Shown piece after piece: positions 1-64,000 of a stretch of 64,000 nucleotides of DNA. The DNA lies in the NCBI RefSeq assembly GCF_030145185.1, contig NZ_JAQYWB010000008.1, positions 1 to 64,000 of the forward strand. Reading direction: 5' to 3'. Numbering within the stretch: the stretch's first letter is position 1; each line of letters begins with the position of its first letter. This DNA is from Desulfoluna sp. (GTDB lineage: Bacteria; Desulfobacterota; Desulfobacteria; Desulfobacterales; Desulfolunaceae). The notes under the pieces are model-generated. The model was not told the origin of the DNA and did not search any database. It saw only the letters and a list, made by a program, of their open reading frames with translations. The position numbers and the translations under genes were made by a program.

Positions 1-205
1 GAGCTGAAGATGTAGTGGTTTACCTCAAAGCTCTGATAACGCGGCAGATGAGTGCACCCGGCTCGCCCGAAGGGTGAGAAAATCAGACAGAATACCGTGG
101 ATTACATTTTGCATTTTTAAAATATCTCAAAATGTTACTACAAGAAACTGTAATTACAGATTATTCCTTAATCCTGATTGTTTTCTCATGAAATATCCGG
201 GCTAA
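1..205. mobile_element. MITE-like element, copy 1 (left end outside window)
   Basis: The first 115 bases match 48584-48700 closely, and the sequence ends in TGAAATATCCGGG at 189-201, the inverted form of the terminal repeat CCCGGATATTTCA seen at 48540. It is followed by CTAA (202-205), the likely 4-bp target duplication. About 45 bp of the left end should lie outside the window. There is no coding capacity. It is judged a non-autonomous, transposase-less element by comparison with the complete copy at 48540-48784. Confidence 0.75.
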
Positions 206-437
206 AAACTATGGCATACTTTTAAAGTAACACCTCTGTTTTCATGGGATTGTCTCTATTGAATCAGGGCGTTTTGACCGTTGGTTTGAGTCACGATGTC
301 GTTTGTGCAAAAAAGCCTCGGTGGCGTGGGTGGCCATGCCACTTTGGAAAGATCCCTTGGACTCAGGTTGCGGATGCTTTCTGTCTCCGTATCACGGGCG
401 ATCCGGAGGTGTCGTGATTTAAACGTGTGCTTGAAAT

Positions 438-462
438 AAACAGTTGATTTAAACAACTGTTT
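438..462. promoter_or_regulatory. Inverted-repeat candidate operator upstream of flavoprotein gene
   Basis: Perfect 9-bp arms AAACAGTTG and CAACTGTTT are separated by 7 bp, 40 bp upstream of the start codon at 503. The size and symmetry suit a dimeric repressor. The bound protein is unknown; the TetR regulator at 1666 is only one possibility. The rest of 206-437 holds nothing I can identify. Confidence 0.4.
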
Positions 463-502
463 GAATTACGGTAAGGAAAGATAAAAAAAGAGGAGATATT
501 CA

Positions 503-1066
503 ATGGTTGTGGTGGGAATTTCAGGAAGCCCGAGGCGAAAAGGCAACACGGAAATGTTGATCTCTGAGGTGTTGGAGGGGGTCACGGAGGCCGGCGGGGA
601 GGCGATCCTGTTTTCCGTGGCCGATGGCGACATCAGCGGGTGCACGGGGTGCATGCGGTGCCGCAGGGTCCCGCGGTGCCGCATTGATGACCGGATGACC
701 CTGATTTATGAAGCGGTGATGCGGGCCGATGTCGTGGTTTTCGGTTCACCCGTCTATATGGGGCAGATGAGCGCCCAGGCTAAGGCCGTGGTGGATCGGT
801 TTTACGCCTTGCTCAACAACGATGAGACGCCAAGGTTTCAGGCGGGAACCCGTCTTCTTCCTCTTTTCACCCAGGCACAGGCGGACGTGGCCCGCTATGC
901 GTCGTATTTTGAGTTGTGCGATGAGATGTTCACCCAGATGGGGTTTGAGGTTCTGCCCACCTTTGTGGCCGGGGGAACCCACATGAAAGGGGAGATTGGA
1001 ACTCAGAAGGCGCTGCTGGCATCGGCGCGGGAGATGGGGAGAGAGATGGGTGGATATGGTGAATAG
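503..1066 (+). CDS. Iron-sulfur flavoprotein (NADPH-dependent FMN reductase family)
   Basis: A 187-residue flavodoxin-like protein. Residues 7-17 (SGSPRRKGNTE) form the FMN phosphate loop of the FMN-reductase family, and SPVYMGQMSAQAK (about 76-88) is the second flavin-contacting segment. Cysteines 47, 50, 53 and 59 give C-x2-C-x2-C-x5-C, the compact [4Fe-4S] motif of archaeal and anaerobe iron-sulfur flavoproteins (Isf). It probably moves electrons between ferredoxin-type carriers and a small acceptor such as O2 or peroxide; that role comes from the family. The start is supported by GAGGAG seven bases upstream. The stop codon lies inside a heptamer tandem repeat (1061-1116), so repeat-length changes could extend the C terminus. 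It is a single-gene unit. Confidence 0.85.
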   Translation: MVVVGISGSPRRKGNTEMLISEVLEGVTEAGGEAILFSVADGDISGCTGCMRCRRVPRCRIDDRMTLIYEAVMRADVVVFGSPVYMGQMSAQAKAVVDRFYALLNNDETPRFQAGTRLLPLFTQAQADVARYASYFELCDEMFTQMGFEVLPTFVAGGTHMKGEIGTQKALLASAREMGREMGGYGE

Positions 1067-1116
1067 TGAATAGTGAATAGTGAATGGTGAGTAGTGAGTA
1101 GTGAATGGTGAGTGGT
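1061..1116 (+). repeat. Heptamer tandem repeat, eight units
   Basis: Eight consecutive 7-bp units of the pattern GARTRGT (GAATAGT, GAATGGT, GAGTAGT, GAGTGGT). The first unit contains the TAG stop of the flavoprotein gene. A shorter run recurs at about 1389-1404. Confidence 0.9.
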
Positions 1117-1451
1117 GATCACGAGGGACGTGAGTCCGTACGCCTATGGGATGATCCCCATGTTAGTGGCGTTTTCTCGTTCCCAGGCTCTGCCTGGGAG
1201 TGTCGGGTGCAAGGCTCCGCCTTGCCGATACGAAAAGTCGTCATGCTGGAGTGAAACTCACAGATTGCTGGGCCTCAAGCATGGAGGCAGAGCCTCCGGG
1301 GAGCATTCCCAGGCGGAGCCTGGGAACGAGAGAGAACCACGCTTGAGACCTATTTCAAATAATGTGGCCGAAACGATGACTAAGGCCGTGAATAGTGAGT
1401 GGTGATCACGAGGGACGTGAGTCCGCACATCCCCATGTCAGTGGCGTTCTT
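1103..1451. repeat. Direct repeat pair flanking a long inverted repeat; gene-free region
   Basis: The 599 bp between the flavoprotein and tetR hold no credible gene. Bases 1103-1167 recur at 1390-1451 (shared core GTGATCACGAGGGACGTGAG, then CCCCATGT.AGTGGCGTT). Between them lies a 158-bp inverted repeat (1175-1332) whose arms read CTCGTTCCCAGGCTCTGCCT and its near-perfect complement. Open frames here (for example 1112-1405) consist entirely of repeat sequence. Confidence 0.8.
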
Positions 1452-1558
1452 CCGGTGAAAGTAAGCTTGCGATTTGGCGCTGTGGCTCCAGCAGATCAAG
1501 CCTTTGTGGCGCAATGGGAGTCACGTCACACACCACGCGAATGCGGACGCGATAAACG

Positions 1559-1627
1559 TCGAGTCACAGCACCCGAAGCGCATTCGCAAACCCGCTTTCA
1601 AGGTGGCACACCTTGCCGCCGGAGGCA
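1559..1627 (-). repeat. GCCTCCGGCGGC palindromic repeat, copy A1
   Basis: On the minus strand this reads GCCTCCGGCGGCAAGGTG, then a mirrored CCACCTTG, then GGGTTTGCGAATGC. It matches 15699-15765 over about 65 bp and 8243-8280 over its first 36 bp. It is non-coding and lies just upstream of the TetR gene. Confidence 0.8.
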
Positions 1628-1665
1628 TTTTTTTTGTTTATATTAAGTCGTTTAGGAGAGAAGAG

Positions 1666-2301
1666 ATGGCGGTGGAAGAGACCAAGACAAAAATTCTGGA
1701 CGCGGCCGAGTGGTTTTTCGCGGAGATGGGGTTTCATGCCACCTCCTTGCGGCAGATCACGGAGCGGGCAGGGGTGAACGTCGCGTCGGTGAATTATCAT
1801 TTTGGCAGCAAGGAGAATCTCATGGACGCGGTGCTCAAGAGGCGCATCGAGCCCTTGAACGCTCTTCGCCTGGCGCAATTGGAGGCGGTGCTGTCTGCGG
1901 CGAAGGCAGCCGGGGTGCAGCCGTCGGCACGGGATGTGGTGGCAAGCTTTATGGAGCCGACCCTGCGGACGGTGATTCAACCGGAATTCGGGAACCTCTC
2001 GCTGATCATGAGCCGTATCTTTACCGAGCACAACGGGGTGGTGATGGAGCGGGTGGCCCCCCTGATCGAAGGGCTTCTTGCCCGGTTTATAACGGCCCTG
2101 TGTGAAGCGCTCCCCCATTTATCCCGGGATGAGGTGGCTTTGAGATTTCGGATGTCGCTGGGGGCGATGCACCATGCCATCCATGCCGTGCGGGGAAACA
2201 TGGTAAACGATGTCCCCGGAGCCTTGACCACCCAGCTCCCGGAAGAGAAGGTCATGGCCGCTCTCATTGATTTTGCTGCCGGTGGCATGGAGGGAACATG
2301 A
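1666..2301 (+). CDS. TetR/AcrR family transcriptional regulator
   Basis: A 211-residue repressor. The N-terminal helix-turn-helix spans about residues 8-52, with the TetR signature TSLRQITERAGVNVASVNYH and then FGSKENL. The ligand-binding C terminus resembles the CecR/YbiH (DUF1956) subgroup and has no further recognisable motif. I chose the ATG at 1666 because AGGAGAG precedes it by 6 bases; a longer frame from 1474 would read through a repeat. Its last four bases overlap the outer-membrane factor start (ATGA), so it is translationally coupled to the RND genes. By analogy it represses this operon and is released by a pump substrate. The operator is not obvious. Confidence 0.9.
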   Translation: MAVEETKTKILDAAEWFFAEMGFHATSLRQITERAGVNVASVNYHFGSKENLMDAVLKRRIEPLNALRLAQLEAVLSAAKAAGVQPSARDVVASFMEPTLRTVIQPEFGNLSLIMSRIFTEHNGVVMERVAPLIEGLLARFITALCEALPHLSRDEVALRFRMSLGAMHHAIHAVRGNMVNDVPGALTTQLPEEKVMAALIDFAAGGMEGT

Positions 2302-3710
2302 AACGAGCGCTCTGGATTTTTCTGATGCTGACGCTGTGGGCGTTTTCCGCGTGTTCGGTTCATCAACGGACGGCACCGGAGGCCCTGATGACCCTCTCCT
2401 CGGACCTGGGGGAGGGCGGGGCCGCGGACGTTCGCCCGGCCGTGGACTGGTGGCTCTCCTTTGAAGATGAGGCGCTTAATACGCGGGTGGCTCAGGCCTT
2501 GAAGGAAAATCCGACCTTGGATGGGGCGGCGGCCCAGGTGAGAAAGGCGGAGGCCTTCCTCGCAGGGCAAAAGGCGGCCGATTTACCTGGTGTCACTCTT
2601 TCTGGAAATCTGGGCCGCGCCCGGACCGAAGGGGTGATGGGCGGGGTCTCCAGTACGTGGAACCTTTCGGCTGCTGCCTCGTATGAGCTGGATCTCTGGG
2701 GGCGGCGGGCGGCCTTGACGACTCAGCGCGTACTGGACCGGGACGCCTCCCTTGCCGCGCTCTCCTCGGCCATGGTCTCGGTGTCTGCCCAGGTGGCAGA
2801 TACCTGGTATCTTCGGGTCGAACGGTCCGCTCAACTGAGCCTGGCCGAAGCGCGGGTGGCTTTGCGCCGGGAGCGGCTGGAGCTGGTGGAGCGTCGCTAC
2901 GGGCAGGGCACGGTACCGGCCCGGGAGGTCTATGGCGCCCGCGCAGAGCTGGCCGCTGAAGAGGCTTTTCTTTCGGGGTATCGTTCTGACCTGGCTGTGG
3001 CAGAGCATGCCCTTTCAGCGCTTCTCAACCGGAAACCGGGGACCACTGAAGAGCCTCTGCCGGGGGGGGCTCCGGGTGCCTTGCCAGACCTCTCCCCCCT
3101 GGCCGATCGGCCCCTCTCCTCACGATTGATCCTCGGACGGCCCGATATGATCCAGGCCATGATCCAGGTGGAAAAGGCCGATGAGGCCGTGGCCGTGTCC
3201 CTGGCGGATCGTTTTCCATCCTTTAGTCTCACCGCAGGCTACGGCAGGTCCGGGTATGAGGTGGGCCCCTTGTCCGGGAGTGGGCCGGTGTGGAATGTCG
3301 GCGGCAATCTTCTGGCCCCTCTTTTCGACTGGGGAGGGCGAAGAGCCATGGTGAAGGCCGACAGGGCCGCTTTTGACGAAACCCTGGCCCTTTACCGAAG
3401 CACCGCCCTTGCCGCGTTCAAAGAGGCGGCCGACGCTCTCTCCTTCTGCCGGAACGGCGACATGGCGATGGCCCGCTTGCAGGACGCCTTTGACGCGGCC
3501 TCATCCACTACGGCCTATATAAAGAGCCGTTACCTTGAAGGCGCGTCAGATTATCTGACCCTTCTTGCTGCCCGCATCTCTGAAAATGAAGCCCGGGGAC
3601 GTCTTATCGCCCAACAGCGTCTGCTCCTCTCTCATCGCATCGGCCTTGCCCGTGCCCTGGGGGGAAGCTTCAGCGATCAATGGCTCCAGTCGTACGTCAA
3701 GACCGATTGA
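2298..3710 (+). CDS. RND efflux outer-membrane factor (NodT/OprM-type lipoprotein)
   Basis: A 470-residue TolC-superfamily channel. The signal peptide ends in a lipobox FSAC with Cys19, so the protein is probably lipidated as in OprM and NodT. The body has the expected duplicated coiled-coil/beta-barrel organisation (for example YELDLWGR, VADTWYLRVERSAQL, and a second half from about residue 270). Its length is normal for the family. It would form the outer-membrane exit duct for the adaptor and pump encoded next. It overlaps tetR by 4 bp. Confidence 0.9.
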   Translation: MKRALWIFLMLTLWAFSACSVHQRTAPEALMTLSSDLGEGGAADVRPAVDWWLSFEDEALNTRVAQALKENPTLDGAAAQVRKAEAFLAGQKAADLPGVTLSGNLGRARTEGVMGGVSSTWNLSAAASYELDLWGRRAALTTQRVLDRDASLAALSSAMVSVSAQVADTWYLRVERSAQLSLAEARVALRRERLELVERRYGQGTVPAREVYGARAELAAEEAFLSGYRSDLAVAEHALSALLNRKPGTTEEPLPGGAPGALPDLSPLADRPLSSRLILGRPDMIQAMIQVEKADEAVAVSLADRFPSFSLTAGYGRSGYEVGPLSGSGPVWNVGGNLLAPLFDWGGRRAMVKADRAAFDETLALYRSTALAAFKEAADALSFCRNGDMAMARLQDAFDAASSTTAYIKSRYLEGASDYLTLLAARISENEARGRLIAQQRLLLSHRIGLARALGGSFSDQWLQSYVKTD

Positions 3711-3722
3711 GTGAGGGGGAAA

Positions 3723-3790
3723 GCCTCTGGTGGCTCTGCCGGGGGGCAATCTTTTGCCTGATTTTATAAAGATGGGTTTGACAAACAGGT
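3723..3790 (-). repeat. GCCTCCGGCGGC-family repeat, left member of a flanking inverted pair
   Basis: The reverse complement of this stretch matches 5011-5078: ACCTGTTTGT.AAACCC, then GGCAAAAG, then CCCCCGGCAG and a terminal GCCACCAGAGGC (GCCGCCGGAGGC in the right copy). The two copies lie head to head around the adaptor gene. Confidence 0.8.
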
Positions 3791-3814
3791 TTTCTTAGAA
3801 AGGTCAGAAGCATC

Positions 3815-5002
3815 ATGAGCGATGATTTGCAGTTGAAAAAGGGGGCGGTCATGGGAGAGCGGAGGAAGGCCCGGTTGAAATGGATCTTGCCCCTGGTGAT
3901 TATCGCCTTGGGGTTTGTGGGGATGCGGGTGATGATCCTCTCCAAAAAGGCACCGGAGAGGTCTGTCATCGAAGATCGGGGGCAGCTGGTCACGACAGCC
4001 CCGGTGAAGCGGGCCGAAGGGCAGGTGCGGTTGGCCACCCACGGCACGGTGGTTCCGTTTCAGAAGATGGAGCTCGTGCCCCGGGTGTCGGGGTATGTTT
4101 CGGAGGATGCCCTGGAAGTGGGGAAGGCCTTTACCAAAGGGGCGGTGCTTTTTACCCTGGACGACGAGGATTACCGTCTGGCCGCCGTAAAGGCTGAGGC
4201 CCAGGTCGCCCAGGCCGCCCTATCCCTGGCGGAGGTTCGGTCCAAGGCTCATTCCGCAACGCTGGAGTGGGAACGGATGCCGGGGCGTGAGGCCCTGACG
4301 CCTTCGCCTTTGCTTCTCTATGAACCTCAGCTGGCAGCGGCCGAAGCCCAGCTGAAGGGGGTAAAGGCCGATCTGGCGGCCCGGCGCCTCGACATCGCGC
4401 GATGTCGGGTGACCGCGCCCTTTGCCTGCCGGGTATTGGCCGAAACCGTGGCGCCGGGGCAGTTTGTCTCCCAGGGGATGAAGGTGGCTTCACTGCTTGC
4501 CTCGGACCGCATGGATGTGGTGGTGCCGGTGACCGCCGAAGAGCTGGCCTGGGTGGACCCGGATCGTGACGGGTTGCGGGTTGTTTACCGGGTGGGAGAG
4601 AGGCAGGTGGCACGAGCGGGGCGCCTGGTCCGGCGTCTGGCCGATGTGGACCCCACAGGCCGCATGGCCCGCCTCCTGGTGCGGGTGGAAGATCCCTTTG
4701 ATGAGGAAGTGCGCGCCCTGGTTCCGGAGATGTATGTGGACGTGGAACTGGTGGGCCGAGAGATCGGAGAGGCCCTGTCCATTCCCTTTGAGGCGCTGGT
4801 GGACGGGCGCTGGGTTTACATCTTCACCCCGGAGAAGACCCTCTCCGTTCGGGAGGTGAGGGTGGTACGCCGCCAGAAAGAGCAGGTCCTTGTGTCAGGA
4901 GCCCTCAAAGAAGGGGAGCAGGTGATTACCTCCGGGGTGCCCGGCGCGGCGCCGGGCATGAAGCTGAGAAAGTGGAAAACTCCCGTACCGGCGGCCGAGT
5001 AG
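3815..5002 (+). CDS. RND efflux periplasmic adaptor (HlyD/AcrA family)
   Basis: A 395-residue membrane-fusion protein. A single N-terminal membrane anchor lies at about residues 25-42 after a basic segment. A barrel-sandwich/lipoyl half (LVPRVSGYVSEDALEVGKAFTKG), an alpha-helical hairpin rich in Ala/Glu, the second lipoyl half (CRVTAPFACRVLAETVAPGQ) and a beta-barrel follow. It bridges the RND pump to the outer-membrane factor. The start is ambiguous: the ATG at 3851 (Met13) has a better ribosome-binding site (AGGGGG) than the one at 3815. The gene sits between two inverted copies of a dispersed repeat, so this segment could invert by recombination. Confidence 0.88.
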   Translation: MSDDLQLKKGAVMGERRKARLKWILPLVIIALGFVGMRVMILSKKAPERSVIEDRGQLVTTAPVKRAEGQVRLATHGTVVPFQKMELVPRVSGYVSEDALEVGKAFTKGAVLFTLDDEDYRLAAVKAEAQVAQAALSLAEVRSKAHSATLEWERMPGREALTPSPLLLYEPQLAAAEAQLKGVKADLAARRLDIARCRVTAPFACRVLAETVAPGQFVSQGMKVASLLASDRMDVVVPVTAEELAWVDPDRDGLRVVYRVGERQVARAGRLVRRLADVDPTGRMARLLVRVEDPFDEEVRALVPEMYVDVELVGREIGEALSIPFEALVDGRWVYIFTPEKTLSVREVRVVRRQKEQVLVSGALKEGEQVITSGVPGAAPGMKLRKWKTPVPAAE

Positions 5003-5010
5003 TCCCGAAT

Positions 5011-5078
5011 ACCTGTTTGTTAAACCCAGCTCAAATAAATTGGGCAAAAGTTTAGCCCCCGGCAGGGCCGCCGGAGGC
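5011..5078 (+). repeat. GCCTCCGGCGGC-family repeat, right member of flanking inverted pair
   Basis: It starts ACCTGTTTGTTAAACCC and ends GGGCCGCCGGAGGC. Its 3' half (GGCAAAAGTTTAGCCCCCGG and onward) is repeated exactly at 54134-54170. It is the inverted partner of 3723-3790. Confidence 0.8.
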
Positions 5079-5096
5079 TGAATCTAAGGTGCAGAG

Positions 5097-8000
5097 ATGA
5101 AAAAATGGATTGAGTGGATGGCGGGCAATCATGTGGCCGCCAACCTGTTGATGCTGGTGTTTGTGGTCGGGGGCCTGGTCAAGGGCCTTGGGGTAAAACA
5201 AGAGGTTTTTCCGGAGATTGCCCTGGACAAGATTCAGGTGGCGGTGGCCTATCCCGGGGCCGGACCGGAAGAGGTGGAGGAGGGGATTATCCTCAAAGTC
5301 GAGGAGGCGATCTCCAGCATTGACGGCATCGACGATCTCACTTCCCAGGCCTTTGAGGGCCGGGGCAACGTCATCGCTGAGCTCCGTTCCGGGGTGGACG
5401 CCAACGTGGTGCTTCAGGACATCAAGAGCGAGGTGGATCGTGTCACCACCTTCCCCGAAGACGCCGAAGAACCCGTGGTCAGCAAAATTTTGAATCTTCA
5501 GGAGACGGTCTCCGTGGTGGTCTATGGCGATCTTCCCGAGCGGACCCTGAGGGAGCGTGCGGAAAGGGTCAGGAACGAACTTCTTGACCGTCCGGAGATT
5601 ACCCAGGTGGAGCTCGGCGGGGTGCGCCCCTACGAGGTGACCATCGAGGTGTCCGAGGAAAATTTAAGACGCTATGGACTCACCATGGAGAGGGTGGCCG
5701 GGGCCGTTCGGCAGGCCTCCCTGGACCTTCCCGGCGGGACGATCAAGACGAAAAGCGGTGAGATCCTGCTCCGCACCAAGGAGAAACGGTACAAGGCGGC
5801 GGAGTATGCCGATATTGTCATTGTGCGGGGGGAAAACGGGGCTGCGGTGCGTCTGGGAGATCTCGCCGTCCTCACCGATGGGTTTGAAGACACCGGCACC
5901 TACGCTCGTTTTGACGGCAAGCCTGCGGCCATGGTCAATGTCTTTCGCGTGGGGGATGAGAAACCCACGGAGATCTCCGACCTTGTGCTGGCCTATGTGG
6001 ACGAGGTGAACGCCCGCTGGCCGGAGTCCGTGCGTGCGGCGGTCTGGAACGATACCAGTGAGCTTCTGGAGAGTCGCCTGAATCTGTTGAAGAAAAACGC
6101 CTTTCTTGGCCTTTGTCTGGTCATCATCGTGCTGGGGCTTTTTCTGGAATTGCGCCTGGCCCTCTGGGTGATGCTGGGGATTCCCATCTCTTTTATGGGG
6201 GCGCTCATGCTGATGCCGGTCTTTGATGTTTCGATCAACATGATCTCCCTGTTCGCCTTTATTCTGGCCCTGGGGATAGTGGTGGACGACGCCATTGTTG
6301 TGGGGGAAAATATCTTTGACCACCGGGAGAAGGGGAAACCCTTTTTACAGGCCGCCATCGACGGGGCCACGGAAATGTCCGTGCCGGTGACCTTCTCCAT
6401 TCTCACCACGGTGGCGGCCTTTGTTCCCATCTCCTTTGTGGGGGGGACCATGGGGAAATTTATGGGGGCCGTGCCTGTGGTGGTGATCTCCCTTCTCATG
6501 ATCTCTCTGGTGGAGTGTCTCTTTGTCCTTCCCGCCCACTTGAGCGGGGGCACCAGCCGTCCCCTGTCCGGCTTTTTCCTTGGGCGCCTGGACAAGACCC
6601 GGATTCTCTTTGGCAACCAACTGGATCGGTTTGTCTCCGGCCCGTACCGGCGGACCCTGACCCTGGCCCTCTCCTTTCGCTACGCCACTTTTGCCCTGAG
6701 CCTGGCCATGCTTTTTCTCAGTGTCGGGATTGTGCGCTCCGGGTTGATTAAGTTTACCTTTATGCCGGAGGTGGAAGGGGAGCGGATCACCGCGGCCCTT
6801 CAAATGCCCGTGGGCACCACCCTGGAGACCACGGGGGCCCAGGCGGACCGGCTCATCGCGGCCGCCATGGAGAGCGTGGCCGAGGTGGACGCCGATCACC
6901 CCGGAGAGCCGTCGGTTTTTCGCCATGTCTATGCCATTGTGGGGGGGGTGATGGCCAAGATGGGACCTGCCCACGGCGGGGAATCTGCGGCGTCAGCCAC
7001 CCATCTTTCTGAGATAGCGCTCTTTCTCACCAAGGCGGAAGAGCGGGATGTTCCCATCAGCGCCGTCAAAGACGCCTGGCGTAAAAAGGTGGGGGAGATC
7101 CCCGGCGTTGATTCCCTGACCTTTACCACCGACCTCGTGCGCATGGGGGCCAACATCGACGTGGAGCTTCGGCATGTGGATTATCGGGTCCTGGAGGCGG
7201 CGGCAGAGGAGGTTAAAAACTACGTGACCGGGTATCCCGGTGTAACGGATATTGAGGACAACTTTTCTCAAGGCAAGGGGGAGATCAAATTTACCCTCAC
7301 TGATGAGGCGAAGACCCTGGGCATCACCGAGGCGGATTTTGCCCGGCAGGTGCGCGGCGCTTTTTTTGGCAGTGAGGCCCTGCGCCTTCAGATCGGAAGA
7401 AACGAGGTAAAGGTAAAAATTCGCTACCCCGAAGAGGATCGCAGACTCATCGAGACCCTGATCTCCATGCGCATAAGAACCCCCCAGGGGGGAGAACTCC
7501 CCATCGCCCGTGCCGCTTTTTTTGATCGGGGACGGGGCTACTCCACCATCACCCGTGCCAACCGGAAACGGGTGGTGAACGTCACCGCCACCGTCAACGC
7601 CAAAGAGGGCAACGCAGGGGAGATCAACGAAGATATTCGGGAACACCTGCTCCCTGGCCTGATGGCAAAATACGAGGGCCTCTCCTACGGGTTTGCCGGT
7701 GAAGAAAAAGAGAAACGGGAATCGATCAGCAGCCTGAGGGAAGGGTACTTGCTGGCTCTTTTTGCCATCTATGCCCTGTTGGCCATCCCCTTCAAGAGCT
7801 ATGTGCAGCCCCTGATCATCATGTTTGCCATTCCCTTCGGCATGGTGGGGGCGATCCTCGGGCATCTCCTCATGGGCTATGACCTGAGCATGCTCAGCCT
7901 CTTCGGCGTCATCGCCCTCTCCGGCGTGGTGGTCAACGATTCCCTGCTCATGATCGACCGCATCAATACCAACCGAAGCCAGGGGATGGCGACCGCTGAA

Positions 8001-8261
8001 GCGGTCATGGAAGCCGGACAACGCCGGCTCCGGCCCATCCTGCTCACCTCCCTGACCACCTTTTTTGGTCTGGTCCCCATGATCCTGGAGACCAGCGTTC
8101 AGGCCCAATTTCTCATCCCCATGGCCATCAGCTTAGGGTTCGGCATCCTCTTTGCCACCCTCATCACCCTGATCCTTATCCCTTCCCTTTACATGATCCT
8201 TGAAGATGCAAAGGACACCGTGGGCGAGAGGGAAAAAAGCCTGCCTCCGGCGGCAAGGTGA
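5097..8261 (+). CDS. RND multidrug efflux inner-membrane transporter (AcrB/HAE1-like)
   Basis: A 1054-residue proton-driven exporter of the resistance-nodulation-division superfamily. It has TM1 at about residues 12-30, a large periplasmic loop, TM2-6, and a repeat of this arrangement in the second half. The intramembrane acidic pair is visible in GIVVDDAIVVGENI (TM4), matching the proton relay of AcrB. Family members pump amphiphilic drugs, bile-type detergents or lipids from the periplasm through the adaptor and outer-membrane channel encoded upstream. The last residues, PPAAR, and the TGA stop come from a copy of a palindromic repeat (8243-8280), so the native C terminus has probably been altered. 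Confidence 0.93.
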   Translation: MKKWIEWMAGNHVAANLLMLVFVVGGLVKGLGVKQEVFPEIALDKIQVAVAYPGAGPEEVEEGIILKVEEAISSIDGIDDLTSQAFEGRGNVIAELRSGVDANVVLQDIKSEVDRVTTFPEDAEEPVVSKILNLQETVSVVVYGDLPERTLRERAERVRNELLDRPEITQVELGGVRPYEVTIEVSEENLRRYGLTMERVAGAVRQASLDLPGGTIKTKSGEILLRTKEKRYKAAEYADIVIVRGENGAAVRLGDLAVLTDGFEDTGTYARFDGKPAAMVNVFRVGDEKPTEISDLVLAYVDEVNARWPESVRAAVWNDTSELLESRLNLLKKNAFLGLCLVIIVLGLFLELRLALWVMLGIPISFMGALMLMPVFDVSINMISLFAFILALGIVVDDAIVVGENIFDHREKGKPFLQAAIDGATEMSVPVTFSILTTVAAFVPISFVGGTMGKFMGAVPVVVISLLMISLVECLFVLPAHLSGGTSRPLSGFFLGRLDKTRILFGNQLDRFVSGPYRRTLTLALSFRYATFALSLAMLFLSVGIVRSGLIKFTFMPEVEGERITAALQMPVGTTLETTGAQADRLIAAAMESVAEVDADHPGEPSVFRHVYAIVGGVMAKMGPAHGGESAASATHLSEIALFLTKAEERDVPISAVKDAWRKKVGEIPGVDSLTFTTDLVRMGANIDVELRHVDYRVLEAAAEEVKNYVTGYPGVTDIEDNFSQGKGEIKFTLTDEAKTLGITEADFARQVRGAFFGSEALRLQIGRNEVKVKIRYPEEDRRLIETLISMRIRTPQGGELPIARAAFFDRGRGYSTITRANRKRVVNVTATVNAKEGNAGEINEDIREHLLPGLMAKYEGLSYGFAGEEKEKRESISSLREGYLLALFAIYALLAIPFKSYVQPLIIMFAIPFGMVGAILGHLLMGYDLSMLSLFGVIALSGVVVNDSLLMIDRINTNRSQGMATAEAVMEAGQRRLRPILLTSLTTFFGLVPMILETSVQAQFLIPMAISLGFGILFATLITLILIPSLYMILEDAKDTVGEREKSLPPAAR

Positions 8262-8280
8262 GCCACCTTGAAAGCAGGTT
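8243..8280 (+). repeat. GCCTCCGGCGGC palindromic repeat, copy A2 overlapping an RND stop codon
   Basis: The sequence GCCTCCGGCGGCAAGGTG, a short spacer, then CCACCTTGAAAGC. The first 19 bases are the last codons and stop of the RND gene. It matches 15699 and the complement of 1559-1627. Confidence 0.8.
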
Positions 8281-8351
8281 ACCACTGTATGATTATTTGT
8301 TCCCAATAGCCTATGCTGGCCTGAAGGCCAAGAGAGGACACGATATAAGTC

Positions 8352-8879
8352 ATGATGCTATTCATCATTTTTTCCTTGTTTTTTTTGATTTTTTATAAAG
8401 AAAAAGAGTTTATTCTTGTGAGTGGAATGCTGTTCTTTGTTTCAGGTGTCATTTTTTATGGCATTATTCACTATGAAAAGTCATTTCGTCATATATCCGG
8501 GATCGTCACCCTTACCCAATATGACAACAGTGGCGACAGCAGGCGTCAAAATCCTTCCCTGATTATTTTTCTGGAATCTCATTTAGAACCGTTAAAATTC
8601 ACTGCAGAAAAAGAGAAGGTCCGTGAAATGAATCGACGGCTTAAAAAAGGTGACAAGGTTGACATCGTCGTAGAAAGTTTTTTTGACAATATTTGGGGGA
8701 TAACGGTGGGTAACGATGACATTCTTTCTTTCTCCCAAGAAAAAAAAGAAAAGAATGATTATGCATCTTTTCTGATTCTGTACGGGGCTTTTTTATACGT
8801 TGTCATAGTCTTTGGAAAGCATATCGTCGCTAAGATCAGATCGTTTAAAACAAGGCGTTATCATAAGAAATTAAATTGA
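8352..8879 (+). CDS. Hypothetical membrane protein (DUF3592-like topology)
   Basis: A 175-residue protein I do not firmly recognise. Two hydrophobic segments at about residues 3-15 and 20-40, an extracytoplasmic region of about 95 residues, a third membrane segment at about 137-157 and a basic tail (RSFKTRRYHKKLN) recall DUF3592 proteins. The gene is much AT-richer than its neighbours and uses different codons, which suggests recent acquisition. It stands alone and is followed by a hairpin at 8883-8902. Confidence 0.65.
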   Translation: MMLFIIFSLFFLIFYKEKEFILVSGMLFFVSGVIFYGIIHYEKSFRHISGIVTLTQYDNSGDSRRQNPSLIIFLESHLEPLKFTAEKEKVREMNRRLKKGDKVDIVVESFFDNIWGITVGNDDILSFSQEKKEKNDYASFLILYGAFLYVVIVFGKHIVAKIRSFKTRRYHKKLN

Positions 8880-8882
8880 TTT

Positions 8883-8906
8883 GTAACTATCTGAATAGTT
8901 ACTTTT
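8883..8906 (+). terminator. Hairpin after the 8352 gene
   Basis: A perfect 8-bp stem GTAACTAT/ATAGTTAC with a CTGA loop, followed by TTTTATGTTTT. It is a plausible intrinsic terminator. Confidence 0.55.
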
Positions 8907-9061
8907 ATGTTTTGCCAAACGTGTCTGTTTGCCTTCCTTTTTCTTTTCCCCTTCGCTGTATCGCCCATGATCCATGTGTCTGGGTGTTGATACAGCCCTG
9001 CCGATGGGTTTATTCCTAATAACAGATGTTCATTTATTTTTTGCTTGGCTTTTTTTTAAAG

Positions 9062-9111
9062 AAAATGAATAGTAAAGAGCTTTTCAACAGCTCTTTTTTT
9101 GTATTCATTTT
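9062..9111 (+). terminator. Nested terminator-like hairpin directly upstream of the Lux-like operon
   Basis: The inner stem AAAGAGCT/AGCTCTTT (9074-9081 with 9089-9096) is followed by a T run. An outer stem AAAATGAATA/TATTCATTTT (9062-9071 with 9102-9111) encloses it. It ends 18 bp before the start codon at 9129, so it could act as an attenuator for the operon rather than as a simple terminator for the upstream gene. Confidence 0.6.
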
Positions 9112-9128
9112 TTTTGGGATAGAAATAC

Positions 9129-10682
9129 ATGATGGACACTGAATCAGGCAAAACGTATGCCGACCTCCCGCACTTTCCTGCGTCATCAAGGGCAAAATCG
9201 TCACTCTCCCTGCCCGCACGCATCGATTATTTAGAGCCGATCCAGAACTATGTGGAAGGCCTTTGTCACGTTCATGGCTGTGAAACCCAAGAGAGTCTGA
9301 TGGTGGTTCTTGCCGTTGAAGAAGCGGTGAGCAATGTCATCCAGCATGGGTTTGCTTCTGAGAAGGGAGGCACCTTTGATATCTCCTTTGATGTGGGCGC
9401 AGCGGACCTGACCATCGAAATCCATGACAAGGGGCTCCCCTTTGACCCGCGCATGCTGAGTGCCTGCGGAGAAAGCGACGCCTCAGAAGTTTCAGATCCC
9501 CACGAGGGGCTGGGGGTCCGGCTCATGAAGGGCGCCATGGACAGGGTGGAGTTCATCAACCTCGGGAAGCAGGGTAAGCTGGTCCGAATGTTTAAATATT
9601 TCCGGCACGGCAAGGTGGCTCCTGATCTCTCCGGGGATCAACACCCAACAGAGGCAACGCCGAATGAGCCCCCCCTCGTGCCCCCTTTTTCCGTGCGCCC
9701 CCTCACGGAAGCCGAGGCCCTTGACGTCTCGCGTTGTGCCTATCGCGCCTATGGGTATACCTACCGGGATTTTATCTATTATCCCCAAAAAATATGGGAA
9801 TTGAACCAGGACGGGCAGTTGCATTCCTTTGTGCTGGTGGACGCTCAAAACAAATTGTTGGGCCACCTGGCCCTCTCCTTTAGCGCCCCCGAGGCCACCA
9901 TCGCAGAGCTGACCGCAGCCTTTGTCGATCCGGCCTGCAGAGGAAAGAGACTCCTTGGGCAATTGATGGTTGAGGTCATGTCCAAGGCTGAAATGATGGG
10001 CATCCGGAACCTTTTTGTCCATGCGGTTACGAGCCATCATGCCTCTCAAAAAAGCGCCACCCTGTTCGATTTTATCCCCACTGGGCTTCTTTTGGCGGCC
10101 CTTTTTCCCGACCTGGAGTTCAAGGCGCTCACCGGCAAGGTGAGCCAGAAGGAAAACGCCCTGCTCATGGTCAAACCGCTGAAAGCCAGGTCCCCTTACA
10201 CCTTATATGTTCCGAATCGTTACACAGAGATTATTCGTTCGCTCTCAACGAACGTCGGGCAAATGGTTTCTGTTGAAGACACCTCCCCCCCTTTACCCGA
10301 CCTTTCGGGAGGCGAGGGGAACCGGTATTACCAGGTGGAGGAGTTCAATTTTGCCGAAATAAGGATCCGCACCTTTGGTGAGGATGTTCTGGAGGAGCTT
10401 GGTCAGCGGGTCAAGGGCTATGTCCGAAATCGCATAGACGTCATCTACCTCTACCTGGATATCGAGTGCCCTGAAGCCGCTCCCTTTGCCGCACGTTGCC
10501 TGGAGCTGGGATTTTTCTTCTGTGGCTATATGCCGGGCGAGATGGCGGGGCGAGACGGCCTGATCCTGCAAAAACTCAACGACATCAGCATCGATTTTAC
10601 AGCCCTGGATCTGGACGGGGATCAGGCACGCGAGGTCATGGAATTCATACAGGGCGATATGGCTGCCCGTGAGGAGAAATAA
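9129..10682 (+). CDS. RsbW-type ATPase fused to GNAT acetyltransferase
   Basis: A 517-residue fusion. Residues about 20-150 form an anti-sigma-factor/SpoIIAB-type HATPase domain: the N box is EEAVSNVIQHGF, the G1 box is DKGLPFDP, and the ATP-lid segment is GLGVRLMKGAMDRVEF. Residues about 175-330 form a GNAT domain with the acetyl-CoA loop DPACRGKRLLGQL. Residues about 370-510 look like a second, degenerate GNAT fold. The first domain may regulate an anti-sigma/antagonist pathway or simply act as a sensor; the acetyltransferase substrate is unknown. It heads a tight operon, and the next gene starts 2 bp after its stop. The ribosome-binding site is weak (GGGAT) and a terminator-like hairpin lies just upstream. 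It is not a known part of bacterial lux operons. Confidence 0.8.
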   Translation: MMDTESGKTYADLPHFPASSRAKSSLSLPARIDYLEPIQNYVEGLCHVHGCETQESLMVVLAVEEAVSNVIQHGFASEKGGTFDISFDVGAADLTIEIHDKGLPFDPRMLSACGESDASEVSDPHEGLGVRLMKGAMDRVEFINLGKQGKLVRMFKYFRHGKVAPDLSGDQHPTEATPNEPPLVPPFSVRPLTEAEALDVSRCAYRAYGYTYRDFIYYPQKIWELNQDGQLHSFVLVDAQNKLLGHLALSFSAPEATIAELTAAFVDPACRGKRLLGQLMVEVMSKAEMMGIRNLFVHAVTSHHASQKSATLFDFIPTGLLLAALFPDLEFKALTGKVSQKENALLMVKPLKARSPYTLYVPNRYTEIIRSLSTNVGQMVSVEDTSPPLPDLSGGEGNRYYQVEEFNFAEIRIRTFGEDVLEELGQRVKGYVRNRIDVIYLYLDIECPEAAPFAARCLELGFFFCGYMPGEMAGRDGLILQKLNDISIDFTALDLDGDQAREVMEFIQGDMAAREEK

Positions 10683-10684
10683 AC

Positions 10685-11824
10685 ATGGGGTTTCACAGTA
10701 TCCAACGCTACGCCGACCTGGCGCCGGCTTTTTCAGACACATCGACGAGTGATCGGATTTTCCTTGAGGCCATGCAGGAAAACTATCGCTTTCAATACGA
10801 GAATCAACCCTATGTACGGGCCCTGGCCGAGCGGTATCATTTTTCGCCTTCGGATCTGAAGACACCGGACGATGTTTTTGATGTCCCCCCCATCTTTGTG
10901 GAGACCATGAAGTACCATCGTTTCCTGTCTATCCCAGAAGACCAGGTGGCCATGAGCCTGACCAGCTCCGGCACCGGCGGCCAAAAAACCCAGGCCCTTT
11001 TCGATGCGGACGGGCTGGAACGCATCCAGACCATTTCCGCCCGAATCTTCAAAGACGTCGGCTTTTGCTCTGATCGTCCGGCAGGCTACCTGATGTTCAG
11101 CTATGCCAGGGAAGACGCCCGGGAAATCGGTACCAGTTGGAGCGATGAGCAGGAGATGCGATGCGCGCCGGTCACTGATGCCCGCTGGCTGTTGCGAAAG
11201 GGTCCGGACGGGAATTTTGATTTTAATGTGGAAGAGGCGGCGCGTTCCCTTGCGGAGCTGGCGGAAAAAGGTCCCGTCCGCATGTTGGGTTTTCCGGCGT
11301 TTATTTTTCAGACCCTGGAAGAGATTGAGCGGCAAGGCCTGAAGGTTCGCGTGCATCCAGACAGCTTTGTCATCGCCGGAGGCGGCTGGAAAAATCACGC
11401 AGGCACCCCCATGACCCAAAGCGAGTTCGCAGGCGAGTTGGAAGAGCGCCTGGGCCTTCCCCGGAGCAACGTCCGGGACCTGTACGGCATGGTCGAGCAC
11501 GGGATTCCCTATTGCTCCTGTCCGGAAGGACATCACCATGTGCCGGTCTTTGCCCGGGTGGCGGTGAGGCACCCGGTCACCTTGGAGCGGCTTCCCATAG
11601 GCGAAGAGGGGCTGCTTCAGCTCATCTCACCCTGGAATGTGGCCCAACCCAATTGCTCCGTCCTCTCCACCGATCTGGTCCGAATAGAGACCGGATGCCC
11701 CTGCGGTATTCCCGGGGAGTACATCGCCTCCATCCGGCGCGGCGGGAACCAAAAGCATAAAGGGTGCGCCCTGTCGGCCCAGGAGATCCTCGACAGAATC
11801 CGTTCAGCAAGGAAGGAAAAATAA
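10685..11824 (+). CDS. LuxE-like acyl-protein synthetase
   Basis: A 379-residue member of the acyl-protein synthetase/LuxE family, close to the length of Vibrio LuxE. In bioluminescent bacteria LuxE activates a fatty acid with ATP and holds it as a thioester on a cysteine near its C terminus before passing it to LuxC. Here the adenylating loop SLTSSGTGGQKTQ lies at about residues 94-106, and a cysteine at 361 (KGCALSAQEIL) sits where the LuxE acceptor cysteine is expected. A CPCG motif (about 338-341) is additional. GAGGAG precedes the start. The following gene starts 4 bp after the stop and encodes the LuxC partner. The substrate need not be a C14 fatty acid. Confidence 0.85.
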   Translation: MGFHSIQRYADLAPAFSDTSTSDRIFLEAMQENYRFQYENQPYVRALAERYHFSPSDLKTPDDVFDVPPIFVETMKYHRFLSIPEDQVAMSLTSSGTGGQKTQALFDADGLERIQTISARIFKDVGFCSDRPAGYLMFSYAREDAREIGTSWSDEQEMRCAPVTDARWLLRKGPDGNFDFNVEEAARSLAELAEKGPVRMLGFPAFIFQTLEEIERQGLKVRVHPDSFVIAGGGWKNHAGTPMTQSEFAGELEERLGLPRSNVRDLYGMVEHGIPYCSCPEGHHHVPVFARVAVRHPVTLERLPIGEEGLLQLISPWNVAQPNCSVLSTDLVRIETGCPCGIPGEYIASIRRGGNQKHKGCALSAQEILDRIRSARKEK

Positions 11825-11828
11825 AGAG

Positions 11829-14438
11829 ATGGCACCCATGAAACATTTTATATTTGGCGACTTTAAAGAGAGTTCACAGGACCTGCCCCTCGAAGAGGGC
11901 AGGAGCTTTTTTAACCGCGACAGCATGCGTACCCGTGTGGACGCCTTTGCCCAGGTCCCCTTGGATGACGTCATCTCACTGCTGGACCGGGTCGGACGCA
12001 GGCTCACGGAGCCGGGCCGGTACCGGGATCATATTTTGGAGATCATGCCGCGCATCACGGGCTATTCCCTGCCCATGCTGGACAAAGCCCTGGAGGCCCT
12101 TAAGGGGATGCTCTCCCGTGAGGCCCTGGAAGAACGCCTCTTTTGCCTCGGCGATCGGCGTGTCCTGGACGGCTGGACCCTCTCCCATGGAAAGCCCTCC
12201 CGCGCCTTGCCCCTGGGCGCCATCTGCCACGTGGCCCCCGGCAATATCTTTCTGGGGTCCATCGATTCCATGATCACGGGGATGATCACCAAGAACATCA
12301 ACGTATTGAAGCTCTCCAGTCAGGACCCGATCTTTCCCTTTATCTTCCTTGAGGCCCTTCTGGAAGAGGATCCCACGAGAAAAATCGCATCGACCCTGGC
12401 CATCACCTCCTGGAGTCATACCAATACGGGCATGATGGAGCTGGTAGGCAATGCGTTTGACGGCATCCTCCTGTTTGGGGGGGAAGACGCCGTTCGGGAG
12501 TACGCCAAGATCACGGCCATGGGCACCCGCCTGATGGCTTATGGGCCCAAGTTAAGTTGGGGGCTGATCCGCAGCGGCCTGGAACCCGAGGCCCTTGAAG
12601 ACGCCGTGCAAGGATTTGCCCTGGACATCGCCCTCTGGGAACAGAAGGCCTGTACCAGCTGCCAGAACCTCTTTGTGGAGGGAAAAGAGCTGGCCCGGGA
12701 AGTGGCGCACAGGCTTCACCGGAATCTGGAGGCACTCAGCCAGACCCTGCCCCAGGAGACCCTTTCGCTCGATGAAGGCGTGGACATCCGCAAGGTAAGA
12801 GAAAAAGCCTTCAGGGCCTCCTTTGACGGCCAGGGAGAACTCCTGGAAGGCAAGACCCATTCGGTCATCTTAGGCGAGGGCGCCGATATCATCCCCTCTC
12901 CCCTGAACCGCACCATTTATGTGAACGCCCTTGAAGACTGGCGGGATCTTCTCCAGGGAAACATGCGCTGCATGGCCGACCACATGTCCACCGCAGGCGT
13001 GGCCGTGCCCGGGCCACTCTTCAACGAAACCCTGCAGGGCCTCGAACCTCTGGGGATCCCGCGCTTTTGCCGTCCCGGCACCATGGGGACAGGGACCGAC
13101 GGGGGGGCGCCCCACGATGGGTCCTATATCATTTTGGGCCTGGTGCGCCTCGTCAGCAGAGAAGACGTGCCTTTAGAACGGCTGGGGCGTTATTACGACA
13201 GCCCGGAGCGGCGTGAAGACCGCCTCTTGGCCGAATTGAACCGGCTGGTGGAGCAGGCCATGAAGAGTCCTTTTTACCAACAGCTGTACGCCGATGTGAA
13301 GCGGCCCCTCACCAGCTTGAAAGAGTTTGAACAGCTTCCCGTCCTGGAAAAAGAGGCCTTGGAAGAGCACTGCCCTCCCATGGATACGGCGATGCTCACC
13401 GCTTCGTCTGAAGCCAGTTATATTTTCAGTTCGGGAGGCACCTCCGGTGTTCCCCGGAACATCTGCTGGACCACCGAAGAATTTAAACAAGCGGGTCGGG
13501 TTCTGGGCCAGGGCTTCCGGGCTCTGGGGCTCTCGTCGACGGACAGGGTGGCCAACCTGATGCGGGCAGGCTCCCTGTACACCGGCTTTCTGGCCATGAA
13601 CGGGGGGTTGGAGCAGACGGGCTGTCAGATCCTTTCCATCACCGCCAACCAGAGCATCGACGAGACCCTGGAGCTTCTGGAAAACCTCAAACCCAACGTG
13701 GCCATGGGCATGACCAGTACCCTGGTGGAGCTGGCTGAAAAAACCAGAAAAGAGGGGCGAGAGATCCGTTTTGACCGTATTTTTTATACGGGAGAGGCCA
13801 TGTCCGATTCGTCACGCGAGTTGCTGCGTAGCGTCTTCAAAGCTTCTAAGGTCGGGTCCCTCGCTTACGGCGCCGTGGAAATCGGCACTCTGGGGTTCCA
13901 GTGTGACCACTGCCGGCATGATGAATTCCACGTGTCCGAGGACTGGGCCTACCTGGAATTCGGCGATGAGGGAGAGGTCTTTGCCACGGGAACGGCACGG
14001 ATGCTACACCCCATCATCCGTTACCGCATTGGCGATCGGGCCGCCTGGGTCGACACCCCATGCACCTGCGGAAGAACAGCACGGAAATTCCGGCTCCTGG
14101 GGCGCACCGACTATTACGTTCGCCTTCTCTACAACGACCTTTATACGGTGGAGATAGACAGGGCGCTGGCCCCTTTCCCCGAACTGACCCCGGTGTATCA
14201 AATCACCGTGCAGGGCGGCGAAAAGGGCCTTGAGGTCTTTCTTGTCATCGAAGGAGACGAGGTGCCGGGGCTCACGACAAAGGTATGGGAGAGGCTGAAA
14301 CAAGAAGCCTCCGAATTTACAGACCTGCCGGATTTTGGATGTCCCTTTGCCATCGATATTGTGCCCTCGGGAAGCATCCCGCGGGTCGGGCGCACCGGAA
14401 AAATTAGAAAAATTGTCGATCTCAGGGTGGCGAAATGA
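11829..14438 (+). CDS. LuxC-like acyl reductase fused to PaaK-type adenylating domain
   Basis: An 869-residue two-domain enzyme. Residues about 1-445 match LuxC, the NADPH-dependent acyl-CoA/acyl-enzyme reductase of the aldehyde-dehydrogenase superfamily. HVAPGNIFLGSIDSM is the cofactor-binding region, and Cys275 in WEQKACTSCQN sits where the catalytic cysteine is expected. Residues about 450-869 resemble phenylacetate-CoA ligase/coenzyme F390 synthetase enzymes, with the ATP loop FSSGGTSGVPRN, YGAVEIGTLGF and a Cys/His cluster (CDHCRHDEFH, CTCG). The architecture suggests one chain that activates a carboxylate and reduces an acyl thioester to an aldehyde. Known LuxC is about 480 residues and not fused, so this is unusual. 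It overlaps the MFS gene by ATGA. Confidence 0.85.
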   Translation: MAPMKHFIFGDFKESSQDLPLEEGRSFFNRDSMRTRVDAFAQVPLDDVISLLDRVGRRLTEPGRYRDHILEIMPRITGYSLPMLDKALEALKGMLSREALEERLFCLGDRRVLDGWTLSHGKPSRALPLGAICHVAPGNIFLGSIDSMITGMITKNINVLKLSSQDPIFPFIFLEALLEEDPTRKIASTLAITSWSHTNTGMMELVGNAFDGILLFGGEDAVREYAKITAMGTRLMAYGPKLSWGLIRSGLEPEALEDAVQGFALDIALWEQKACTSCQNLFVEGKELAREVAHRLHRNLEALSQTLPQETLSLDEGVDIRKVREKAFRASFDGQGELLEGKTHSVILGEGADIIPSPLNRTIYVNALEDWRDLLQGNMRCMADHMSTAGVAVPGPLFNETLQGLEPLGIPRFCRPGTMGTGTDGGAPHDGSYIILGLVRLVSREDVPLERLGRYYDSPERREDRLLAELNRLVEQAMKSPFYQQLYADVKRPLTSLKEFEQLPVLEKEALEEHCPPMDTAMLTASSEASYIFSSGGTSGVPRNICWTTEEFKQAGRVLGQGFRALGLSSTDRVANLMRAGSLYTGFLAMNGGLEQTGCQILSITANQSIDETLELLENLKPNVAMGMTSTLVELAEKTRKEGREIRFDRIFYTGEAMSDSSRELLRSVFKASKVGSLAYGAVEIGTLGFQCDHCRHDEFHVSEDWAYLEFGDEGEVFATGTARMLHPIIRYRIGDRAAWVDTPCTCGRTARKFRLLGRTDYYVRLLYNDLYTVEIDRALAPFPELTPVYQITVQGGEKGLEVFLVIEGDEVPGLTTKVWERLKQEASEFTDLPDFGCPFAIDIVPSGSIPRVGRTGKIRKIVDLRVAK

Positions 14439-15676
14439 TTATGGACGGATTCGCTGCACACCCCCTGGTTCGTTTTCCCGACTTCAGGCGTTTCTTCAGC
14501 TCCCGGTTTGTCTCGGCCATGGGCGATAAATTTTTCACCATTGCCCTGGCCTGGTGGGCCGTTAACGAAACAGGGCCTCAAGGCGCCCTCAACCTGGGTT
14601 TTCTCATGGCCCTGACCCTGGTGCCCTCGGTGATCTTCGGCCCCCTGGTCGGGACCCTGGTCGACCGATTCGACCGGAAACGCTGCATGATCATAGCCGA
14701 TGCCTGCCGGCTTCTGCTGGCCTCCCTGATGGCCGTGCTGCTGGTGCAGGGGGCCATGACCCTTCCGCGTATGTACGTCCTGGTCTTTCTGCTGGCCTGC
14801 TTTATGCCGCTGTTCGAATCATCGGCTGAAGGCTCCCTGGCCTCGCTCACAGACGAAGAGGGGCTCTTTGCAGCGGTTGCCGTGGATTCTTCCGTGGTGG
14901 CCATGTCCAATGTTCTGGGTGCTGCACTGGGAGGCATGGCCCTGGCCGCCTTGGGCACGGCCGGGGCCTTTGGTTTTAACGGGGCCACCTTTGCCGTGTC
15001 CCTTTTGTTTATTGCCTCGGTGAAAACATCCCTGGTCCCCGAAGCGAGAACAGAGGACGGGAGCGGACCGGCCAGTACCCGGCAGTCTCTGGGGGAAATC
15101 GTGTCATGGCTTGGGCAACACCGCGACGTGCTGGGGATGTTGATCATCTTTGGCGTCCTCAATTTCTTTGCCGCCCCCTTGATGATCTCCATTCCCATGA
15201 TGGTTCGCTATGCCTTTGACGGAAGCGTCTCCTGGGTGGCTATCCTCGAAGCGAGCCTCGCCCTTGGAACCGTCACCATGGCCATCGTCATGAGCTTTGC
15301 CTCGGGAGGCAAAACGTTGTCCAGGATCTTTACGGGGGTGATCGTCATGGGTGTCTCCATTGTCCTTTTTGCCCGTTGTCCCCAACTGTGGATGGCTCTT
15401 CCCCTCGTCTTCTTCGCAGGATGCAGCCTTGCCCTGGTCAACGCAGCGGCCATGGGCTTTTTCCAACGCACCGTTCCCGACGCGCTGAAGGGACGATTCT
15501 TCGCCATTCTGACCGCCGTGGCCTATTCCGTCATGCCCCTGGCTCTGGCCCTGAACGGGGCGTTGTCCCAGTTCTACTCCGTACGAAAGGTCTTGGCAGC
15601 AGACGGCGTCATGCTCTGTCTGCTCTCGGGCTTCTTTTTTCTGGGGGTCTTTCGAAAATCTCAGGCCTTGCGTTAA
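14435..15676 (+). CDS. MFS transporter
   Basis: A 413-residue protein with about 12 hydrophobic segments and the MFS loop 2-3 motif GPLVGTLVDRFDRKR (about residues 68-82), the usual G-x3-D-R-x-G/D-R-R type. The sequence resembles enterobactin-exporter-like (EntS/MFS_3) drug/H+ antiporters. Translational coupling to the LuxC-PaaK gene makes export of the product of that pathway the simplest hypothesis. The cargo is unknown. Confidence 0.85.
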   Translation: MIMDGFAAHPLVRFPDFRRFFSSRFVSAMGDKFFTIALAWWAVNETGPQGALNLGFLMALTLVPSVIFGPLVGTLVDRFDRKRCMIIADACRLLLASLMAVLLVQGAMTLPRMYVLVFLLACFMPLFESSAEGSLASLTDEEGLFAAVAVDSSVVAMSNVLGAALGGMALAALGTAGAFGFNGATFAVSLLFIASVKTSLVPEARTEDGSGPASTRQSLGEIVSWLGQHRDVLGMLIIFGVLNFFAAPLMISIPMMVRYAFDGSVSWVAILEASLALGTVTMAIVMSFASGGKTLSRIFTGVIVMGVSIVLFARCPQLWMALPLVFFAGCSLALVNAAAMGFFQRTVPDALKGRFFAILTAVAYSVMPLALALNGALSQFYSVRKVLAADGVMLCLLSGFFFLGVFRKSQALR

Positions 15677-16372
15677 GGATGGCCGAAAAATAAGCTTGCC
15701 GGCGGCAAGGTGAGCCACCTTGAAAGGGGGTTTGCTAATGCATTCGCGTGAAGGGTGAGGGGATGCCTCGTACGTCGTAAGGGCATGCGCGACCGGTGCT
15801 TACGGTTTTTTGTCATTTTCATCGTTGTGGGTTCTGCCAATGCAAGATGGGCACGCTTCGCCCTTTGATATTAAATGGGTGCCCATCCTACGGGCCGTCG
15901 TTGTTCCAATGAGGGGGGGGGATGAGAACGAATGATAATCATATTCATGTGTGACAGCAGATGTGATTGGCCACGAGGAATCCGCCTACGCAAAAGCCTC
16001 CGGCGTGACAAGTCCGCCTACGTAAAAGCCTCCGGTGTGACAAGTCCGCCTACGCCTACGCCTATGCCCATGTCTATGCATTACCATTCGACGAACGTCA
16101 ATGAGCTACGACGCGACAAGTGATCCGTCTTCGTCAGCTACGCCTGAAAAAAGGCTGCTACGCCGTGACAAGGGGATAAAGCGCATCCGTAACCTGCTTT
16201 TGTGATGTGACGGAAGCGATGACTCAGGTAAAAAACGCGCCGAGGTGCTGGATTCTATGGCGACGGAGTCGCCACGCCCCTGCTTTTATAAAAGGCATGA
16301 GCGTAGCGAATCCATTGAACGAAGAACAAGGAACCAAGCACCCAGAACGTTTTCATGTTTGGTCTTTCCCCA
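15677..16372. repeat. Repeat-rich gene-free region
   Basis: About 700 bp with no credible gene. It contains a copy of the GCCTCCGGCGGC family (15699-15765, AAGGTGAGCCACCTTGAAAG and onward, copy A3). It also has a 32-bp tandem repeat at 15981-16012 and 16013-16044 with a partial third unit from 16045 (TCCGCCTACG, AAAAGCCTCCGG, GTGACAAG). The adjacent stretches rich in CTACGCC and CGACAAG look like decayed copies. Confidence 0.7.
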
Positions 16373-18424
16373 TCACACCTTGAACTGATCCACCCTTTCT
16401 TTCAGTGTTTCGGCAAGGCGCAGTAAGTCACCGGCGTTTCCCTTGACCGTGGCGCTGCTTTCCGTCATTTCCCGGGCATGGTTGTGTACCTCCGAGATAT
16501 CCCGGGTGATCTCTTCGGCGACGCGGGAGCTCTGGGCGATGTTTGTGTTGATCTCTGTGAGGCCCTGGGAGGCCTGGTTGACGTTTTGTGCGATCTCCAG
16601 GGTGGTGGCGGTCTGCTCCTCAACGGCTGTGGCTGTGGTGGAGACGGTTTCGCTGATTTCATCGATGATCGTGGTGATCTCTTGGATGGATTCGACGGAG
16701 ACGAAGGTCGCTTTCTGAATGCCGCCGATCTGATCCCGGATATCCTGGGTGGCCATGGCGGTGAGTCGGGCCAGTTCCTTGATCTCTGTGGCCACCACGG
16801 CAAAGCCTTTTCCGGCTTCTCCGGCCCGGGCTGCCTCGATGGTTGCGTTTAAGGCCAGCAGGTTGGTCTGGTCGGAGATATCCGTGATGGTCTCGGTGAC
16901 TTTATCAATTTTCTGGGCCGCCGTTCCCAGCTCGGTGATCTGGTCGCTGGCCAGTTTTGCCTTGGAAACCGCTGTGTCGGCAATGGATCGGGCGGTTTCC
17001 GTATTTATGGCCACCTCCTGGATGGTGGCGGTCATCTCTTCAGAGGCCGCAGCGACCATGGAGACGTTGGTGGATGCCTGCTCCATGGCGGCGGCGATGG
17101 ATGCCATACCGGCGCTCATCTCTTCGGTGGCCGCGGCCACGGTCTCTGTTTTATTCGATGACTCCGTGGCCCCTTGGGACATCTGCTCGGAGATGCCGGC
17201 AAGGTCGGTGGAGGAGGTGGAAAGGGTTGCCACCCCGGTGACGATTTCTTTGATCATTCCGCCGATATTCGCTGTCATGTGGTTAAGGGATTCGCCGAGT
17301 TGGCCCACTTCATCACTGCGATTGACCTCAAGGCTGTGACTGAAGTCCCCACTGGCCATGGTTTCTGCAAAATCGACCCCCTCTTTGATGGGGCCGGTGA
17401 TGCTGTTGACAATGAAATAGATGATGGAGACCAGTAAGAGGAGCGCACCGGACCCGATGGCAATGCTGATCCTCCTGATGCTGGTCACTCCGGCATAAAC
17501 CTCGGAGAGGGGAACGTTGATCATCATGGCCCAAGGGGTTTTCGTGTTTCCGATCTGTATCGGTTCGCAGATCCTTCCCACCTCTTCCCCTATAGCGTCT
17601 GAATGGTTCTGGGTGTTAATGCTGTCTCCGGATTTGATCTTGCCCATGAAGGGGGCAAGCCAGGACGCGGTTTTCAACACGGATTGGCCGATTCGTGTTG
17701 GTTCTAAATGGGTCACGTAGGTGCCGGCATTGGAGATGACGCTTAAGTAGCCGGTATCAAGAATCTTGACCTTGGAAAATTGCTCTTGAAGCGTTTCAAG
17801 GGCCATGCCCGTTCCTACAACGCCAACGACTTTTCCCTTGTGATGGATGGGCACGCAAAGAGTTGTCATAAGCGTTTTTTTGTTATCCACGTTACCCAAA
17901 AAAGGCTCTATGACAGCCTCTGTCCCCTGCATTTTTGGGATGCGATAGTAATCTTTTGTCTCGTATCCGTTAAGCCTGGCGACGGAAATCCCATTTCCGC
18001 TCCGGCTCGCGAAGTGGGCGTACCGACCGGTGGCGTCATACCCCGGCGTATTTGAAAAGTCAGTGTCCTTGCCGTCTAAGGCGTCCGGTTCCCAGGCCAT
18101 CCAGACGCTGAGAAAAGAGGGGTTGTCGGCAACAAGTTGTTTCAGGACTTCATCCATGGCGCTTCGTTCCGGCATCTGCCCACTTTTTTTCAACCCTTCA
18201 AAGGTCTGGCTCAAGGTTCGGGACGCGTCCATGGCAACCTCCAACTCCGCCTTTACAACGCCCCCATACCGTTGGGCTGCTTCGGTAGCATTTTGATGTG
18301 CATATTTTGAGGCCATGTTGCTCGCCTTTATGGCGACCACGCCGATCGTCACGGCAAAGGCCAGAACGGCAACCGTGCCGATATAGAGAAGCATCTTCAT
18401 TTTTAAGTTGAAATTTTTGAGCAT
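16373..18424 (-). CDS. Methyl-accepting chemotaxis protein (dCache sensor)
   Basis: A 683-residue transmembrane chemoreceptor. TM1 lies at about residues 10-30, a periplasmic double-Cache-type domain at about 35-300 ([32 protein letters not shown]), TM2 at about 305-330 and a HAMP linker at about 330-385 ([18 protein letters not shown]). The cytoplasmic coiled-coil hairpin has the conserved tip [20 protein letters not shown]. It would signal to a CheA/CheW pair, possibly those at 39.3-42.9 kb. No C-terminal CheR-tethering pentapeptide is present; the chain ends RVDQFKV. A good Shine-Dalgarno (AAGGA) precedes the start. The ligand is unknown; Cache domains usually bind small amino or organic acids. 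Confidence 0.9.
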
Positions 18425-18887
18425 TGAACATTCCTTTAAGGCATAAATAAACAGAGGGATATAGCGGCAGGGCGGGTTGTAAACAAAGGGACCATTGGAC
18501 GCGGAGCTTTTCCTTTATATGTGTCACAATATGAGTATTAATAGTATCATGGGCTTCTCTGAAAAGAATGTCAATTCAAATATAGCAATAGTGAGGTTGA
18601 CTGAAATAAGGAATATCAGACATGATTGATCCGGAGTTAACGCTTAGATGGCGTAGGGCTTCAATCACGATTAGGCGTGGTTGAATTACTAAAATTGTGA
18701 TTTTAAGCAACGGCGGAGCCTTGTCGTTCATAGGGAGGGTGCCGCCTATGTTTATTTCCAGGGTTCAAGCGCTTAAAATTGGCACAGAGGATGGTGATGA
18801 TGCTGAGAGACGAAGAGGCGCGGCGTTAAAAGGCAGGGCGGGTCGGGGGGGGACGATGGGGGACGATGGGGGAGCAGGCGGAGTTTT
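18425..18887. other. Intergenic region, nothing firmly identified
   Basis: An AT-rich 463-bp stretch upstream of the chemoreceptor and downstream of the DUF188 gene. The only structure I see is a duplicated decamer (GACGATGGGG twice at about 18852-18871). The receptor promoter must lie in the right-to-left direction here, but I could not pick it out. Confidence 0.5.
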
Positions 18888-19343
18888 TCAGGCAAAAGCC
18901 TTGGGGTTGTTGCAAAATTGATTGAGTTTGTTGGCGAATTTGCTCACGTCTTTGTGGTTGAGGGGGGCAGGGCCTTTCGTGAACTCACCGCAATCCCGGA
19001 ACCCCTGCATGAGGTTGCGCATGGAGAGGATGTCCTTGATGTTTTCGGCCGTAAACATCTCACCCCGGTGGTTGATGGCGTGGGCTTTTTTTGTGATGAC
19101 CCGGTCGGCCAGGGGGATATCGGCCGTGATGACCAGTTCACCTTCTTTCACCAGTTCTACAATGCGGTGGTCTGCTTCATCGGCCCCTGCGCTCACAAGG
19201 ATGTAGGTGATATGTTTGGATGGGCCCAGGGTGATCCGTTTGTTCGCAACAACCACCGTGGGGATTTCGAGTCGGTTAATGGCTCGAAGCAGGACAGGTT
19301 TCAACAGGTTGGGGAAGGCATCACCATCAATGTAAAGGGTCAC
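18888..19343 (-). CDS. YaiI/YqxD family protein (DUF188)
   Basis: A 151-residue member of the UPF0178/DUF188 family, a PIN-like fold of unproven function. Characteristic features are the N-terminal LYIDGDAFPN, VVANKR, AGADEADHRIVELV and DIPLADRVI, followed by INHRGEMFT. The acidic residues would form the PIN-type metal site, suggesting a nuclease-like activity, but none is established. The start is GTG at 19343, preceded by TTAGGAGAC. It is a single gene between a helicase and a chemoreceptor, all on the minus strand. Confidence 0.9.
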   Translation of the reverse strand: MTLYIDGDAFPNLLKPVLLRAINRLEIPTVVVANKRITLGPSKHITYILVSAGADEADHRIVELVKEGELVITADIPLADRVITKKAHAINHRGEMFTAENIKDILSMRNLMQGFRDCGEFTKGPAPLNHKDVSKFANKLNQFCNNPKAFA

Positions 19344-19417
19344 TCGGTTTGTCTCCTAAGGTGGGTTCCGCGTTGCTGCTGAAACGAAAGGGCGGGTGGA
19401 TAATTTTTAAGGGGTGG

Positions 19418-19452
19418 CAGAGTTGAGACCCGGATTGGGGGTCTCAACTCTG
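19418..19452. other. Strong 14-bp hairpin between rhlE-like and DUF188 genes
   Basis: Perfect arms CAGAGTTGAGACCC and GGGTCTCAACTCTG with a 7-base loop. No T run follows on either strand, so it is not a classical terminator. It may stabilise the 3' end of the helicase mRNA. Confidence 0.6.
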
Positions 19453-19603
19453 TAAAATGCGTGTCCATTCGTTTTGCACGTCAAGGGCTTCTGCGGGTGT
19501 GGGTCAACGGGGTGAGACGATGTGTCCCGAGGAGGACAAATTGTCGCTGAAGGCATGACCTTATTTTTCCTGCGGCCCTTGTTGGTTTTTCGCCGACAGG
19601 CAA

Positions 19604-20938
19604 TTAACTCGCGTGACGTTGGCGACCACCACCGTTGCGGTTGCCTGAATCATTGCGATTGCCACCGCCGTTACGGGCGCCGTTCCCGTTTCCGCCGCCA
19701 TTGGTGCGACGGGTGCCCTGTGAGGCCCTGCCCGCTGCGGGACGGTTGTTTCGTGAGGGCCGCCTGTTGCTGCGTTTCAGGATCGGTTCCGGCAGGATTT
19801 TTGGATCCGGCTCGTAGCCTGGGATGAGAACCTTGTTGATTTTTCGCTTCAGCATTCGCTGGATATCTTCCAGCAATTTATTCTCATCGACGCAGACCAG
19901 GGAGATCGCATTGCCGTCGAGTCCGGCACGTCCGGTGCGGCCGATGCGATGCACGTAATCTTCCGGAACGTTGGGCAGCTCGTAGTTGACCACGTGGGGC
20001 AGTTGTTCGATATCGAGCCCGCGGGCCGCGATGTCTGTGGCGACAAGCACCCTGACTTTTCCGTTTTTAAAATCGGCCAGAGCCCGGGTTCGGGCATTCT
20101 GCGATTTGTTTCCGTGAATCGCGTCGGAAACCAGGCCGTTGCGTTTCAGCTGCTGGCTGACCCAGTTGGCTCCATGCTTGGTCCGGGTGAAGACCAGCAC
20201 CTGGCGCCAGTTGTTGGCGCCGATCATGTGTGAGAGCAGCTCTAGTTTGCGGGTGCGGTCCACCGGGTGGACGACCTGGGTGACGCTTTCGGCCGTTGTG
20301 TTGTGGCGGGCGACTTCAACCAGGCTGGGCGAATTCAGCAGGGTATCGGAGAGCTTTTTGATATCCCTGGAGAAGGTTGCCGAGAACAAAAGGGTCTGTC
20401 GCTTGACTGGAAGCGATTTCATGACCTTGCGGATGTCGTGAATGAAGCCCATGTCGAGCATCCGGTCGGCTTCATCCAGGACCAGTGTTTCGACGTTTCT
20501 CAGGTTGACCGTCCCACGCTGGAGATGGTCCAGCAGGCGACCGGGGGTGGCCACAATGATGTCGACCCCTTTGCGCAGCTTGGAGATCTGCGGGTTGATG
20601 CTGACGCCTCCGAAAATAATGGAGGTTTTGTACGGCAGATAACGGCTGTAGGCGGAGACACTCTCGCCGACCTGGGCCGCCAGTTCGCGTGTTGGTACCA
20701 GAATCAAGGCTCGTACAACGGGGCGATTGCTGTTGGAAGAGGCGGACTGCATTCGCTGAAGCAAAGGCAGCGCGAAACCGGCGGTTTTGCCGGTGCCTGT
20801 CTGTGCACCGGCGAGAACATCGCGGCCTTCGAGAACGAGTGGGATTGCTTTTTCCTGGATGGGGGTAGTCTGATCGTAACCCTGATCCGCTATGGCGCGC
20901 AACAATTCGGCTGAAAGGCCGAGCTGTGAAAATAACAT
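19604..20938 (-). CDS. rhlE: DEAD-box ATP-dependent RNA helicase, RhlE-like
   Basis: A 444-residue DEAD-box protein with the complete motif set: Q motif (GYDQTTPIQ), motif [11 protein letters not shown], Ia PTRELA, Ib TPGRL, II DEAD, III SAT, V ARGLDI and [10 protein letters not shown]. The short body and RhlE-like basic C terminus favour RhlE over SrmB/DeaD. The last 35 or so residues are a low-complexity Gly/Asn/Arg tail, typical of helicases that bind structured RNA non-specifically. The likely role is rRNA remodelling and cold adaptation. The gene is monocistronic. Confidence 0.92.
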
Positions 20939-21382
20939 GGGGAAGAAAACTCCGGGAACACCCTGCCCCTAAGCCATGGGTAAATTGGAAGTCATGGACC
21001 GGCCTGGGCTGGGTTTGTGTATGGGACTCCGTCATCCGCGGAACTGCGGGACGGTAGCGTATGGCGCCGACCGAAGTGCGCCAAGAAACGCGGACTATAG
21101 CATCTGCAAATGGGTCTGTCCACAAGGTATATTTCCTGTAGGGAAAATATGTGGGAGAGCCCCTGACGAAATGCGGTGTGTCGATTGAGATTCGGGAAGG
21201 GGCAAAAAAGGAAATTCCCTTGAACCGCTGGATTCCTCGTTTTATGATACCTCTTCAAGATGGTGAGCCCGGATATTTCACGAGTCGAGTGCGCCCATAT
21301 TCAAGGCATCGAAATATCCGGGTGAGGGCTTATTTTTTTACTCAAGCCCTGCTCGGGTAACCTTATCAAACCAAAAGGTCGA
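20939..21382. other. Intergenic region with a miniature element
   Basis: A 444-bp gap between the divergently transcribed helicase and the 21383 gene. Apart from the 55-bp element at 21268-21322 it holds no gene or RNA I recognise. Confidence 0.5.
21264..21326. mobile_element. MITE-like element, copy 2 (55-bp deletion derivative)
   Basis: The element is 21268-21322. It begins CCCGGATATTTCACGAGTCG, as in the full copy at 48540, keeps the next 20 or so bases, then jumps straight to the right end GAAATATCCGGG. It is flanked by TGAG on both sides (21264-21267 and 21323-21326), a clean 4-bp target duplication. Confidence 0.85.
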
Positions 21383-22294
21383 ATGATGAAGCGCATGGTA
21401 TGGATGGTCTGTTGTTTTCTTTTTGTGGGGTTTACGGGTGTTGAGGCCGCCGTTATTTACCTGAAGAGCGGTCGAGAGATTCACACCGACTCGTATTACA
21501 AAGAAAGCGGAATGATTTATTACACCGTCGCTGGGCAGTCGGTGGGGGTTCCGGAATCCACGGTGGAGCGGGTGGACGAATCCATCAATGATTCCGTGGT
21601 TGACGAGAGGATCATCACCATTCGTATGCCCCGATATTACAAGGTGGCGTCTACCCTGCCAGGGGTTGACAGCGGCCTGTATGAAGAGGCCTTTTTGGAT
21701 GAGCCCTGCCCTGTTTTCCAAAAAATATTCGGGACGGGGGTTCTTTATGCCAGGGGGTGTAAGACGGGTTTCGGGATTTGGATCCTGGGCGAGGCATCGT
21801 CATCCTCTCGGCAGGTGGAGACCCTGGCCACCTTGAAACATGTGCCCAAGGGGCATGGGCCTCATTACCACGGCGCGCATTGGACGGCATCAAACGGAAG
21901 GGTTTGTGATGTGTTGATTCAGTCCAGTCAGGCCCCGGCCACCACCGATGAGGAGAAGTTGGTGCTCAAGTTCAACGGCTTTCCCAATGGATTTTTTAAC
22001 GGGATTTATAAGCCCTGGGCCATTGTTAACGGGCGTATTGCCTACAAAATGAAAAAGGCCAGGGATGAGGCGACCCTTGAGCTGAGATCCGGTGGGAACG
22101 GAAAGACCTTTTATTACTGGGCGATCAGTTTTGGAAAGGACACCTATTATCACAGCGCCCCCTTTGATACTCCGGACAAGTTCTATCCCCATGAGGTGAC
22201 GGCCTGGTCCCAGAAGGGCATGGCCAAAGCCCTGCCCGGAGTGGTGGGCGATGTTTCCACTGAAAAAAAACACAGCTTTGAATTTCAGTTTTAA
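21383..22294 (+). CDS. Secreted hypothetical protein
   Basis: A 303-residue protein with a cleavable signal peptide (cleavage probably after VEA at about residue 22). The first mature segment, about 23-75, reads IYLKSGREIHTDSYYKESGMI, then YYTVAGQSVGVPESTVERV. This is a beta-rich domain common at the N terminus of delta-proteobacterial exported proteins of unknown function. The remainder (about 80-303) has no motif I recognise and contains two scattered cysteines. The reading frame is well supported by codon use. It converges with rubrerythrin, with an 81-bp gap filled by a miniature element. Confidence 0.7.
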   Translation: MMKRMVWMVCCFLFVGFTGVEAAVIYLKSGREIHTDSYYKESGMIYYTVAGQSVGVPESTVERVDESINDSVVDERIITIRMPRYYKVASTLPGVDSGLYEEAFLDEPCPVFQKIFGTGVLYARGCKTGFGIWILGEASSSSRQVETLATLKHVPKGHGPHYHGAHWTASNGRVCDVLIQSSQAPATTDEEKLVLKFNGFPNGFFNGIYKPWAIVNGRIAYKMKKARDEATLELRSGGNGKTFYYWAISFGKDTYYHSAPFDTPDKFYPHEVTAWSQKGMAKALPGVVGDVSTEKKHSFEFQF

Positions 22295-22297
22295 GTC

Positions 22298-22379
22298 TTA
22301 GCCCGAAGGGTGAGAAAATCGAATAGAAAACCGAAAATGACGTTTTGTATTGCGGTTTCTCATGAAATGTCCGGGTTAG
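22298..22379. mobile_element. MITE-like element, copy 3 (74-bp deletion derivative)
   Basis: The element is 22302-22375. The left side (CCCGAAGGGTGAGAAAATC) matches the interior of the full-length copies (at about 48649), and the right side ends TGAAATGTCCGGG. TTAG is present on both sides (22298-22301, 22376-22379). The TAA stop of the minus-strand rubrerythrin gene is part of the right-hand TTAG. Confidence 0.82.
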
Positions 22380-22951
22380 TAATTGTCGGGCTTCAGCTCA
22401 AAGTGCGCCTGGGGGTGAACGCAGGCCGGGCAGCTGATCGGAGCTTCTTCTCCGGTGTGAACGTACCCGCAGTTTCGGCAGGCCCAGACCGTGTTGGCAT
22501 CGCGTTTGAAGACTCGACCGGCTTCAATGTTAGCGGCCAGGGCGGAGAAGCGGTTTTCGTGGTGTTCTTCGGCCACACAGATGTTTTCAAAGACCGTGGC
22601 GATGGCGTCGAAGCCTTCGTCTCGAGCCACCTTGGCGTAACCGGGGTACATGCTGGTGAACTCTTCTTTTTCCCCTGCGGCCGCGGCCTTGAGGTTTTCA
22701 ACGGTGGTGGCGATGACGCCTGCGGGAAAATTCCATTTGACTTCCACTTCGCCTCCTTCCAAGAATTTGAAGAAGCGCTTGGCGTGCTCTTTCTCCTGGC
22801 TCGCGGTCTCTTCGAAGATTGCTGAGATCTGTACGTAGCCCTCTTTTTTGGCCTGGCCGGCAAAGTAGGTGTAGCGGTTGCGGGCCTGGGATTCTCCTGC
22901 GAACGCGGTGAGGAGGTTCTTTTCTGTCTGAGTCCCTTTAAGCGTGGTCAT
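22376..22951 (-). CDS. rbr: Rubrerythrin
   Basis: A 191-residue non-haem di-iron peroxidase. The N-terminal four-helix ferritin-like domain carries the Glu/His ligands (FAGESQARNRYTYFA, EETASQEKEHAKRF, EEHHENRF). The C-terminal rubredoxin domain has CRNCG at about 158-162 and CPAC at about 174-177, the Fe(Cys)4 site. Rubrerythrin reduces hydrogen peroxide in anaerobes with electrons from NADH or rubredoxin systems. An excellent ribosome-binding site (AAAGGAG) precedes the start. The stop codon lies in the target duplication of a miniature element, and the protein is full length. Confidence 0.95.
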   Translation of the reverse strand: MTTLKGTQTEKNLLTAFAGESQARNRYTYFAGQAKKEGYVQISAIFEETASQEKEHAKRFFKFLEGGEVEVKWNFPAGVIATTVENLKAAAAGEKEEFTSMYPGYAKVARDEGFDAIATVFENICVAEEHHENRFSALAANIEAGRVFKRDANTVWACRNCGYVHTGEEAPISCPACVHPQAHFELKPDNY

Positions 22952-23155
22952 GATCTGAGGTCTCCTTTCAAGAGATAAAGTAGGTTGTTACGTAAGAGCA
23001 AGGCGCCTTGATGTGGGCCTGTTTTGTGATCTGTGAGTGACAAAGATGAGCCTTTATTTTTTCTTGTATCCTTGCGGCGAAAAGACTCTTTTTTTTTAAC
23101 ACAACAGGCGGGGTCTGTCATATGGAAATGAGGGGGGCGGGTGTGACGCCTCCGT

Positions 23156-24088
23156 CTATTTCTCCTTCTTCATAAACCCCGTGATTTCAGAGGCCATCCG
23201 TTCCGGTTCTTCCCAGGGGATCATGTGGCCGGTGCCTGGAATTTGGGAGAGGCGTGCCTGGGGGATGAGTTCTGCGCACCGTTTCCCTGCTGAAAGGGGG
23301 ACAAGTTTGTCCAATTCTCCCCAAATACAGAGGGCGGGCTGCTTGATCTCGGAGAGCCGTGGGTCCAGGAACGCCTGAAACAATCCGTCTTGGGTCGTGC
23401 GTGTAAGGGTTGTCAGGTCCTGGGGGGTGTTGCAGTTGGTGAGGACGATGTCCCGGATGCATTCCGGGTAGGGGGGACGCCCCGGACCGGTCATAAAAAG
23501 ACGGTGGGAGCGGGCAAGGGCTTTTTCGGTGAAAAAACGGTTGGCGATTTTCTGGACTCTGGGGGTGAGGCCGACTCTGGCGTACCAGGGGAGGTTGTCC
23601 CAGACCTGTTTCAGGCCGATGGCACCGGCCAGGACCAGTTTTTCGACGCGCTCCGGTGCGGCAAGGGCCATGCGGGCGGCGATTTCACCGCCCATGGAGT
23701 GGCCCACGACCGTAAACCGGTCCACCCCGATGGCGGTCAGCCACTCCAGCAGACGTTTTGCCTGCAGCTCAGGCAGGTAGGAGGCCTCGTCTTTGGATGA
23801 GAGCCCGTGGCCGGGAAGGTCCGGGGCGAGGACCCGGCATGTCGATTGAAGGAGGGGGATCATCGGCTTCCAGAAAAACCCGGAACAGGACCAGCCGTGG
23901 ATCAGAACCAGGGGCGGGCCGTCTCCGGCCTCAACCCAGTGGATGCCATGTCCATCGATATCGGCCTGCCTGGATTCCGCCTTTAAGCTGCCCATCAATC
24001 TGTGTTCCAATGCGCCAGGCGCCAGTCCCTCGTGGTGCGTGACCTGTGCGCGGATTGCCTGCCATAATTTCCTGCCCCGTTGTTTCAT
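23156..24088 (-). CDS. Alpha/beta-fold hydrolase
   Basis: A 310-residue alpha/beta hydrolase. The oxyanion-hole region is VLIHGWSCSGFFWKPM (about residues 56-71). The nucleophile elbow is GHSMGG (Ser about 129), the acid is probably Asp in GELDKLVPL (about 255), and the histidine is in GTGHMIPWEEPE (about 287). A variable cap lies between the elbow and the acid. The substrate cannot be deduced. The first 35 residues before the core are unusual and predicted cytosolic. It is a single gene; the downstream neighbour is rubrerythrin, 204 bp away. Confidence 0.85.
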   Translation of the reverse strand: MKQRGRKLWQAIRAQVTHHEGLAPGALEHRLMGSLKAESRQADIDGHGIHWVEAGDGPPLVLIHGWSCSGFFWKPMIPLLQSTCRVLAPDLPGHGLSSKDEASYLPELQAKRLLEWLTAIGVDRFTVVGHSMGGEIAARMALAAPERVEKLVLAGAIGLKQVWDNLPWYARVGLTPRVQKIANRFFTEKALARSHRLFMTGPGRPPYPECIRDIVLTNCNTPQDLTTLTRTTQDGLFQAFLDPRLSEIKQPALCIWGELDKLVPLSAGKRCAELIPQARLSQIPGTGHMIPWEEPERMASEITGFMKKEK

Positions 24089-24232
24089 GTCTTCTCCTCG
24101 TCGGGTTCCGTAGTTTTTTTTCCGCTACTTTATACCCGTTCCAATAATACTCCAAATGGAATTGTGAGGAATCGCGAGATGTCTCCTGTTCTACGATGGA
24201 AGAGGGTGAGAGGCCTTCGTGAAAGTGATGCC

Positions 24233-24691
24233 TCAGGAGACATTCCCGAGATAGGCGGGTGGCTCCGGTAATTTAAAGGATTTCAGGATTCCTCCGAGTT
24301 CTTCAGGGTGAAGAGAGAGCCGGTGCAGGTCGTTTCTTTGAATCCATTCGACGGAAATTTGATGGGGATCCGGAGAATGACCCATGACGGGATCGTAGGG
24401 CTCGATGAGTTCACAGAGAAAGGCGAACTCCACATGGTACTGTATGACGGTGGGGTCCTTTCGTGCCGGGTGGTTGTGTTCGTAGACACCGAGGAGGCCC
24501 AGGACGTTGACGGAGGCCGCGAGCTCTTTGTGGACGTGTCGCCTGACCGTCTCTTCCAGGGTCTCTCCCGGGGCCTGGCGACCGCCGGGCAGTGTGTAAA
24601 GGGTCTGGCCGTCTTCGTATTCTTTCATGATCAGCAGGACGTTCTGGCCATCTGAGATGATGGCTTTGGCGATGTTGGTCACGATGTTCAT
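24233..24691 (-). CDS. Nudix-fold protein with a degenerate Nudix box
   Basis: A 152-residue Nudix-domain protein. The box begins normally with G37-x5-E43-x7-R51, but the REUxEE core reads R51-H52-V53-H54-K55-E56, so two of the three metal-binding glutamates are His and Lys. Catalytic Nudix hydrolases need these residues for Mg2+. The protein may therefore be a weak or inactive hydrolase, or a nucleotide-binding regulator. The fold is otherwise intact (LYTLPGGRQAPGETLEE). It is a single gene with a GAGG-type ribosome-binding site, 160 bp from the ABC exporter genes. Confidence 0.8.
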   Translation of the reverse strand: MNIVTNIAKAIISDGQNVLLIMKEYEDGQTLYTLPGGRQAPGETLEETVRRHVHKELAASVNVLGLLGVYEHNHPARKDPTVIQYHVEFAFLCELIEPYDPVMGHSPDPHQISVEWIQRNDLHRLSLHPEELGGILKSFKLPEPPAYLGNVS

Positions 24692-24851
24692 GGGCTACCT
24701 CCTTGCAACGTCGGGTATAGAACAAGGGGTCTCAGGGTCAGGAAGGGTGCGCATCGGCGGTAGGGCTTTGCGGTGGAGAAAGAGGGGTCGGATCGGCTGT
24801 CTTGTTCGTCACGAATCAATTTTGGCATGACTGCCATGGAAAAACAATTTT

Positions 24852-26828
24852 TTATTGTGCCTGAAGGCCCACCGTTTTAACGGGGACGAGTCCGTTCTCC
24901 ATCTGTTGCATACGGAAGTAGATGCCCCGGTGGCTCATAAGGGTTTCGTGGGTTCCTGATTCGGCGATTTGGCCCTCTTTGAGGACGAGGATGCGGTCCG
25001 CATGTCTGGCGGTGGAGAGGCGATGGGCGATGAGGAAGGTGGTCCGGTTTTTCATGAGACGGGCCAGGGCCGACTGGATCTCTGATTCGCTGACGGAGTC
25101 GACGTAGCTGGTGGCCTCATCAAGGATGAGGAGCTCGGGGTTTTTAAAGAAGGCTCGGGCGATGGAGAGGAGCTGTCGTTCGCCGCTGGACAGGGGGCGC
25201 CCGCCCTCGGTGAGGCGGGTGTTCAGTCCCTGGTCGAGTCGGTCGAGGACAAAACCGCAGCCGGCGTGGCGCAGGGTCGCCTCCAGCACCTCGGCTTCCG
25301 GGGGATGGTTGGGGTCGGGAAGAATATTTTCCAGAAGGGTCCCGGCAAAGAGGAAGGGGTCTTGCATGACCATGGCGATGCGGCGTCGCCAGTTGTGAGG
25401 GTCGAGTTCGGGCAGGGGGGTGCCGTTGACCCGGATGGTACCGCTTTGCGGGTTCCAGAATCGGACGAGGAGACTGACGATGGAGGTCTTGCCGGCTCCT
25501 GTGGGGCCGACGATGGCGATGGTTTCGCCTTTGCGGGCCGTGAGGCTGATCCCTTTGAGGACCGGTTCGTCCGGTGTGTAGCCGAAGGTGAGATCTTCGA
25601 AGGTGATCTGTTCGATGGCGGTCCCTTGGTCTCCTCCAGGGTTTTCGTCTGTGGCGATGGGGGTGTCAAGAATGAGCAAGAGACGTTCGGCCGAGGCAAA
25701 GGCGTTTTGAAGGATATTGTACTTTTCGGCGATATCCCGGATGGGGCGGAAGAACATGCGCAGGTAACTGATGTAGGCCACGAGCACCCCCAGGCTGACA
25801 AAACCCCCGAGGACCCGATAGCCCCCGTAGACGATGATGAGGCCCAGGGCCGTGGCGTTGAGAACTTCGATGACGGGCATGAAAAGGGCAAAAATGCGGA
25901 CCTGGGCCATGCCGGCATCAAAGTGGCGATCCGAGAGTCGCCGGAAGGCGGTATCGGTCTCCGGTTCCCGGGCAAAGAGGCGGATGACGCTCATTCCACC
26001 GATGGCCTCGGCCAGGCGGGAGTTGATCTCTGCGATACGGATGCGCAGATCCCGGAAGGCCGAGCGAGATTGGCGGGCAAATCCGATGGCGGCGACGACG
26101 GCCACGGGAATCACCAAGAGGGTGACGGCGGCCAGACGGGCGTCCAGAAGAAGCAGGACGGTCAGGATCCCTACAAGGAGAAAGAGGTCCTTGAAGACAA
26201 AGGTGATGACGGAGGTGAACATCTCCCTTAAATTTTCCACATCTCCGGTCACCCGGGTCACCACTCGGCCCGTGGGGTTCCGGTGGTACCAGGCGAGGGG
26301 GAGTTTTCGGATGTGGGTAAAAAGGGTCAGGCGAAGGTCGTGAATGATTCGCTGTCCCATGGTTTCCAGGACAAAGGTCTGGCAGAATCCGAAGAGAAAA
26401 TTAAAAAAGAGGACGGCCAGAAGCAGGAGGGCGGCAAGGGCCGTGCCCTTTATGTCGGCCGCGCGAAGGCGAAGTCGGGTCGCGGAGTCGGCGAGTGTGA
26501 GGGCGGTGCGAGGGATCTCTGTCGGGCCTTCGGTTGCCGTGCGCCATTCGGGGTGCTGGTTCAGGAACCGACGAACCGTCGGGTCCGAGGCATCCACGGA
26601 AAGATGATGGGTCTCCGTGCGGCTGATGTCCGGGATAATGTAGCGGTCCAGGGCCTCTTTGGTGATCCAGGGGATGGAGAGGTCGAGGCCCGTCAGAATG
26701 GCCACAAGCATCAGCGCGATGGCCAGCAGGTGGCGATGGGGGGTGATAAATGGCAGCAGGCGTCCTGCCAGCCGGTAATCCTTTGAGGAGGTGATTTCGG
26801 TCTCTTCGATGTAGCCGCCTCTACGCAT
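24852..26828 (-). CDS. Heterodimeric ABC exporter subunit, active Walker B half
   Basis: A 658-residue ABC half-transporter: six TM helices (about residues 25-380) and a nucleotide-binding domain (about 410-640). Between TM1 and TM2 there is an enlarged extracytoplasmic loop of about 80 residues. Walker A is GPTGAGKT and Walker B is ELLILDEATS with the catalytic Glu intact, but the signature is LSSGERQ instead of LSGGQ. This complements the partner encoded at 26821, which has the opposite defect, so together they make one normal and one degenerate ATP site, as in BmrCD, LmrCD and TM287/288. It starts 8 bp inside the partner gene. It is probably a lipid or drug exporter. Confidence 0.9.
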   Translation of the reverse strand: MRRGGYIEETEITSSKDYRLAGRLLPFITPHRHLLAIALMLVAILTGLDLSIPWITKEALDRYIIPDISRTETHHLSVDASDPTVRRFLNQHPEWRTATEGPTEIPRTALTLADSATRLRLRAADIKGTALAALLLLAVLFFNFLFGFCQTFVLETMGQRIIHDLRLTLFTHIRKLPLAWYHRNPTGRVVTRVTGDVENLREMFTSVITFVFKDLFLLVGILTVLLLLDARLAAVTLLVIPVAVVAAIGFARQSRSAFRDLRIRIAEINSRLAEAIGGMSVIRLFAREPETDTAFRRLSDRHFDAGMAQVRIFALFMPVIEVLNATALGLIIVYGGYRVLGGFVSLGVLVAYISYLRMFFRPIRDIAEKYNILQNAFASAERLLLILDTPIATDENPGGDQGTAIEQITFEDLTFGYTPDEPVLKGISLTARKGETIAIVGPTGAGKTSIVSLLVRFWNPQSGTIRVNGTPLPELDPHNWRRRIAMVMQDPFLFAGTLLENILPDPNHPPEAEVLEATLRHAGCGFVLDRLDQGLNTRLTEGGRPLSSGERQLLSIARAFFKNPELLILDEATSYVDSVSESEIQSALARLMKNRTTFLIAHRLSTARHADRILVLKEGQIAESGTHETLMSHRGIYFRMQQMENGLVPVKTVGLQAQ

Positions 26829-28569
26829 GGTTTGCCTCCTCGATTTCCTGGGCCAGGCTCTGGAGCCGCCAGGTCTCCCGGTAGTAGGCGTCGGTCTGTA
26901 CCAGCTGATCGTGGGTCCCCCGTGCCCGGATGCGGCCCTTCTCCATGACGAGGATCTCGTTGCAGGGGCGGATGGCGGACAATCGATGGGAGGCGATGAT
27001 CAGGCTTCGGGTGGTGTCGGCGAAGATCGCCTCGGTCATCTGGTGTGCCGTCCGGGTGTCCACCTGACTGATGGGGTCGTCAAGGATCAGGATGCGGGAG
27101 GGCTCGTAGAGGGTTCGGGCCAGGGCGACCCGCTGTTTTTGTCCGCCGGACAGCATGACCCCTTTTTCCCCTACGATGGTGTTCAGTCCCTCTTCAAACC
27201 CGGCGAGGGTGGCCGTGAGGGCGGCGACCTCTACGGCGTGAGCGAGTTTTTCAGGGTCGCTGGGGGCGCCCAGTCCACAGATGTTCTCGGCGATGGAGCC
27301 GGAGAAGAGCCAGGGTTCCTGGGGCATGAATCGGATGTGGCGCCTGAGATCCGGTGTTCGGAGGTGGGGCAGGGGGATGCCATCCAGCCGGAGGGTTCCC
27401 CGAGTCGGGTCGTAGAGCCTCACCAGCAGAGAGAGCAGCGTCGTTTTGCCGCTTCCCGGAGGCCCGACAAGGCCCAGGCGCTCTCCGCTTTTGAGAGAAA
27501 GGGTGATCTCTTTCAGCACCTCTCTGGCGTCATCAAAAGCAAAGGAGACCGCATCCACGTCGATGCGGCCGATGACATCTGGCAAAGTGGCGGGGTATTT
27601 GGGCTCGGCCACCTTCGCGGTTTCATGAAAAATGACGGCCAGCCGGTCGAGGGAGGCCTTGCCCCGTTGGACGAGGTTGGTCATCCAGCCCATGGCCATC
27701 ATGGGCCAGGTGAGAATCCCCAGGTAACTGATAAAGGCGACAAAGTCTCCGGGAGAGATGGCCCCCTGGATGACAAGCTTGCCGCCGGCCCCCACCACAA
27801 TGGCGGTGCCGGCACCCGAGAGAAAGATCATCAGCGGCATGAGGCTCCCTGTGACCCGGACCAGTCGCATGTTGCGCCGGACGTAATCTTCGGAGAGCGC
27901 TCTGAGCCTGGCGTCTACCTGCTCTCCCCGGCCAAATACTTTCACCACACGGATTCCGTCCACCGCTTCCCGTACCTGCTCGGTGATGGCGGCCAGTCCT
28001 TCCTGGACCGCTTTGTGGCGGGCGTGCATTTTTTTCCCGAAGATCCGAGCGCTCAAGACGATAAAGGGCATGGGGATCAGGGCCATGGCGGCAAGTCCTG
28101 GATGTATCCAGGCCATGAAGCCGATGGCTGCACCGCCGAGCACCACGGCGTCGGTGATGGCGACGATTCCCATACCGGTGGCCATGCGGATGTTGTTGAT
28201 GTCGCTGGTGGCGTGACTCATGAGGTCGCCGGTGCGGGTGGCGTCGAAGTAGTGGGCGTCCAGGGTGAGCAGGTGGGAAAAGAGGTCGTTTCGGATGGCT
28301 TTTTCCACGCGCCGGGAGGTGCCGATGAGGTTGTGGCGCCAGCCATACCGGAAGAGACCGATGAAGAGGGCAAAGCCCACGATGATGCCCCCGTCCCGGG
28401 CGAGGAGCTGGGGTGAGGCCGAGCCGTCTGCCAGGGCGTCCACGGCATGTTTGACGAGGCGGGGGATGAAGAGCTGGAGGGCATCCACACCCAGAAGAAA
28501 CAGGAGTCCTGTGGCAATGCGACGTAAATTCTCGCGGAAGTAGGGGCGGATCAGGGCAAACGCAGTCAT
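26821..28569 (-). CDS. Heterodimeric ABC exporter subunit, degenerate Walker B half
   Basis: A 582-residue ABC half-transporter (MdlA/LmrC type). Six TM helices are followed by a nucleotide-binding domain with Walker A GPPGSGKT, a canonical signature LSGGQKQR and Walker B RILILDDPIS, where Asp replaces the catalytic Glu. That substitution marks the degenerate site of heterodimeric exporters. I take the ATG at 28569 (MTAFALIRPYFREN), which gives normal family length. A frame open to 28992 would add a proline-rich stretch with no homologous look and poor codon use. It is coupled to the partner by an 8-bp overlap. Confidence 0.9.
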   Translation of the reverse strand: MTAFALIRPYFRENLRRIATGLLFLLGVDALQLFIPRLVKHAVDALADGSASPQLLARDGGIIVGFALFIGLFRYGWRHNLIGTSRRVEKAIRNDLFSHLLTLDAHYFDATRTGDLMSHATSDINNIRMATGMGIVAITDAVVLGGAAIGFMAWIHPGLAAMALIPMPFIVLSARIFGKKMHARHKAVQEGLAAITEQVREAVDGIRVVKVFGRGEQVDARLRALSEDYVRRNMRLVRVTGSLMPLMIFLSGAGTAIVVGAGGKLVIQGAISPGDFVAFISYLGILTWPMMAMGWMTNLVQRGKASLDRLAVIFHETAKVAEPKYPATLPDVIGRIDVDAVSFAFDDAREVLKEITLSLKSGERLGLVGPPGSGKTTLLSLLVRLYDPTRGTLRLDGIPLPHLRTPDLRRHIRFMPQEPWLFSGSIAENICGLGAPSDPEKLAHAVEVAALTATLAGFEEGLNTIVGEKGVMLSGGQKQRVALARTLYEPSRILILDDPISQVDTRTAHQMTEAIFADTTRSLIIASHRLSAIRPCNEILVMEKGRIRARGTHDQLVQTDAYYRETWRLQSLAQEIEEANHA

Positions 28570-29000
28570 GGCATATCCACACAAAGGGGGTCGAAGGTGA
28601 AAATATTTATCGTTAAAAATGGGGACTAAATGGATGAAAGTCAAGGTGGGAAAGGGAAAAACAGCCCCTTGCCTTTTCGGAACGATCTCTTTGATTTCGG
28701 TGGCTAAGGGGTGTTCAGGACGTCGGGGGAAAAAGAGGGGAGGGACATCCGCGATGGGACCTTTGGGCGGACCTATCGCGTCCTCGTGTCGCGACGGGGG
28801 AACGATTTGGGGGTGACCTGGAGAGGACTGGTTGTTTGCAAGATACTGAAAATAAAGGATCTTAAAGCCAAACGAGGGAGGCTCGTGTGGGGCGGGTTTG
28901 ATGAATCCCGAGCGGATGGCACAAAAAATTTGATAATGTGTGGAAACGCTTGGCAGTAAAGGACTTGAGAATTTTTTTGATAGAAGCATCAAAAAACTAT

Positions 29001-29029
29001 TTGACAGGACGCTTCGAAGATCTTTAAAA
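29001..29029 (+). promoter_or_regulatory. Predicted sigma70 promoter for ridA
   Basis: TTGACA at 29001-29006 and TTAAAA at 29024-29029 with a 17-bp spacer. A start site near 29036 would place the palindrome at 29042 just inside the transcript. Confidence 0.55.
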
Positions 29030-29041
29030 CTTCATACATGT

Positions 29042-29057
29042 CAAATGTCGACATTTG
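29042..29057. promoter_or_regulatory. Perfect 16-bp palindrome, candidate GntR operator
   Basis: CAAATGTCGACATTTG has no mismatch and lies immediately downstream of the predicted ridA promoter. The core GT-N2-AC with A/T flanks resembles GntR/FadR-type sites. The GntR regulator encoded at 32265 is the obvious candidate binder. Confidence 0.55.
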
Positions 29058-29136
29058 GAATGGAGGCGAGACGGATCGTCCCTCTTCTCCTTTCATCGAC
29101 AGGCATTAACCTAAATTATTAAGGGAATCACGCATC

Positions 29137-29514
29137 ATGACCCAGCCGATTCAAACTCCCAATGCACCTGCAGCCGTCGGCCCCTATTCACAGGGGATCG
29201 TTTCCGGCGGATTTGTTTTCGCCTCAGGTTGCCTCCCCATCGATCCCGCCACCTCAACCATGGTGGAGGGAACCATCGTCGAAAAAGCGACCCGTGCCCT
29301 TGAAAACCTCAAGGCCGTGGCTGAAGCAGGGGGCAGTTCCCTCGAAAAAGCCGTGAAAGTGACGGTTTTTCTTGCTGACATCGCTGATTTTGCGGAGGCC
29401 AACAAGGTCTATGCGCAGTATTTCAAAGAGCCCTTTCCGGCTCGAAGTGCCTTTCAGGTAGGGGCGCTTCCCCTGGGAGCCACCATCGAAATCGAGGCGA
29501 TTTTTGCCCTTTAG
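29137..29514 (+). CDS. ridA: RidA/YjgF/TdcF family enamine/imine deaminase
   Basis: A 125-residue RidA-family protein of standard length. Signatures: NAPAAVGPYSQGI near the N terminus, VFASGCLPIDP, and the C-terminal PARSAFQVGALPLGATIEIE with the catalytic-site Arg and Glu. RidA hydrolyses 2-aminoacrylate and related enamines released by PLP enzymes, protecting other PLP enzymes. Its place directly before a D-cysteine desulfhydrase, which generates aminoacrylate by beta-elimination, fits that role well. Expression is probably from the promoter at 29001, under the palindrome at 29042. Confidence 0.93.
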   Translation: MTQPIQTPNAPAAVGPYSQGIVSGGFVFASGCLPIDPATSTMVEGTIVEKATRALENLKAVAEAGGSSLEKAVKVTVFLADIADFAEANKVYAQYFKEPFPARSAFQVGALPLGATIEIEAIFAL

Positions 29515-29524
29515 TTAAAATTCC

Positions 29525-29554
29525 CGGGCGATAAGGGGACCCCTTGATCGCCCG
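29525..29554 (+). other. Intercistronic hairpin between ridA and dcyD
   Basis: A long stem CGGGCGAT.AAGGGG pairing with CCCCTT.G.ATCGCCCG, one bulged base. No T run follows, so it looks like an mRNA-stability or processing element rather than a terminator. Confidence 0.55.
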
Positions 29555-29629
29555 AAACAAACGGATCTTTTGATTGGATCCGATAAACGCTTATTCCTCA
29601 TTATACCAAATAAAAGGAAATTAAAGACC

Positions 29630-30628
29630 ATGGATTTCACTAAATTCCCCCGACGCGGCTACCTCCAGGGCGAGACTCCCATCGAGCCCATGAAAAACCT
29701 CAGCAAAGCCCTCGGTGGCGATGTGAACCTCTTTGTTAAGCGTGATGACTTGCTCCCCGGTGCTTCTGGTGGCAACAAAACCCGTAAACTCGATTTCTGC
29801 ATTGCCGATGCCATCGAAAAGGGTGCCGACACCATCATCACGTGTGGAGCCATTCAGTCCAACCATTGCCGTCTGACCGCTTCCTGGGCAGCCAAAGAAG
29901 GCCTCGATTGCCACCTGATTCTTGAAGAGCGCGTTAAAGGCACTTACAAAGAAGACGGCAGCGGCAACAACTTCCTTTTCGAACTCCTCGGTGTCAAAAC
30001 CAAGCGTGTTGTTGAAGCAGGTTCCGACATGATGGCTGAGATGGAGAAGACCGCAGCAGAGCTCAAAGCAGCGGGTAAAAAACCTTACATCGTCCCCGGT
30101 GGCGCGTCTAACCCCATCGGAGCCATGGGCTACGCAGCATGTGCCGAAGAGATGATGAATCAGCTCAACACCATGGGTCTCTCCATTGACCACGTGGTTG
30201 TTCCTTCTGGTTCTGCCGGTACTCACGCTGGTATGGTGGTTGGCATGACCGGTACCAACGCGGGTATCGCCGTATCCGGGATCAACGTATCCCGTCCCAA
30301 AGGCCCCCAGGAAGAGACTGTTTTTGGTCTTGCCGGCAAAACTGCTGAGCTCCTCGGTGTTAAAGGCGGCATCGCCCGTGAAGACGTGGTTTGCTACGAC
30401 GAGTATGTAGGTCCCGGTTACTCTGTACCTTCCGATGCCATGGTTGAAGCGGTTAAGCTCTTCGCAAGCGAAGAAGCTATCCTCCTCGACCCCGTTTACA
30501 CAGGTAAAGTAGCCGCAGGTCTCATCGACCTCGTACGTAAAGGCACTTTCCCTAAAGGCGCCAACGTTCTGTTCCTCCACACCGGTGGATCTCCCGCTCT
30601 GTATGCTTACCTGGATACCTTCAGGTAG
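29630..30628 (+). CDS. dcyD: D-cysteine desulfhydrase / ACC deaminase family PLP enzyme
   Basis: A 332-residue fold-type II PLP enzyme closest in look to DcyD, which converts D-cysteine to pyruvate, sulfide and ammonia. The Schiff-base lysine is in ASGGNKTRKLDF (Lys about 50). The loop CGAIQSNHCRLTA and the Gly-rich phosphate cup GSAGTHAGM are typical. Length matches E. coli DcyD (328). I chose the ATG at 29630, with AAGGAA about 11 bases upstream, over one 60 bp earlier. Codon use is strongly biased towards a few codons (GGT, CGT, GTT), unlike neighbours, as expected for a highly expressed gene. ACC deaminase activity cannot be excluded from sequence. Confidence 0.88.
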   Translation: MDFTKFPRRGYLQGETPIEPMKNLSKALGGDVNLFVKRDDLLPGASGGNKTRKLDFCIADAIEKGADTIITCGAIQSNHCRLTASWAAKEGLDCHLILEERVKGTYKEDGSGNNFLFELLGVKTKRVVEAGSDMMAEMEKTAAELKAAGKKPYIVPGGASNPIGAMGYAACAEEMMNQLNTMGLSIDHVVVPSGSAGTHAGMVVGMTGTNAGIAVSGINVSRPKGPQEETVFGLAGKTAELLGVKGGIAREDVVCYDEYVGPGYSVPSDAMVEAVKLFASEEAILLDPVYTGKVAAGLIDLVRKGTFPKGANVLFLHTGGSPALYAYLDTFR

Positions 30629-30655
30629 CAGCACACTGATTTCGGTTTCGAGTCA

Positions 30656-30753
30656 AGGCAGGTCTTCGGGTTGGTGTTGTCACCCCCTGAAGACTTCTTG
30701 ATCTCATCTCCGCAGTCTGCCCGCTCGTCTGCAACCAGGCGAGCGGGTTCTTT
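30656..30753 (+). terminator. Terminator region after dcyD
   Basis: Two hairpins: an imperfect one (GGTCTTCGGG with CCCTGAAGAC, 30661-30694) and a clear intrinsic terminator CCCGCTCG/CGAGCGGG (30720-30727 with 30740-30747) followed by TTCTTT. The rest of the gap to 30947 shows only a C9 run at about 30789-30797. Confidence 0.75.
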
Positions 30754-30947
30754 AACGCCATGGCGATGGTTTTTCGCCTTTGCCCCTTCCCCCCCCCAGG
30801 TTGAGCTCCCTTTTTGCCATCACTCTTGAATCCAGGGATGTCTCTCTGACGTGCGGGGTCACGATGACTGCCGTACCGGCACGGGTTCCGGTGCTGTGGG
30901 TATTTCTCCCAACCCTTATGGGCTTGAAGCCCCGGAATCGGATCACA

Positions 30948-32198
30948 ATGAAAAAGACCCTCTCCCCTCTCCTCCCCTCACAGCACACCTGCGGACACCT
31001 CGGAATCATGGGGCATGTTGGCGTCGGGCATGTGCACAGCAATGCCGGGTTTATTCAAGATGACTCCGTGGGGTTTACCCTCGCCGCCGGATTTTTAAAG
31101 GAGGCCTATCCCATCTCCACGCAGATTCGCCGCGTTTGGGTTGATGGCGATGCCTTTCTTGTAGAAACCGAGGAGGGCGGCGTGGGGCGTGCCGTGGCAC
31201 GTCGGGGAATTACCGCCCATGAAGCCCGCCTTGCGGTGGCGGCCGAAGGGCGCGATGCCCTGTTCAGCCAGGGGATTGTGCAGTCTGTCTTTGGCCGCAT
31301 GTATGGTCAGGGGGTGATGGAGCACGCGGTGGCCCTTCAGGCAGCTCTCTGTCTTGCCGTGGTGGAGAGTTTTCGGTTGACCCATCCCAGGCGTCTGACC
31401 TTTTCGTCAGAGGGTATTGAGGGTAATATTGGCCTTTGCGTCGGTGGGGTCGTTGAGCTGGAAGGCATTCCCGTGTCGATTCTTGCCACCGTGAACGCCA
31501 CGGACGGTGGGCTTGGACCCGTGGAAGACCGGGAAGGCAATGTCTGTATAGGAGACAAGGCCACGGCCATGAAGGCGTTGGGGCTCGATCGCCTGCCCAC
31601 CGTCATCGTGGAGAGCAAAGCCTTCGTGCCAGCCGTCGCCAAAGGGCTGGCACAGGATACACTTTGGGTTCGGTTTAACCGGGAGCACGATAACCCTGTG
31701 GTGGGTGAGGCCCTCGTGGCCGCAGGAGAAAAGCTGGGTGCAGCGCTCATCCACACGGATCAAGCGTATCTCAGAAGTGACACCGAGATGCGCCGTGCCG
31801 TCCAGGCTCTGGGTCGCAAAATTGCCGGATTGGGAGATGCCCTTTACCTGGCCGGTACCTCTGTGGAGAAAGTGCGGGTGATCGCCGAGCTGGCCACGTT
31901 GGTGAGTGAAGATGCTGGCGGGGTGACCTTTATGTCGGAAGCGCTTCATGCCCAGGTGGCGGGGGGTGGTTTGATGCCCGGGACCTCTGCGGTGCTCTCC
32001 ATGGCCGTGTGTGAGCAACCCCTCAAAAAGACAGGGGCTCCAGAGCTGACGGAGGAAGACGCTCTGGCCTATCGTCATCTTCTGCTGACGGCGATTCCTT
32101 TGCTGAATGCCGAGATTGGCAGGGCTCAACAATTCGTAAGCGAAAGACTTTCAGTTGATCTCATGGAGAATATGTTGCATAGAATGGTTTCCATGTAA
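30948..32198 (+). CDS. Conserved-looking protein of unknown function in a D-cysteine cluster
   Basis: A protein of about 416 residues that I do not recognise. It has no signal peptide and no membrane helix. Notable segments are a His/Gly-rich N terminus (HLGIMGHVGVGHVHSNAGFI, about residues 17-36), an Ala-rich middle, GLGPVEDREGNVCIGDKATA (about 185-204), FNREHDNPVVGEALV and GGGLMPGTSAVLSMA. The HxxxxxxHVGxGHxH cluster could bind a metal. The ATG at 30948 is preferred because family-like sequence begins just after it; the frame stays open to 30780. It sits between dcyD and the GntR gene on the same strand, with a terminator on each side, so it may be a separate transcript. Confidence 0.6.
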   Translation: MKKTLSPLLPSQHTCGHLGIMGHVGVGHVHSNAGFIQDDSVGFTLAAGFLKEAYPISTQIRRVWVDGDAFLVETEEGGVGRAVARRGITAHEARLAVAAEGRDALFSQGIVQSVFGRMYGQGVMEHAVALQAALCLAVVESFRLTHPRRLTFSSEGIEGNIGLCVGGVVELEGIPVSILATVNATDGGLGPVEDREGNVCIGDKATAMKALGLDRLPTVIVESKAFVPAVAKGLAQDTLWVRFNREHDNPVVGEALVAAGEKLGAALIHTDQAYLRSDTEMRRAVQALGRKIAGLGDALYLAGTSVEKVRVIAELATLVSEDAGGVTFMSEALHAQVAGGGLMPGTSAVLSMAVCEQPLKKTGAPELTEEDALAYRHLLLTAIPLLNAEIGRAQQFVSERLSVDLMENMLHRMVSM

Positions 32199-32212
32199 CC
32201 AACAACCTTATC

Positions 32213-32246
32213 AGGTGCCGCTTTAGCGCGGCGCCTGGATCTTTTT
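32213..32246 (+). terminator. Intrinsic terminator between unknown gene and GntR gene
   Basis: Stem AGGTGCCGC / GCGGCGCCT with a short loop, followed by GGATCTTTTT. Transcription of the GntR gene may restart just after it or depend on read-through. Confidence 0.65.
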
Positions 32247-32264
32247 GACGGAAATAGATGTATC

Positions 32265-32948
32265 ATGGCAGAAATTAAAACGTACAGCGAACAGGTGACG
32301 GAATTCATTAAACGATCCATTCTGGAGGGGACCCTGAACCCGGGAGACAAGGTCAATGAAGTGCATGTGGCTGCCACCCTCTCCATCAGCCGGGCCCCTG
32401 TTCGTGAGGCCCTTCAAATGTTGACCCGTGAAGGCCTGATCATTTCTGTTCCTCAAAAGGGTAAGTACATCAACTGCCTGACCAAGCAGCAGATTAAAGA
32501 AAGTTATTTTACCGGAGGGGTGCTCGAAGGGGCGGCTGTGGCGGCTTCCATTCATGAATTTTCCGACGAAGACTTCGAAAAACTTCAGGCCATCGTGGAT
32601 CGTATGGAGGTCGTCGCGTCCATGGAAACCGCGGCGGATTACATGCCGGCACTTGACGACAGGTTTCATGGCTTGCTGTTTTCAAAAACTGACAATACGC
32701 TTCTGGTGGAGCTTTCCCGGAGGTATTGTCATGGATTGTCAAAATTTCTCCTTTTCAGGTACTGGCGAAATCTTTTTTCTCCCCGAACGGTCTGGCTGCG
32801 TCATAAATCGATCCTGGATGCTTTGAAAACACGGGATCAGGTGACCATCGAGGGGGCCTTGCGTGAGCACTACATTGAATCCGGTTTTCGCATGTCCAAG
32901 TTCGGCTGTGAGCAGGACAATCCCTTGTGCAAGATCTGCAGGCAGTAA
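32265..32948 (+). CDS. GntR family regulator (FCD domain) with cysteine-rich tail
   Basis: A 227-residue FadR-subfamily regulator. The winged helix lies at about residues 8-72 (VNEVHVAATLSISRAPVREA, LTREGLIISVPQKGKYI). The all-helical FCD ligand domain (about 80-205) keeps Asp/His residues that usually hold a metal (DDRFHGLL, REHYIES). The last 15 residues hold three cysteines, C215-x6-C222-x2-C225, an extension that FCD regulators normally lack. It might bind a metal or sense thiols or redox state, which is of interest beside a sulfide-producing enzyme. It probably controls the ridA-dcyD unit through the palindrome at 29042. Confidence 0.85.
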   Translation: MAEIKTYSEQVTEFIKRSILEGTLNPGDKVNEVHVAATLSISRAPVREALQMLTREGLIISVPQKGKYINCLTKQQIKESYFTGGVLEGAAVAASIHEFSDEDFEKLQAIVDRMEVVASMETAADYMPALDDRFHGLLFSKTDNTLLVELSRRYCHGLSKFLLFRYWRNLFSPRTVWLRHKSILDALKTRDQVTIEGALREHYIESGFRMSKFGCEQDNPLCKICRQ

Positions 32949-33360
32949 TTTAATTTCCATAGGGAGACGGGAGCGTCGCGTCGCGGCGTTTTTTGTCTCC
33001 GGCGGTCATGAGATCGCTTTTTCTCTTCTTTTTCCTTCCCGATACACCCTTTTTGCCCCCCCCATACGCCATCGCCCTCAAAGAGCCGGGGCGGCTGACC
33101 CATTACGCGCTGTCATCACATATCTCGTCCATTCGGATGCCTTTCAGTCCGTAGGGTGCGGCTCCCGCACCGTTTAACGTCACGCAAACCGCCGGCCCCG
33201 TCTCAACACTTATAACAAAATGCGGCGTTGCAGGTTTATCGGACGTTAAGCGGTGCGCACGGCGCACCCTACATTTCACCTCGACATGGTTACCAAAGGA
33301 CAGACCCTTTATACGGTTTCCTTCCTCGGTTTTCTGTCTGATTTTCGTGAAATATCCGGG
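32949..33360. repeat. Repeat-filled gap with 122-bp inverted repeat and a solo element end
   Basis: No gene. Bases 33151-33272 form an inverted repeat. The arms begin GTAGGGTGCG and end TTAACGTC, about 31 bp each with a few mismatches, and would fold into one long hairpin. The gap ends in TGAAATATCCGGG (33348-33360), a right end of the MITE-like family followed by CTAG. The matching left end is not recognisable. Confidence 0.75.
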
Positions 33361-33364
33361 CTAG
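33348..33364. mobile_element. MITE-like element, solo right end (copy 4)
   Basis: The terminal repeat TGAAATATCCGGG is followed by CTAG. The first three bases of CTAG (33361-33363) are, on the minus strand, the TAG stop codon of the penicillin-binding protein gene. No left end with a matching CTAG was found, so the copy is decayed or interrupted. Confidence 0.6.
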
Positions 33365-35292
33365 TGCGTTTTAAACAGGGCCGTGACGCTGCCTGGGGCG
33401 GGGGCCGTGGTGATACGGCCGGTGGTGGGGTTCATATGGCGTCGGGTCACCCCGTCGGGGATATCAAACTGGGCGGGGGGACGGTTTGCCCAGGCGGCTT
33501 CCATGACGTCGGTCCAGATGGGCAGGGCGGCACGTGCCCCGGTTTCCAGGCGTCCCAAGGGGGCGTGGTTGTCGTTGCCCACCCAGACCCCGGCGGCGAC
33601 GTACGGGGAAAACCCGAGAAAGAGGGCGTCCCGGTAGTTGTCGGTGGTGCCGGTTTTACCCGCCAGCGGCTTGCCCACGCGAAGGGCTTTTCGTCCTGTG
33701 CCTTCGGTGACCACGGCTGCGAGCATGTCGGTGATCACCGCAGCGTCGTCCCGGGTGATGGCCACGGCATGGGCCGGACGGCCTTCCCAGATAACCCGTC
33801 CGTCCCGATTTTCGATGCGGGTGATTCCCATGGGGGTCGACCTGACCCCTCGATTCGGAAAGACGGCGTAGGCCCGCGTGAGCTCCATCAGGTTGGTTTC
33901 CGCTGTGCCCAGGGCCAGGGAGAGGTTTCCGTGCAGGGGCGAGGTGATGCCTAAGCGGCGCGCGAAGGCGGCGACGTTGGCCACGCCGATGGAGTCGGCA
34001 AGGCGGACGGCGGGGATGTTTTTCGAAAGGGCCAGGGCTTTTCTTAACGTGACCTCTCCGCTGTATTTTTTGGAAAAGTTTTGGGGTTGCCAGGGCTTTT
34101 TACCCCGCCCCATGGAAAAAGAGACCGGAGAGTCCAGGATCAGCCGATTCTGGTCGAGCCCCTGTTCCACGGCCAGGCCGTAGACAAAGGGTTTAAACGA
34201 GGACCCGGGTTGTCGCTTGGCCTGGGTGGTCCGATTGAAGGAACTTTTTTTAAACTCACGGCCGCCGACCATGGCGAGGATGGCTCCGGTTTTGACATCC
34301 AGCATCAGCAGGGCGCACTGAGGATCGGGGTGTTTGATGTGGTGTTTCTTCATGCGTGATTCGAGGCGAGCCATATTTTTGGTGACGGAGGCTTCGCCCA
34401 CGTGCTGGAGGGACAGATTGAGCGTGGTGTGAATGGTGAGACCCTCCTGGTAAAGACGGTCGAGCCCGACAATCCCGGCGAGCTCGCCTTTGATGTAGTC
34501 GATGAAGTAAGGGGCCTGGTGGACGCGTCCGCGTCGACCGGTCAGGGCCAGGGGTTCTGCCAGGGCCGCTTTGTAGGCTCGGGTGGTGATGCGGTGACGT
34601 TTGTGGAGGAGCTTTAAGACGAGGTCTCGCCGTCTGATGGCTTTTTTGGGGCTGACCAGGGGAGAGTACCGGGAGGGGGATTTGGGAAGCCCTGCCAGGA
34701 GAGCACACTCGGCCAGGGTCAGCTCAGAGACCCCTTTCCCGAAGTAAATGCGAGAGGCGGATTCCACCCCGTAAGCACCGCTGCCGAAGTAGATCTGGTT
34801 TAAGTAGAGTTCCAGGATCTCTTTTTTGGTGTAGCGTCGTTCCAGCTGGAAGGCGAGGATCGCCTCTTTGAGCTTGCGGTCGATGCTTTTTTCCCGGGTG
34901 AGAAAAAGGGTCTTGGCCAGCTGCTGGGTGATGGTACTGGCCCCTTCGACAAAATTTCGGGCGATGATGTCTTTGACGATGGCCCGGGCAATCCCTTTGA
35001 TATCCACCCCATTGTGATTGTAGAAGTTTCGATCCTCGGTGTTGATGATCGCATTTTGGAGGTGGGTTGGGACAATGGCCAGGGGCACCGGGTCCCTTTT
35101 TTCTGCGTAGAATTCGGCCAGAAGCACCCCGTCCGCTGAATAGACCCGACTCACCGACGAGGGTTTAAAGGACTTCAGGGCTTCGATCTGCGGCAGGTCC
35201 CGGGTGGTCCCGAAAAAGAGACCGGCCATGAGGCCGGTCGCGGTGCCGATGACGAGAACGGCAATGAGGGTAATGACAAAACGTCGACTCAT
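33361..35292 (-). CDS. Class A penicillin-binding protein (PBP1A family)
   Basis: A 643-residue bifunctional peptidoglycan synthase. N-terminal membrane anchor about residues 6-28. The GT51 glycosyltransferase domain (about 55-225) has the catalytic EDRNFYNHNGVD and GASTITQQLAK. The transpeptidase domain (about 310-600) has the SxxK serine in GSSFKP, SKN as SxN, and KTGTTDNYRD. It lacks the OB-like insert of large gamma-proteobacterial PBP1A and so resembles the shorter PbpF/Pbp1A-2 form. It polymerises glycan strands and cross-links peptides in the periplasm. The stop codon coincides with the end of a miniature element. It is probably transcribed separately from the chemosensory genes, 131 bp upstream. 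Confidence 0.94.
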   Translation of the reverse strand: MSRRFVITLIAVLVIGTATGLMAGLFFGTTRDLPQIEALKSFKPSSVSRVYSADGVLLAEFYAEKRDPVPLAIVPTHLQNAIINTEDRNFYNHNGVDIKGIARAIVKDIIARNFVEGASTITQQLAKTLFLTREKSIDRKLKEAILAFQLERRYTKKEILELYLNQIYFGSGAYGVESASRIYFGKGVSELTLAECALLAGLPKSPSRYSPLVSPKKAIRRRDLVLKLLHKRHRITTRAYKAALAEPLALTGRRGRVHQAPYFIDYIKGELAGIVGLDRLYQEGLTIHTTLNLSLQHVGEASVTKNMARLESRMKKHHIKHPDPQCALLMLDVKTGAILAMVGGREFKKSSFNRTTQAKRQPGSSFKPFVYGLAVEQGLDQNRLILDSPVSFSMGRGKKPWQPQNFSKKYSGEVTLRKALALSKNIPAVRLADSIGVANVAAFARRLGITSPLHGNLSLALGTAETNLMELTRAYAVFPNRGVRSTPMGITRIENRDGRVIWEGRPAHAVAITRDDAAVITDMLAAVVTEGTGRKALRVGKPLAGKTGTTDNYRDALFLGFSPYVAAGVWVGNDNHAPLGRLETGARAALPIWTDVMEAAWANRPPAQFDIPDGVTRRHMNPTTGRITTAPAPGSVTALFKTH

Positions 35293-35423
35293 GGTTTTGG
35301 GTGGCCTTACCTTGTCGGAGTTCTATTGTTGTCGGGTCACGAGGATTACCGATGTGCCGACCGGGTCACGATTCCTTCGGCAGAGGTGCCCCAACGTCCG
35401 TGGCCATGATACGTGGGGCTTTC

Positions 35424-36953
35424 TCAAAAATCAACGGCTTCCTTGACGTGAATCAGGCGGCTGACCATCTCCTCAAGACCCTCGTCGGAGAAGGGCTTCA
35501 TGAGAATGGCATCCACGGGGCTGGCGCCATCCCCGGCGGGCGGGGTTGCGTCGCTCTGGGTGGTGACCATCAGGATGGGAAGGCGTCTGCGGTCCGCATG
35601 CCGCCGCAGCTGGGAGGCCATGGTAAATCCATCCATCTCCGGCATGTTAAGGTCTGTGATGACCAGCCGGGGTGAGAGTCCTGGGATCTCACGAAGGGCC
35701 GTTTCCGGGTTGTCGAAGGCGATCACCTCAAACCCTGAGGCGTTGAGCTTTTTCATGTAGAGCATGAGCATCATCTTGGAGTCGTCGACGCAGACGATGA
35801 GCGGTCGGCTTGTCTGCATCCTTGAGGCCGCCTTTTTCACTCGGGCGGCAAGGGCGATGAATCGTTTTTTCTTTAAAAAACCGACACAGTGGTCTCGGAC
35901 TTCAGGGTGGGCATACTGGGTCAGGTGCCGCTCGGTGAGCGCTTCAAAGCCTTCGATGGTGAACAGAAACCCAAGGGTGTTGTCCGACTGGGAGTCGATG
36001 AGGGCACCGATCACCCGGGCCGCCGTCTCGTCCCCAAAGGAGACAATGTTGGAGATCCCCCGGATGAGGTGGGTGGTGATGTTTCGGTCCACGGCACGGG
36101 CCGCGGCCATGCGCACCGCTTCGGAGTCGTCGGCAAGTCCCCGGGCCAGGTACAGCGCCCATTTGGGGGAGGGGAGTCGTCCTGCGGCTTCATAGACAGC
36201 GAAGCGGATATTGGGGTCGTCGGGCAGGGAGGTGAGAAGGCCCAGCAGGGGCGGGACGGCCTCCGGAGCGCCGCATCTGCCCAGGGCATTGACGGCATGG
36301 ATGATGCCATTGGTGTCGGCCATGGTCAGATGGTGGGTCAGGGCACAGACCCCGGCACTGCCCGCAGCGGCAAAGATATCGATGGCCAGAGTCCGCAATT
36401 CATGATGGGTGGAGCCCAGAAGGGCCGCCACCGCAGAAAATCCAGCTTTGCCGGTTAAGGGCAGGGTCTCGGCAATACGCATGCCCTGGGGTGCGTTTTC
36501 TTCGCACAGGCATTTGATCAGGCTGGGTCCGTCGGTGCCGGCCAGTCCGAGGCTGGCCCGGCAGGCGGCGATGAGGACGATGCCGGAGCGGCTGATCGCG
36601 ACGAGATCCAGGAGGCGGGGGAGGGCCTGGGGGAGGTCCAGTTCCACCATGGCGTCCGCCCAGAAGGAGAGGCGGTTCTCGTCCATGGGCCCAAAGGTGT
36701 TTCCGGCAAGAAACTGGCCGATAATCCAGTCTACCTCACCAAGCTTGCCTTTCTTTTTCAGGTCGTTGGTTAAAAATTTGATGATAGGTAGCCCCGGGGC
36801 TTCACAGCTCAGGAAGAGTTTTTTCAGCGTGAGGTGCCTGATCGACTCGGGGATGGTGGTAAAAAAAGGCATCAGGGCGCAGCCCTTGACGGCATCGTTG
36901 AAGTCGATGCAGTGGTTCAGTTCTTCAATGTACTGGCGTTCCGGGTTATCCAT
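35424..36953 (-). CDS. HEAT-repeat protein with C-terminal receiver domain
   Basis: A 509-residue protein. Residues about 60-360 form a series of short Ala/Leu-rich helical pairs of HEAT/PBS-lyase type (for example LRTLAIDIFAAAGSAGVCAL and DDSEAVRMAAARAVDRN). Residues about 385-505 form a receiver domain with acidic pocket VCVDDS, phospho-acceptor Asp in VITDLNMPEMDG, Thr in VTTQS and Lys in MKPFS. No DNA-binding output is present. As the last gene of a che operon that has no separate cheY in this window, it may be the output regulator or a phosphate sink, with HEAT repeats as the protein-binding effector. It overlaps cheR by 8 bp. Confidence 0.85.
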   Translation of the reverse strand: MDNPERQYIEELNHCIDFNDAVKGCALMPFFTTIPESIRHLTLKKLFLSCEAPGLPIIKFLTNDLKKKGKLGEVDWIIGQFLAGNTFGPMDENRLSFWADAMVELDLPQALPRLLDLVAISRSGIVLIAACRASLGLAGTDGPSLIKCLCEENAPQGMRIAETLPLTGKAGFSAVAALLGSTHHELRTLAIDIFAAAGSAGVCALTHHLTMADTNGIIHAVNALGRCGAPEAVPPLLGLLTSLPDDPNIRFAVYEAAGRLPSPKWALYLARGLADDSEAVRMAAARAVDRNITTHLIRGISNIVSFGDETAARVIGALIDSQSDNTLGFLFTIEGFEALTERHLTQYAHPEVRDHCVGFLKKKRFIALAARVKKAASRMQTSRPLIVCVDDSKMMLMLYMKKLNASGFEVIAFDNPETALREIPGLSPRLVITDLNMPEMDGFTMASQLRRHADRRRLPILMVTTQSDATPPAGDGASPVDAILMKPFSDEGLEEMVSRLIHVKEAVDF

Positions 36954-37836
36954 TAACGGCTCTCAGGCTGCTCAGGCGGGCGTTCGCCGGGGGCGATTGG
37001 CCCTGCAACTGATAAAATGTTGAGTTCAGGTAGCGTATCGGGACAAAGGGCGACTCCTCCTGGGAGAGAGATTCCGTGGATCCGATGAGGAGGGCGCCGT
37101 CGGGCTCGAGTTGACGGGAGAGATTGTCAAAAAGCCGCAGTCGGTCTTCTCGGGTGAAGTAGATGGCGACGTTGCGGCAGAGGATGAGGTCGAATTTACC
37201 GAGCCCGGCAAGGGAGGTCAGCAGGTTCTGCTTGCGAAAGGAGACCATGCTTCGGATTTCATCGCGGATGCGGTAGCCGTCCCCTTGAGGGGTAAAATAG
37301 CGGTTGAGCCGCGCGGGAGAGAGTCCTCGGGTGACTTCGAACTGGCTGTAGAGTCCGTAACTGGCGCGAGTGATGGCAGCATCGGAGATATCCGTGGCCA
37401 CGAGCTGCAGGTTATACCCGTTTTTTTGCAGGCCCAGCTCCCTGAGGACCATGGCGGTGCTGTAGATCTCCTGACCCGTGGAGCTTGCGCTGCTCCAGAT
37501 GCGTAAGGTCACAGGCCCGCCCTTCTTACTCTTGCGGTCGATGATGTCCGGGAGCAGCCGATACTGAAGCAGCTCAAAAGGGGTGCTGTCACGAAAAAAA
37601 TAGGTTTCATTGGTCGAGATGGCGTCGATGATTTGTCGCTCAAGGGCATGGGATGACTCGGTCCGGGCTCGGGTGAGCAGTTCCAGATACGAGTTGCAGC
37701 CGTTCTCTACGGCAATCTGGCCCAGGCGCGTTTCGATAAGGTACTCCTTACCCGGAGCCAGAGTAATGCCGGAGATTCCGTAAATGTATTTGGAAAGCGC
37801 TTGAAATTCGCTTTCGGTGACCTTCAATCGATTCAT
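36946..37836 (-). CDS. cheR: Chemotaxis protein methyltransferase CheR
   Basis: A 296-residue SAM-dependent glutamate methyltransferase for chemoreceptors. The N-terminal helical domain is residues about 5-60. The SAM-binding core has WSSASSTGQEIYSTAM (the CheR WSAACSSGEEPYS motif), VATDISDAAITRASYG and FDLILCRNVAIYF. The beta-subdomain LYSQFEVTRGLSPARL is present. I chose the ATG at 37836 (MNRLKVTESEF), giving normal length; upstream codons encode a proline/arginine-rich stretch. It overlaps the HEAT/REC gene. Confidence 0.93.
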   Translation of the reverse strand: MNRLKVTESEFQALSKYIYGISGITLAPGKEYLIETRLGQIAVENGCNSYLELLTRARTESSHALERQIIDAISTNETYFFRDSTPFELLQYRLLPDIIDRKSKKGGPVTLRIWSSASSTGQEIYSTAMVLRELGLQKNGYNLQLVATDISDAAITRASYGLYSQFEVTRGLSPARLNRYFTPQGDGYRIRDEIRSMVSFRKQNLLTSLAGLGKFDLILCRNVAIYFTREDRLRLFDNLSRQLEPDGALLIGSTESLSQEESPFVPIRYLNSTFYQLQGQSPPANARLSSLRAVNG

Positions 37837-37968
37837 CGGACCTGCTTGTTGTTGCGAGGTTATCGCCGTCTCTGAGCTCAGGGTAAGGGGGGTGCCTTTG
37901 GGCACACGACCCCCTCTGCGTCTCGGCAATGGGCCGGATGCCGGGTTCCTTCGCTGCATTGAAAGGCG

Positions 37969-39087
37969 TTATTTGAGTGTGTTGATCAGCGCACGGGCCA
38001 TTTCGGAAAGGGGCACGACTTTGTCCGTGATCCCGGCCTCTGCAGGCGCCTTGGGCATCCCGTAGACGGTGCAGCTGGCCTCATCCTGGGCTAAAATAAC
38101 CGCCCCGTTTTCATGCATTTTCTGCAGCCCTTTAAACCCATCCTGGCCCATGCCGGTCATAATAATGCCGGTGGCGCGTCCCACGTAGTGACCGGCGATG
38201 GAACGGAACAGGTAGTCCACCGAAGGTCTGCAGCTGTTTTCAGGGGGGTCGTCGGTGATGCGGACCAGGCGGTGAATGCCGTCCCGGTGGGCTTCCACAC
38301 GCATCTGTTTGCCCCCTGGGGCGATCAGGGCCAGACCGGGCTTGAGCAGATCCCCGTCTTCAGCTTCCTTGACCTCGATGGCGCATTTGTTGTTGAGGCT
38401 TCCCGCCAGAGATTTGGTAAAGACCGGAGGCATGTGCTGCACAATGAGAAGAGGCACACCGATGTCAGCGGGGAGCTTGGGAAGCATCGCCGCCAGGGCG
38501 TTGGGACCGCCGGTGGAGATTCCGATGGCCACCACTTCCGACGGCCTGCTGACGGTGCGTGGAATCCGTCTCGGCGGGGGAGTGACCGGGATGACGGTCT
38601 TTTTCTCTTTTGATTCCCGCGGGAGAACAGTGCGCGCCAGGGTCGCGCGGGTATTGCTGAGACGGGATCGGAATTTTTTTTCCTGAATCAGGGAGGTGAT
38701 CGCCGGCGTCAGTTGCGCCCGGATTTTCTCCATATTTTCAGCGGCCGTACCGGACTGGGGCTTGGTGATAAAATCGAAGGCTCCGAGCTCCAGCGCACGG
38801 ATCGTCATATCCCCCCCCTTCGTGGTGAGGGTGGAAAGCATAATAATGCGGGGTAATTTGGTCCCCGTTTTTTTTAGTTGTTCCAAGAGTTCAAGGCCGT
38901 TCATCTCTGGCATTTCAATATCCAGGGTGATGAGGTCGGGCTTGAAGGTATTGATTTTGGTGAGGGCAAATCGCCCGTTGGCGGCGGTACCACATACCTC
39001 GGCACCGGGGATCGACGCAATGACATCTCCGATGACTTTACGATAGAGAATGGTGTCGTCAACCACCATGATTCTGATGGGATCCAT
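37969..39087 (-). CDS. cheB: Chemotaxis response regulator protein-glutamate methylesterase CheB
   Basis: A 372-residue enzyme. The receiver domain (about 1-125) has VVDDTI, phospho-acceptor Asp in ITLDIEMPEMNG and KP in FDFITKP. A linker precedes the methylesterase domain (about 180-370) with catalytic Ser in IGISTGGPNAL, His in VQHMPP and Asp in GMGQDG. Phosphorylation by CheA relieves inhibition of receptor demethylation. The ATG at 39087 has a perfect GGAGG; a longer frame to 39432 overlaps cheW and is rejected. Confidence 0.95.
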   Translation of the reverse strand: MDPIRIMVVDDTILYRKVIGDVIASIPGAEVCGTAANGRFALTKINTFKPDLITLDIEMPEMNGLELLEQLKKTGTKLPRIIMLSTLTTKGGDMTIRALELGAFDFITKPQSGTAAENMEKIRAQLTPAITSLIQEKKFRSRLSNTRATLARTVLPRESKEKKTVIPVTPPPRRIPRTVSRPSEVVAIGISTGGPNALAAMLPKLPADIGVPLLIVQHMPPVFTKSLAGSLNNKCAIEVKEAEDGDLLKPGLALIAPGGKQMRVEAHRDGIHRLVRITDDPPENSCRPSVDYLFRSIAGHYVGRATGIIMTGMGQDGFKGLQKMHENGAVILAQDEASCTVYGMPKAPAEAGITDKVVPLSEMARALINTLK

Positions 39088-39295
39088 TGGGATGCCTCCA
39101 GGAAGCAAGAAGGGTTTCAGCTGCAACGAAAATGAGTGATCGTTCCGGGGTGGATGGGCTTCCCGTAAGGGAAGGCCCCTGCCCCCCTGTTTCATCCGAA
39201 GAGTCGTCACGACTCCGGTAGAAATGAAAGGACGTATCACTGAATCACGATTTGGGCGACACTTTTTGTCATAACGTCGGCACAAAGAGCGTTTG

Positions 39296-39751
39296 TCAGC
39301 TTTCTGCAAGGACCCGTTCAATGTCCAGAACACCGATGAGTCCCGCGTCGGTTTTGACGACCCCTTCGAAGTAACTTCCTTCGATTCCGCCGAGGTTGGC
39401 GGGGGGGGGCTCGACGTGACGGGGGTCGGCACTCATGACGTCGCTGATACGATCCACGAGGAGGCCGATGTGTTCGCCCATGGAGTCTACGATGATGTTC
39501 CGGTTGTCCTTGTCCCGGGTGATGGGAGACAGGCCGGTTTTCAGTCCGAGGTCGATGACGGTGACGATGCGTCCGCGAAGGTTGAGCACCCCCACCACAT
39601 AGTCGGGGGATTGGGGCACCCCGGTGACGTCGATCTGTTTGTTGATCTCTTGAATTTTAAGGATGTCGATGCCGCACTGGGCCTGCCCTACGAAAAAGGT
39701 GGCAAGCTCCAGCATGGATGAAGCACCGTTTCTTTTTATCTGTTCATTCAT
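39296..39751 (-). CDS. cheW: Chemotaxis coupling protein CheW
   Basis: A 151-residue single-domain CheW that links receptors to CheA. Typical features are FVGQAQCGIDILKIQEIN, VVGVLNLRGRIVTVIDL and GLLVDRISDVMSADP. An excellent ribosome-binding site (TAGGAGA) precedes the start. It lies 33 bp after cheA. The 208-bp gap to cheB contains no gene. Confidence 0.95.
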   Translation of the reverse strand: MNEQIKRNGASSMLELATFFVGQAQCGIDILKIQEINKQIDVTGVPQSPDYVVGVLNLRGRIVTVIDLGLKTGLSPITRDKDNRNIIVDSMGEHIGLLVDRISDVMSADPRHVEPPPANLGGIEGSYFEGVVKTDAGLIGVLDIERVLAES

Positions 39752-39784
39752 GGTGTGTCTCCTACGGGTGATGGGGTTGCCTGT

Positions 39785-42700
39785 TTACAGGGAGAACTCT
39801 CGAACCACATCAATCAGCTTTTCCCGGTCCAGTTTGATCTGATAACTGTCGATGCCGGCTTCTTTGCCTTTGTGCATGTCCCGTTCGCTGGCAAGGGAGG
39901 TGAGGGCCACCACGGGCAGGTGTCCGTATGTCGCGGATGCCTTGACTTTTTTGGTCAACTCAAAGCCGTCCATGTTGGGCATCTCAAGGTCGGTGAGGAC
40001 CACGGTGAATTCGTCGTCTGTTTTTTGCAGGTAATCCCACGCCTCGGCACCGTCTTCGGCGGTGGTGACGATAAACCCTTCGTCGTTTAAGAAGTTGGAG
40101 ACCTGGTTGCGGAAGAAGGCGGAGTCTTCGGCGAAGAGGATGCGAATCTCGCTGCTCTTGGCTGTGAGGTCCGGCCCGGTGGGGCGATTCTCTTCAAACC
40201 AGGTGGGGTTAACGGTCCGAACCAGCTCAAAGATGTCCACCATGAGGGTGGTGTGGTCTCCGACGATCAAGGAGCCCATGATCCCGTTCTGCTTGAGGGT
40301 GGAGGCGTCCACGTTCAGGTCTACTTCCACAGCATCCACCGGCGGGGTGACGAGAAGGCCTGTCTCCCTGCCTCCCACTCGGAAGACGACCACTTCGTAC
40401 TGGTCGCTGTCCGGAACCTTGGCCACATTGGCCACTTCCGAGATCTCATTTAGGGGAAGGCTGCCGCCACGGTATTGGATCACCCGGCGTCCGCCCACCT
40501 CTTCAATGTCACTGGATTTTACGCGCTCAATGCGTTCCACCAGGTTGAGGGGGGCTGCAAAGTGTTCGGTGTCGCTGCCTTTAAATGTGAGCAGGGCCGT
40601 GCGGTCGCTGCCGGCGGCGCCGTGTTCTTTTGCCGAGGCCTCTTCAGCGGCGCTGATGGCTTTGGTGGAGGTCTCGTTGAGGCGGCCCATCTTGGCCAGA
40701 GAGGCGACATCCAGGATGAGGGCGACACGTCCATCGCCCATGATGGTGGCACCTGCGTAGCCGTCACTTTTGCTCAGGTGACGCCCGAGGGGCTTCACCA
40801 CGATCTCTTCAGAGTCCCGGAGTTCGTCCACCACCAGGCCGTATTTGAAGTTTCCAGCGGAGACCACGGCGATGTTGATGGCGCTGTCGCTTCGATAACG
40901 CCTGTCGTCACCGGTTCGGAGTTCACGGATCTCTTCGGGAAGTTCATCCTCATCGCCCTGGCGGCGGTCGGCGAGGTTGCGGCGTTTGTCCGGATAAATC
41001 TTTCCATCTTCGGGGTGCACAAAGGTGGGATCAATTTCTAAGAGATCGGTGAGACGCAAGAGGGGTAAAAGTGCACCACGGAGTCTGACGACGTCGGCGT
41101 TGCCGACCTTTTCAATCCGATCTTTAACCTGGGCGGCGGGGATGCGCAGAAGCTCGTCGAGGTTCACCTGGGGAATGGCGTAGCGCTCGTTCTCCACCGA
41201 GACGATCTGGCTGGGGATAATGGCCAGGGTCAGGGGGAGCTTGATGAGAATCGTGGTCCCTTTGCCGGGCTTGGAGTGGATGTCGATGATGCCGCCGAGC
41301 TTATCGAGGTTGGTTTTTACCACGTCCATGCCCACACCGCGGCCGGAGACATCGGTGACCTGGCGTGCGGTGGAGAATCCCGGTAAGAAGATGAGGCCCA
41401 CCTTCTCTTTGGTGCTCATGACAGCCACGTCGGACTCGCTGAGGAGCCCTTTTCTGACGGCTGCTGACGCCATGGCTTCGCCATCGATGCCGCCGCCGTC
41501 GTCGCTGATCTCAATGTTCACCTGGCCCGCTTCGTGGAAGGCCTTGAGGAAGATGCGGCCGGTGGGGGACTTGCCCAGTCGGCTGCGCTCTTCGGGAGAC
41601 TCAATGCCGTGGTCCACGGAGTTTCGTACCAGGTGGGTGAGGGGGTCGTTGATGGACTCGATGATGGTTTTATCGAGTTCAACGTCCTTGCCTTCAATGA
41701 AGAGATCGACCTTTTTGTTCAGGGTCCCTGAAAGGTCCCGGACCACGCGGGTAAATTTGTTGAAGACGTTGGAGATCGGCTGCATACGGGTTCGCATGAT
41801 GGCCTCCTGGAGTTCGGAGGTGATCATGTCGATGCGCTGGCCGGAGGTCTCCACGGCGCGCGTGTTGCTTCCCGTGATGCCCTGCATGAGTTGGTTGCGG
41901 CTGAGAACGAGTTCACCGGCCAGGGTCATGAGCGTGTCGAGGAGTTCCAGGTTGACGCGGATGGAGGTCTGCCCTTTGCTTCGCGTGTCCGTTTCCGTGG
42001 GGCGCGCTTCGGAGGGCTCTGCTTTGGGTGTGGGGGCAGATACAACGGGCTGCGGTTGAGGCGCAGGCGTTGGGAGAACCGGTTCGGGGGTGCTTTGAGC
42101 CAGTGGCGCGGGAGCGGCTTGGGCCTCTTCGACGATCTCCTGTATATCGGTTTCGGCTCCGCCGATAAGCGGCGTGATGTCCAGCACGGAGGATTCATCC
42201 AGGTCGGCGAGCAGTGGGGCGATGTCAGGCTCAATAATGGAGGCAAAGAGGACGAGGAAGGGACGATTCCCTTCGCTGTCGGGTGCCGCCACAGGATCCG
42301 TGGAGTCCAGGATCATGCCGCTGTTGCTCAGGGTGGTCAGCACCTCGTTGACCACCTTGCCCTGATCGGCGATGTCCCGGTTCAGGTCATACGTAAGCCG
42401 GTAGATGTATTTGCCCTGCTTCAGAACTTTGCCAAGTTCTTCCGTGTCTACCGTGAAGGGGGACAGGGGGTCCTTATCGGGCTCTTCTGTCTGCGCATCA
42501 CGGGTCCCGGGAGTGTCGGGCAGGCTGTCGATGGCGATGAGGGCCTCGACAAAACGGGAGATGTCAGCCTCGTTGCTGGTGTCGATGTTGTTGATCAGCT
42601 CCGTCAATTTATCGAAGGCGGTGAGCAGGGTGCTGATGACCCCAGGGGTCGGCTCGAGCTCCCCGTTGCGCATCATGTTCAAAGCGTTTTCCAGGTTATG

Positions 42701-42904
42701 AGAGAGCTCCTTCACCGCCGTGAGTCCCATGAAACCTGCCCCCCCCTTAATAGAGTGGGCTGCTCGAAACACATTGTTGATCAGCTCTTCACCGTTTTCA
42801 AGCCCTGCCTCTTCGATGGCCAGGAGGTCACTTTCGATGTCCGAAAGGTGCTCCAGGGACTCTTCCACGTACATTCGTAAGGTGTCGTCATCTTCAAAAA
42901 TCAT
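39785..42904 (-). CDS. cheA: Hybrid chemotaxis histidine kinase CheA with two CheW-like domains and receiver
   Basis: A 1039-residue kinase. The Hpt domain contains phospho-acceptor His50 in AAHSIKGG. An additional domain at about 150-250 may be the P2-type docking region. A Pro/Ala linker, dimerisation helices (about 310-380) and the HATPase domain follow (NSVDHGIESPEERSRLG, SDDGGGIDG, GRGVGMDVVKTNL). The first CheW-like domain is at about 535-700, a second at about 735-890, and a C-terminal receiver at about 905-1035 with Asp in VVLTDLEMPNMDG. The doubled CheW domain plus receiver resembles hybrid CheAs of type IV pilus or alternative-function chemosensory systems rather than E. coli CheA. 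A GGAGGT precedes the start. Confidence 0.94.
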   Translation of the reverse strand: MIFEDDDTLRMYVEESLEHLSDIESDLLAIEEAGLENGEELINNVFRAAHSIKGGAGFMGLTAVKELSHNLENALNMMRNGELEPTPGVISTLLTAFDKLTELINNIDTSNEADISRFVEALIAIDSLPDTPGTRDAQTEEPDKDPLSPFTVDTEELGKVLKQGKYIYRLTYDLNRDIADQGKVVNEVLTTLSNSGMILDSTDPVAAPDSEGNRPFLVLFASIIEPDIAPLLADLDESSVLDITPLIGGAETDIQEIVEEAQAAPAPLAQSTPEPVLPTPAPQPQPVVSAPTPKAEPSEARPTETDTRSKGQTSIRVNLELLDTLMTLAGELVLSRNQLMQGITGSNTRAVETSGQRIDMITSELQEAIMRTRMQPISNVFNKFTRVVRDLSGTLNKKVDLFIEGKDVELDKTIIESINDPLTHLVRNSVDHGIESPEERSRLGKSPTGRIFLKAFHEAGQVNIEISDDGGGIDGEAMASAAVRKGLLSESDVAVMSTKEKVGLIFLPGFSTARQVTDVSGRGVGMDVVKTNLDKLGGIIDIHSKPGKGTTILIKLPLTLAIIPSQIVSVENERYAIPQVNLDELLRIPAAQVKDRIEKVGNADVVRLRGALLPLLRLTDLLEIDPTFVHPEDGKIYPDKRRNLADRRQGDEDELPEEIRELRTGDDRRYRSDSAINIAVVSAGNFKYGLVVDELRDSEEIVVKPLGRHLSKSDGYAGATIMGDGRVALILDVASLAKMGRLNETSTKAISAAEEASAKEHGAAGSDRTALLTFKGSDTEHFAAPLNLVERIERVKSSDIEEVGGRRVIQYRGGSLPLNEISEVANVAKVPDSDQYEVVVFRVGGRETGLLVTPPVDAVEVDLNVDASTLKQNGIMGSLIVGDHTTLMVDIFELVRTVNPTWFEENRPTGPDLTAKSSEIRILFAEDSAFFRNQVSNFLNDEGFIVTTAEDGAEAWDYLQKTDDEFTVVLTDLEMPNMDGFELTKKVKASATYGHLPVVALTSLASERDMHKGKEAGIDSYQIKLDREKLIDVVREFSL

Positions 42905-43257
42905 TGCATATACCTCCAGCTCAGCCGGTCAGGTGCATTGGATGCCTTGTCCGTTGGACATGTTATTTTCATTTTATCGTTCTTATCGGCAGGAAACGGA
43001 GATTACTTATATTTTTTTTTAAAAAAAGGCCGATTTCGTGTTTCTTGGGCCGGATGGCTAAATATTGGATGCTGAGAGGGTAGAAATGACTGGTATGATG
43101 GATAATTATTTGTCTGGTAAGGAAAGGGGTGCGGAAGGTATTATTTGCCTTTCCCGGATAACTGCCATATAATTCAATCAAATTTCTGGCCGGGAACATC
43201 GGCTTTATTGGTAAGCGGGCTTCTGGCCCGCTTTTTTTCTCCGGAGTCTGCGTTCTT
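42905..43257. other. Divergent intergenic region between cheA and ccdA, with possible small ORF
   Basis: A 353-bp gap. On the plus strand a 28-codon frame (43086-43172) with a GAGAGG upstream precedes the terminator at 43214. It may be a tiny peptide gene or part of a small RNA. The cheA promoter must be on the other strand, but I see no convincing sigma28 or sigma54 site. Confidence 0.3.
43214..43239 (+). terminator. Intrinsic terminator upstream of ccdA
   Basis: Stem AGCGGGC/GCCCGCT, 5-base loop, then seven T. It points towards ccdA and ends 19 bp before its start, with no annotated gene before it on this strand. It must therefore end a small transcript or act as an attenuator. Confidence 0.7.
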
Positions 43258-43959
43258 ATGAATGGTTTTTTGACGGTTTCGTGGAGTGCGGCTTTTGTAG
43301 CAGGCCTGCTCTCGTTCTTTTCCCCCTGTGTTCTGCCGTTGGTCCCTGCTTATTTTACCTTTATTACCGGCCTGTCTCTCGAAGATTTGAATACGGGGGG
43401 GGCTGCGGTTCGGAAGCAGGTGATTCTTGCCACCCTTGCTTATGTCCTGGGGTTCTCCTTTATCTTTGTGCTTCTGGGGGCTGCTGTTTCATCCCTCGGT
43501 GGTTTTTTTTACGATCATAAGGAGTGGCTCAGAATCGGTGGCGGGGTGCTGGTGATTTTATTCGGGCTTCATTTTATGGGTGTGCTTCGTATTTCCGGGC
43601 TGGAGTTTGACAAACGACTCAAGGTCCGTCGGAAGCCTCTGCACCTTTTCGGTGTGTTTGTGGTGGGCATGGCCTTCGGGGCGGGGTGGAGTCCCTGTAT
43701 CGGCCCCATGCTGGGCTCCATCCTGGTCCTTGCCGGGAACCAGGAGACGGTGGCCAGGGGGATGGCCCTGCTTTCGGTGTATTCCGCCGGGCTGGCTCTG
43801 CCCTTTATCCTGATCTCTGTCTTTATCGGTGGCATGCTTGGTTTTTTAAAAAAAGCGCAGCGGGTGTTGCCTTACGTGAATAAAGTGGCCGGTGTGCTGC
43901 TTGTGGTCGTGGGGATTGTGCTTTTGACCGGCTCGATCAATACCCTTGCAATCCTTTAA
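43258..43959 (+). CDS. ccdA: CcdA/DsbD-type membrane thiol-disulfide transporter
   Basis: A 233-residue membrane protein with six predicted helices. It carries the two conserved active-site cysteine motifs of the CcdA/DsbD transmembrane domain: FFSPCVLPLVPAY in TM1 (Cys about 24) and GWSPCIGPMLGS in TM4 (Cys about 146). CcdA moves reducing equivalents from cytoplasmic thioredoxin across the membrane for cytochrome c maturation and other periplasmic thiols. The exported thioredoxin-like protein encoded 96 bp downstream is its likely partner, giving a split DsbD. Confidence 0.93.
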   Translation: MNGFLTVSWSAAFVAGLLSFFSPCVLPLVPAYFTFITGLSLEDLNTGGAAVRKQVILATLAYVLGFSFIFVLLGAAVSSLGGFFYDHKEWLRIGGGVLVILFGLHFMGVLRISGLEFDKRLKVRRKPLHLFGVFVVGMAFGAGWSPCIGPMLGSILVLAGNQETVARGMALLSVYSAGLALPFILISVFIGGMLGFLKKAQRVLPYVNKVAGVLLVVVGIVLLTGSINTLAIL

Positions 43960-44055
43960 CCGTTATGGTTTTTTGTTAATTATGGTAAGAAACCCATTTA
44001 AATCGGCAGGCCTGACGGGGCCCCTCATGGGGGGCGATCCCTTGCCTTTTTCCCT

Positions 44056-44496
44056 GTGGAGAATGTTATGCGTAAAGCCTTGAAATCGTTTTTGACGATT
44101 TTTATCTGTGTGTCGGTCACCGCCGTTTCCGCCCAGGCTCTGGAGAGTACGCCCGGCGGTATTCAGTGGCAGTCGTATGATGCCGGGCTGGCCCTGGCGG
44201 CTTCCAGCGGCAAGAAAATATACGTCAATTTTCACGCGGACTGGTGCACCTATTGTACGAAAATGGCCAACACCACCTTTAAATCAAAAAAGGTGATTGC
44301 CTTTTTGAATGAATATTTTGTTCCGGTGCAAGTGGATACGAATAAAGAAAAAGCGCTGGCCCGAAAGTTCAAAGTGCGGGGCCTGCCTCTCAGCTGGTTT
44401 CTTGATGAGGGCGGGAACCCGATCAATTTTCGGGCGGGGTATATGGATCCCAGTGAGTTTCTGAACATGTTACAGTTCATGGTGAACGAAGGGTAG
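44056..44496 (+). CDS. Periplasmic thioredoxin-like protein
   Basis: A 146-residue exported thioredoxin fold. The signal peptide ends near SAQA (residue about 29). The redox motif is CTYC in FHADWCTYCTKMANTTF (about residues 63-66), of the DsbD C-terminal/DUF255-like type, with the cis-Pro in RGLPLSWFLDEGG. It would receive electrons from CcdA and reduce periplasmic disulfides such as apocytochrome c or misoxidised proteins. It is read with ccdA and followed 9 bp later by a Nudix gene. Confidence 0.9.
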   Translation: MENVMRKALKSFLTIFICVSVTAVSAQALESTPGGIQWQSYDAGLALAASSGKKIYVNFHADWCTYCTKMANTTFKSKKVIAFLNEYFVPVQVDTNKEKALARKFKVRGLPLSWFLDEGGNPINFRAGYMDPSEFLNMLQFMVNEG

Positions 44497-44505
44497 AAAC
44501 AGTCA

Positions 44506-45081
44506 ATGAGTGCGATGGCCCCATTTGATGTAACCGCAGCCCGGGAGCGTATTTGTTCCACGGAGCATCCCGATTCGGCCGGGGAGCATTTGAAAAAGGC
44601 ATCCGTGTTTATGCTTTTGCGTTCTCCGGAGACCTCTCCCACCATCCTGGCTATTTTGAAGGCCGATAACAAGGGCTATCCCTGGGCCAATCAGGTGGCC
44701 CTCCCTGGGGGACACCAGGACCCTGTGGATTTTTCTCCCCTTGCCACGGCGTATCGTGAGTTGGAGGAGGAGACCGGGATTCTTTCGTCGGAGGTGGATT
44801 ATATCGGATCCCTGGGGCATTTTCAGACCATCAATAGTACCGAAATCGAGGCGTTCTTCGGGATTTGGGAAGGGGATGAAGAGGAGGTGGTCTACGACGC
44901 CTCTGAGATTGCTCGGATCGTGATGATCCCCCTGAAGAACCTCGTAAAAACCCATCATGAAAAAGCGTATACCGGCCGTGTTCCCGGGTGGGAGGAGTTG
45001 CTTTATCCGGTGGAGGATATGACGGTGTGGGGGGCCACGGCCCGGATTTTACATTATTTTACCGAGTTGCTGTTGGTCTGA
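44506..45081 (+). CDS. Nudix hydrolase, CoA diphosphatase type
   Basis: A 191-residue Nudix enzyme. The Nudix box is complete: GGHQDPVDFSPLATAYRELE, then EETGI, with both metal-binding glutamates. The preceding VALPGGHQDP and the general layout match NudL/CoA pyrophosphatases (UPF0035), which cleave CoA to 4'-phosphopantetheine and 3',5'-ADP. The first 45 residues form the usual helical lead-in. It starts 9 bp after the thioredoxin gene, so it is co-transcribed with it. The CoA assignment is moderately sure. Confidence 0.82.
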   Translation: MSAMAPFDVTAARERICSTEHPDSAGEHLKKASVFMLLRSPETSPTILAILKADNKGYPWANQVALPGGHQDPVDFSPLATAYRELEEETGILSSEVDYIGSLGHFQTINSTEIEAFFGIWEGDEEEVVYDASEIARIVMIPLKNLVKTHHEKAYTGRVPGWEELLYPVEDMTVWGATARILHYFTELLLV

Positions 45082-45213
45082 GTCGGCAATGGCTGCCCGG
45101 CTGGAGTGTCCGTCTATTCTATGGAGGGCTTCCTGGGATGGATCAATGGAAACACTGCCCTGGTGAACGCGGTGGCGTCAGCAGGGCAGTTTTGCGTTTA
45201 CCGGCAGGCCGGT

Positions 45214-45495
45214 TTATTTTCCGAAGAGTTTGATGCGGATGGTGTGCAGGAGGTGGGAGACGAAGATCCACACCGCCAGGATGATCAGCAGGGAGGGAAT
45301 CCAGATATGTTTTTCCCATGGCGACTCCGTCAGGCAGACCTCCAGCCCCACCCCACCGAACAGGGCGGAGACAAGGGCGATCAGGATGAGAATACGTGAG
45401 GTGACGCGGGACCGATACAATCCACCGATGGCCCGTTTAAGGCCGGGGGGAGACCCTCCTGCGGAGAGTCGTGAGGACCGTTTTTCTTCGAACAT
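45214..45495 (-). CDS. Small membrane protein of unknown function
   Basis: A 93-residue protein with a basic, Pro/Gly-rich N terminus (about 1-33) and two membrane helices (about 34-52 and 65-85), ending HTIRIKLFGK. A very good ribosome-binding site (AGGAGA, 6 bp from the ATG) supports translation. It matches no family I can name. It is monocistronic and convergent with the Nudix gene. Confidence 0.6.
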   Translation of the reverse strand: MFEEKRSSRLSAGGSPPGLKRAIGGLYRSRVTSRILILIALVSALFGGVGLEVCLTESPWEKHIWIPSLLIILAVWIFVSHLLHTIRIKLFGK

Positions 45496-45819
45496 GGTGA
45501 TCTCCTGTCGTCCCTTTTCTCTGCCGATGGATGCGTTCTCTTGAAGGGGCGTTTGGTTCCTGTCTGTCTGTATAAGAGTCGACTCGATGAACGGTGATTA
45601 CGTGGGTTGTGTAGAAGGAATGTAGCATGACTTCACCGTTCATTGGGACGGCTTTTTTTTGTGTTTCCTGTCAATGAACGGAATTGGCTTTTTTTTCACC
45701 TTTCTGGGACGGAAATATAAGTAGGATACCGCTTCGTGATCCTTGTTTACAAACGTGACAACGCGTCTACATCCTTGAATTTTTTCGGGATATGCGTGGA
45801 GGTGTCCCGGAGGGGGAAT

Positions 45820-45870
45820 ATACAATATATGGGAAAAGGCTCTTGACACTGCCTATATATTGTGTAAACT
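45820..45870 (+). promoter_or_regulatory. Two NrdR-like boxes overlapping a sigma70 promoter for nrdD
   Basis: The NrdR consensus is close to ACACAATATATTGTGT. Box 1 (45820-45835) reads ATACAATATATGGGAA; box 2 (45850-45865) reads TGCCTATATATTGTGT. They are 30 bp apart, about three helical turns, as usual for NrdR pairs. TTGACA (45843-45848) and TAAACT (45865-45870), spaced 16 bp, form a promoter that box 2 lies across. NrdR is an ATP/dATP-sensing repressor of ribonucleotide reductase genes. Confidence 0.7.
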
Positions 45871-45876
45871 TGGGTT

Positions 45877-46020
45877 GTCTTCGGGTCTAACTGAAGGCGT
45901 AGAAACCCCCGGGACCTTACCCGGCACCCGCTTTCACGATGCCGTATCCTCTTGGGACGGCCAAGCTGAAAATTGAGTCCTTGGAATCCTGAAAAATCAG
46001 GTGACTCCATGCTCTATGGG
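45877..46020 (+). ncRNA. Possible structured leader or small RNA before nrdD
   Basis: This GC-rich segment begins where transcription from the NrdR-controlled promoter should start. It can form local stems such as CGGCA/TGCCG (about 45931-45954) and CCTGA/TCAGG (about 45987-46001). The stretch from the ACCCCCGGGACC block to the GGGACGGCCAAG block has a superficial 6S-RNA-like look. I could not match any riboswitch consensus, so the assignment is open. Confidence 0.25.
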
Positions 46021-46442
46021 GTAATTCATGCAGAATAATAGGGATATTCACAATATAATCTATGACAACGGTGGTGAATCACAGGCTCTACATCAGTGAC
46101 GCACCATGTCCGTTGTGTCATGTCACATCGTTACCGAATTGAATGGCAGGGATGACCTCTGGCTCGAGGCCTGTCGGTCGGTATCTTTCCAATAAAAAAA
46201 ATCCGATGTAAGCAGTCTTTACAAAATACAAGAGGAGATGGTGGTTTCATTGTCAGCGGCTGTCCATGGGGATGCGTATGCGCATCGCGGCTCCCCCCCA
46301 GCCCAAACCATGGTGTGTGACGATGAGACCGGGACCGTAACCTGACTGTCACTAAATGAGATGCGCCCTTGATGCAGAGGGCGAGGATGTCTCTTCAGTG
46401 CGGTCCGTGTAAACCTGTGAACGTTAAAGATGAAGAAGGGGT

Positions 46443-48539
46443 ATGCATTTGTTCGATCGAATAAAAAAACGAAACGGTAGTGTGGTTGAATTTGATTCTT
46501 CCAAGATAACAGCGGCCATCTCTAAGGCGGGGAAGGTGACAGGGGAGTTCGGGGAGCGGGAAGGCAAGATGCTGACCATGAAGTTTCTCAGCATGGCGCG
46601 TACCCTTCGTCTGGGTGCGGTCCCTGACGTGGAGGAGGTTCAGGACATTGTGGAGCGAGTGCTCCTGGATTCTCCGTTTTACAAGACCGCCAAGGCTTAT
46701 ATTCTCTACCGTGAGCAGCGTGCCCAGATTCGAAACATCACCATCAAGGCCAACACCGAGCTGATGGACAACTACATTAAAAAGCTCGACTGGAAGATTA
46801 AAGAGAACAGCAACATGAGCTACTCTCTCCAGGGCCTGAACAACTACATCTCCTCGGATATCACCGCAGAGTACTGGCTGAACCGGATTTATCCCAAGGC
46901 CATCCGTGAGGCGCACAACGAAGGGGATCTCCATATTCATGACTTGAGCCTGCTTTCCGTTTACTGTGTGGGCTGGGATCTTCAGGATCTTTTACGCGTG
47001 GGATTCAAGGGCGTGGCCGGCAAGGTCGAGAGCACTCCGCCCAAGCATCTTCGGACCGCTTTGGGTCAAATCGTAAACTTTTTCTACACCCTTCAAGGGG
47101 AGGCGGCGGGCGCCCAGGCCATCAGCAACTTTGATACCCTCCTGGCTCCCTTTATCCGCAAGGACGAGCTTCCGTATGACAAGGTGAAGCAGGCGCTTCA
47201 GGAGTTCGTTTTCAACATCAACATTCCCACCCGTGTTGGATTTCAGACGCCTTTTACCAACATCACCATGGACCTTGTGGTACCGAAAAACCTCAAAGAC
47301 ACCCCCATTCTTATCGGCGGCGAGGATCTTGACGAGACCTACAGCGAGTTTCAGGAAGAGATGGATACCCTGAACCGCGCCTTTGCCGAGGTGATGATGG
47401 AGGGGGATGCCAAGGGGCGTGTGTTTACTTTCCCCATTCCCACGTACAACATCACCGTGGATTTCGACTGGGACAATCCCAACCTCGATATGATCTGGAA
47501 AATGACGGGACGCTATGGCATCCCCTACTTTTCCAACTTCGTCAACTCCGACATGAGCCCTGACGACGCACGGTCCATGTGCTGCCGCCTGCGGTTGGAC
47601 AACCGAGTCCTTCTTAAACGCGGCGGAGGCCTTTTCGGAGCCAACCCCCTGACCGGCTCCATCGGTGTGGTGACGCTGAACCTGCCCCGCATCGGCAAAC
47701 AGGCCAAAACCGAAGAGGCTTTTCTGGCGAGACTGGATGAGTTGATCCAGCTGGCCAAGGAGAGCCTGGTGATCAAGCGCAAGATTCTCGAAGAGTTCAC
47801 CGAGAAGAATCTCTACCCCTACTCCAAGTTTTACCTGCGCCACATCAAGGAACGCTTCGGTATTTACTGGAAGAACCACTTTTCCACCATCGGCATCATC
47901 GGGATGCAGGAAGCCCTTGAAAATTTCATGGGCAAGGGGATCGCCGATCCCGAAGGCAACGCAATGGCCTTGCGTATTCTGGATCACATCCGTGGCCGCC
48001 TGGAAGAGCTTCAGGATGAGACCGGCGATATTTTTAACCTGGAAGCCACCCCCGGTGAAGGCACCGGTTATCGACTGGCCATGAAGGATAAGAAGCGGTA
48101 CCCCGATGCGGTTTGTGCCAATGAGGAGGCGTTCCGAAACGGCGATGACCCTTTTTATACCAACTCCACCCATCTGCCGGTGAATTACAGCGACGATCTC
48201 TTTGAGGTGCTGGATCTCCAGGATGAGCTCCAGACCAAGTACACTGGCGGCACGGTGCTTCACATGTTCCTGGGGGAAGAGGTCACCGACGTGGAAGCCG
48301 TGAAGGCCCTGGTAAAAAAAGTGTCCGGCAATTACCGCCTGCCTTACTTTACCCTGACCCCTACCTTCAGTGTCTGCCCGTCCCATGGGTATATCTCTGG
48401 AGAAGTCCCGATATGTGAGAAGTGCGGGAGCACAACGGAAATCTACTCTCGTGTGGTGGGTTACCTGCGGCCTGTTTCTCAGTGGAATAACGGCAAGCAG
48501 AGTGAATTTACCATGCGTCAGACCTTTAAGGTGGCTTAG
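46443..48539 (+). CDS. nrdD: Anaerobic ribonucleoside-triphosphate reductase (class III, large subunit)
   Basis: A 698-residue glycyl-radical enzyme that makes dNTPs without oxygen. An N-terminal ATP-cone regulatory domain (about 3-95; IKKRNGSVVEFDSSKITAAI) is followed by the ten-stranded barrel. The C terminus has the zinc-binding cysteines (SVCPSHGY, CEKCG) and the glycyl-radical site in SRVVGYLRPVSQW. GAAGAAGGGG supports the start. The protein is full length for this family. The TAG stop lies in the left target duplication of a 245-bp miniature element that separates it from nrdG. It is controlled by NrdR-like boxes about 600 bp upstream. Confidence 0.95.
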   Translation: MHLFDRIKKRNGSVVEFDSSKITAAISKAGKVTGEFGEREGKMLTMKFLSMARTLRLGAVPDVEEVQDIVERVLLDSPFYKTAKAYILYREQRAQIRNITIKANTELMDNYIKKLDWKIKENSNMSYSLQGLNNYISSDITAEYWLNRIYPKAIREAHNEGDLHIHDLSLLSVYCVGWDLQDLLRVGFKGVAGKVESTPPKHLRTALGQIVNFFYTLQGEAAGAQAISNFDTLLAPFIRKDELPYDKVKQALQEFVFNINIPTRVGFQTPFTNITMDLVVPKNLKDTPILIGGEDLDETYSEFQEEMDTLNRAFAEVMMEGDAKGRVFTFPIPTYNITVDFDWDNPNLDMIWKMTGRYGIPYFSNFVNSDMSPDDARSMCCRLRLDNRVLLKRGGGLFGANPLTGSIGVVTLNLPRIGKQAKTEEAFLARLDELIQLAKESLVIKRKILEEFTEKNLYPYSKFYLRHIKERFGIYWKNHFSTIGIIGMQEALENFMGKGIADPEGNAMALRILDHIRGRLEELQDETGDIFNLEATPGEGTGYRLAMKDKKRYPDAVCANEEAFRNGDDPFYTNSTHLPVNYSDDLFEVLDLQDELQTKYTGGTVLHMFLGEEVTDVEAVKALVKKVSGNYRLPYFTLTPTFSVCPSHGYISGEVPICEKCGSTTEIYSRVVGYLRPVSQWNNGKQSEFTMRQTFKVA

Positions 48540-48788
48540 CCCGGATATTTCACGAGTCGAGTGCATCCATATTCAAGGCATCAGAGCTGCAGATGTAGTG
48601 GTTTACCTCAAAGCTCTGATAACGCAGAAGATGGGTGCACTCGGCTCGCCCGAAGGGTGAGAAAAGTGAGTAGAAAATGGTGAATTACATTTTGCATTTT
48701 TGAAATGTCTATATATTTATTGGTAACAAGCTACAATAACTCATTATTGTCTTGGTATGGTCGTTTTTTCATGAAATATTCGGGTTAG
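48536..48788. mobile_element. MITE-like element, copy 5 (complete, 245 bp)
   Basis: The element is 48540-48784. The left end is CCCGGATATTTCACGAG and the right end TCATGAAATATTCGGG, giving imperfect 13-bp terminal inverted repeats. TTAG flanks both sides (48536-48539 and 48785-48788). It has no reading frame of note. This is the only complete copy of the family in the window; its 4-bp duplication and ends suggest mobilisation by a transposase encoded elsewhere, perhaps IS1380-like. Confidence 0.85.
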
Positions 48789-48843
48789 CCCCGAGGGTTG
48801 ATCAGCACAGGGTTCGGTGAGTACACTGAGCCTTCATGTTTGT

Positions 48844-48889
48844 GTCGGGGCCGATTTTTTCTTGCAGGAAAGATCGGCCCCGACTATTT
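48844..48889 (+). terminator. Strong hairpin between nrdD and nrdG
   Basis: A perfect 12-bp stem GTCGGGGCCGAT/ATCGGCCCCGAC (48844-48855 with 48873-48884) followed by TATTTT. A second hairpin GCCCGGAC/GTCCGGGC lies at 48902-48920. The first is probably a terminator that partly isolates nrdG from nrdD. Confidence 0.65.
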
Positions 48890-48948
48890 TAAGCGGCACA
48901 TGCCCGGACGCCGTCCGGGCGTCTGGTGATGGAAGGAGTCGGCTGGAT

Positions 48949-49647
48949 ATGATTATCGGCGGTTTGAACAAATGCTCGCTCATTGATTACCCCGGAAAGA
49001 TCGGGGCGGTGGTCTTTACCTATGGCTGCAATCTCACTTGCCCTTATTGCCATAACGCAGGGTTGGTGTCGGCGGGAGGGCCTGAGACCCCGTATGAGGT
49101 CGATGCGGTGCTCGATTTTTTAAAGCGTCGGGTTGGGCGTCTGGACGCCGTGGTGGTCAGTGGTGGGGAACCCTGCCTTCACAACGATCTCCCCGAGTTT
49201 ATCGGCACGCTGAAGGCGATGGGGTACCTGGTGAAGCTGGACACCAACGGCAGCCGTCCGGCCATGCTGAAATCCCTGATGGAGCAAAATCTGGTGGATT
49301 ATGTGGCCATGGATATTAAAACAGACCCGGCCTCTTATGAGCCTTATCTTTCAAGTCGCTCCATCGAGGTGGAGCTCCGGGAGAGTGTGTCGGCCATTTT
49401 GCATTCGGGGCTGCCCCATGAATTTCGGACCACCTGCACCTCCCCTTTTATCGATGAAGCCGTCCTTGACACCATCACCTGCATGATTGAAGGCGCGGAG
49501 CTTTATGCTCTGCAGGAGTTTAACCCCAAGCACACCCTGAATCCCGAATTTTTTAATGATCATGAAGGGATTTCTCCGGCGCTTCTCAAACGGTTCAAGC
49601 TTGTGGCCGAGGGGAAGGTCGGGCGCTGTGTTCTCAGGATGACGTAA
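48949..49647 (+). CDS. nrdG: Anaerobic ribonucleotide reductase activating protein (radical SAM)
   Basis: A 232-residue radical-SAM enzyme that installs the glycyl radical on NrdD. The [4Fe-4S] motif is C-x3-C-x2-C in YGCNLTCPYCHNAG (residues about 26-33), followed by VVSGGEPCLH and KLDTNG of the SAM-binding barrel. It belongs to the longer NrdG2-type activases. I chose the ATG at 48949, with AAGGAG upstream; the frame opens at 48817 inside the hairpin region. The 409-bp gap from nrdD consists of a mobile element and two hairpins, so expression may be uncoupled. Confidence 0.92.
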   Translation: MIIGGLNKCSLIDYPGKIGAVVFTYGCNLTCPYCHNAGLVSAGGPETPYEVDAVLDFLKRRVGRLDAVVVSGGEPCLHNDLPEFIGTLKAMGYLVKLDTNGSRPAMLKSLMEQNLVDYVAMDIKTDPASYEPYLSSRSIEVELRESVSAILHSGLPHEFRTTCTSPFIDEAVLDTITCMIEGAELYALQEFNPKHTLNPEFFNDHEGISPALLKRFKLVAEGKVGRCVLRMT

Positions 49648-49751
49648 TGTGACATGGTGGCTTCGTGAAGAACGTGCCCAGGATTGGCGTTGATCGCCGT
49701 TTCTCGGATTGTTTTCGATTCTGTCATGATGTGCGTCTGTGGAGGTGAGCC

Positions 49752-50912
49752 ATGACGGTGATCGGCAACGTGCCCGAACCCATTTACGCAGAAATAGACC
49801 TGAAGTGTATTGCTGCGAACACACAAATTTTGAAAAAGCATGCCGGCAAGGCGAAGCTCATGGCGGTGGTGAAGGCCAATGCCTATGGCCACGGAGCCGT
49901 ACACGTGGCCCGGACCGCCCTTGCCCATGGAGCCTCCTGGTTAGGCGTTGCGCGGCTTTCTGAGGCGGTCACCCTGCGGGAGGCGGGCCTTGACGCCCCC
50001 ATTCTTATTTTGGGGCACACCTCGGCTGCAGGGGTCCCTCTCCTGCTGCGGTATGCGCTTCGTCAGGCGGTGGTGGATGCTGACCATGCCCTCTCTTTAA
50101 GCCGTGCCGCGGAAAAAGAGGGGGGTCGTGTGTTGGGGCACATCAAGGTAGACACCGGCATGGGCCGTGTGGGCTTTGATGCGGTGCCGCAACCGATGGA
50201 CGCGTCGGCGCTGTGCTGTGCGGAGTCTATCCTCGGGGCCGCGTCCCTTCCGGGGCTCTACGCCGAAGGTATTTTTACCCATTTTGCCACCGCGGATGAA
50301 GTCGACCTGGGCGATGCCCGGGAACAATTGGCCCGGTTTTCCGCGGTTCTCTCTCACCTTGAGGCCCGGGGGCTCACCTTTGACGTCCGTCACGCCGCTA
50401 ACACGGCCGGTATCTTTACGATGCCTGAAGCCCATTTTGATATGGTGCGGGGGGGCATCTCCCTGTATGGATTGAACCCCTCCCGGGATGTCCGTGTGGA
50501 ACACCTGGGCGTTCAACCTGCCATGCAGGTCAAGGGGTGTATTGTTCAGCTCAAGCGCGTACAGAAAGGGGGCTGCGTCAGTTATGGCGGTTCCTGGAAG
50601 GCCGAAAAAGAGACCTGGGTGGCAACGGTGCCTTACGGTTACGGGGATGGGTATCCCCGGTTTTTGTCGGGGCGTGGGCGCATGCTGGTGCGGGGAGAAA
50701 GTGCCCCTGTCCTGGGACGGGTCTGCATGGATATGACCCTGATTGACGTGACCGGTATTGACGGCGTCTGCGTCGGGGATGAGGTGGTGATCATGGGCAG
50801 CCAGGCCGAGGCCGTCGTTTCCGCCGATGAGATTGCGGACATCATTGATTCCATCAATTATGAGGTAACCTGCATGGTCGCTTCCCGGGTACCCCGGGTC
50901 TATGTGTCCTAA
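49752..50912 (+). CDS. alr: Alanine racemase
   Basis: A 386-residue PLP enzyme making D-alanine for peptidoglycan. The Schiff-base lysine is in MAVVKANAYGHGA (Lys about 39). The TIM-barrel motifs HIKVDTGMGRVGF and VRGGISLYGLNP are present, and the C-terminal domain includes YGDGYPR and GRVCMDMT, where the second catalytic tyrosine segment lies. Length is standard. GGAGGTGAGCC precedes the ATG. A hairpin AGGGGAG/CTCCCCT follows the stop at 50922-50941. The remaining gap to minC (to 51262) is AT-rich and holds no identifiable gene. Confidence 0.95.
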   Translation: MTVIGNVPEPIYAEIDLKCIAANTQILKKHAGKAKLMAVVKANAYGHGAVHVARTALAHGASWLGVARLSEAVTLREAGLDAPILILGHTSAAGVPLLLRYALRQAVVDADHALSLSRAAEKEGGRVLGHIKVDTGMGRVGFDAVPQPMDASALCCAESILGAASLPGLYAEGIFTHFATADEVDLGDAREQLARFSAVLSHLEARGLTFDVRHAANTAGIFTMPEAHFDMVRGGISLYGLNPSRDVRVEHLGVQPAMQVKGCIVQLKRVQKGGCVSYGGSWKAEKETWVATVPYGYGDGYPRFLSGRGRMLVRGESAPVLGRVCMDMTLIDVTGIDGVCVGDEVVIMGSQAEAVVSADEIADIIDSINYEVTCMVASRVPRVYVS

Positions 50913-51262
50913 AAACGGAAGAGGGGAGTGAACGCTCCCCTGTAGCCATGTGGGTGATAAACCCTCAAAATTTTAGTATGTTATTTGCCTACCTGGTATT
51001 TTCTAAAATCAGTTCCCTCCTTTGTGACCCTCTATTATTCTATCCTTACGTGATCTGTCTTGACCGATATCCTTTGGTTTTTTATGATTGGGTGTTTGTT
51101 TGAATAGCTATTATTGCTGATGGGCTTCCAAAAAATTGTGGACTCGTCTGTCGATAAACAGGCTGTTGCGGTCCCCCTATACGTCCTCTGGCTGATGTGC
51201 CGGGATGTGCCGTGCAGCGGGGTTATTTGTTATGTTGCCATTATGTTAAGGAAAGGGTTGCA

Positions 51263-51940
51263 GTGGCAGTTTTGTTTGGATCGGCGAACACAGCGGTAAA
51301 AATTAAGGGATATGGGGACGGGTTTTTGCTCTCCGTGGACCCAAAGGCCTCAGAAGATCACATCCTGAAAGCCACCATTCGGATTTTTCGCCAGCTCAGA
51401 AATCTTGCGGCGGGTGCTCTGGTTCAGGTAGATGCCGGAAGCTGGTCCGGGTCAGCCCTCTGGGCGGATCGTCTTGCGCTGGTGTTGCAGGATCGTTTTG
51501 CTGTCTCCGGTGTTCTGCCCTACGGGGAACCACCGGAAAGCCAGGGGGCAGAGATGATTGCCACGCCCTCTGTTCTAGAGACCCAGGTTCTGACAGGGCG
51601 GGTGCGCTCCGGGCAGAGGGTGAACTCGGAACGGCATCTGGTGGTGTTGGGAGATGTGAACCCGGGGGGCGAGGTGGTGGCCGGAGGCGATATCTACGTG
51701 ATGGGCAGCCTGCGTGGAACCGCCGTGGCCGGTAATCCCAGTGACTCATCCTCCATTGTCATGGCCCTGGATTTCCGGCCCATGCAGTTGCAGGTGGGGC
51801 CCCATGTGGCCGATCATCATGTGCCGGCAAAACCGGGACGGGTAGAATATGCCTTTGTCGCCGCCGGGCGGGTGGTGGTGGCCGACTATCTGGATGAAAA
51901 TCCCTTTGCCAAAGCCCCGGTTCTCACCTGGAGAACTTAG
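51263..51940 (+). CDS. minC: Septum site-determining protein MinC
   Basis: A 225-residue FtsZ antagonist. An N-terminal domain (about 1-100, VKIKGYGDGFLLSVDP) is followed by the C-terminal right-handed beta-helix with LTGRVRSGQRVNSERHLVVL, then GDVNPGGEVVAGGDIYVMG, the most conserved MinC segment. I take the GTG at 51263, preceded by AAGGAAAGG; an upstream ATG at 51197 encodes unlikely residues. It is first in a minCDE run, 129 bp before minD. Confidence 0.9.
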   Translation: MAVLFGSANTAVKIKGYGDGFLLSVDPKASEDHILKATIRIFRQLRNLAAGALVQVDAGSWSGSALWADRLALVLQDRFAVSGVLPYGEPPESQGAEMIATPSVLETQVLTGRVRSGQRVNSERHLVVLGDVNPGGEVVAGGDIYVMGSLRGTAVAGNPSDSSSIVMALDFRPMQLQVGPHVADHHVPAKPGRVEYAFVAAGRVVVADYLDENPFAKAPVLTWRT

Positions 51941-52069
51941 GCAGGGCCTCCGCATCGCCGCTTGCTGTTTTTTTGTGGCGCGCTGCAGGGCTGGGTCCCC
52001 TTTGATAACACGATGTCTTTTAGCAGGCGCATCGTCAACGTGAAACACACGGACAGGAGAGTTGGATAC

Positions 52070-52870
52070 GTGAAAGGCAGAGTGATCGTGATCACATCGG
52101 GTAAAGGCGGTGTGGGCAAAACGACGGCAACGGCTTCCATCGGTGCGGCCCTGGCCCTTAAGGGCAAGAAGACGGCCGTGGTGGATATGGATATCGGACT
52201 GCGCAACCTCGATGTGGTGATGGGGTTGGAAAACCGGATCGTCTTTAACGTGGTGGATGCGGTGAAGCACAAGTGCAAATCCTCCCAGGTGGCCATTAAG
52301 GACCGGCGCATCGACAACCTTTTTCTCATCCCCGCCTCCCAGAGCGACAACAAGAACACCATGAGTCCGGATGAGGTGACGGCCTTTATCTCCGAGATTC
52401 GAAGCGACTACGATTTTATCCTGATCGACTGTCCTGCGGGCATTGAACAGGGCTTTGAAAACGCCGTGGCCGCAGCGGACGACGCGGTGGTGGTCTGCAT
52501 GCCCGAGGTCTCTTCCATTCGAGATGCAGACCGTATTATCGGCTTGCTCCTGGCCAAGGAGATTGTGCCCCGACTCGTGGTGAACCGTATTGTGCCCCAG
52601 ATGGTGGCGCGCGGTGATATGCTCAGTCACGAGGATGTGGTGGATGTGCTTTCGGTGGAACTGCTGGGCCTTGTGGAGATGGATGAGCAGGTGATTGTCT
52701 CCACCAACACCGGGGTTCCCCTGGTGATGCAGAAGGACTCCAAAGCGGGGCGCGCGTTTGAGCGCATTGCCGGACGTCTTGCCGGACAGACCGATTTGCC
52801 TATCGAAGTGCCCCGGACGGACAGTGGCTTCTTTAAACGCCTGGGTCGGAAAATGGGCCTGGCAAGGTAA
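52070..52870 (+). CDS. minD: Septum site-determining protein MinD
   Basis: A 266-residue membrane-cycling ATPase. The deviant Walker A is SGKGGVGKTTATAS (signature Lys about 11). AVVDMDIGLRNLDVVMGLEN and LIDCPAGIEQGF are the switch regions, and the C-terminal amphipathic membrane-targeting helix is GFFKRLGRKMGLAR. It recruits MinC to the membrane and is displaced by MinE. The GTG at 52070 is preceded by AGGAGAG and gives normal family length. Only 7 bp separate it from minE. Confidence 0.95.
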   Translation: MKGRVIVITSGKGGVGKTTATASIGAALALKGKKTAVVDMDIGLRNLDVVMGLENRIVFNVVDAVKHKCKSSQVAIKDRRIDNLFLIPASQSDNKNTMSPDEVTAFISEIRSDYDFILIDCPAGIEQGFENAVAAADDAVVVCMPEVSSIRDADRIIGLLLAKEIVPRLVVNRIVPQMVARGDMLSHEDVVDVLSVELLGLVEMDEQVIVSTNTGVPLVMQKDSKAGRAFERIAGRLAGQTDLPIEVPRTDSGFFKRLGRKMGLAR

Positions 52871-52877
52871 GGGGGAG

Positions 52878-53144
52878 ATGATGCTGAACCTGTTACAGAA
52901 GATGATGGGAAAAGAGGCACCCCGGAGCAGTGATGTGGCCAGAAAGCGTCTGAAGCTCGCCTTGGTGTGTGACAGCCTGGAGGTCTCCGATGAGGTGCTG
53001 CATAACTTGCGGGAGGATCTGCTGGATGTCATTTCCACTTATTTTGAGATTGACAGAAAAGGGTTTACTCTGGATATTGATAAAACCGAAGATTACTCTG
53101 CCCTTGTGATGAATACCCCGATTTTGTCGGCCCTTCGCCGGTAA
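52878..53144 (+). CDS. minE: Cell division topological specificity factor MinE
   Basis: An 88-residue MinE. The N-terminal anti-MinCD helix (KRLKLALVCDSLEVSDEVLHN region, about residues 22-45) is followed by the topological-specificity domain (LLDVISTYFEIDRKGFTLDI). It stimulates MinD ATPase activity and keeps division inhibition away from midcell. GGGGGAG directly precedes two tandem ATG codons (52878 and 52881). Confidence 0.93.
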   Translation: MMLNLLQKMMGKEAPRSSDVARKRLKLALVCDSLEVSDEVLHNLREDLLDVISTYFEIDRKGFTLDIDKTEDYSALVMNTPILSALRR

Positions 53145-53243
53145 GGCACAGCGTGCTGTGTGTGCTTTGTCGCCGGGCCATTCCAAGAGGGCCCCAGGGA
53201 AGACCCGGGGGTGCCGTGTTACGAAATGATATGAGAGGATTCC

Positions 53244-53939
53244 ATGGATCTCACCCATGACCTGCTGCCGACCATTCCGCTGTTCCGTTCCCTGGACACC
53301 GACAGCCTTGCGCGTATTGCCGCCGCCGTGAAACCTGTCACGCTTAAACCGGGAGAGGCGCTCTTTCGCAAAGGGGATGACGGCAACGAGATGTACATTA
53401 TTGAAGAGGGCGCCGTGAAGATCGTTCTGCCTTCCAGCGTGGGGGAAGAGATTATCCTGACCGTCTTGAGGGAGCCCTCTTTTTTTGGCACCATGTCGAT
53501 GTTTGATGGACAGAGCCGAAGCGCCGATGCCGTGGCCATGACCCCGAGCCGCCTACTGGTCCTTGAACGTGACTCCTTTATTCATATCCTCCAGGAAGAC
53601 GAACACGCCCTTCGCACTCTTTTGTGCGACCTCTCCTCCATGATTCGTAAAACAGACGACCTCCTGGAAGGTCTCTGTTTTTTCAGTATTTCCACCCGCC
53701 TTGCAAAATGTCTCTTGGAGTTGGCCGAACAGGCCTCAGATGGAAGTGACCATCCCGTGGAGATCGATCTTACCTTTACCCAGAAAGAGCTGGGTGAGAT
53801 GGTGGGGGCCACCCGGGAAAGCGTGAACCGCGAGCTCAAAAAATTTCGGGAAGAGGGCATTATTCATTTGAACCGGGGGATTATCACGATTTCCGACTGG
53901 GACGCACTTGAAGAACTCGCCATGCCCATCGATTTTTAA
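53244..53939 (+). CDS. Crp/Fnr family transcriptional regulator
   Basis: A 231-residue regulator: cyclic-nucleotide-binding beta-roll (about 20-125), dimerisation helix, and a Crp winged helix (about 160-225) with TFTQKELGEMVGATRESVNR as recognition region. It lacks the N-terminal FNR cysteines. In the phosphate-binding cassette, RSADAVA keeps the Arg-Ser pair, but the Glu of the GEL motif is replaced (FFGTMSMFDG), so cAMP binding is uncertain. It stands 100 bp after minE with its own GAGG site and is followed by a strong terminator. Confidence 0.9.
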   Translation: MDLTHDLLPTIPLFRSLDTDSLARIAAAVKPVTLKPGEALFRKGDDGNEMYIIEEGAVKIVLPSSVGEEIILTVLREPSFFGTMSMFDGQSRSADAVAMTPSRLLVLERDSFIHILQEDEHALRTLLCDLSSMIRKTDDLLEGLCFFSISTRLAKCLLELAEQASDGSDHPVEIDLTFTQKELGEMVGATRESVNRELKKFREEGIIHLNRGIITISDWDALEELAMPIDF

Positions 53940-54045
53940 ACAGAGGGCCATCCCAGAGAACGTATCGACCACTATAAAAAAGGTAACGGCTGAGTTCCTG
54001 ATAACGGAAAATGCTCGGGTGACGAGCTGAATTCCCGCGGAAACG

Positions 54046-54078
54046 AGTCCCCGGCAGCGCTGTCGGGGACTTTTTTTG
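54046..54078 (+). terminator. Intrinsic terminator after the Crp/Fnr gene
   Basis: Stem AGTCCCCGGCAG paired with CTGTCGGGGACT (one G-T pair), followed by seven T and more T-rich sequence. Confidence 0.9.
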
Positions 54079-54087
54079 TTTTTTTGG

Positions 54088-54185
54088 AACTATTCATCTT
54101 ATGCCTCCGGCGGCAAGGGTGGCGAAGCCACTTAGGCAAAAGTTTAGCCCCCGGCAGGGCCGCCGGAGGCACTATCTGAATAGTT
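54088..54185. repeat. GCCTCCGGCGGC repeat, composite palindromic copy
   Basis: The core 54103-54170 begins GCCTCCGGCGGCAAGG and ends GGGCCGCCGGAGGC. Its right half repeats 5043-5078. An outer inverted repeat AACTATTCA/TGAATAGTT (54088-54096, 54177-54185) encloses the core. The rest of the 356-bp gap to 54295 shows no gene. Confidence 0.75.
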
Positions 54186-54295
54186 ACAGATGATTATGGT
54201 ATGATTCCAGAGCCATGCTAAAATCAAAGGCGGATGTGATTACATCCGCGGGAGGCTTTTTTGGAAGCTGAACAGTCACTTTTTTTAGCACATTG

Positions 54296-55090
54296 CTATG
54301 GGGTTGTGGGGTGCGAGGGGACGGTGTGTTTGCTGAGGAGCGGGGAAAACTCGTTTCGGATGATGGCATCAAGTTTTTTCCCCACCTCAAGGCCAATATC
54401 GATGAATTCCGGGCCATAGAGTTTCCCGGTTTGGGATCGGAAGGTCTCTTTGATCCGTGCGATTCCCTCCAGGGCTCTGGGGTAGTGGGTCATGAACAGG
54501 GGCAGGGGGATTCGAGCGTAAGAGACCATATCCCAGACGGTATGCGCGAAATTGTCAGGACCCCACCGGAATTTATCGGCATCGTAGAGGGCGTCGGCCA
54601 GGCCTTGGGCGTCAGGTCCCATCGGACAGGGGGTCTCCTGGACTCGAAAGGCTTCATGACAGGCAATGGCAAAGGCAATTTCACCAATCTCTTTTTCGGG
54701 AAATCCCAGGAAATGAAGGGCTTTCCGGGCGTAGGTGGCCCCTTTTTCAGCGTGGTCTTTGTGTTTGCGCATGGTGTCGTGGAGGAGACCGGCACAGTGG
54801 GCTTTGAACATGATGTGATCGATCTGGGGACCCGGGGTATTTTTACCTTCCACGAAAACGATGGCACCGGCTTCGATGGCGACCTTCTGCGAGTGGGAGA
54901 GCCCATGCCCGAAGTCTTCATCAAGCTCGGCTTTCAGGTGGGACATGAGTTCCTTAAGCGGCTTGCTTTGTTCAAAAAGCCGGTGCGACCGTAACAGGGC
55001 ATCGGCTTCCTTTTTATAAAAAGCAGGCGCTGGGAGATCCCGCACCAGCTCCCTCGCCCTTTCCCGAATTTGTCGGTAGGTTTCATCCAT
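54296..55090 (-). CDS. HD-domain phosphohydrolase
   Basis: A protein of about 264 residues of the HD superfamily. The H...HD...D metal site is HGLSHSQKVAIEAGAI (first His), AHCAGLLHDTMR (HD about 122-123) and a later conserved HEAF, plus DADKFRWGPDNF. Such proteins hydrolyse nucleotides or phosphate esters; the substrate cannot be read here. The start is uncertain: ATG at 55090 (MDETYRQ) without a clear Shine-Dalgarno, or GTG at 55111. It converges with the Crp/Fnr gene and diverges from the DUF134 operon. Confidence 0.75.
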   Translation of the reverse strand: MDETYRQIRERARELVRDLPAPAFYKKEADALLRSHRLFEQSKPLKELMSHLKAELDEDFGHGLSHSQKVAIEAGAIVFVEGKNTPGPQIDHIMFKAHCAGLLHDTMRKHKDHAEKGATYARKALHFLGFPEKEIGEIAFAIACHEAFRVQETPCPMGPDAQGLADALYDADKFRWGPDNFAHTVWDMVSYARIPLPLFMTHYPRALEGIARIKETFRSQTGKLYGPEFIDIGLEVGKKLDAIIRNEFSPLLSKHTVPSHPTTP

Positions 55091-55270
55091 AGAAATAAGT
55101 GTACCACACACCGCCGGGGCTTGGGAATAGGGAAGCAGGGTCAGAAACTCCGTTCGGATGGATCGGTCTTCCTCCCTTTGTCTGGAAAATGGTTGAGTTA
55201 AATTTTAGCGTTTTATTTCGGGTGTTTTCGCTGTGAATAGGGGCCGGTCGGTTCTCTGCCAAAAAAAACG

Positions 55271-55299
55271 TTGACAGAGGGTTGGGCCTGGTCTAAATA
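55271..55299 (+). promoter_or_regulatory. Consensus-like promoter of the DUF134/Mrp operon
   Basis: TTGACA at 55271-55276 and TAAATA at 55294-55299 with a 17-bp spacer. The expected start site (about 55306) falls within the palindrome at 55305. Confidence 0.75.
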
Positions 55300-55304
55300 A
55301 CAGC

Positions 55305-55324
55305 TTATGAGCATATGCTCATAA
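55305..55324. promoter_or_regulatory. Perfect 20-bp palindromic operator
   Basis: TTATGAGCATATGCTCATAA has no mismatch and spans the predicted transcription start, 13 bp before the DUF134 start codon. This is the arrangement of an autoregulated repressor. The DUF134 protein, a small helix-turn-helix protein encoded immediately after, is the likely binder (inference). Confidence 0.75.
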
Positions 55325-55337
55325 CTCAGGAGGAATT

Positions 55338-55778
55338 ATGGTACGTCCGAAAAAAGAACGGGTGGTGGGAGTTTCCACCAGCCTCAGCTATTTCAAACCC
55401 GGGGGCATTCCCCTCTGGCAGCTGGAGGAGACCCTTCTCACCGTGGACGAACTGGAATCTCTGAGGCTCTGTGATCTGGAACAGCTTTCCCATGAAGAGG
55501 CGGGTCGATGTATGAATGTGTCTCGGGCCACTCTCGGACGTATTGTTCGCGAGGCACGGCGTAAAGTCGCCGATGCGCTGGTTCATGCCAAGGCGCTGCG
55601 CGTTGAGGGCGGTAACTATCGGATCACAGAGGAGATGCGCCTGTTTGTCTGCAGCGACTGCGGCAAAAGGTGGGTAGAACCCTATGGAACCGGTCGGCCC
55701 GATGGGTGTCCGGGGTGTGGAAGCATCCAATTTCACAGGGTATGGAAAGAAGAAGCCGAGTTCCCCGAATTCGAATGA
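55338..55778 (+). CDS. DUF134/UPF0251 family DNA-binding protein
   Basis: A 146-residue regulator. The N-terminal part shows the UPF0251 signature (RPKKERVV, YFKPGGIPLWQLEE, LTVDELESLRLCDLEQLSHE). A sigma-70 region-4-like helix-turn-helix (EEAGRCMNVSRATLGRIVRE, about 54-73) follows. The C terminus has a zinc-ribbon-like pair, CSDCG (about 109-113) and CPGCG (about 128-132). DUF134 genes commonly accompany NifX/Mrp-type iron-sulfur genes. AGGAGG precedes the ATG. It probably controls the four genes that follow through the palindrome at 55305. Confidence 0.88.
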   Translation: MVRPKKERVVGVSTSLSYFKPGGIPLWQLEETLLTVDELESLRLCDLEQLSHEEAGRCMNVSRATLGRIVREARRKVADALVHAKALRVEGGNYRITEEMRLFVCSDCGKRWVEPYGTGRPDGCPGCGSIQFHRVWKEEAEFPEFE

Positions 55779-55921
55779 TGCCGTGGTTACGTTTTTTTGA
55801 TCCCCAGGTCCGGCGCAGTACCGCGTGAATCTGTTTCAAAATGATTGTTGTCCGAGACATCTCTTCCCATATAAGGAGCTCCGGCGTTAAGATGAACCCG
55901 TAACACGGGGAAGTGAACGCC

Positions 55922-56770
55922 ATGATCATCACGGTAGCCAGCGGCAAAGGGGGCACGGGGAAAACCACCGTGGCCACCAACCTCGCCGTAGCCGTCGGAA
56001 AAGGGACCACCCTTCTCGACTGCGACGTGGAAGAGCCCAATGTCCATCTGTTTCTAGAACCCAAAAATCTTAGAAAAACACCCATCACCACCATGATTCC
56101 GGTGGTGGATCAGGATGCCTGCATTCAGTGTGGCGCCTGCAGTGAGTTGTGTCATTTTTCTGCCATCACGCTGGTGGCAGACGAATTGTACCTTTTTCCC
56201 AATATGTGCCATAGCTGTGGGGGCTGCGTCATGGTTTGCCCTGCCGGTGCTCTGACGGAAGGATCCCGTGAATTAGGGGAATTGGAGATTGGCCAGTGGA
56301 ACGATATTGAGCTGATCTCAGGGCGTCTCCGGGTCGGAGAGGCCATGAGCCCTCCCCTCATCGAGCGGGTTAAAGAAGCCGCCGAGGGACGGGAGCTGGT
56401 CATTGTGGACGCGCCTCCCGGAACCTCGTGTCCGGTGATCGCCGCCATGAACGGGACTCACTATGTGCTTTTGGTGACCGAACCCACTCCCTTCGGGCTT
56501 AACGACCTGAAGCTTGCCGTGGAGGCTGTGCGGGTTCTGGGCATGCCCTTTGGCATCGTGATTAACCGGGCCGATGCCGGTGATGATCGGGTCGTCCGGT
56601 ATGCAGAGGAAGAGGGCATCGAAATTCTGATGTCGATTCCTTACAGCCGAAAGGTGGCAGAGTATTACGCCCGGGGACGGCTTTTGGTGGAGGCGATGCC
56701 AGAGATGGCTGAGGCCTTTGGCGGCCTGGTCGAAAAAATACGGGCAGCCGTGGAAAGGGGGACGCGATGA
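55922..56770 (+). CDS. Ferredoxin-MinD/Mrp fusion ATPase, first of pair
   Basis: A protein of about 282 residues. The deviant Walker A ASGKGGTGKTTVATNLA lies at the N terminus. Two [4Fe-4S] clusters are inserted at about residues 63-105 (CIQCGACSELC and CHSCGGCVMVCPAGA), and the switch motif is VDAPPGTSCPV. This architecture is found in anaerobes beside NifX-like proteins and in the 'orange protein' (ORP) complex of Desulfovibrio. ATP-dependent metal-cluster handling is likely but unproven. The ATG at 55922 has a GGGGAAG upstream; a GTG at 55913 is possible. It overlaps the next gene by ATGA. Confidence 0.9.
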   Translation: MIITVASGKGGTGKTTVATNLAVAVGKGTTLLDCDVEEPNVHLFLEPKNLRKTPITTMIPVVDQDACIQCGACSELCHFSAITLVADELYLFPNMCHSCGGCVMVCPAGALTEGSRELGELEIGQWNDIELISGRLRVGEAMSPPLIERVKEAAEGRELVIVDAPPGTSCPVIAAMNGTHYVLLVTEPTPFGLNDLKLAVEAVRVLGMPFGIVINRADAGDDRVVRYAEEEGIEILMSIPYSRKVAEYYARGRLLVEAMPEMAEAFGGLVEKIRAAVERGTR

Positions 56771-57657
56771 AAGAGATTACCGTCTTGAGCGGCAAAGGGG
56801 GCACGGGCAAAACCACCGTGACCGCTTCCTTTGCGGCGCTTATCAGCAATCGGGTTCTGGTGGATGCGGATGTCGACGCCGCGAATCTTTATATGATTAC
56901 CCCCCACACCGTGAATTCGGAACATCCCTTCGAAGGAGGGAGTCTGCCGAAGATCGATATCCAGGCCTGCACCCATTGCGGCGACTGCATCACGCGGTGT
57001 CGATTCAACGCCCTGGAAAAAGGCCCTCGCCTGAACCGCATCGCCTGCGAAGGCTGCGGCGTGTGTGCCCATTTCTGCCCCGAAGGGGCTATTACCATGG
57101 AACCTCGGGTCTGTGGCACCTGGTTTAACTCCAGCACTGAAAATGGCCCTCTGGTCCATGCCCGTCTCGGAATTGCCGAAGAGAACTCCGGCCTGCTGGT
57201 CTCCCTGCTTCGCCGTGAGGCCCGTAAGCAGGTTGAAGCCACCGGAGCCGATTATATTCTCGTCGATGGCCCTCCAGGGATCGGTTGCCCGGTGATTGCC
57301 TCCACCACGGGATGCGACGCCGTGGTCGTGGTGACTGAGCCCACCGTCTCCGGGTTTCACGATTTAGAACGGGTGGCCGAGCTTGCCGCTTTCCTCAAGG
57401 TGCCGGTGATGCTCACCATCAACCGGTGGGATATTCATCCCATGATGGCGGAACGCATTCGGGCGTTTGCAAAGGAGAAGGGCATGCACCATGTGGGTGA
57501 CATCCCTGTAGACGAAGGAGTCACGGCGGCTATGGTGAAAGGGCAACCCCTGGTCACCTGCTCCGATGGCCCTGCCGCTACAGCCATTCGTGGTGTGTGG
57601 CAGCAGGTCGTCAATTTTCTCGATGATAAACACGGGCCATTTAAAATGGCTCTGTAA
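56767..57657 (+). CDS. Ferredoxin-MinD/Mrp fusion ATPase, second of pair
   Basis: A 296-residue paralogue of the preceding protein with the same layout: Walker A SGKGGTGKTTVTASFA, ferredoxin insert CTHCGDCITRC and CEGCGVCAHFCPEGA (about residues 62-105), and switch VDGPPGIGCPV. The pair probably forms a heterodimer, as MinD-type ATPases dimerise around ATP. It is coupled to the first gene by a 4-bp overlap and followed 17 bp later by a NifX-like gene. Confidence 0.9.
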   Translation: MKEITVLSGKGGTGKTTVTASFAALISNRVLVDADVDAANLYMITPHTVNSEHPFEGGSLPKIDIQACTHCGDCITRCRFNALEKGPRLNRIACEGCGVCAHFCPEGAITMEPRVCGTWFNSSTENGPLVHARLGIAEENSGLLVSLLRREARKQVEATGADYILVDGPPGIGCPVIASTTGCDAVVVVTEPTVSGFHDLERVAELAAFLKVPVMLTINRWDIHPMMAERIRAFAKEKGMHHVGDIPVDEGVTAAMVKGQPLVTCSDGPAATAIRGVWQQVVNFLDDKHGPFKMAL

Positions 57658-57674
57658 CCCAAGGAGAACTTTCA

Positions 57675-58037
57675 ATGAAGATTGCAGTGACAGCTACAGC
57701 AGCAGATTTTGACGCCCCCATGGATCTTCGATTCGGCCGTGCCGCTTGTTTTCTTGTGGTGGACACCGAGACCATGTCCTGGAGCGTAGTAGAAAATACC
57801 CAGAACTTGAATGCCGCCCAGGGTGCAGGGATCCAGGCAGGTAAAACCATCGTGGAAACCGGTTGTACCGCCATCATTACTGGCAATTGCGGTCCCAAGG
57901 CGTTTCGTATTCTCACCGGGGCCGGTATTAAAATTGTTACCGGGGCCAAGGGCAGTGCCCGTCAGGCCGTGGAGCAATACAAAGCCGGCGAGCTCCAGGA
58001 GTCCTCAGAAGCCAACGTTGAAGGGCACTGGATTTAG
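57675..58037 (+). CDS. NifX/NifB-type dinitrogenase cofactor-binding domain protein (ORP-like)
   Basis: A 120-residue single-domain protein of the Nitro_FeMo-Co family. LDLRFGRAACFLVVD-like sequence near the N terminus (MDLRFGRAACFLVVD, about residues 16-30) and TGNCGPKAF (about 74-82) are typical. Family members bind Fe-Mo-S or Mo-Cu-S clusters. AAGGAG precedes the ATG. With the two ATPases it resembles the orange-protein complex. No nif genes are present, so a role in nitrogenase assembly is not implied. Confidence 0.9.
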   Translation: MKIAVTATAADFDAPMDLRFGRAACFLVVDTETMSWSVVENTQNLNAAQGAGIQAGKTIVETGCTAIITGNCGPKAFRILTGAGIKIVTGAKGSARQAVEQYKAGELQESSEANVEGHWI

Positions 58038-58043
58038 TCGCCT

Positions 58044-58065
58044 GCCCCCCACCGCGGTGGGGGGC
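58044..58065 (+). other. Perfect 22-bp GC palindrome between the two NifX-like genes
   Basis: Arms GCCCCCCACCG and CGGTGGGGGGC are contiguous. There is no T run, so it is probably an mRNA-stabilising hairpin or differential-expression element rather than a terminator. Confidence 0.6.
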
Positions 58066-58117
58066 CTGACGTCCTCGTTTATACTCAGTGATCAAATAAT
58101 ATCCCAAGGAGAAAGAT

Positions 58118-58474
58118 ATGAAAATTGCCATTCCACTGGCCATGGGCCAGCTGACTGCACATTTCGGACATTGCCAGGAATTTGCCTTTGTGGCTGTTGC
58201 TGATGGAAAAGTTACCGGAACAGAGAAACTTGTTCCTCCTCCCCACGAGCCCGGCGTTCTGCCCAAGTGGCTGGCGGAGCACGGTGTCACCCACGTCATC
58301 GCCGGTGGCATGGGCGGCAGGGCTCAGGCGCTCTTCACCGAGAGCAATATCGCCGTGATTACCGGTGCTCCTGTGGAAGATCCTGAAGTGCTGGTGAAAG
58401 CCTGGCTTGCCAAATCCCTGGAGACGGGTGAGAACACCTGCGGTCACGATGAAAATCATATCTGTGACCACTGA
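58118..58474 (+). CDS. NifX-like protein with His/Cys metal-binding tail
   Basis: A 118-residue Nitro_FeMo-Co domain protein, shorter-looped than the previous one (AHFGHCQEFAFVAV, AGGMGGRAQALFTE). The last 16 residues are TGENTCGHDENHICDH: two cysteines and three histidines, a probable metal-binding tail absent from its neighbour. It may receive or deliver a metal to the cluster bound by its partner. AAGGAG precedes the start, and it is the last gene of the DUF134 operon before a clear terminator. Confidence 0.88.
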   Translation: MKIAIPLAMGQLTAHFGHCQEFAFVAVADGKVTGTEKLVPPPHEPGVLPKWLAEHGVTHVIAGGMGGRAQALFTESNIAVITGAPVEDPEVLVKAWLAKSLETGENTCGHDENHICDH

Positions 58475-58585
58475 TCCAGGCGCGAACCTGTTATCAGATT
58501 TTAGATAAGAAGTACGATAGCGTTCTGCGAGGGGCTTGATTCGCCTGTCCGTCCACTTGAAGATGAGAGCCCCCGCTGAACACGC

Positions 58586-58630
58586 AAAACCCCGCTTTTG
58601 AGAGGTCCCTCTCGGATGCGGGGTTTTTTT
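58586..58630 (+). terminator. Intrinsic terminator after the NifX-like genes
   Basis: Stem AAAACCCCGC/GCGGGGTTTT with an inner GAGAGG/CCTCTC hairpin, ending in a T run. Confidence 0.9.
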
Positions 58631-58644
58631 GTTGGGGGGCAGGC

Positions 58645-59244
58645 TTAGGAAAGATCCGCCTTCCGATCAATATCCCGCCAGGAGACGCAGCGGGTGTATG
58701 TGGGGCAGGGGGTGTCGGTCTGGTTCCAGGGCCGGTTGTAGAGAAAGGTAGGAACCTGCATGGCCTCTCCCAGGAAGGTGGCCATGGAGAGGGAATCCTC
58801 CACCGCCAGGGTGTAGGGGCGGCCTTTTATCTTGTCCAGGGTGAGAAAAGAGCCCTGGGACGGGTCGTGACGCCCGTACTTGTCGCAGATATCAAAACGA
58901 TCAAAGGGAATGTTTTCCCGGGTCAGCCAGGCCAGGGAGACCTCCCGGGTCTTGGGGGGGCGGCCGGTGACCACATGAAGGGGGTAGCCTGCCGTTTGCC
59001 AGGTGGTGAGGGTTTCCCTCACCCCCGGGACCGGGGAAAATCCCATGAGAACCTCCTCCTGGTGCACCACGTGAAACAGGTGCTCCAGCTGGGCCCGGGT
59101 CAGGCCGAACGAGTGGGAGAGGTCAAAGTGGGCGATCTCCTCATAGGTGGCGTCGATCCCGAACTCGCGTGTCACCAGGGCCGGGTAAGTCCGGGTGGTC
59201 TCGGAAATGACGTCATCGAGATCGATAAAAATAGGATGTTTCAT
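58645..59244 (-). CDS. HAD-superfamily phosphatase (5'-nucleotidase-like)
   Basis: A 199-residue HAD protein. Motif I is IFIDLDDV (Asp nucleophile and acid/base Asp at residues about 8 and 10), motif II is VVTGRPPKTRE, and the C-terminal acidic motif is LAVEDSLSMA. It resembles 5'(3')-deoxyribonucleotidase-like proteins with a small helical cap. The substrate is unknown. It lies 12 bp downstream of dapB on the same strand and is therefore probably co-transcribed. Confidence 0.82.
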   Translation of the reverse strand: MKHPIFIDLDDVISETTRTYPALVTREFGIDATYEEIAHFDLSHSFGLTRAQLEHLFHVVHQEEVLMGFSPVPGVRETLTTWQTAGYPLHVVTGRPPKTREVSLAWLTRENIPFDRFDICDKYGRHDPSQGSFLTLDKIKGRPYTLAVEDSLSMATFLGEAMQVPTFLYNRPWNQTDTPCPTYTRCVSWRDIDRKADLS

Positions 59245-59256
59245 GAAAGGATCCGT

Positions 59257-60081
59257 TTAGAGGTTTTTCATGACGTCGATCATGGAGAAACAGTGTCCTG
59301 AGATGCCCTGGTCGCGCTTTTTTTCGACGAAGGCGACGGCATCCAAGGTTCCTTCGGCGTAGATGTCGCGGCCGTTGATGTTGTGCGTGATGCCGAATTC
59401 AGAGCCGCCATCCGAGGCCTTTAATGTGTAGGTGTGCCAGCCGTGGCCGTCCAGGTGCTCTTCGGCAATGCCCATGGCCTTCTGGGCCTCGGGATCCCGG
59501 ACCTTGTCGATATCGGCCTCGGTGAAGTCCACACCGAGGAGGTTGAACTGGCGGATGATGGCCTTGGCGGTTCCGCTGGTGTCGGCTTTCCAGCTCTGGT
59601 GACTCTCTTTGACGCTCATCTCATAGCCGTTGAAAAGGCCGGGAAAGTTCTGGGCTCCGTATTCGATCATGGCCTGAAGACCGACGATCTGTTTGGCCAT
59701 GTTGGGGGCGATGACGGCCGGGATGTCAGAGTGATTGACTGCTTCACGGATTTGGTCCCGGTTGCCGCCGGTGGTGCCCATAACAAAGGGCAGTCCATTT
59801 TCGCAGTAGAAGGCGACGTTGGCATCCACGGCGGTGGGGTGGGTGTAATCCACGGTAATGAACGGGGCGTATTTTGCCTTGATTTTTTTGATTGCCTCGA
59901 AGCGTTCGTCCGGGGAGACCAGGGTGATGTCCGTGCCGTTTACCGGGATGCTTTTTTCTGTGCCGGGCCCGGTGAGGGAGAAGGGGATGACGGTGAACCG
60001 TTCGTCTTTCATGGCGTGGGCCAAAAGGGTGGTGGCCACCTTGCCGGGAACGCCGTTGATCATGATGTGGATGGGGGTCAT
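59257..60081 (-). CDS. dapB: 4-hydroxy-tetrahydrodipicolinate reductase (plant/Thermotoga-type)
   Basis: A 274-residue NAD(P)H-dependent reductase of the lysine/diaminopimelate pathway. The N-terminal Rossmann fold is IMINGVPGKVATTLLAHA. VDYTHPTAVDANVAFYCE and GTTGGNRDQI are the cofactor and active-site loops. The substrate-binding segment reads VKESHQSWKADTSGTAKAI, the variant typical of plant-like DapB, instead of the HHxxKxDAPSGTA form of E. coli. The ATG at 60081 gives normal length and has GAGG upstream. Product flux feeds peptidoglycan and lysine. Confidence 0.88.
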   Translation of the reverse strand: MTPIHIMINGVPGKVATTLLAHAMKDERFTVIPFSLTGPGTEKSIPVNGTDITLVSPDERFEAIKKIKAKYAPFITVDYTHPTAVDANVAFYCENGLPFVMGTTGGNRDQIREAVNHSDIPAVIAPNMAKQIVGLQAMIEYGAQNFPGLFNGYEMSVKESHQSWKADTSGTAKAIIRQFNLLGVDFTEADIDKVRDPEAQKAMGIAEEHLDGHGWHTYTLKASDGGSEFGITHNINGRDIYAEGTLDAVAFVEKKRDQGISGHCFSMIDVMKNL

Positions 60082-60197
60082 GGTGTCGCCTCGTCTGTTG
60101 TGGATTCGATGGGGTTGAAACACGCCTGTGGCATGTCCGAGGCCAACCTACCATATTTACCCCCCCGATTCAAAAATCAAAACAGCCTGCCGTCATG

Positions 60198-60232
60198 AAA
60201 AAAACCGCCCCTTTTGAAGGGCGGTTTTTTTA
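60198..60232 (-). terminator. Intrinsic terminator after the 60269 gene
   Basis: Stem AAACCGCCC/GGGCGGTTT, symmetrical and with T runs on both strands. Orientation suggests it ends the minus-strand gene at 60269. Confidence 0.85.
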
Positions 60233-60268
60233 AGGGGGCAGGGACGATCAGCCAGCTGACACGGCCTC

Positions 60269-60598
60269 TTATTTTATAACCACATAGACCGCTTCGTGTT
60301 TGTCATTGGCGTAGAGCTCCACCTTCGTCCCTTTTTTCAAAGCTTTCCGGTCGGTCTTGAGGCCCTCCCGGGTATACACGTTTATATTCGTGTGGAAGGG
60401 GTAGTCGGCATCGTTTACAACCACCCGCGTGGCTTCCACAAAATCAATCGCGCCGCTGTCCATGTAGAGAATGCCCGGCGGCAGGGTGACTTCATTGTAT
60501 AGCGCGGGGTTGAACGGTTCGGGCTTCTCTGCTGCGATGGCTGCCACCGTTGTGGCCAGAAGCAAGGCTCCCATAATGACGATGAGGTATCGTTTCAT
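60269..60598 (-). CDS. Small exported protein of unknown function
   Basis: A 109-residue protein with a signal peptide (MKRYLIVIMGALLLATTVAA, cleavage likely after AIAA at about 23) and a mature domain of about 85 residues rich in beta-strand pattern (RVVVNDADYPFHTNINVYTR, KKGTKVELYAND). No cysteines. It resembles small periplasmic PilY1- or pilus-adjacent proteins only by position. CAGGAGAG precedes the ATG. A G12/T9 homopolymer lies about 45 bp upstream of the start. Confidence 0.7.
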   Translation of the reverse strand: MKRYLIVIMGALLLATTVAAIAAEKPEPFNPALYNEVTLPPGILYMDSGAIDFVEATRVVVNDADYPFHTNINVYTREGLKTDRKALKKGTKVELYANDKHEAVYVVIK

Positions 60599-60641
60599 GT
60601 TTCTCTCCTGTGAGGGTTTGCGGCATGGGCCCTCCCCCTCC

Positions 60642-60662
60642 TTTTTTTTTGGGGGGGGGGGG
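60642..60662. repeat. Homopolymer T9-G12 tract
   Basis: Nine T followed by twelve G, 43-64 bp upstream of the start of the 60269 gene and just after the stop of the pilY1-like gene. Tracts of this length are prone to slippage. A rough hairpin with the neighbouring C-rich stretch might also serve as terminator for pilY1. Confidence 0.7.
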
Positions 60663-60718
60663 AGAGGGGCCGGGTTCCGTCCATCGGGGGGCGCCTGATG
60701 GACGGATTCCGGTGCCTG

Positions 60719-63700
60719 TTAGTCTCGAATACGCCAGTAGAAGAGTCCTTTGATTTCGTCAGCGGTGTCTTCTACCCTGTCCTTGGTGAAGAAGAGTTTG
60801 TCTTCGATGATGGCCGGCGCGTAGTAGATGTCGTCATCGAATTTCTTACCGGACGGGTTGCTGTCGTTGTCGTCTACCACGCCGTCGTTATTGGTATCCC
60901 ATTGGGGGTCATCCAGCTGTCCGCCGTTGCAGGCGTTCAGGATGGTCCCCACGGTGGTGCCTCCGGAGGCGCACGGGGCTGGGATCGGGATGATGGAGAC
61001 GATGTAGGCTTTGCCGTCGCGGATCTGGACCTTGGTGATCACCCGTTCCTTGGTTTCCGGCAGGTTAAGGTACCAGCCGATATGGGTGCCGCCGGTGTAG
61101 CTGGCCCCGGCGGCCAGATTGAGATAGTTCTCCGGAGAAAACCAGTCGACGGGGTTGTTGCTCGTGTAACGCCAGTCGTCACTTGCGGAGGTCTGGGTCT
61201 GCTGCAGGAGGGTCAGGTTTACGTTGCTTGGGAAGTCGCTGTTTCCATCGATGTTAGACAGAGTCCGGACCGCAGGGGTTCCGCTGGGCGGGTCGAAGAG
61301 TCCCATGTTGTATTCAGTGGTGTCCCCGATGCCGTTATACGCCCAGTCCGCCTGCCAGTCCCAGATACCGTAGACGGTCTGGACGTTGGTGTCGGCAAGA
61401 TCCGCTTGTGAGAGCATGCGTCCGGTGCCGAAGACCACGATGGTCCCTTTTTTGGTGGCGTCGCAATGGAACATGGCCGAGGGCTTGGCGGTGATGGGCT
61501 GGATCTGTCCCGAGCTGTTTCGAGCGGTGAAGAGCGGTTTGTTGTCGGTGCCGTCTTTAAACGCCACGTCCCAGTTGCTCTTGTCCGTGCTTGAGATGTC
61601 GAACTTCCAGAGGTTGCCCAGCAGGTCACCTGCGTAGATCGTGTCGGCTTTGCCGTCATCGTTTAAATCCACCACCAGAGGATCGCTCAGTCCGTTGCAG
61701 TTGCCGGGGGTGCTGCTCCCGACTTCGGTGTCGATTTTATGGAAGAGCGTGCCGTCGAGTTTCAGGAACAGCAGCACCGCATGGCCGTCGGGGCTGTCGT
61801 AGCCGTTGGAGACAACGATCAGCGGGCCTCCGGCCGAGGTGTCGTTGCCTGTGGCAAAAGTGATCTCTCCATAGGTATAGCCCATGTCGTCATCGGGTGC
61901 GGCCACCGTGGGGTACTCCCAGGTATCGGGACGGGTGGTTTCCGTAATGGCCTTTGGATTGTTCACGTTGATTCCGAAGAGTCCCCGTCCGCCTTTTCTC
62001 AGGCCGCTGACCACCCAGGTGTCCGTGCCACCTCCTGATTGAGTCACCGTTCGCGCGGTGGCCGTGCCGTCCGCATAGTATTTATGGACGTAGCTGGGGC
62101 TGGTGAATTCGTCGAGGTTTGGATAGACGAAACCGGGCACATAGGCGAAAAGTTCGTTGCCGGTCTCCGCGTCAAAGGCATGGAACATCCCGTCGTTGGC
62201 CCCCACGTAGACGACCCCGTCGTGGAGAATGGGGGAGGAGTGCGCGATATCTCCTAATTTGCTGTTGCGATTGCGGAAGGTTCCAGAATTGTCTTCCTCG
62301 TTGCTGTCGTCACCTCGGATAAAGTCCACCTGATTGGCCGTGATATAGCTCTTCTGGGCCGGAGAGAGGTTCGAGTGACGGAAGGCGACGGTGGCGTCCG
62401 TGGCATTGTTTCGGCTGAGAATGACACGCCCGGTGTTCCAGTCCGCTGCATTCAGTTTGGCTTTGGCGCTCCACTTGGCGGTGAGATTGACGACGCCGTC
62501 GGGGCTGACATCGTAGGCTTCCAGGTTGCCGGACCAGTCGCCGCTGTCGAAGAACCCCTGGTAGATGACCAGGCCGGTATCGAGTTTCTCGGAGCTGATC
62601 GCAACGGAGGCTGCGGTACCGGTTCGGCGGGTGATGTCGTTTAAGACCGCGTTGATGGCGTCCGCAAGTTCCTGGGGCGTGCTGGTGTTGATGTACTGTC
62701 CCCGACCGTTGGCGGCCGCGTGCCACAGCTCATCGACCTTGGCTTCATTGGTCCCGCCGGAGAGCCAGACCGGGCAGTCGATGGGGTTATCGGGGTGCGC
62801 AGGGGGACAGTTGGGATAGTTCGCCTGGTTAAAGAATCCACGAATACCGAAGGAGACCGTGTAGGTGACCATCCGCTGGTGGGCGGCTTCGTAGTCAGGG
62901 TCTTGAAGCGGGACTTTATTGGCCAGGGCAGTGGAGAGATCTCTCTCATAGTAGTACATGGCCACGTCCGGGAGTCGGTTGGCATTTTTGCCGTAGAATT
63001 CGGTACCGTCCCAGGCGGTGTTGTCGTCCGCATCGGCGTTGCCCACCCCGGGGGAGCCGCCGTTGCCGTATCCATCGGTCATGAGGATGGCAAAGGCCTG
63101 CTGGCAGTCCCCGCCATTGGCAGTGGTGTTAAAGGGGTTGGGTCCGATGCCTCCGTCGAGTCCGTCGTCGACGTCAAGGTACCGGCCGATGTCCCTTAAG
63201 GCCAGTCGCATGGGGGTGTACCCGCTGCGTGCGACCTGGTAGATGCTGTCCAGAAGGGACTCCACATCGGCGCTGGTGCTGATGAGAGCCGCCGCTTTGA
63301 CCACGGAGCGGTTGAAGGTGTGAACTCCGGCCTTGACGCCTGAAAGGTTCAGAAGGGCAAACCCCAGGGACGCTTTGGTGCTGGTTTCACGGGTTCGGTG
63401 GTAGGTGAACCAGTTGGCAAAATTTGTCCTGGCTTCGGCAAAGGAGGTCGCAAGGAGGACATCTGCGGGGACCGCAGTCCCGGTGATCGGCGAGAGGCCC
63501 TGGACGGTTCGGTAGGGGTCATTGGCGTTGCCCCGGCTCTGGGTGACGCGGTAATAGGCGGGGCCAGTGCTGTCGATGCCCAGGTCCACGAGATAGGGCT
63601 GGCTGTCTGTGGTGGAGACCAGGTAGTAGTGCCCGAAGGTGATGGTTTGCCCACCCACGGTGTCAAAGCTTCGTGTCAGGCTGAGGGTGGCACTGCCCCG

Positions 63701-64000
63701 GTTTTCATTTTTCAGGGCGTTGGAGGTGAAGCCGAGGGGGTGCTTGGGCACATTGGTGAAGTCGGCGTCTGTAAAGGTGTTGGCTTGTGATTTCGCCCAG
63801 GGATTATAGGTGGTCTCCGGATTGAAGTAGATGCGGTTGTATCCGTGATACTGAGATTTCCACCGGGGTCTCGCGTAGTTTTCGGTGTATTCGGCCATGC
63901 CGTTGAAACGTCCCTCATCCTCGGGGCACATGACGCTCCACTCCATGCTCCCGGAATCATCTAGAATGAACATGATAATGGCAGGGGATCCCCCGACGGT
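60719..64000 (-). CDS. pilY1: PilY1-like type IV pilus protein (partial, N terminus outside window)
   Basis: At least 1093 residues are visible and the frame remains open at the window edge, so signal peptide and start are missing. The N-terminal visible part is a von Willebrand factor A domain with the MIDAS motif FILDDSGSM and metal/GTD loops to about residue 480. The C-terminal half (about 560-1050) is the PilY1 seven-bladed propeller: YVGANDGMFHAFDAETGNE, VSGLRKGGRGLFGINV, and the Ca2+ loop DLNDDGKADTIYAGDLLGNL. A second Asp-rich loop, DTNNDGVVDDNDSNP, is near the end. PilY1 proteins prime pilus assembly, act as tip adhesins and sense surfaces. Minor pilin genes are expected beyond the right edge. 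Confidence 0.9.
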   Translation of the reverse strand, partial: TVGGSPAIIMFILDDSGSMEWSVMCPEDEGRFNGMAEYTENYARPRWKSQYHGYNRIYFNPETTYNPWAKSQANTFTDADFTNVPKHPLGFTSNALKNENRGSATLSLTRSFDTVGGQTITFGHYYLVSTTDSQPYLVDLGIDSTGPAYYRVTQSRGNANDPYRTVQGLSPITGTAVPADVLLATSFAEARTNFANWFTYHRTRETSTKASLGFALLNLSGVKAGVHTFNRSVVKAAALISTSADVESLLDSIYQVARSGYTPMRLALRDIGRYLDVDDGLDGGIGPNPFNTTANGGDCQQAFAILMTDGYGNGGSPGVGNADADDNTAWDGTEFYGKNANRLPDVAMYYYERDLSTALANKVPLQDPDYEAAHQRMVTYTVSFGIRGFFNQANYPNCPPAHPDNPIDCPVWLSGGTNEAKVDELWHAAANGRGQYINTSTPQELADAINAVLNDITRRTGTAASVAISSEKLDTGLVIYQGFFDSGDWSGNLEAYDVSPDGVVNLTAKWSAKAKLNAADWNTGRVILSRNNATDATVAFRHSNLSPAQKSYITANQVDFIRGDDSNEEDNSGTFRNRNSKLGDIAHSSPILHDGVVYVGANDGMFHAFDAETGNELFAYVPGFVYPNLDEFTSPSYVHKYYADGTATARTVTQSGGGTDTWVVSGLRKGGRGLFGINVNNPKAITETTRPDTWEYPTVAAPDDDMGYTYGEITFATGNDTSAGGPLIVVSNGYDSPDGHAVLLFLKLDGTLFHKIDTEVGSSTPGNCNGLSDPLVVDLNDDGKADTIYAGDLLGNLWKFDISSTDKSNWDVAFKDGTDNKPLFTARNSSGQIQPITAKPSAMFHCDATKKGTIVVFGTGRMLSQADLADTNVQTVYGIWDWQADWAYNGIGDTTEYNMGLFDPPSGTPAVRTLSNIDGNSDFPSNVNLTLLQQTQTSASDDWRYTSNNPVDWFSPENYLNLAAGASYTGGTHIGWYLNLPETKERVITKVQIRDGKAYIVSIIPIPAPCASGGTTVGTILNACNGGQLDDPQWDTNNDGVVDDNDSNPSGKKFDDDIYYAPAIIEDKLFFTKDRVEDTADEIKGLFYWRIRD

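Follow-up and report, generated by a model that had tools for sequence, protein, structure and literature searches.

The four genes at 9129-15676 of the window (the whole 64,000-nucleotide stretch of Desulfoluna sp. DNA analysed here) raise the question of what proteins of the LuxC and LuxE families do in an operon that holds no luciferase gene. All four lie on the + strand and follow one another with a 2-bp gap, a 4-bp gap and a 4-bp ATGA overlap by ORF coordinates, as a preliminary description of this DNA had stated. The first (9129..10682, +; 517 aa) encodes an RsbW-like HATPase_c_2 domain at residues ~25-165 and a GNAT acyltransferase region, LeupD-like, at ~190-517 (Pfam HATPase_c_2 E 1.9e-21 and Acetyltransf_1 E 3.3e-6). 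The second (10685..11824, +; 379 aa; Pfam LuxE E 4.4e-37) encodes a LuxE-family acyl-AMP ligase and acyl carrier of the LeupA clade, with Cys361 acyl-accepting by homology. The third (11829..14438, +; 869 aa) is a LeupB-type fusion of a LuxC acyl reductase at residues 41-440, containing Cys275 (Pfam LuxC E 3e-68), to a PaaK-like AMP ligase at ~460-866; Pfam matched AMP-binding_C_2 at E 4.9e-4, under its cut-off, and the PaaK-like assignment was based on the NCBIfam PaaK models (best 1e-33, all under curated cut-offs) and on PDB PaaK chains. The fourth (14435..15676, +; 413 aa; Pfam MFS_1 E 2.5e-20) encodes an MFS transporter that probably works as an exporter (TIGR00900 E 6.9e-48, under its cut-off). 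The domains described previously (RsbW-like ATPase, LuxE, LuxC-PaaK and MFS) were thus recovered, except that Pfam gave one GNAT region, at residues 215-308, where acetyltransferase domains in the plural had been proposed.

The view that LuxC and LuxE are known only from lux, also taken from the preliminary description, proved false. Both are reported in flagellin-glycosylation islands (PMC7874193 and PMC4875605), and the leup genes likewise comprise LuxE, LuxC-PaaK, PaaK and GNAT members. The islands raise the reading that the operon encodes a surface or flagellin modification pathway, and non-fused LuxC/LuxE loci do occur in the window's phylum. We nevertheless regard this as highly improbable: the window LuxE does not fall among the non-fused LuxE proteins, neither glycosyltransferase nor flagellar genes occur among the four, and the last gene of the operon encodes a transporter. 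A tropolone paper in mBio was set aside as not relevant, luxC being a reporter cassette there. The luciferase profile PF00296 (luxAB) gave 0 matches in the window's own genome (96.9% complete; the control was detected in 10 of 14 genomes), which extends the absence of luciferase noted earlier for the window to the genome. The operon has the LuxC and LuxE protein families in common with the luxCDABE fatty-acid reductase and, judged by homology, the chemistry of acyl transfer as well, but it has no luciferase gene, a LuxE of another clade and a LuxC fused to a ligase. An orphan lux operon was ruled out by the lack of a luciferase match and by a LuxE that stands apart from true luxE.

Genes for LuxE, LuxC-AMP ligase, PaaK and GNAT were first seen together in Streptomyces and Salmonella records (plasmid matches), and this set suggested the biosynthesis of leupeptin, a protease inhibitor that is a small peptide aldehyde. 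A leupABCD leupeptin cluster was reportedly described by Li et al. in 2020 for Klebsiella, Photorhabdus and Xenorhabdus. The names leupA-D and the primers leupA_f and leupB_r appear in PMC8283571, and the leup operon is named in PMC11480411. Both primers annealed in silico with zero mismatches to the Klebsiella michiganensis locus L074 at 10053-11287, spanning 1,235 bp, the published amplicon length. Since they match without mismatch at the published spacing, leupA is the LuxE gene and leupB the 802-aa LuxC-PaaK fusion of this locus. The published leupA-D span (5,831 nt), counted arithmetically from the same primer, reaches the GNAT gene's end to within ~5 nt; therefore, the separate PaaK gene is leupC and the GNAT gene is leupD. 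Leupeptin of Xenorhabdus is ascribed to separate AMP-dependent ligases and a reductase (PMC11212599), and leupeptin is described as made in the acid form, which a leupeptin acid reductase then reduces at the expense of ATP (PMC7714073). The LuxE-LuxC pair fits such an enzyme. Because PMC10548850 attributes the leupeptin of Streptomyces to NRPSs, the Streptomyces loci are considered leup-like by gene content only.

The window shares with the leupABCD cluster homologues of LuxE and GNAT, the LeupB architecture of LuxC fused to a PaaK-like ligase, an MFS gene, the conserved catalytic Cys residues and a LuxE of the same clade. Identities to the K. michiganensis leup proteins were 27-37% (LuxE 37%, LuxC part 27%, PaaK part 30%, and GNAT 28% with E 4e-10). 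In the LuxE tree, the window and 22 other rows of the leup set were separated by a branch with support of 100/99 from 14 others, which included luxE from a lux operon of Photorhabdus, identified through the sizes and order of its genes. Placement of the window with the leup set was weak in a 38-row LuxC tree (59/66, LG+G4) and had support of 95/88 under a mixture model with 26 of the 38 rows; the 12 rows dropped were 7 of the leup set and 5 others, the long-branched L051, L055, L056 and L060 among the latter. The fused PaaK domains were not one clade in the best tree, and a single clade was not rejected (p-AU 0.098). Apart from the canonical leup group, the window formed a sub-clade with loci L180, L181, L046 and L047 in the trees of LuxE (97/89) and of LuxC with 38 rows (98/93) or 26 rows (91/85, unstarred).

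These trees bear on a rival pathway in which the acid reduced by LuxE and LuxC-PaaK would be fatty or aromatic, with the GNAT acting on an amine derived from the product. The LuxC and LuxE families do act on fatty acids in lux, and PaaK activates phenylacetate. The window LuxE, however, belongs with LeupA (100/99) and apart from true LuxE, the combination of LuxC-PaaK fusion, GNAT and MFS closely resembles the set of leup genes, and the genome has no luciferase match, all of which make a fatty or aryl aldehyde improbable. Since leup genes are the nearest relatives found, the aldehyde is more likely to be of the peptide type than a lipid. The earlier proposal of a gene set for acid activation, aldehyde formation, acylation and export thus stands as a prediction from sequence, with the lipid aldehyde giving way to a peptide-type one. 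Overall, the operon probably serves the biosynthesis and export of a short N-acylated amino-acid or peptide aldehyde, as a divergent form of the leupeptin (leup) type.

Cys361 of LuxE was conserved in all 89 alignment rows and in true LuxE. Cys275 of LuxC, whose possible loss of function had been named earlier as an objection, was present in the window, in true LuxC and in 87 of 88 rows (the remaining row is a gap). In the adenylation domain, S535, Y680, D736, R759, K858 and Cys 692, 745 and 747 were conserved in 84-85 of 88 rows, the exceptions being gaps other than at S535 (two T) and R759 (one T).

The operon departs from leupABCD in several respects. Its GNAT carries an RsbW-like ATPase domain and stands first, the fused ligase keeps a longer N-terminal part, the MFS protein belongs to another subfamily than that of Klebsiella, and leupC is absent. 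No second ligase was found in the operon here or in L180 and L181. Elsewhere in the window's genome, the sole other PaaK-type match was a generic gene of the genus (96%), which speaks against a leupC located outside the operon. We regard the operon as leup-like in its probable function, with two departures, the absence of leupC and the RsbW-like ATPase fused to the acetyltransferase; since leupC is absent and the product is one that we infer, it was not filed as a strict leup member.

The distribution of these features was followed at three levels. A scan with the LuxE alignment gave 588 stretches, of which 574 were confirmed; the counts that follow cover the 80 named loci listed among these matches, all nearest to the Salmonella LuxE (the first query). 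LuxE, the LuxC-PaaK fusion, a separate PaaK and GNAT were present in 76 of these 80; L072 has the genes without a single fused frame, and L090, L092 and L101 run into a sequence end. Profiles for HATPase and SpoIIE built from the loci of this analysis matched in 0 of the 80. Two loci, L042 and L068, lie on Salmonella enterica plasmids typed as conjugative by PLSDB and carry a leup-like LuxE / LuxC-AMP ligase / PaaK / GNAT cluster. In the phylum sample (297 genomes), LuxC was matched in 20 genomes (E 1e-15 or lower); of the 19 other than the window's, 13 loci were inspected, and three (L046, L047 and L048) had a LuxC-PaaK fusion with LuxE and an ATPase-GNAT gene, a set not seen in the other ten. 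In the class sample (389 genomes), 16 genomes matched the window LuxE at 1e-10, three strongly (G000, G472 and G620; E 1e-216 or better) and 13 weakly (1e-24 or worse; the locus was inspected for G006). A first search of genome contigs with the whole LuxC-PaaK protein as query gave no matches.

The window's four-gene order was found in three of the 389 class genomes, the window's included; the two others, which belong to the same order, are those of L180 and L181. The order proposed earlier as worth seeking elsewhere thus recurs in two other genomes at 69-86% protein identity, and because it does so it is more than chance. Among the inspected loci not cut by a sequence end, leupC was missing only in these three. 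All six fusion loci found in the phylum (window, L180, L181, L046, L047 and L048) carry the ATPase on the GNAT. In the pairwise comparison of the window, L180 and L181, identities were 69-85% and pN/pS was 0.15-0.31 (0.23-0.29 for the ATPase domain), at a pS of 0.47-0.70, which is near saturation. The operon, including its ATPase domain, is under purifying selection in these three genomes.

RsbW was the best NCBIfam match of the ATPase domain (below cut-off) and its only PDB match. With the anti-sigma kinases RsbW and SpoIIAB, the domain shares the HATPase_c_2 family and the N, G1 and G2 motifs; in the window, however, it is fused to an acyltransferase and has no STAS, sigma or PP2C gene adjoining. 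The scan covered the operon and 14 other window proteins and found no STAS, sigma-factor or PP2C gene. On other contigs of the same genome there were 4 SpoIIE and 11 STAS matches, and one contig (C63) carries STAS, HATPase and SpoIIE genes together. Of the 29 other HATPase-GNAT loci, four include a SpoIIE phosphatase: Pfam identified Cache-HAMP-SpoIIE in L047 and L048, and similarity pointed to SpoIIE in L182 and L196. No such gene was seen next to the window operon. Pat-type acetyltransferases, which have a fused regulatory nucleotide-binding domain and a protein as substrate, share the fusion of a nucleotide-binding domain to a GNAT, but their sensor domain differs from that of the window. 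The acetyl-CoA loop of the window GNAT deviates from the usual GNAT motif RxxGxG. The structure predicted for the ATPase-GNAT protein from its single sequence reached a mean pLDDT of 37.7 and was left out of the reading.

The three nucleotide motifs were intact in the window and in L181, and L180 has Glu in place of the G1 Asp. Among 30 aligned HATPase-GNAT proteins, seven keep all three motifs, or four if the G1 Asp is required (scored by eye), and those of L046-L048 do not keep all three. Such losses, with the substitution in L180, speak for a vestigial or structural N-terminal domain without a regulatory role, whereas the intact motifs of the window and L181, the retention of all but that Asp in L180, and the purifying selection on the domain in all three speak for function; a vestigial domain is accordingly quite conceivable, though it falls short of likely. 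As a regulatory domain, the RsbW-like ATPase would probably tune the acyltransferase, either through ATP binding or through partner switching with STAS and PP2C proteins.

Full-length HATPase-GNAT proteins, counted as rows spanning both domains, were present in 27 of the 389 class genomes. For 24 of the 27, LuxE, LuxC and PaaK matches were lacking in the vicinity, several of the stretches being only 5-7 kb long. Neighbouring genes encode a GH3 enzyme, an aminotransferase with an MFS protein, ThiF with a carboxyltransferase, and further MFS proteins, as well as DNA repair and nucleoside transport functions. Where the HATPase-GNAT gene lies near ThiF/carboxyltransferase, aminotransferase, GH3 or MFS genes (L182, L183, L197, L201, L204 and L205), the loci may represent further small-molecule operons that use this type of acyltransferase. 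A family of 454-458-aa proteins (L046:11452-12816 and L047:4850-6226, with relatives in L183 and L196) was also observed beside leup-like operons or HATPase-GNAT genes; the two members tested, those of L046 and L047, had no Pfam or NCBIfam match.

A terminator-like hairpin with a T tail, recognised by consensus match, lies at 9074..9096 (+), 32 bases before the first start codon, and may be an upstream transcript end or an attenuator; such sites numbered 18 in the region against a mean of 10.4 in shuffles. Two 34-nt direct copies of a palindromic REP-like repeat bracket the operon, at 8247..8280 (+) and 15699..15732 (+; 94% to the left copy), and another lies at ~1589-1635; the repeat is dispersed in the genus. 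Between the operon and a chemoreceptor gene, a dispersed repeat of ~260 bp with 32-nt tandem units occupies 15937-16200, with more copies on several contigs of the genome. Between an RND gene and the operon lies an AT-rich ORF of 175 aa (8352-8879; GC 0.35 against 0.54-0.64 in four other window genes) that had no Pfam match.

Five congeners, including two whose genomes are 87-93% complete, gave no match to the LuxC part. In the window, 8.1 kb separate the flanking RND and chemoreceptor genes, whereas the spacing between their matches is 573 bp in G001 and 177 bp in G004; other ORFs come after the RND gene in G002, G003 and G005. The operon has a GC3 of 0.65-0.72, near the 0.68-0.77 of four other window genes, and since the values are alike there is no sign of recent arrival. 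Loss in the congeners is also possible.

In the proposed pathway, the GNAT part would N-acylate an amino acid, and the PaaK-like domain of LuxC-PaaK would adenylate the acyl-amino acid and couple it to a second amino acid. LuxE would then adenylate the terminal carboxylate and hold it as a thioester on Cys361, from which the acyl group would pass to Cys275 of LuxC for reduction to the aldehyde with NAD(P)H, and the MFS protein would export the aldehyde. Since the operon has a single ligase domain against two in leup, its simplest product would be an N-acyl dipeptide (or aminoacyl) aldehyde. The gene content thus suggests one peptide bond fewer than in leup, with iterative use of the ligase or a ligase acting in trans also possible. 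Such a product would likely be a serine or cysteine protease inhibitor or a signal precursor. A more specific version, offered tentatively and rather unlikely as a whole, is that the ATPase is a working partner-switch or ATP-sensing gate on the first, committing acylation of a one-ligase leup pathway making an N-acyl dipeptide aldehyde. If this were true, a general stress or nutrient switch would control a natural product at the enzyme and not at transcription.

The leup-type kind of operon is already known; the ATPase-acetyltransferase fusion and the one-ligase layout are new here. In the literature set searched, nothing was found on partner switching of an RsbW-GNAT acetyltransferase, and no title or opening of an abstract on leupeptin or Desulfo aldehydes named such an operon. 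These data extend the genes for NRPS-free peptide aldehydes of the leup type to an operon with fewer genes, in which the assignment of individual ligases to individual bonds could be tested. If the host is a sulfate reducer, the operon lies far from the reported gammaproteobacterial producers. The occurrence of the ATPase-GNAT protein in 24 further loci of the class, away from LuxE, LuxC and PaaK matches, suggests a reusable acyltransferase module of small-molecule operons, perhaps one that is controlled on the enzyme itself.
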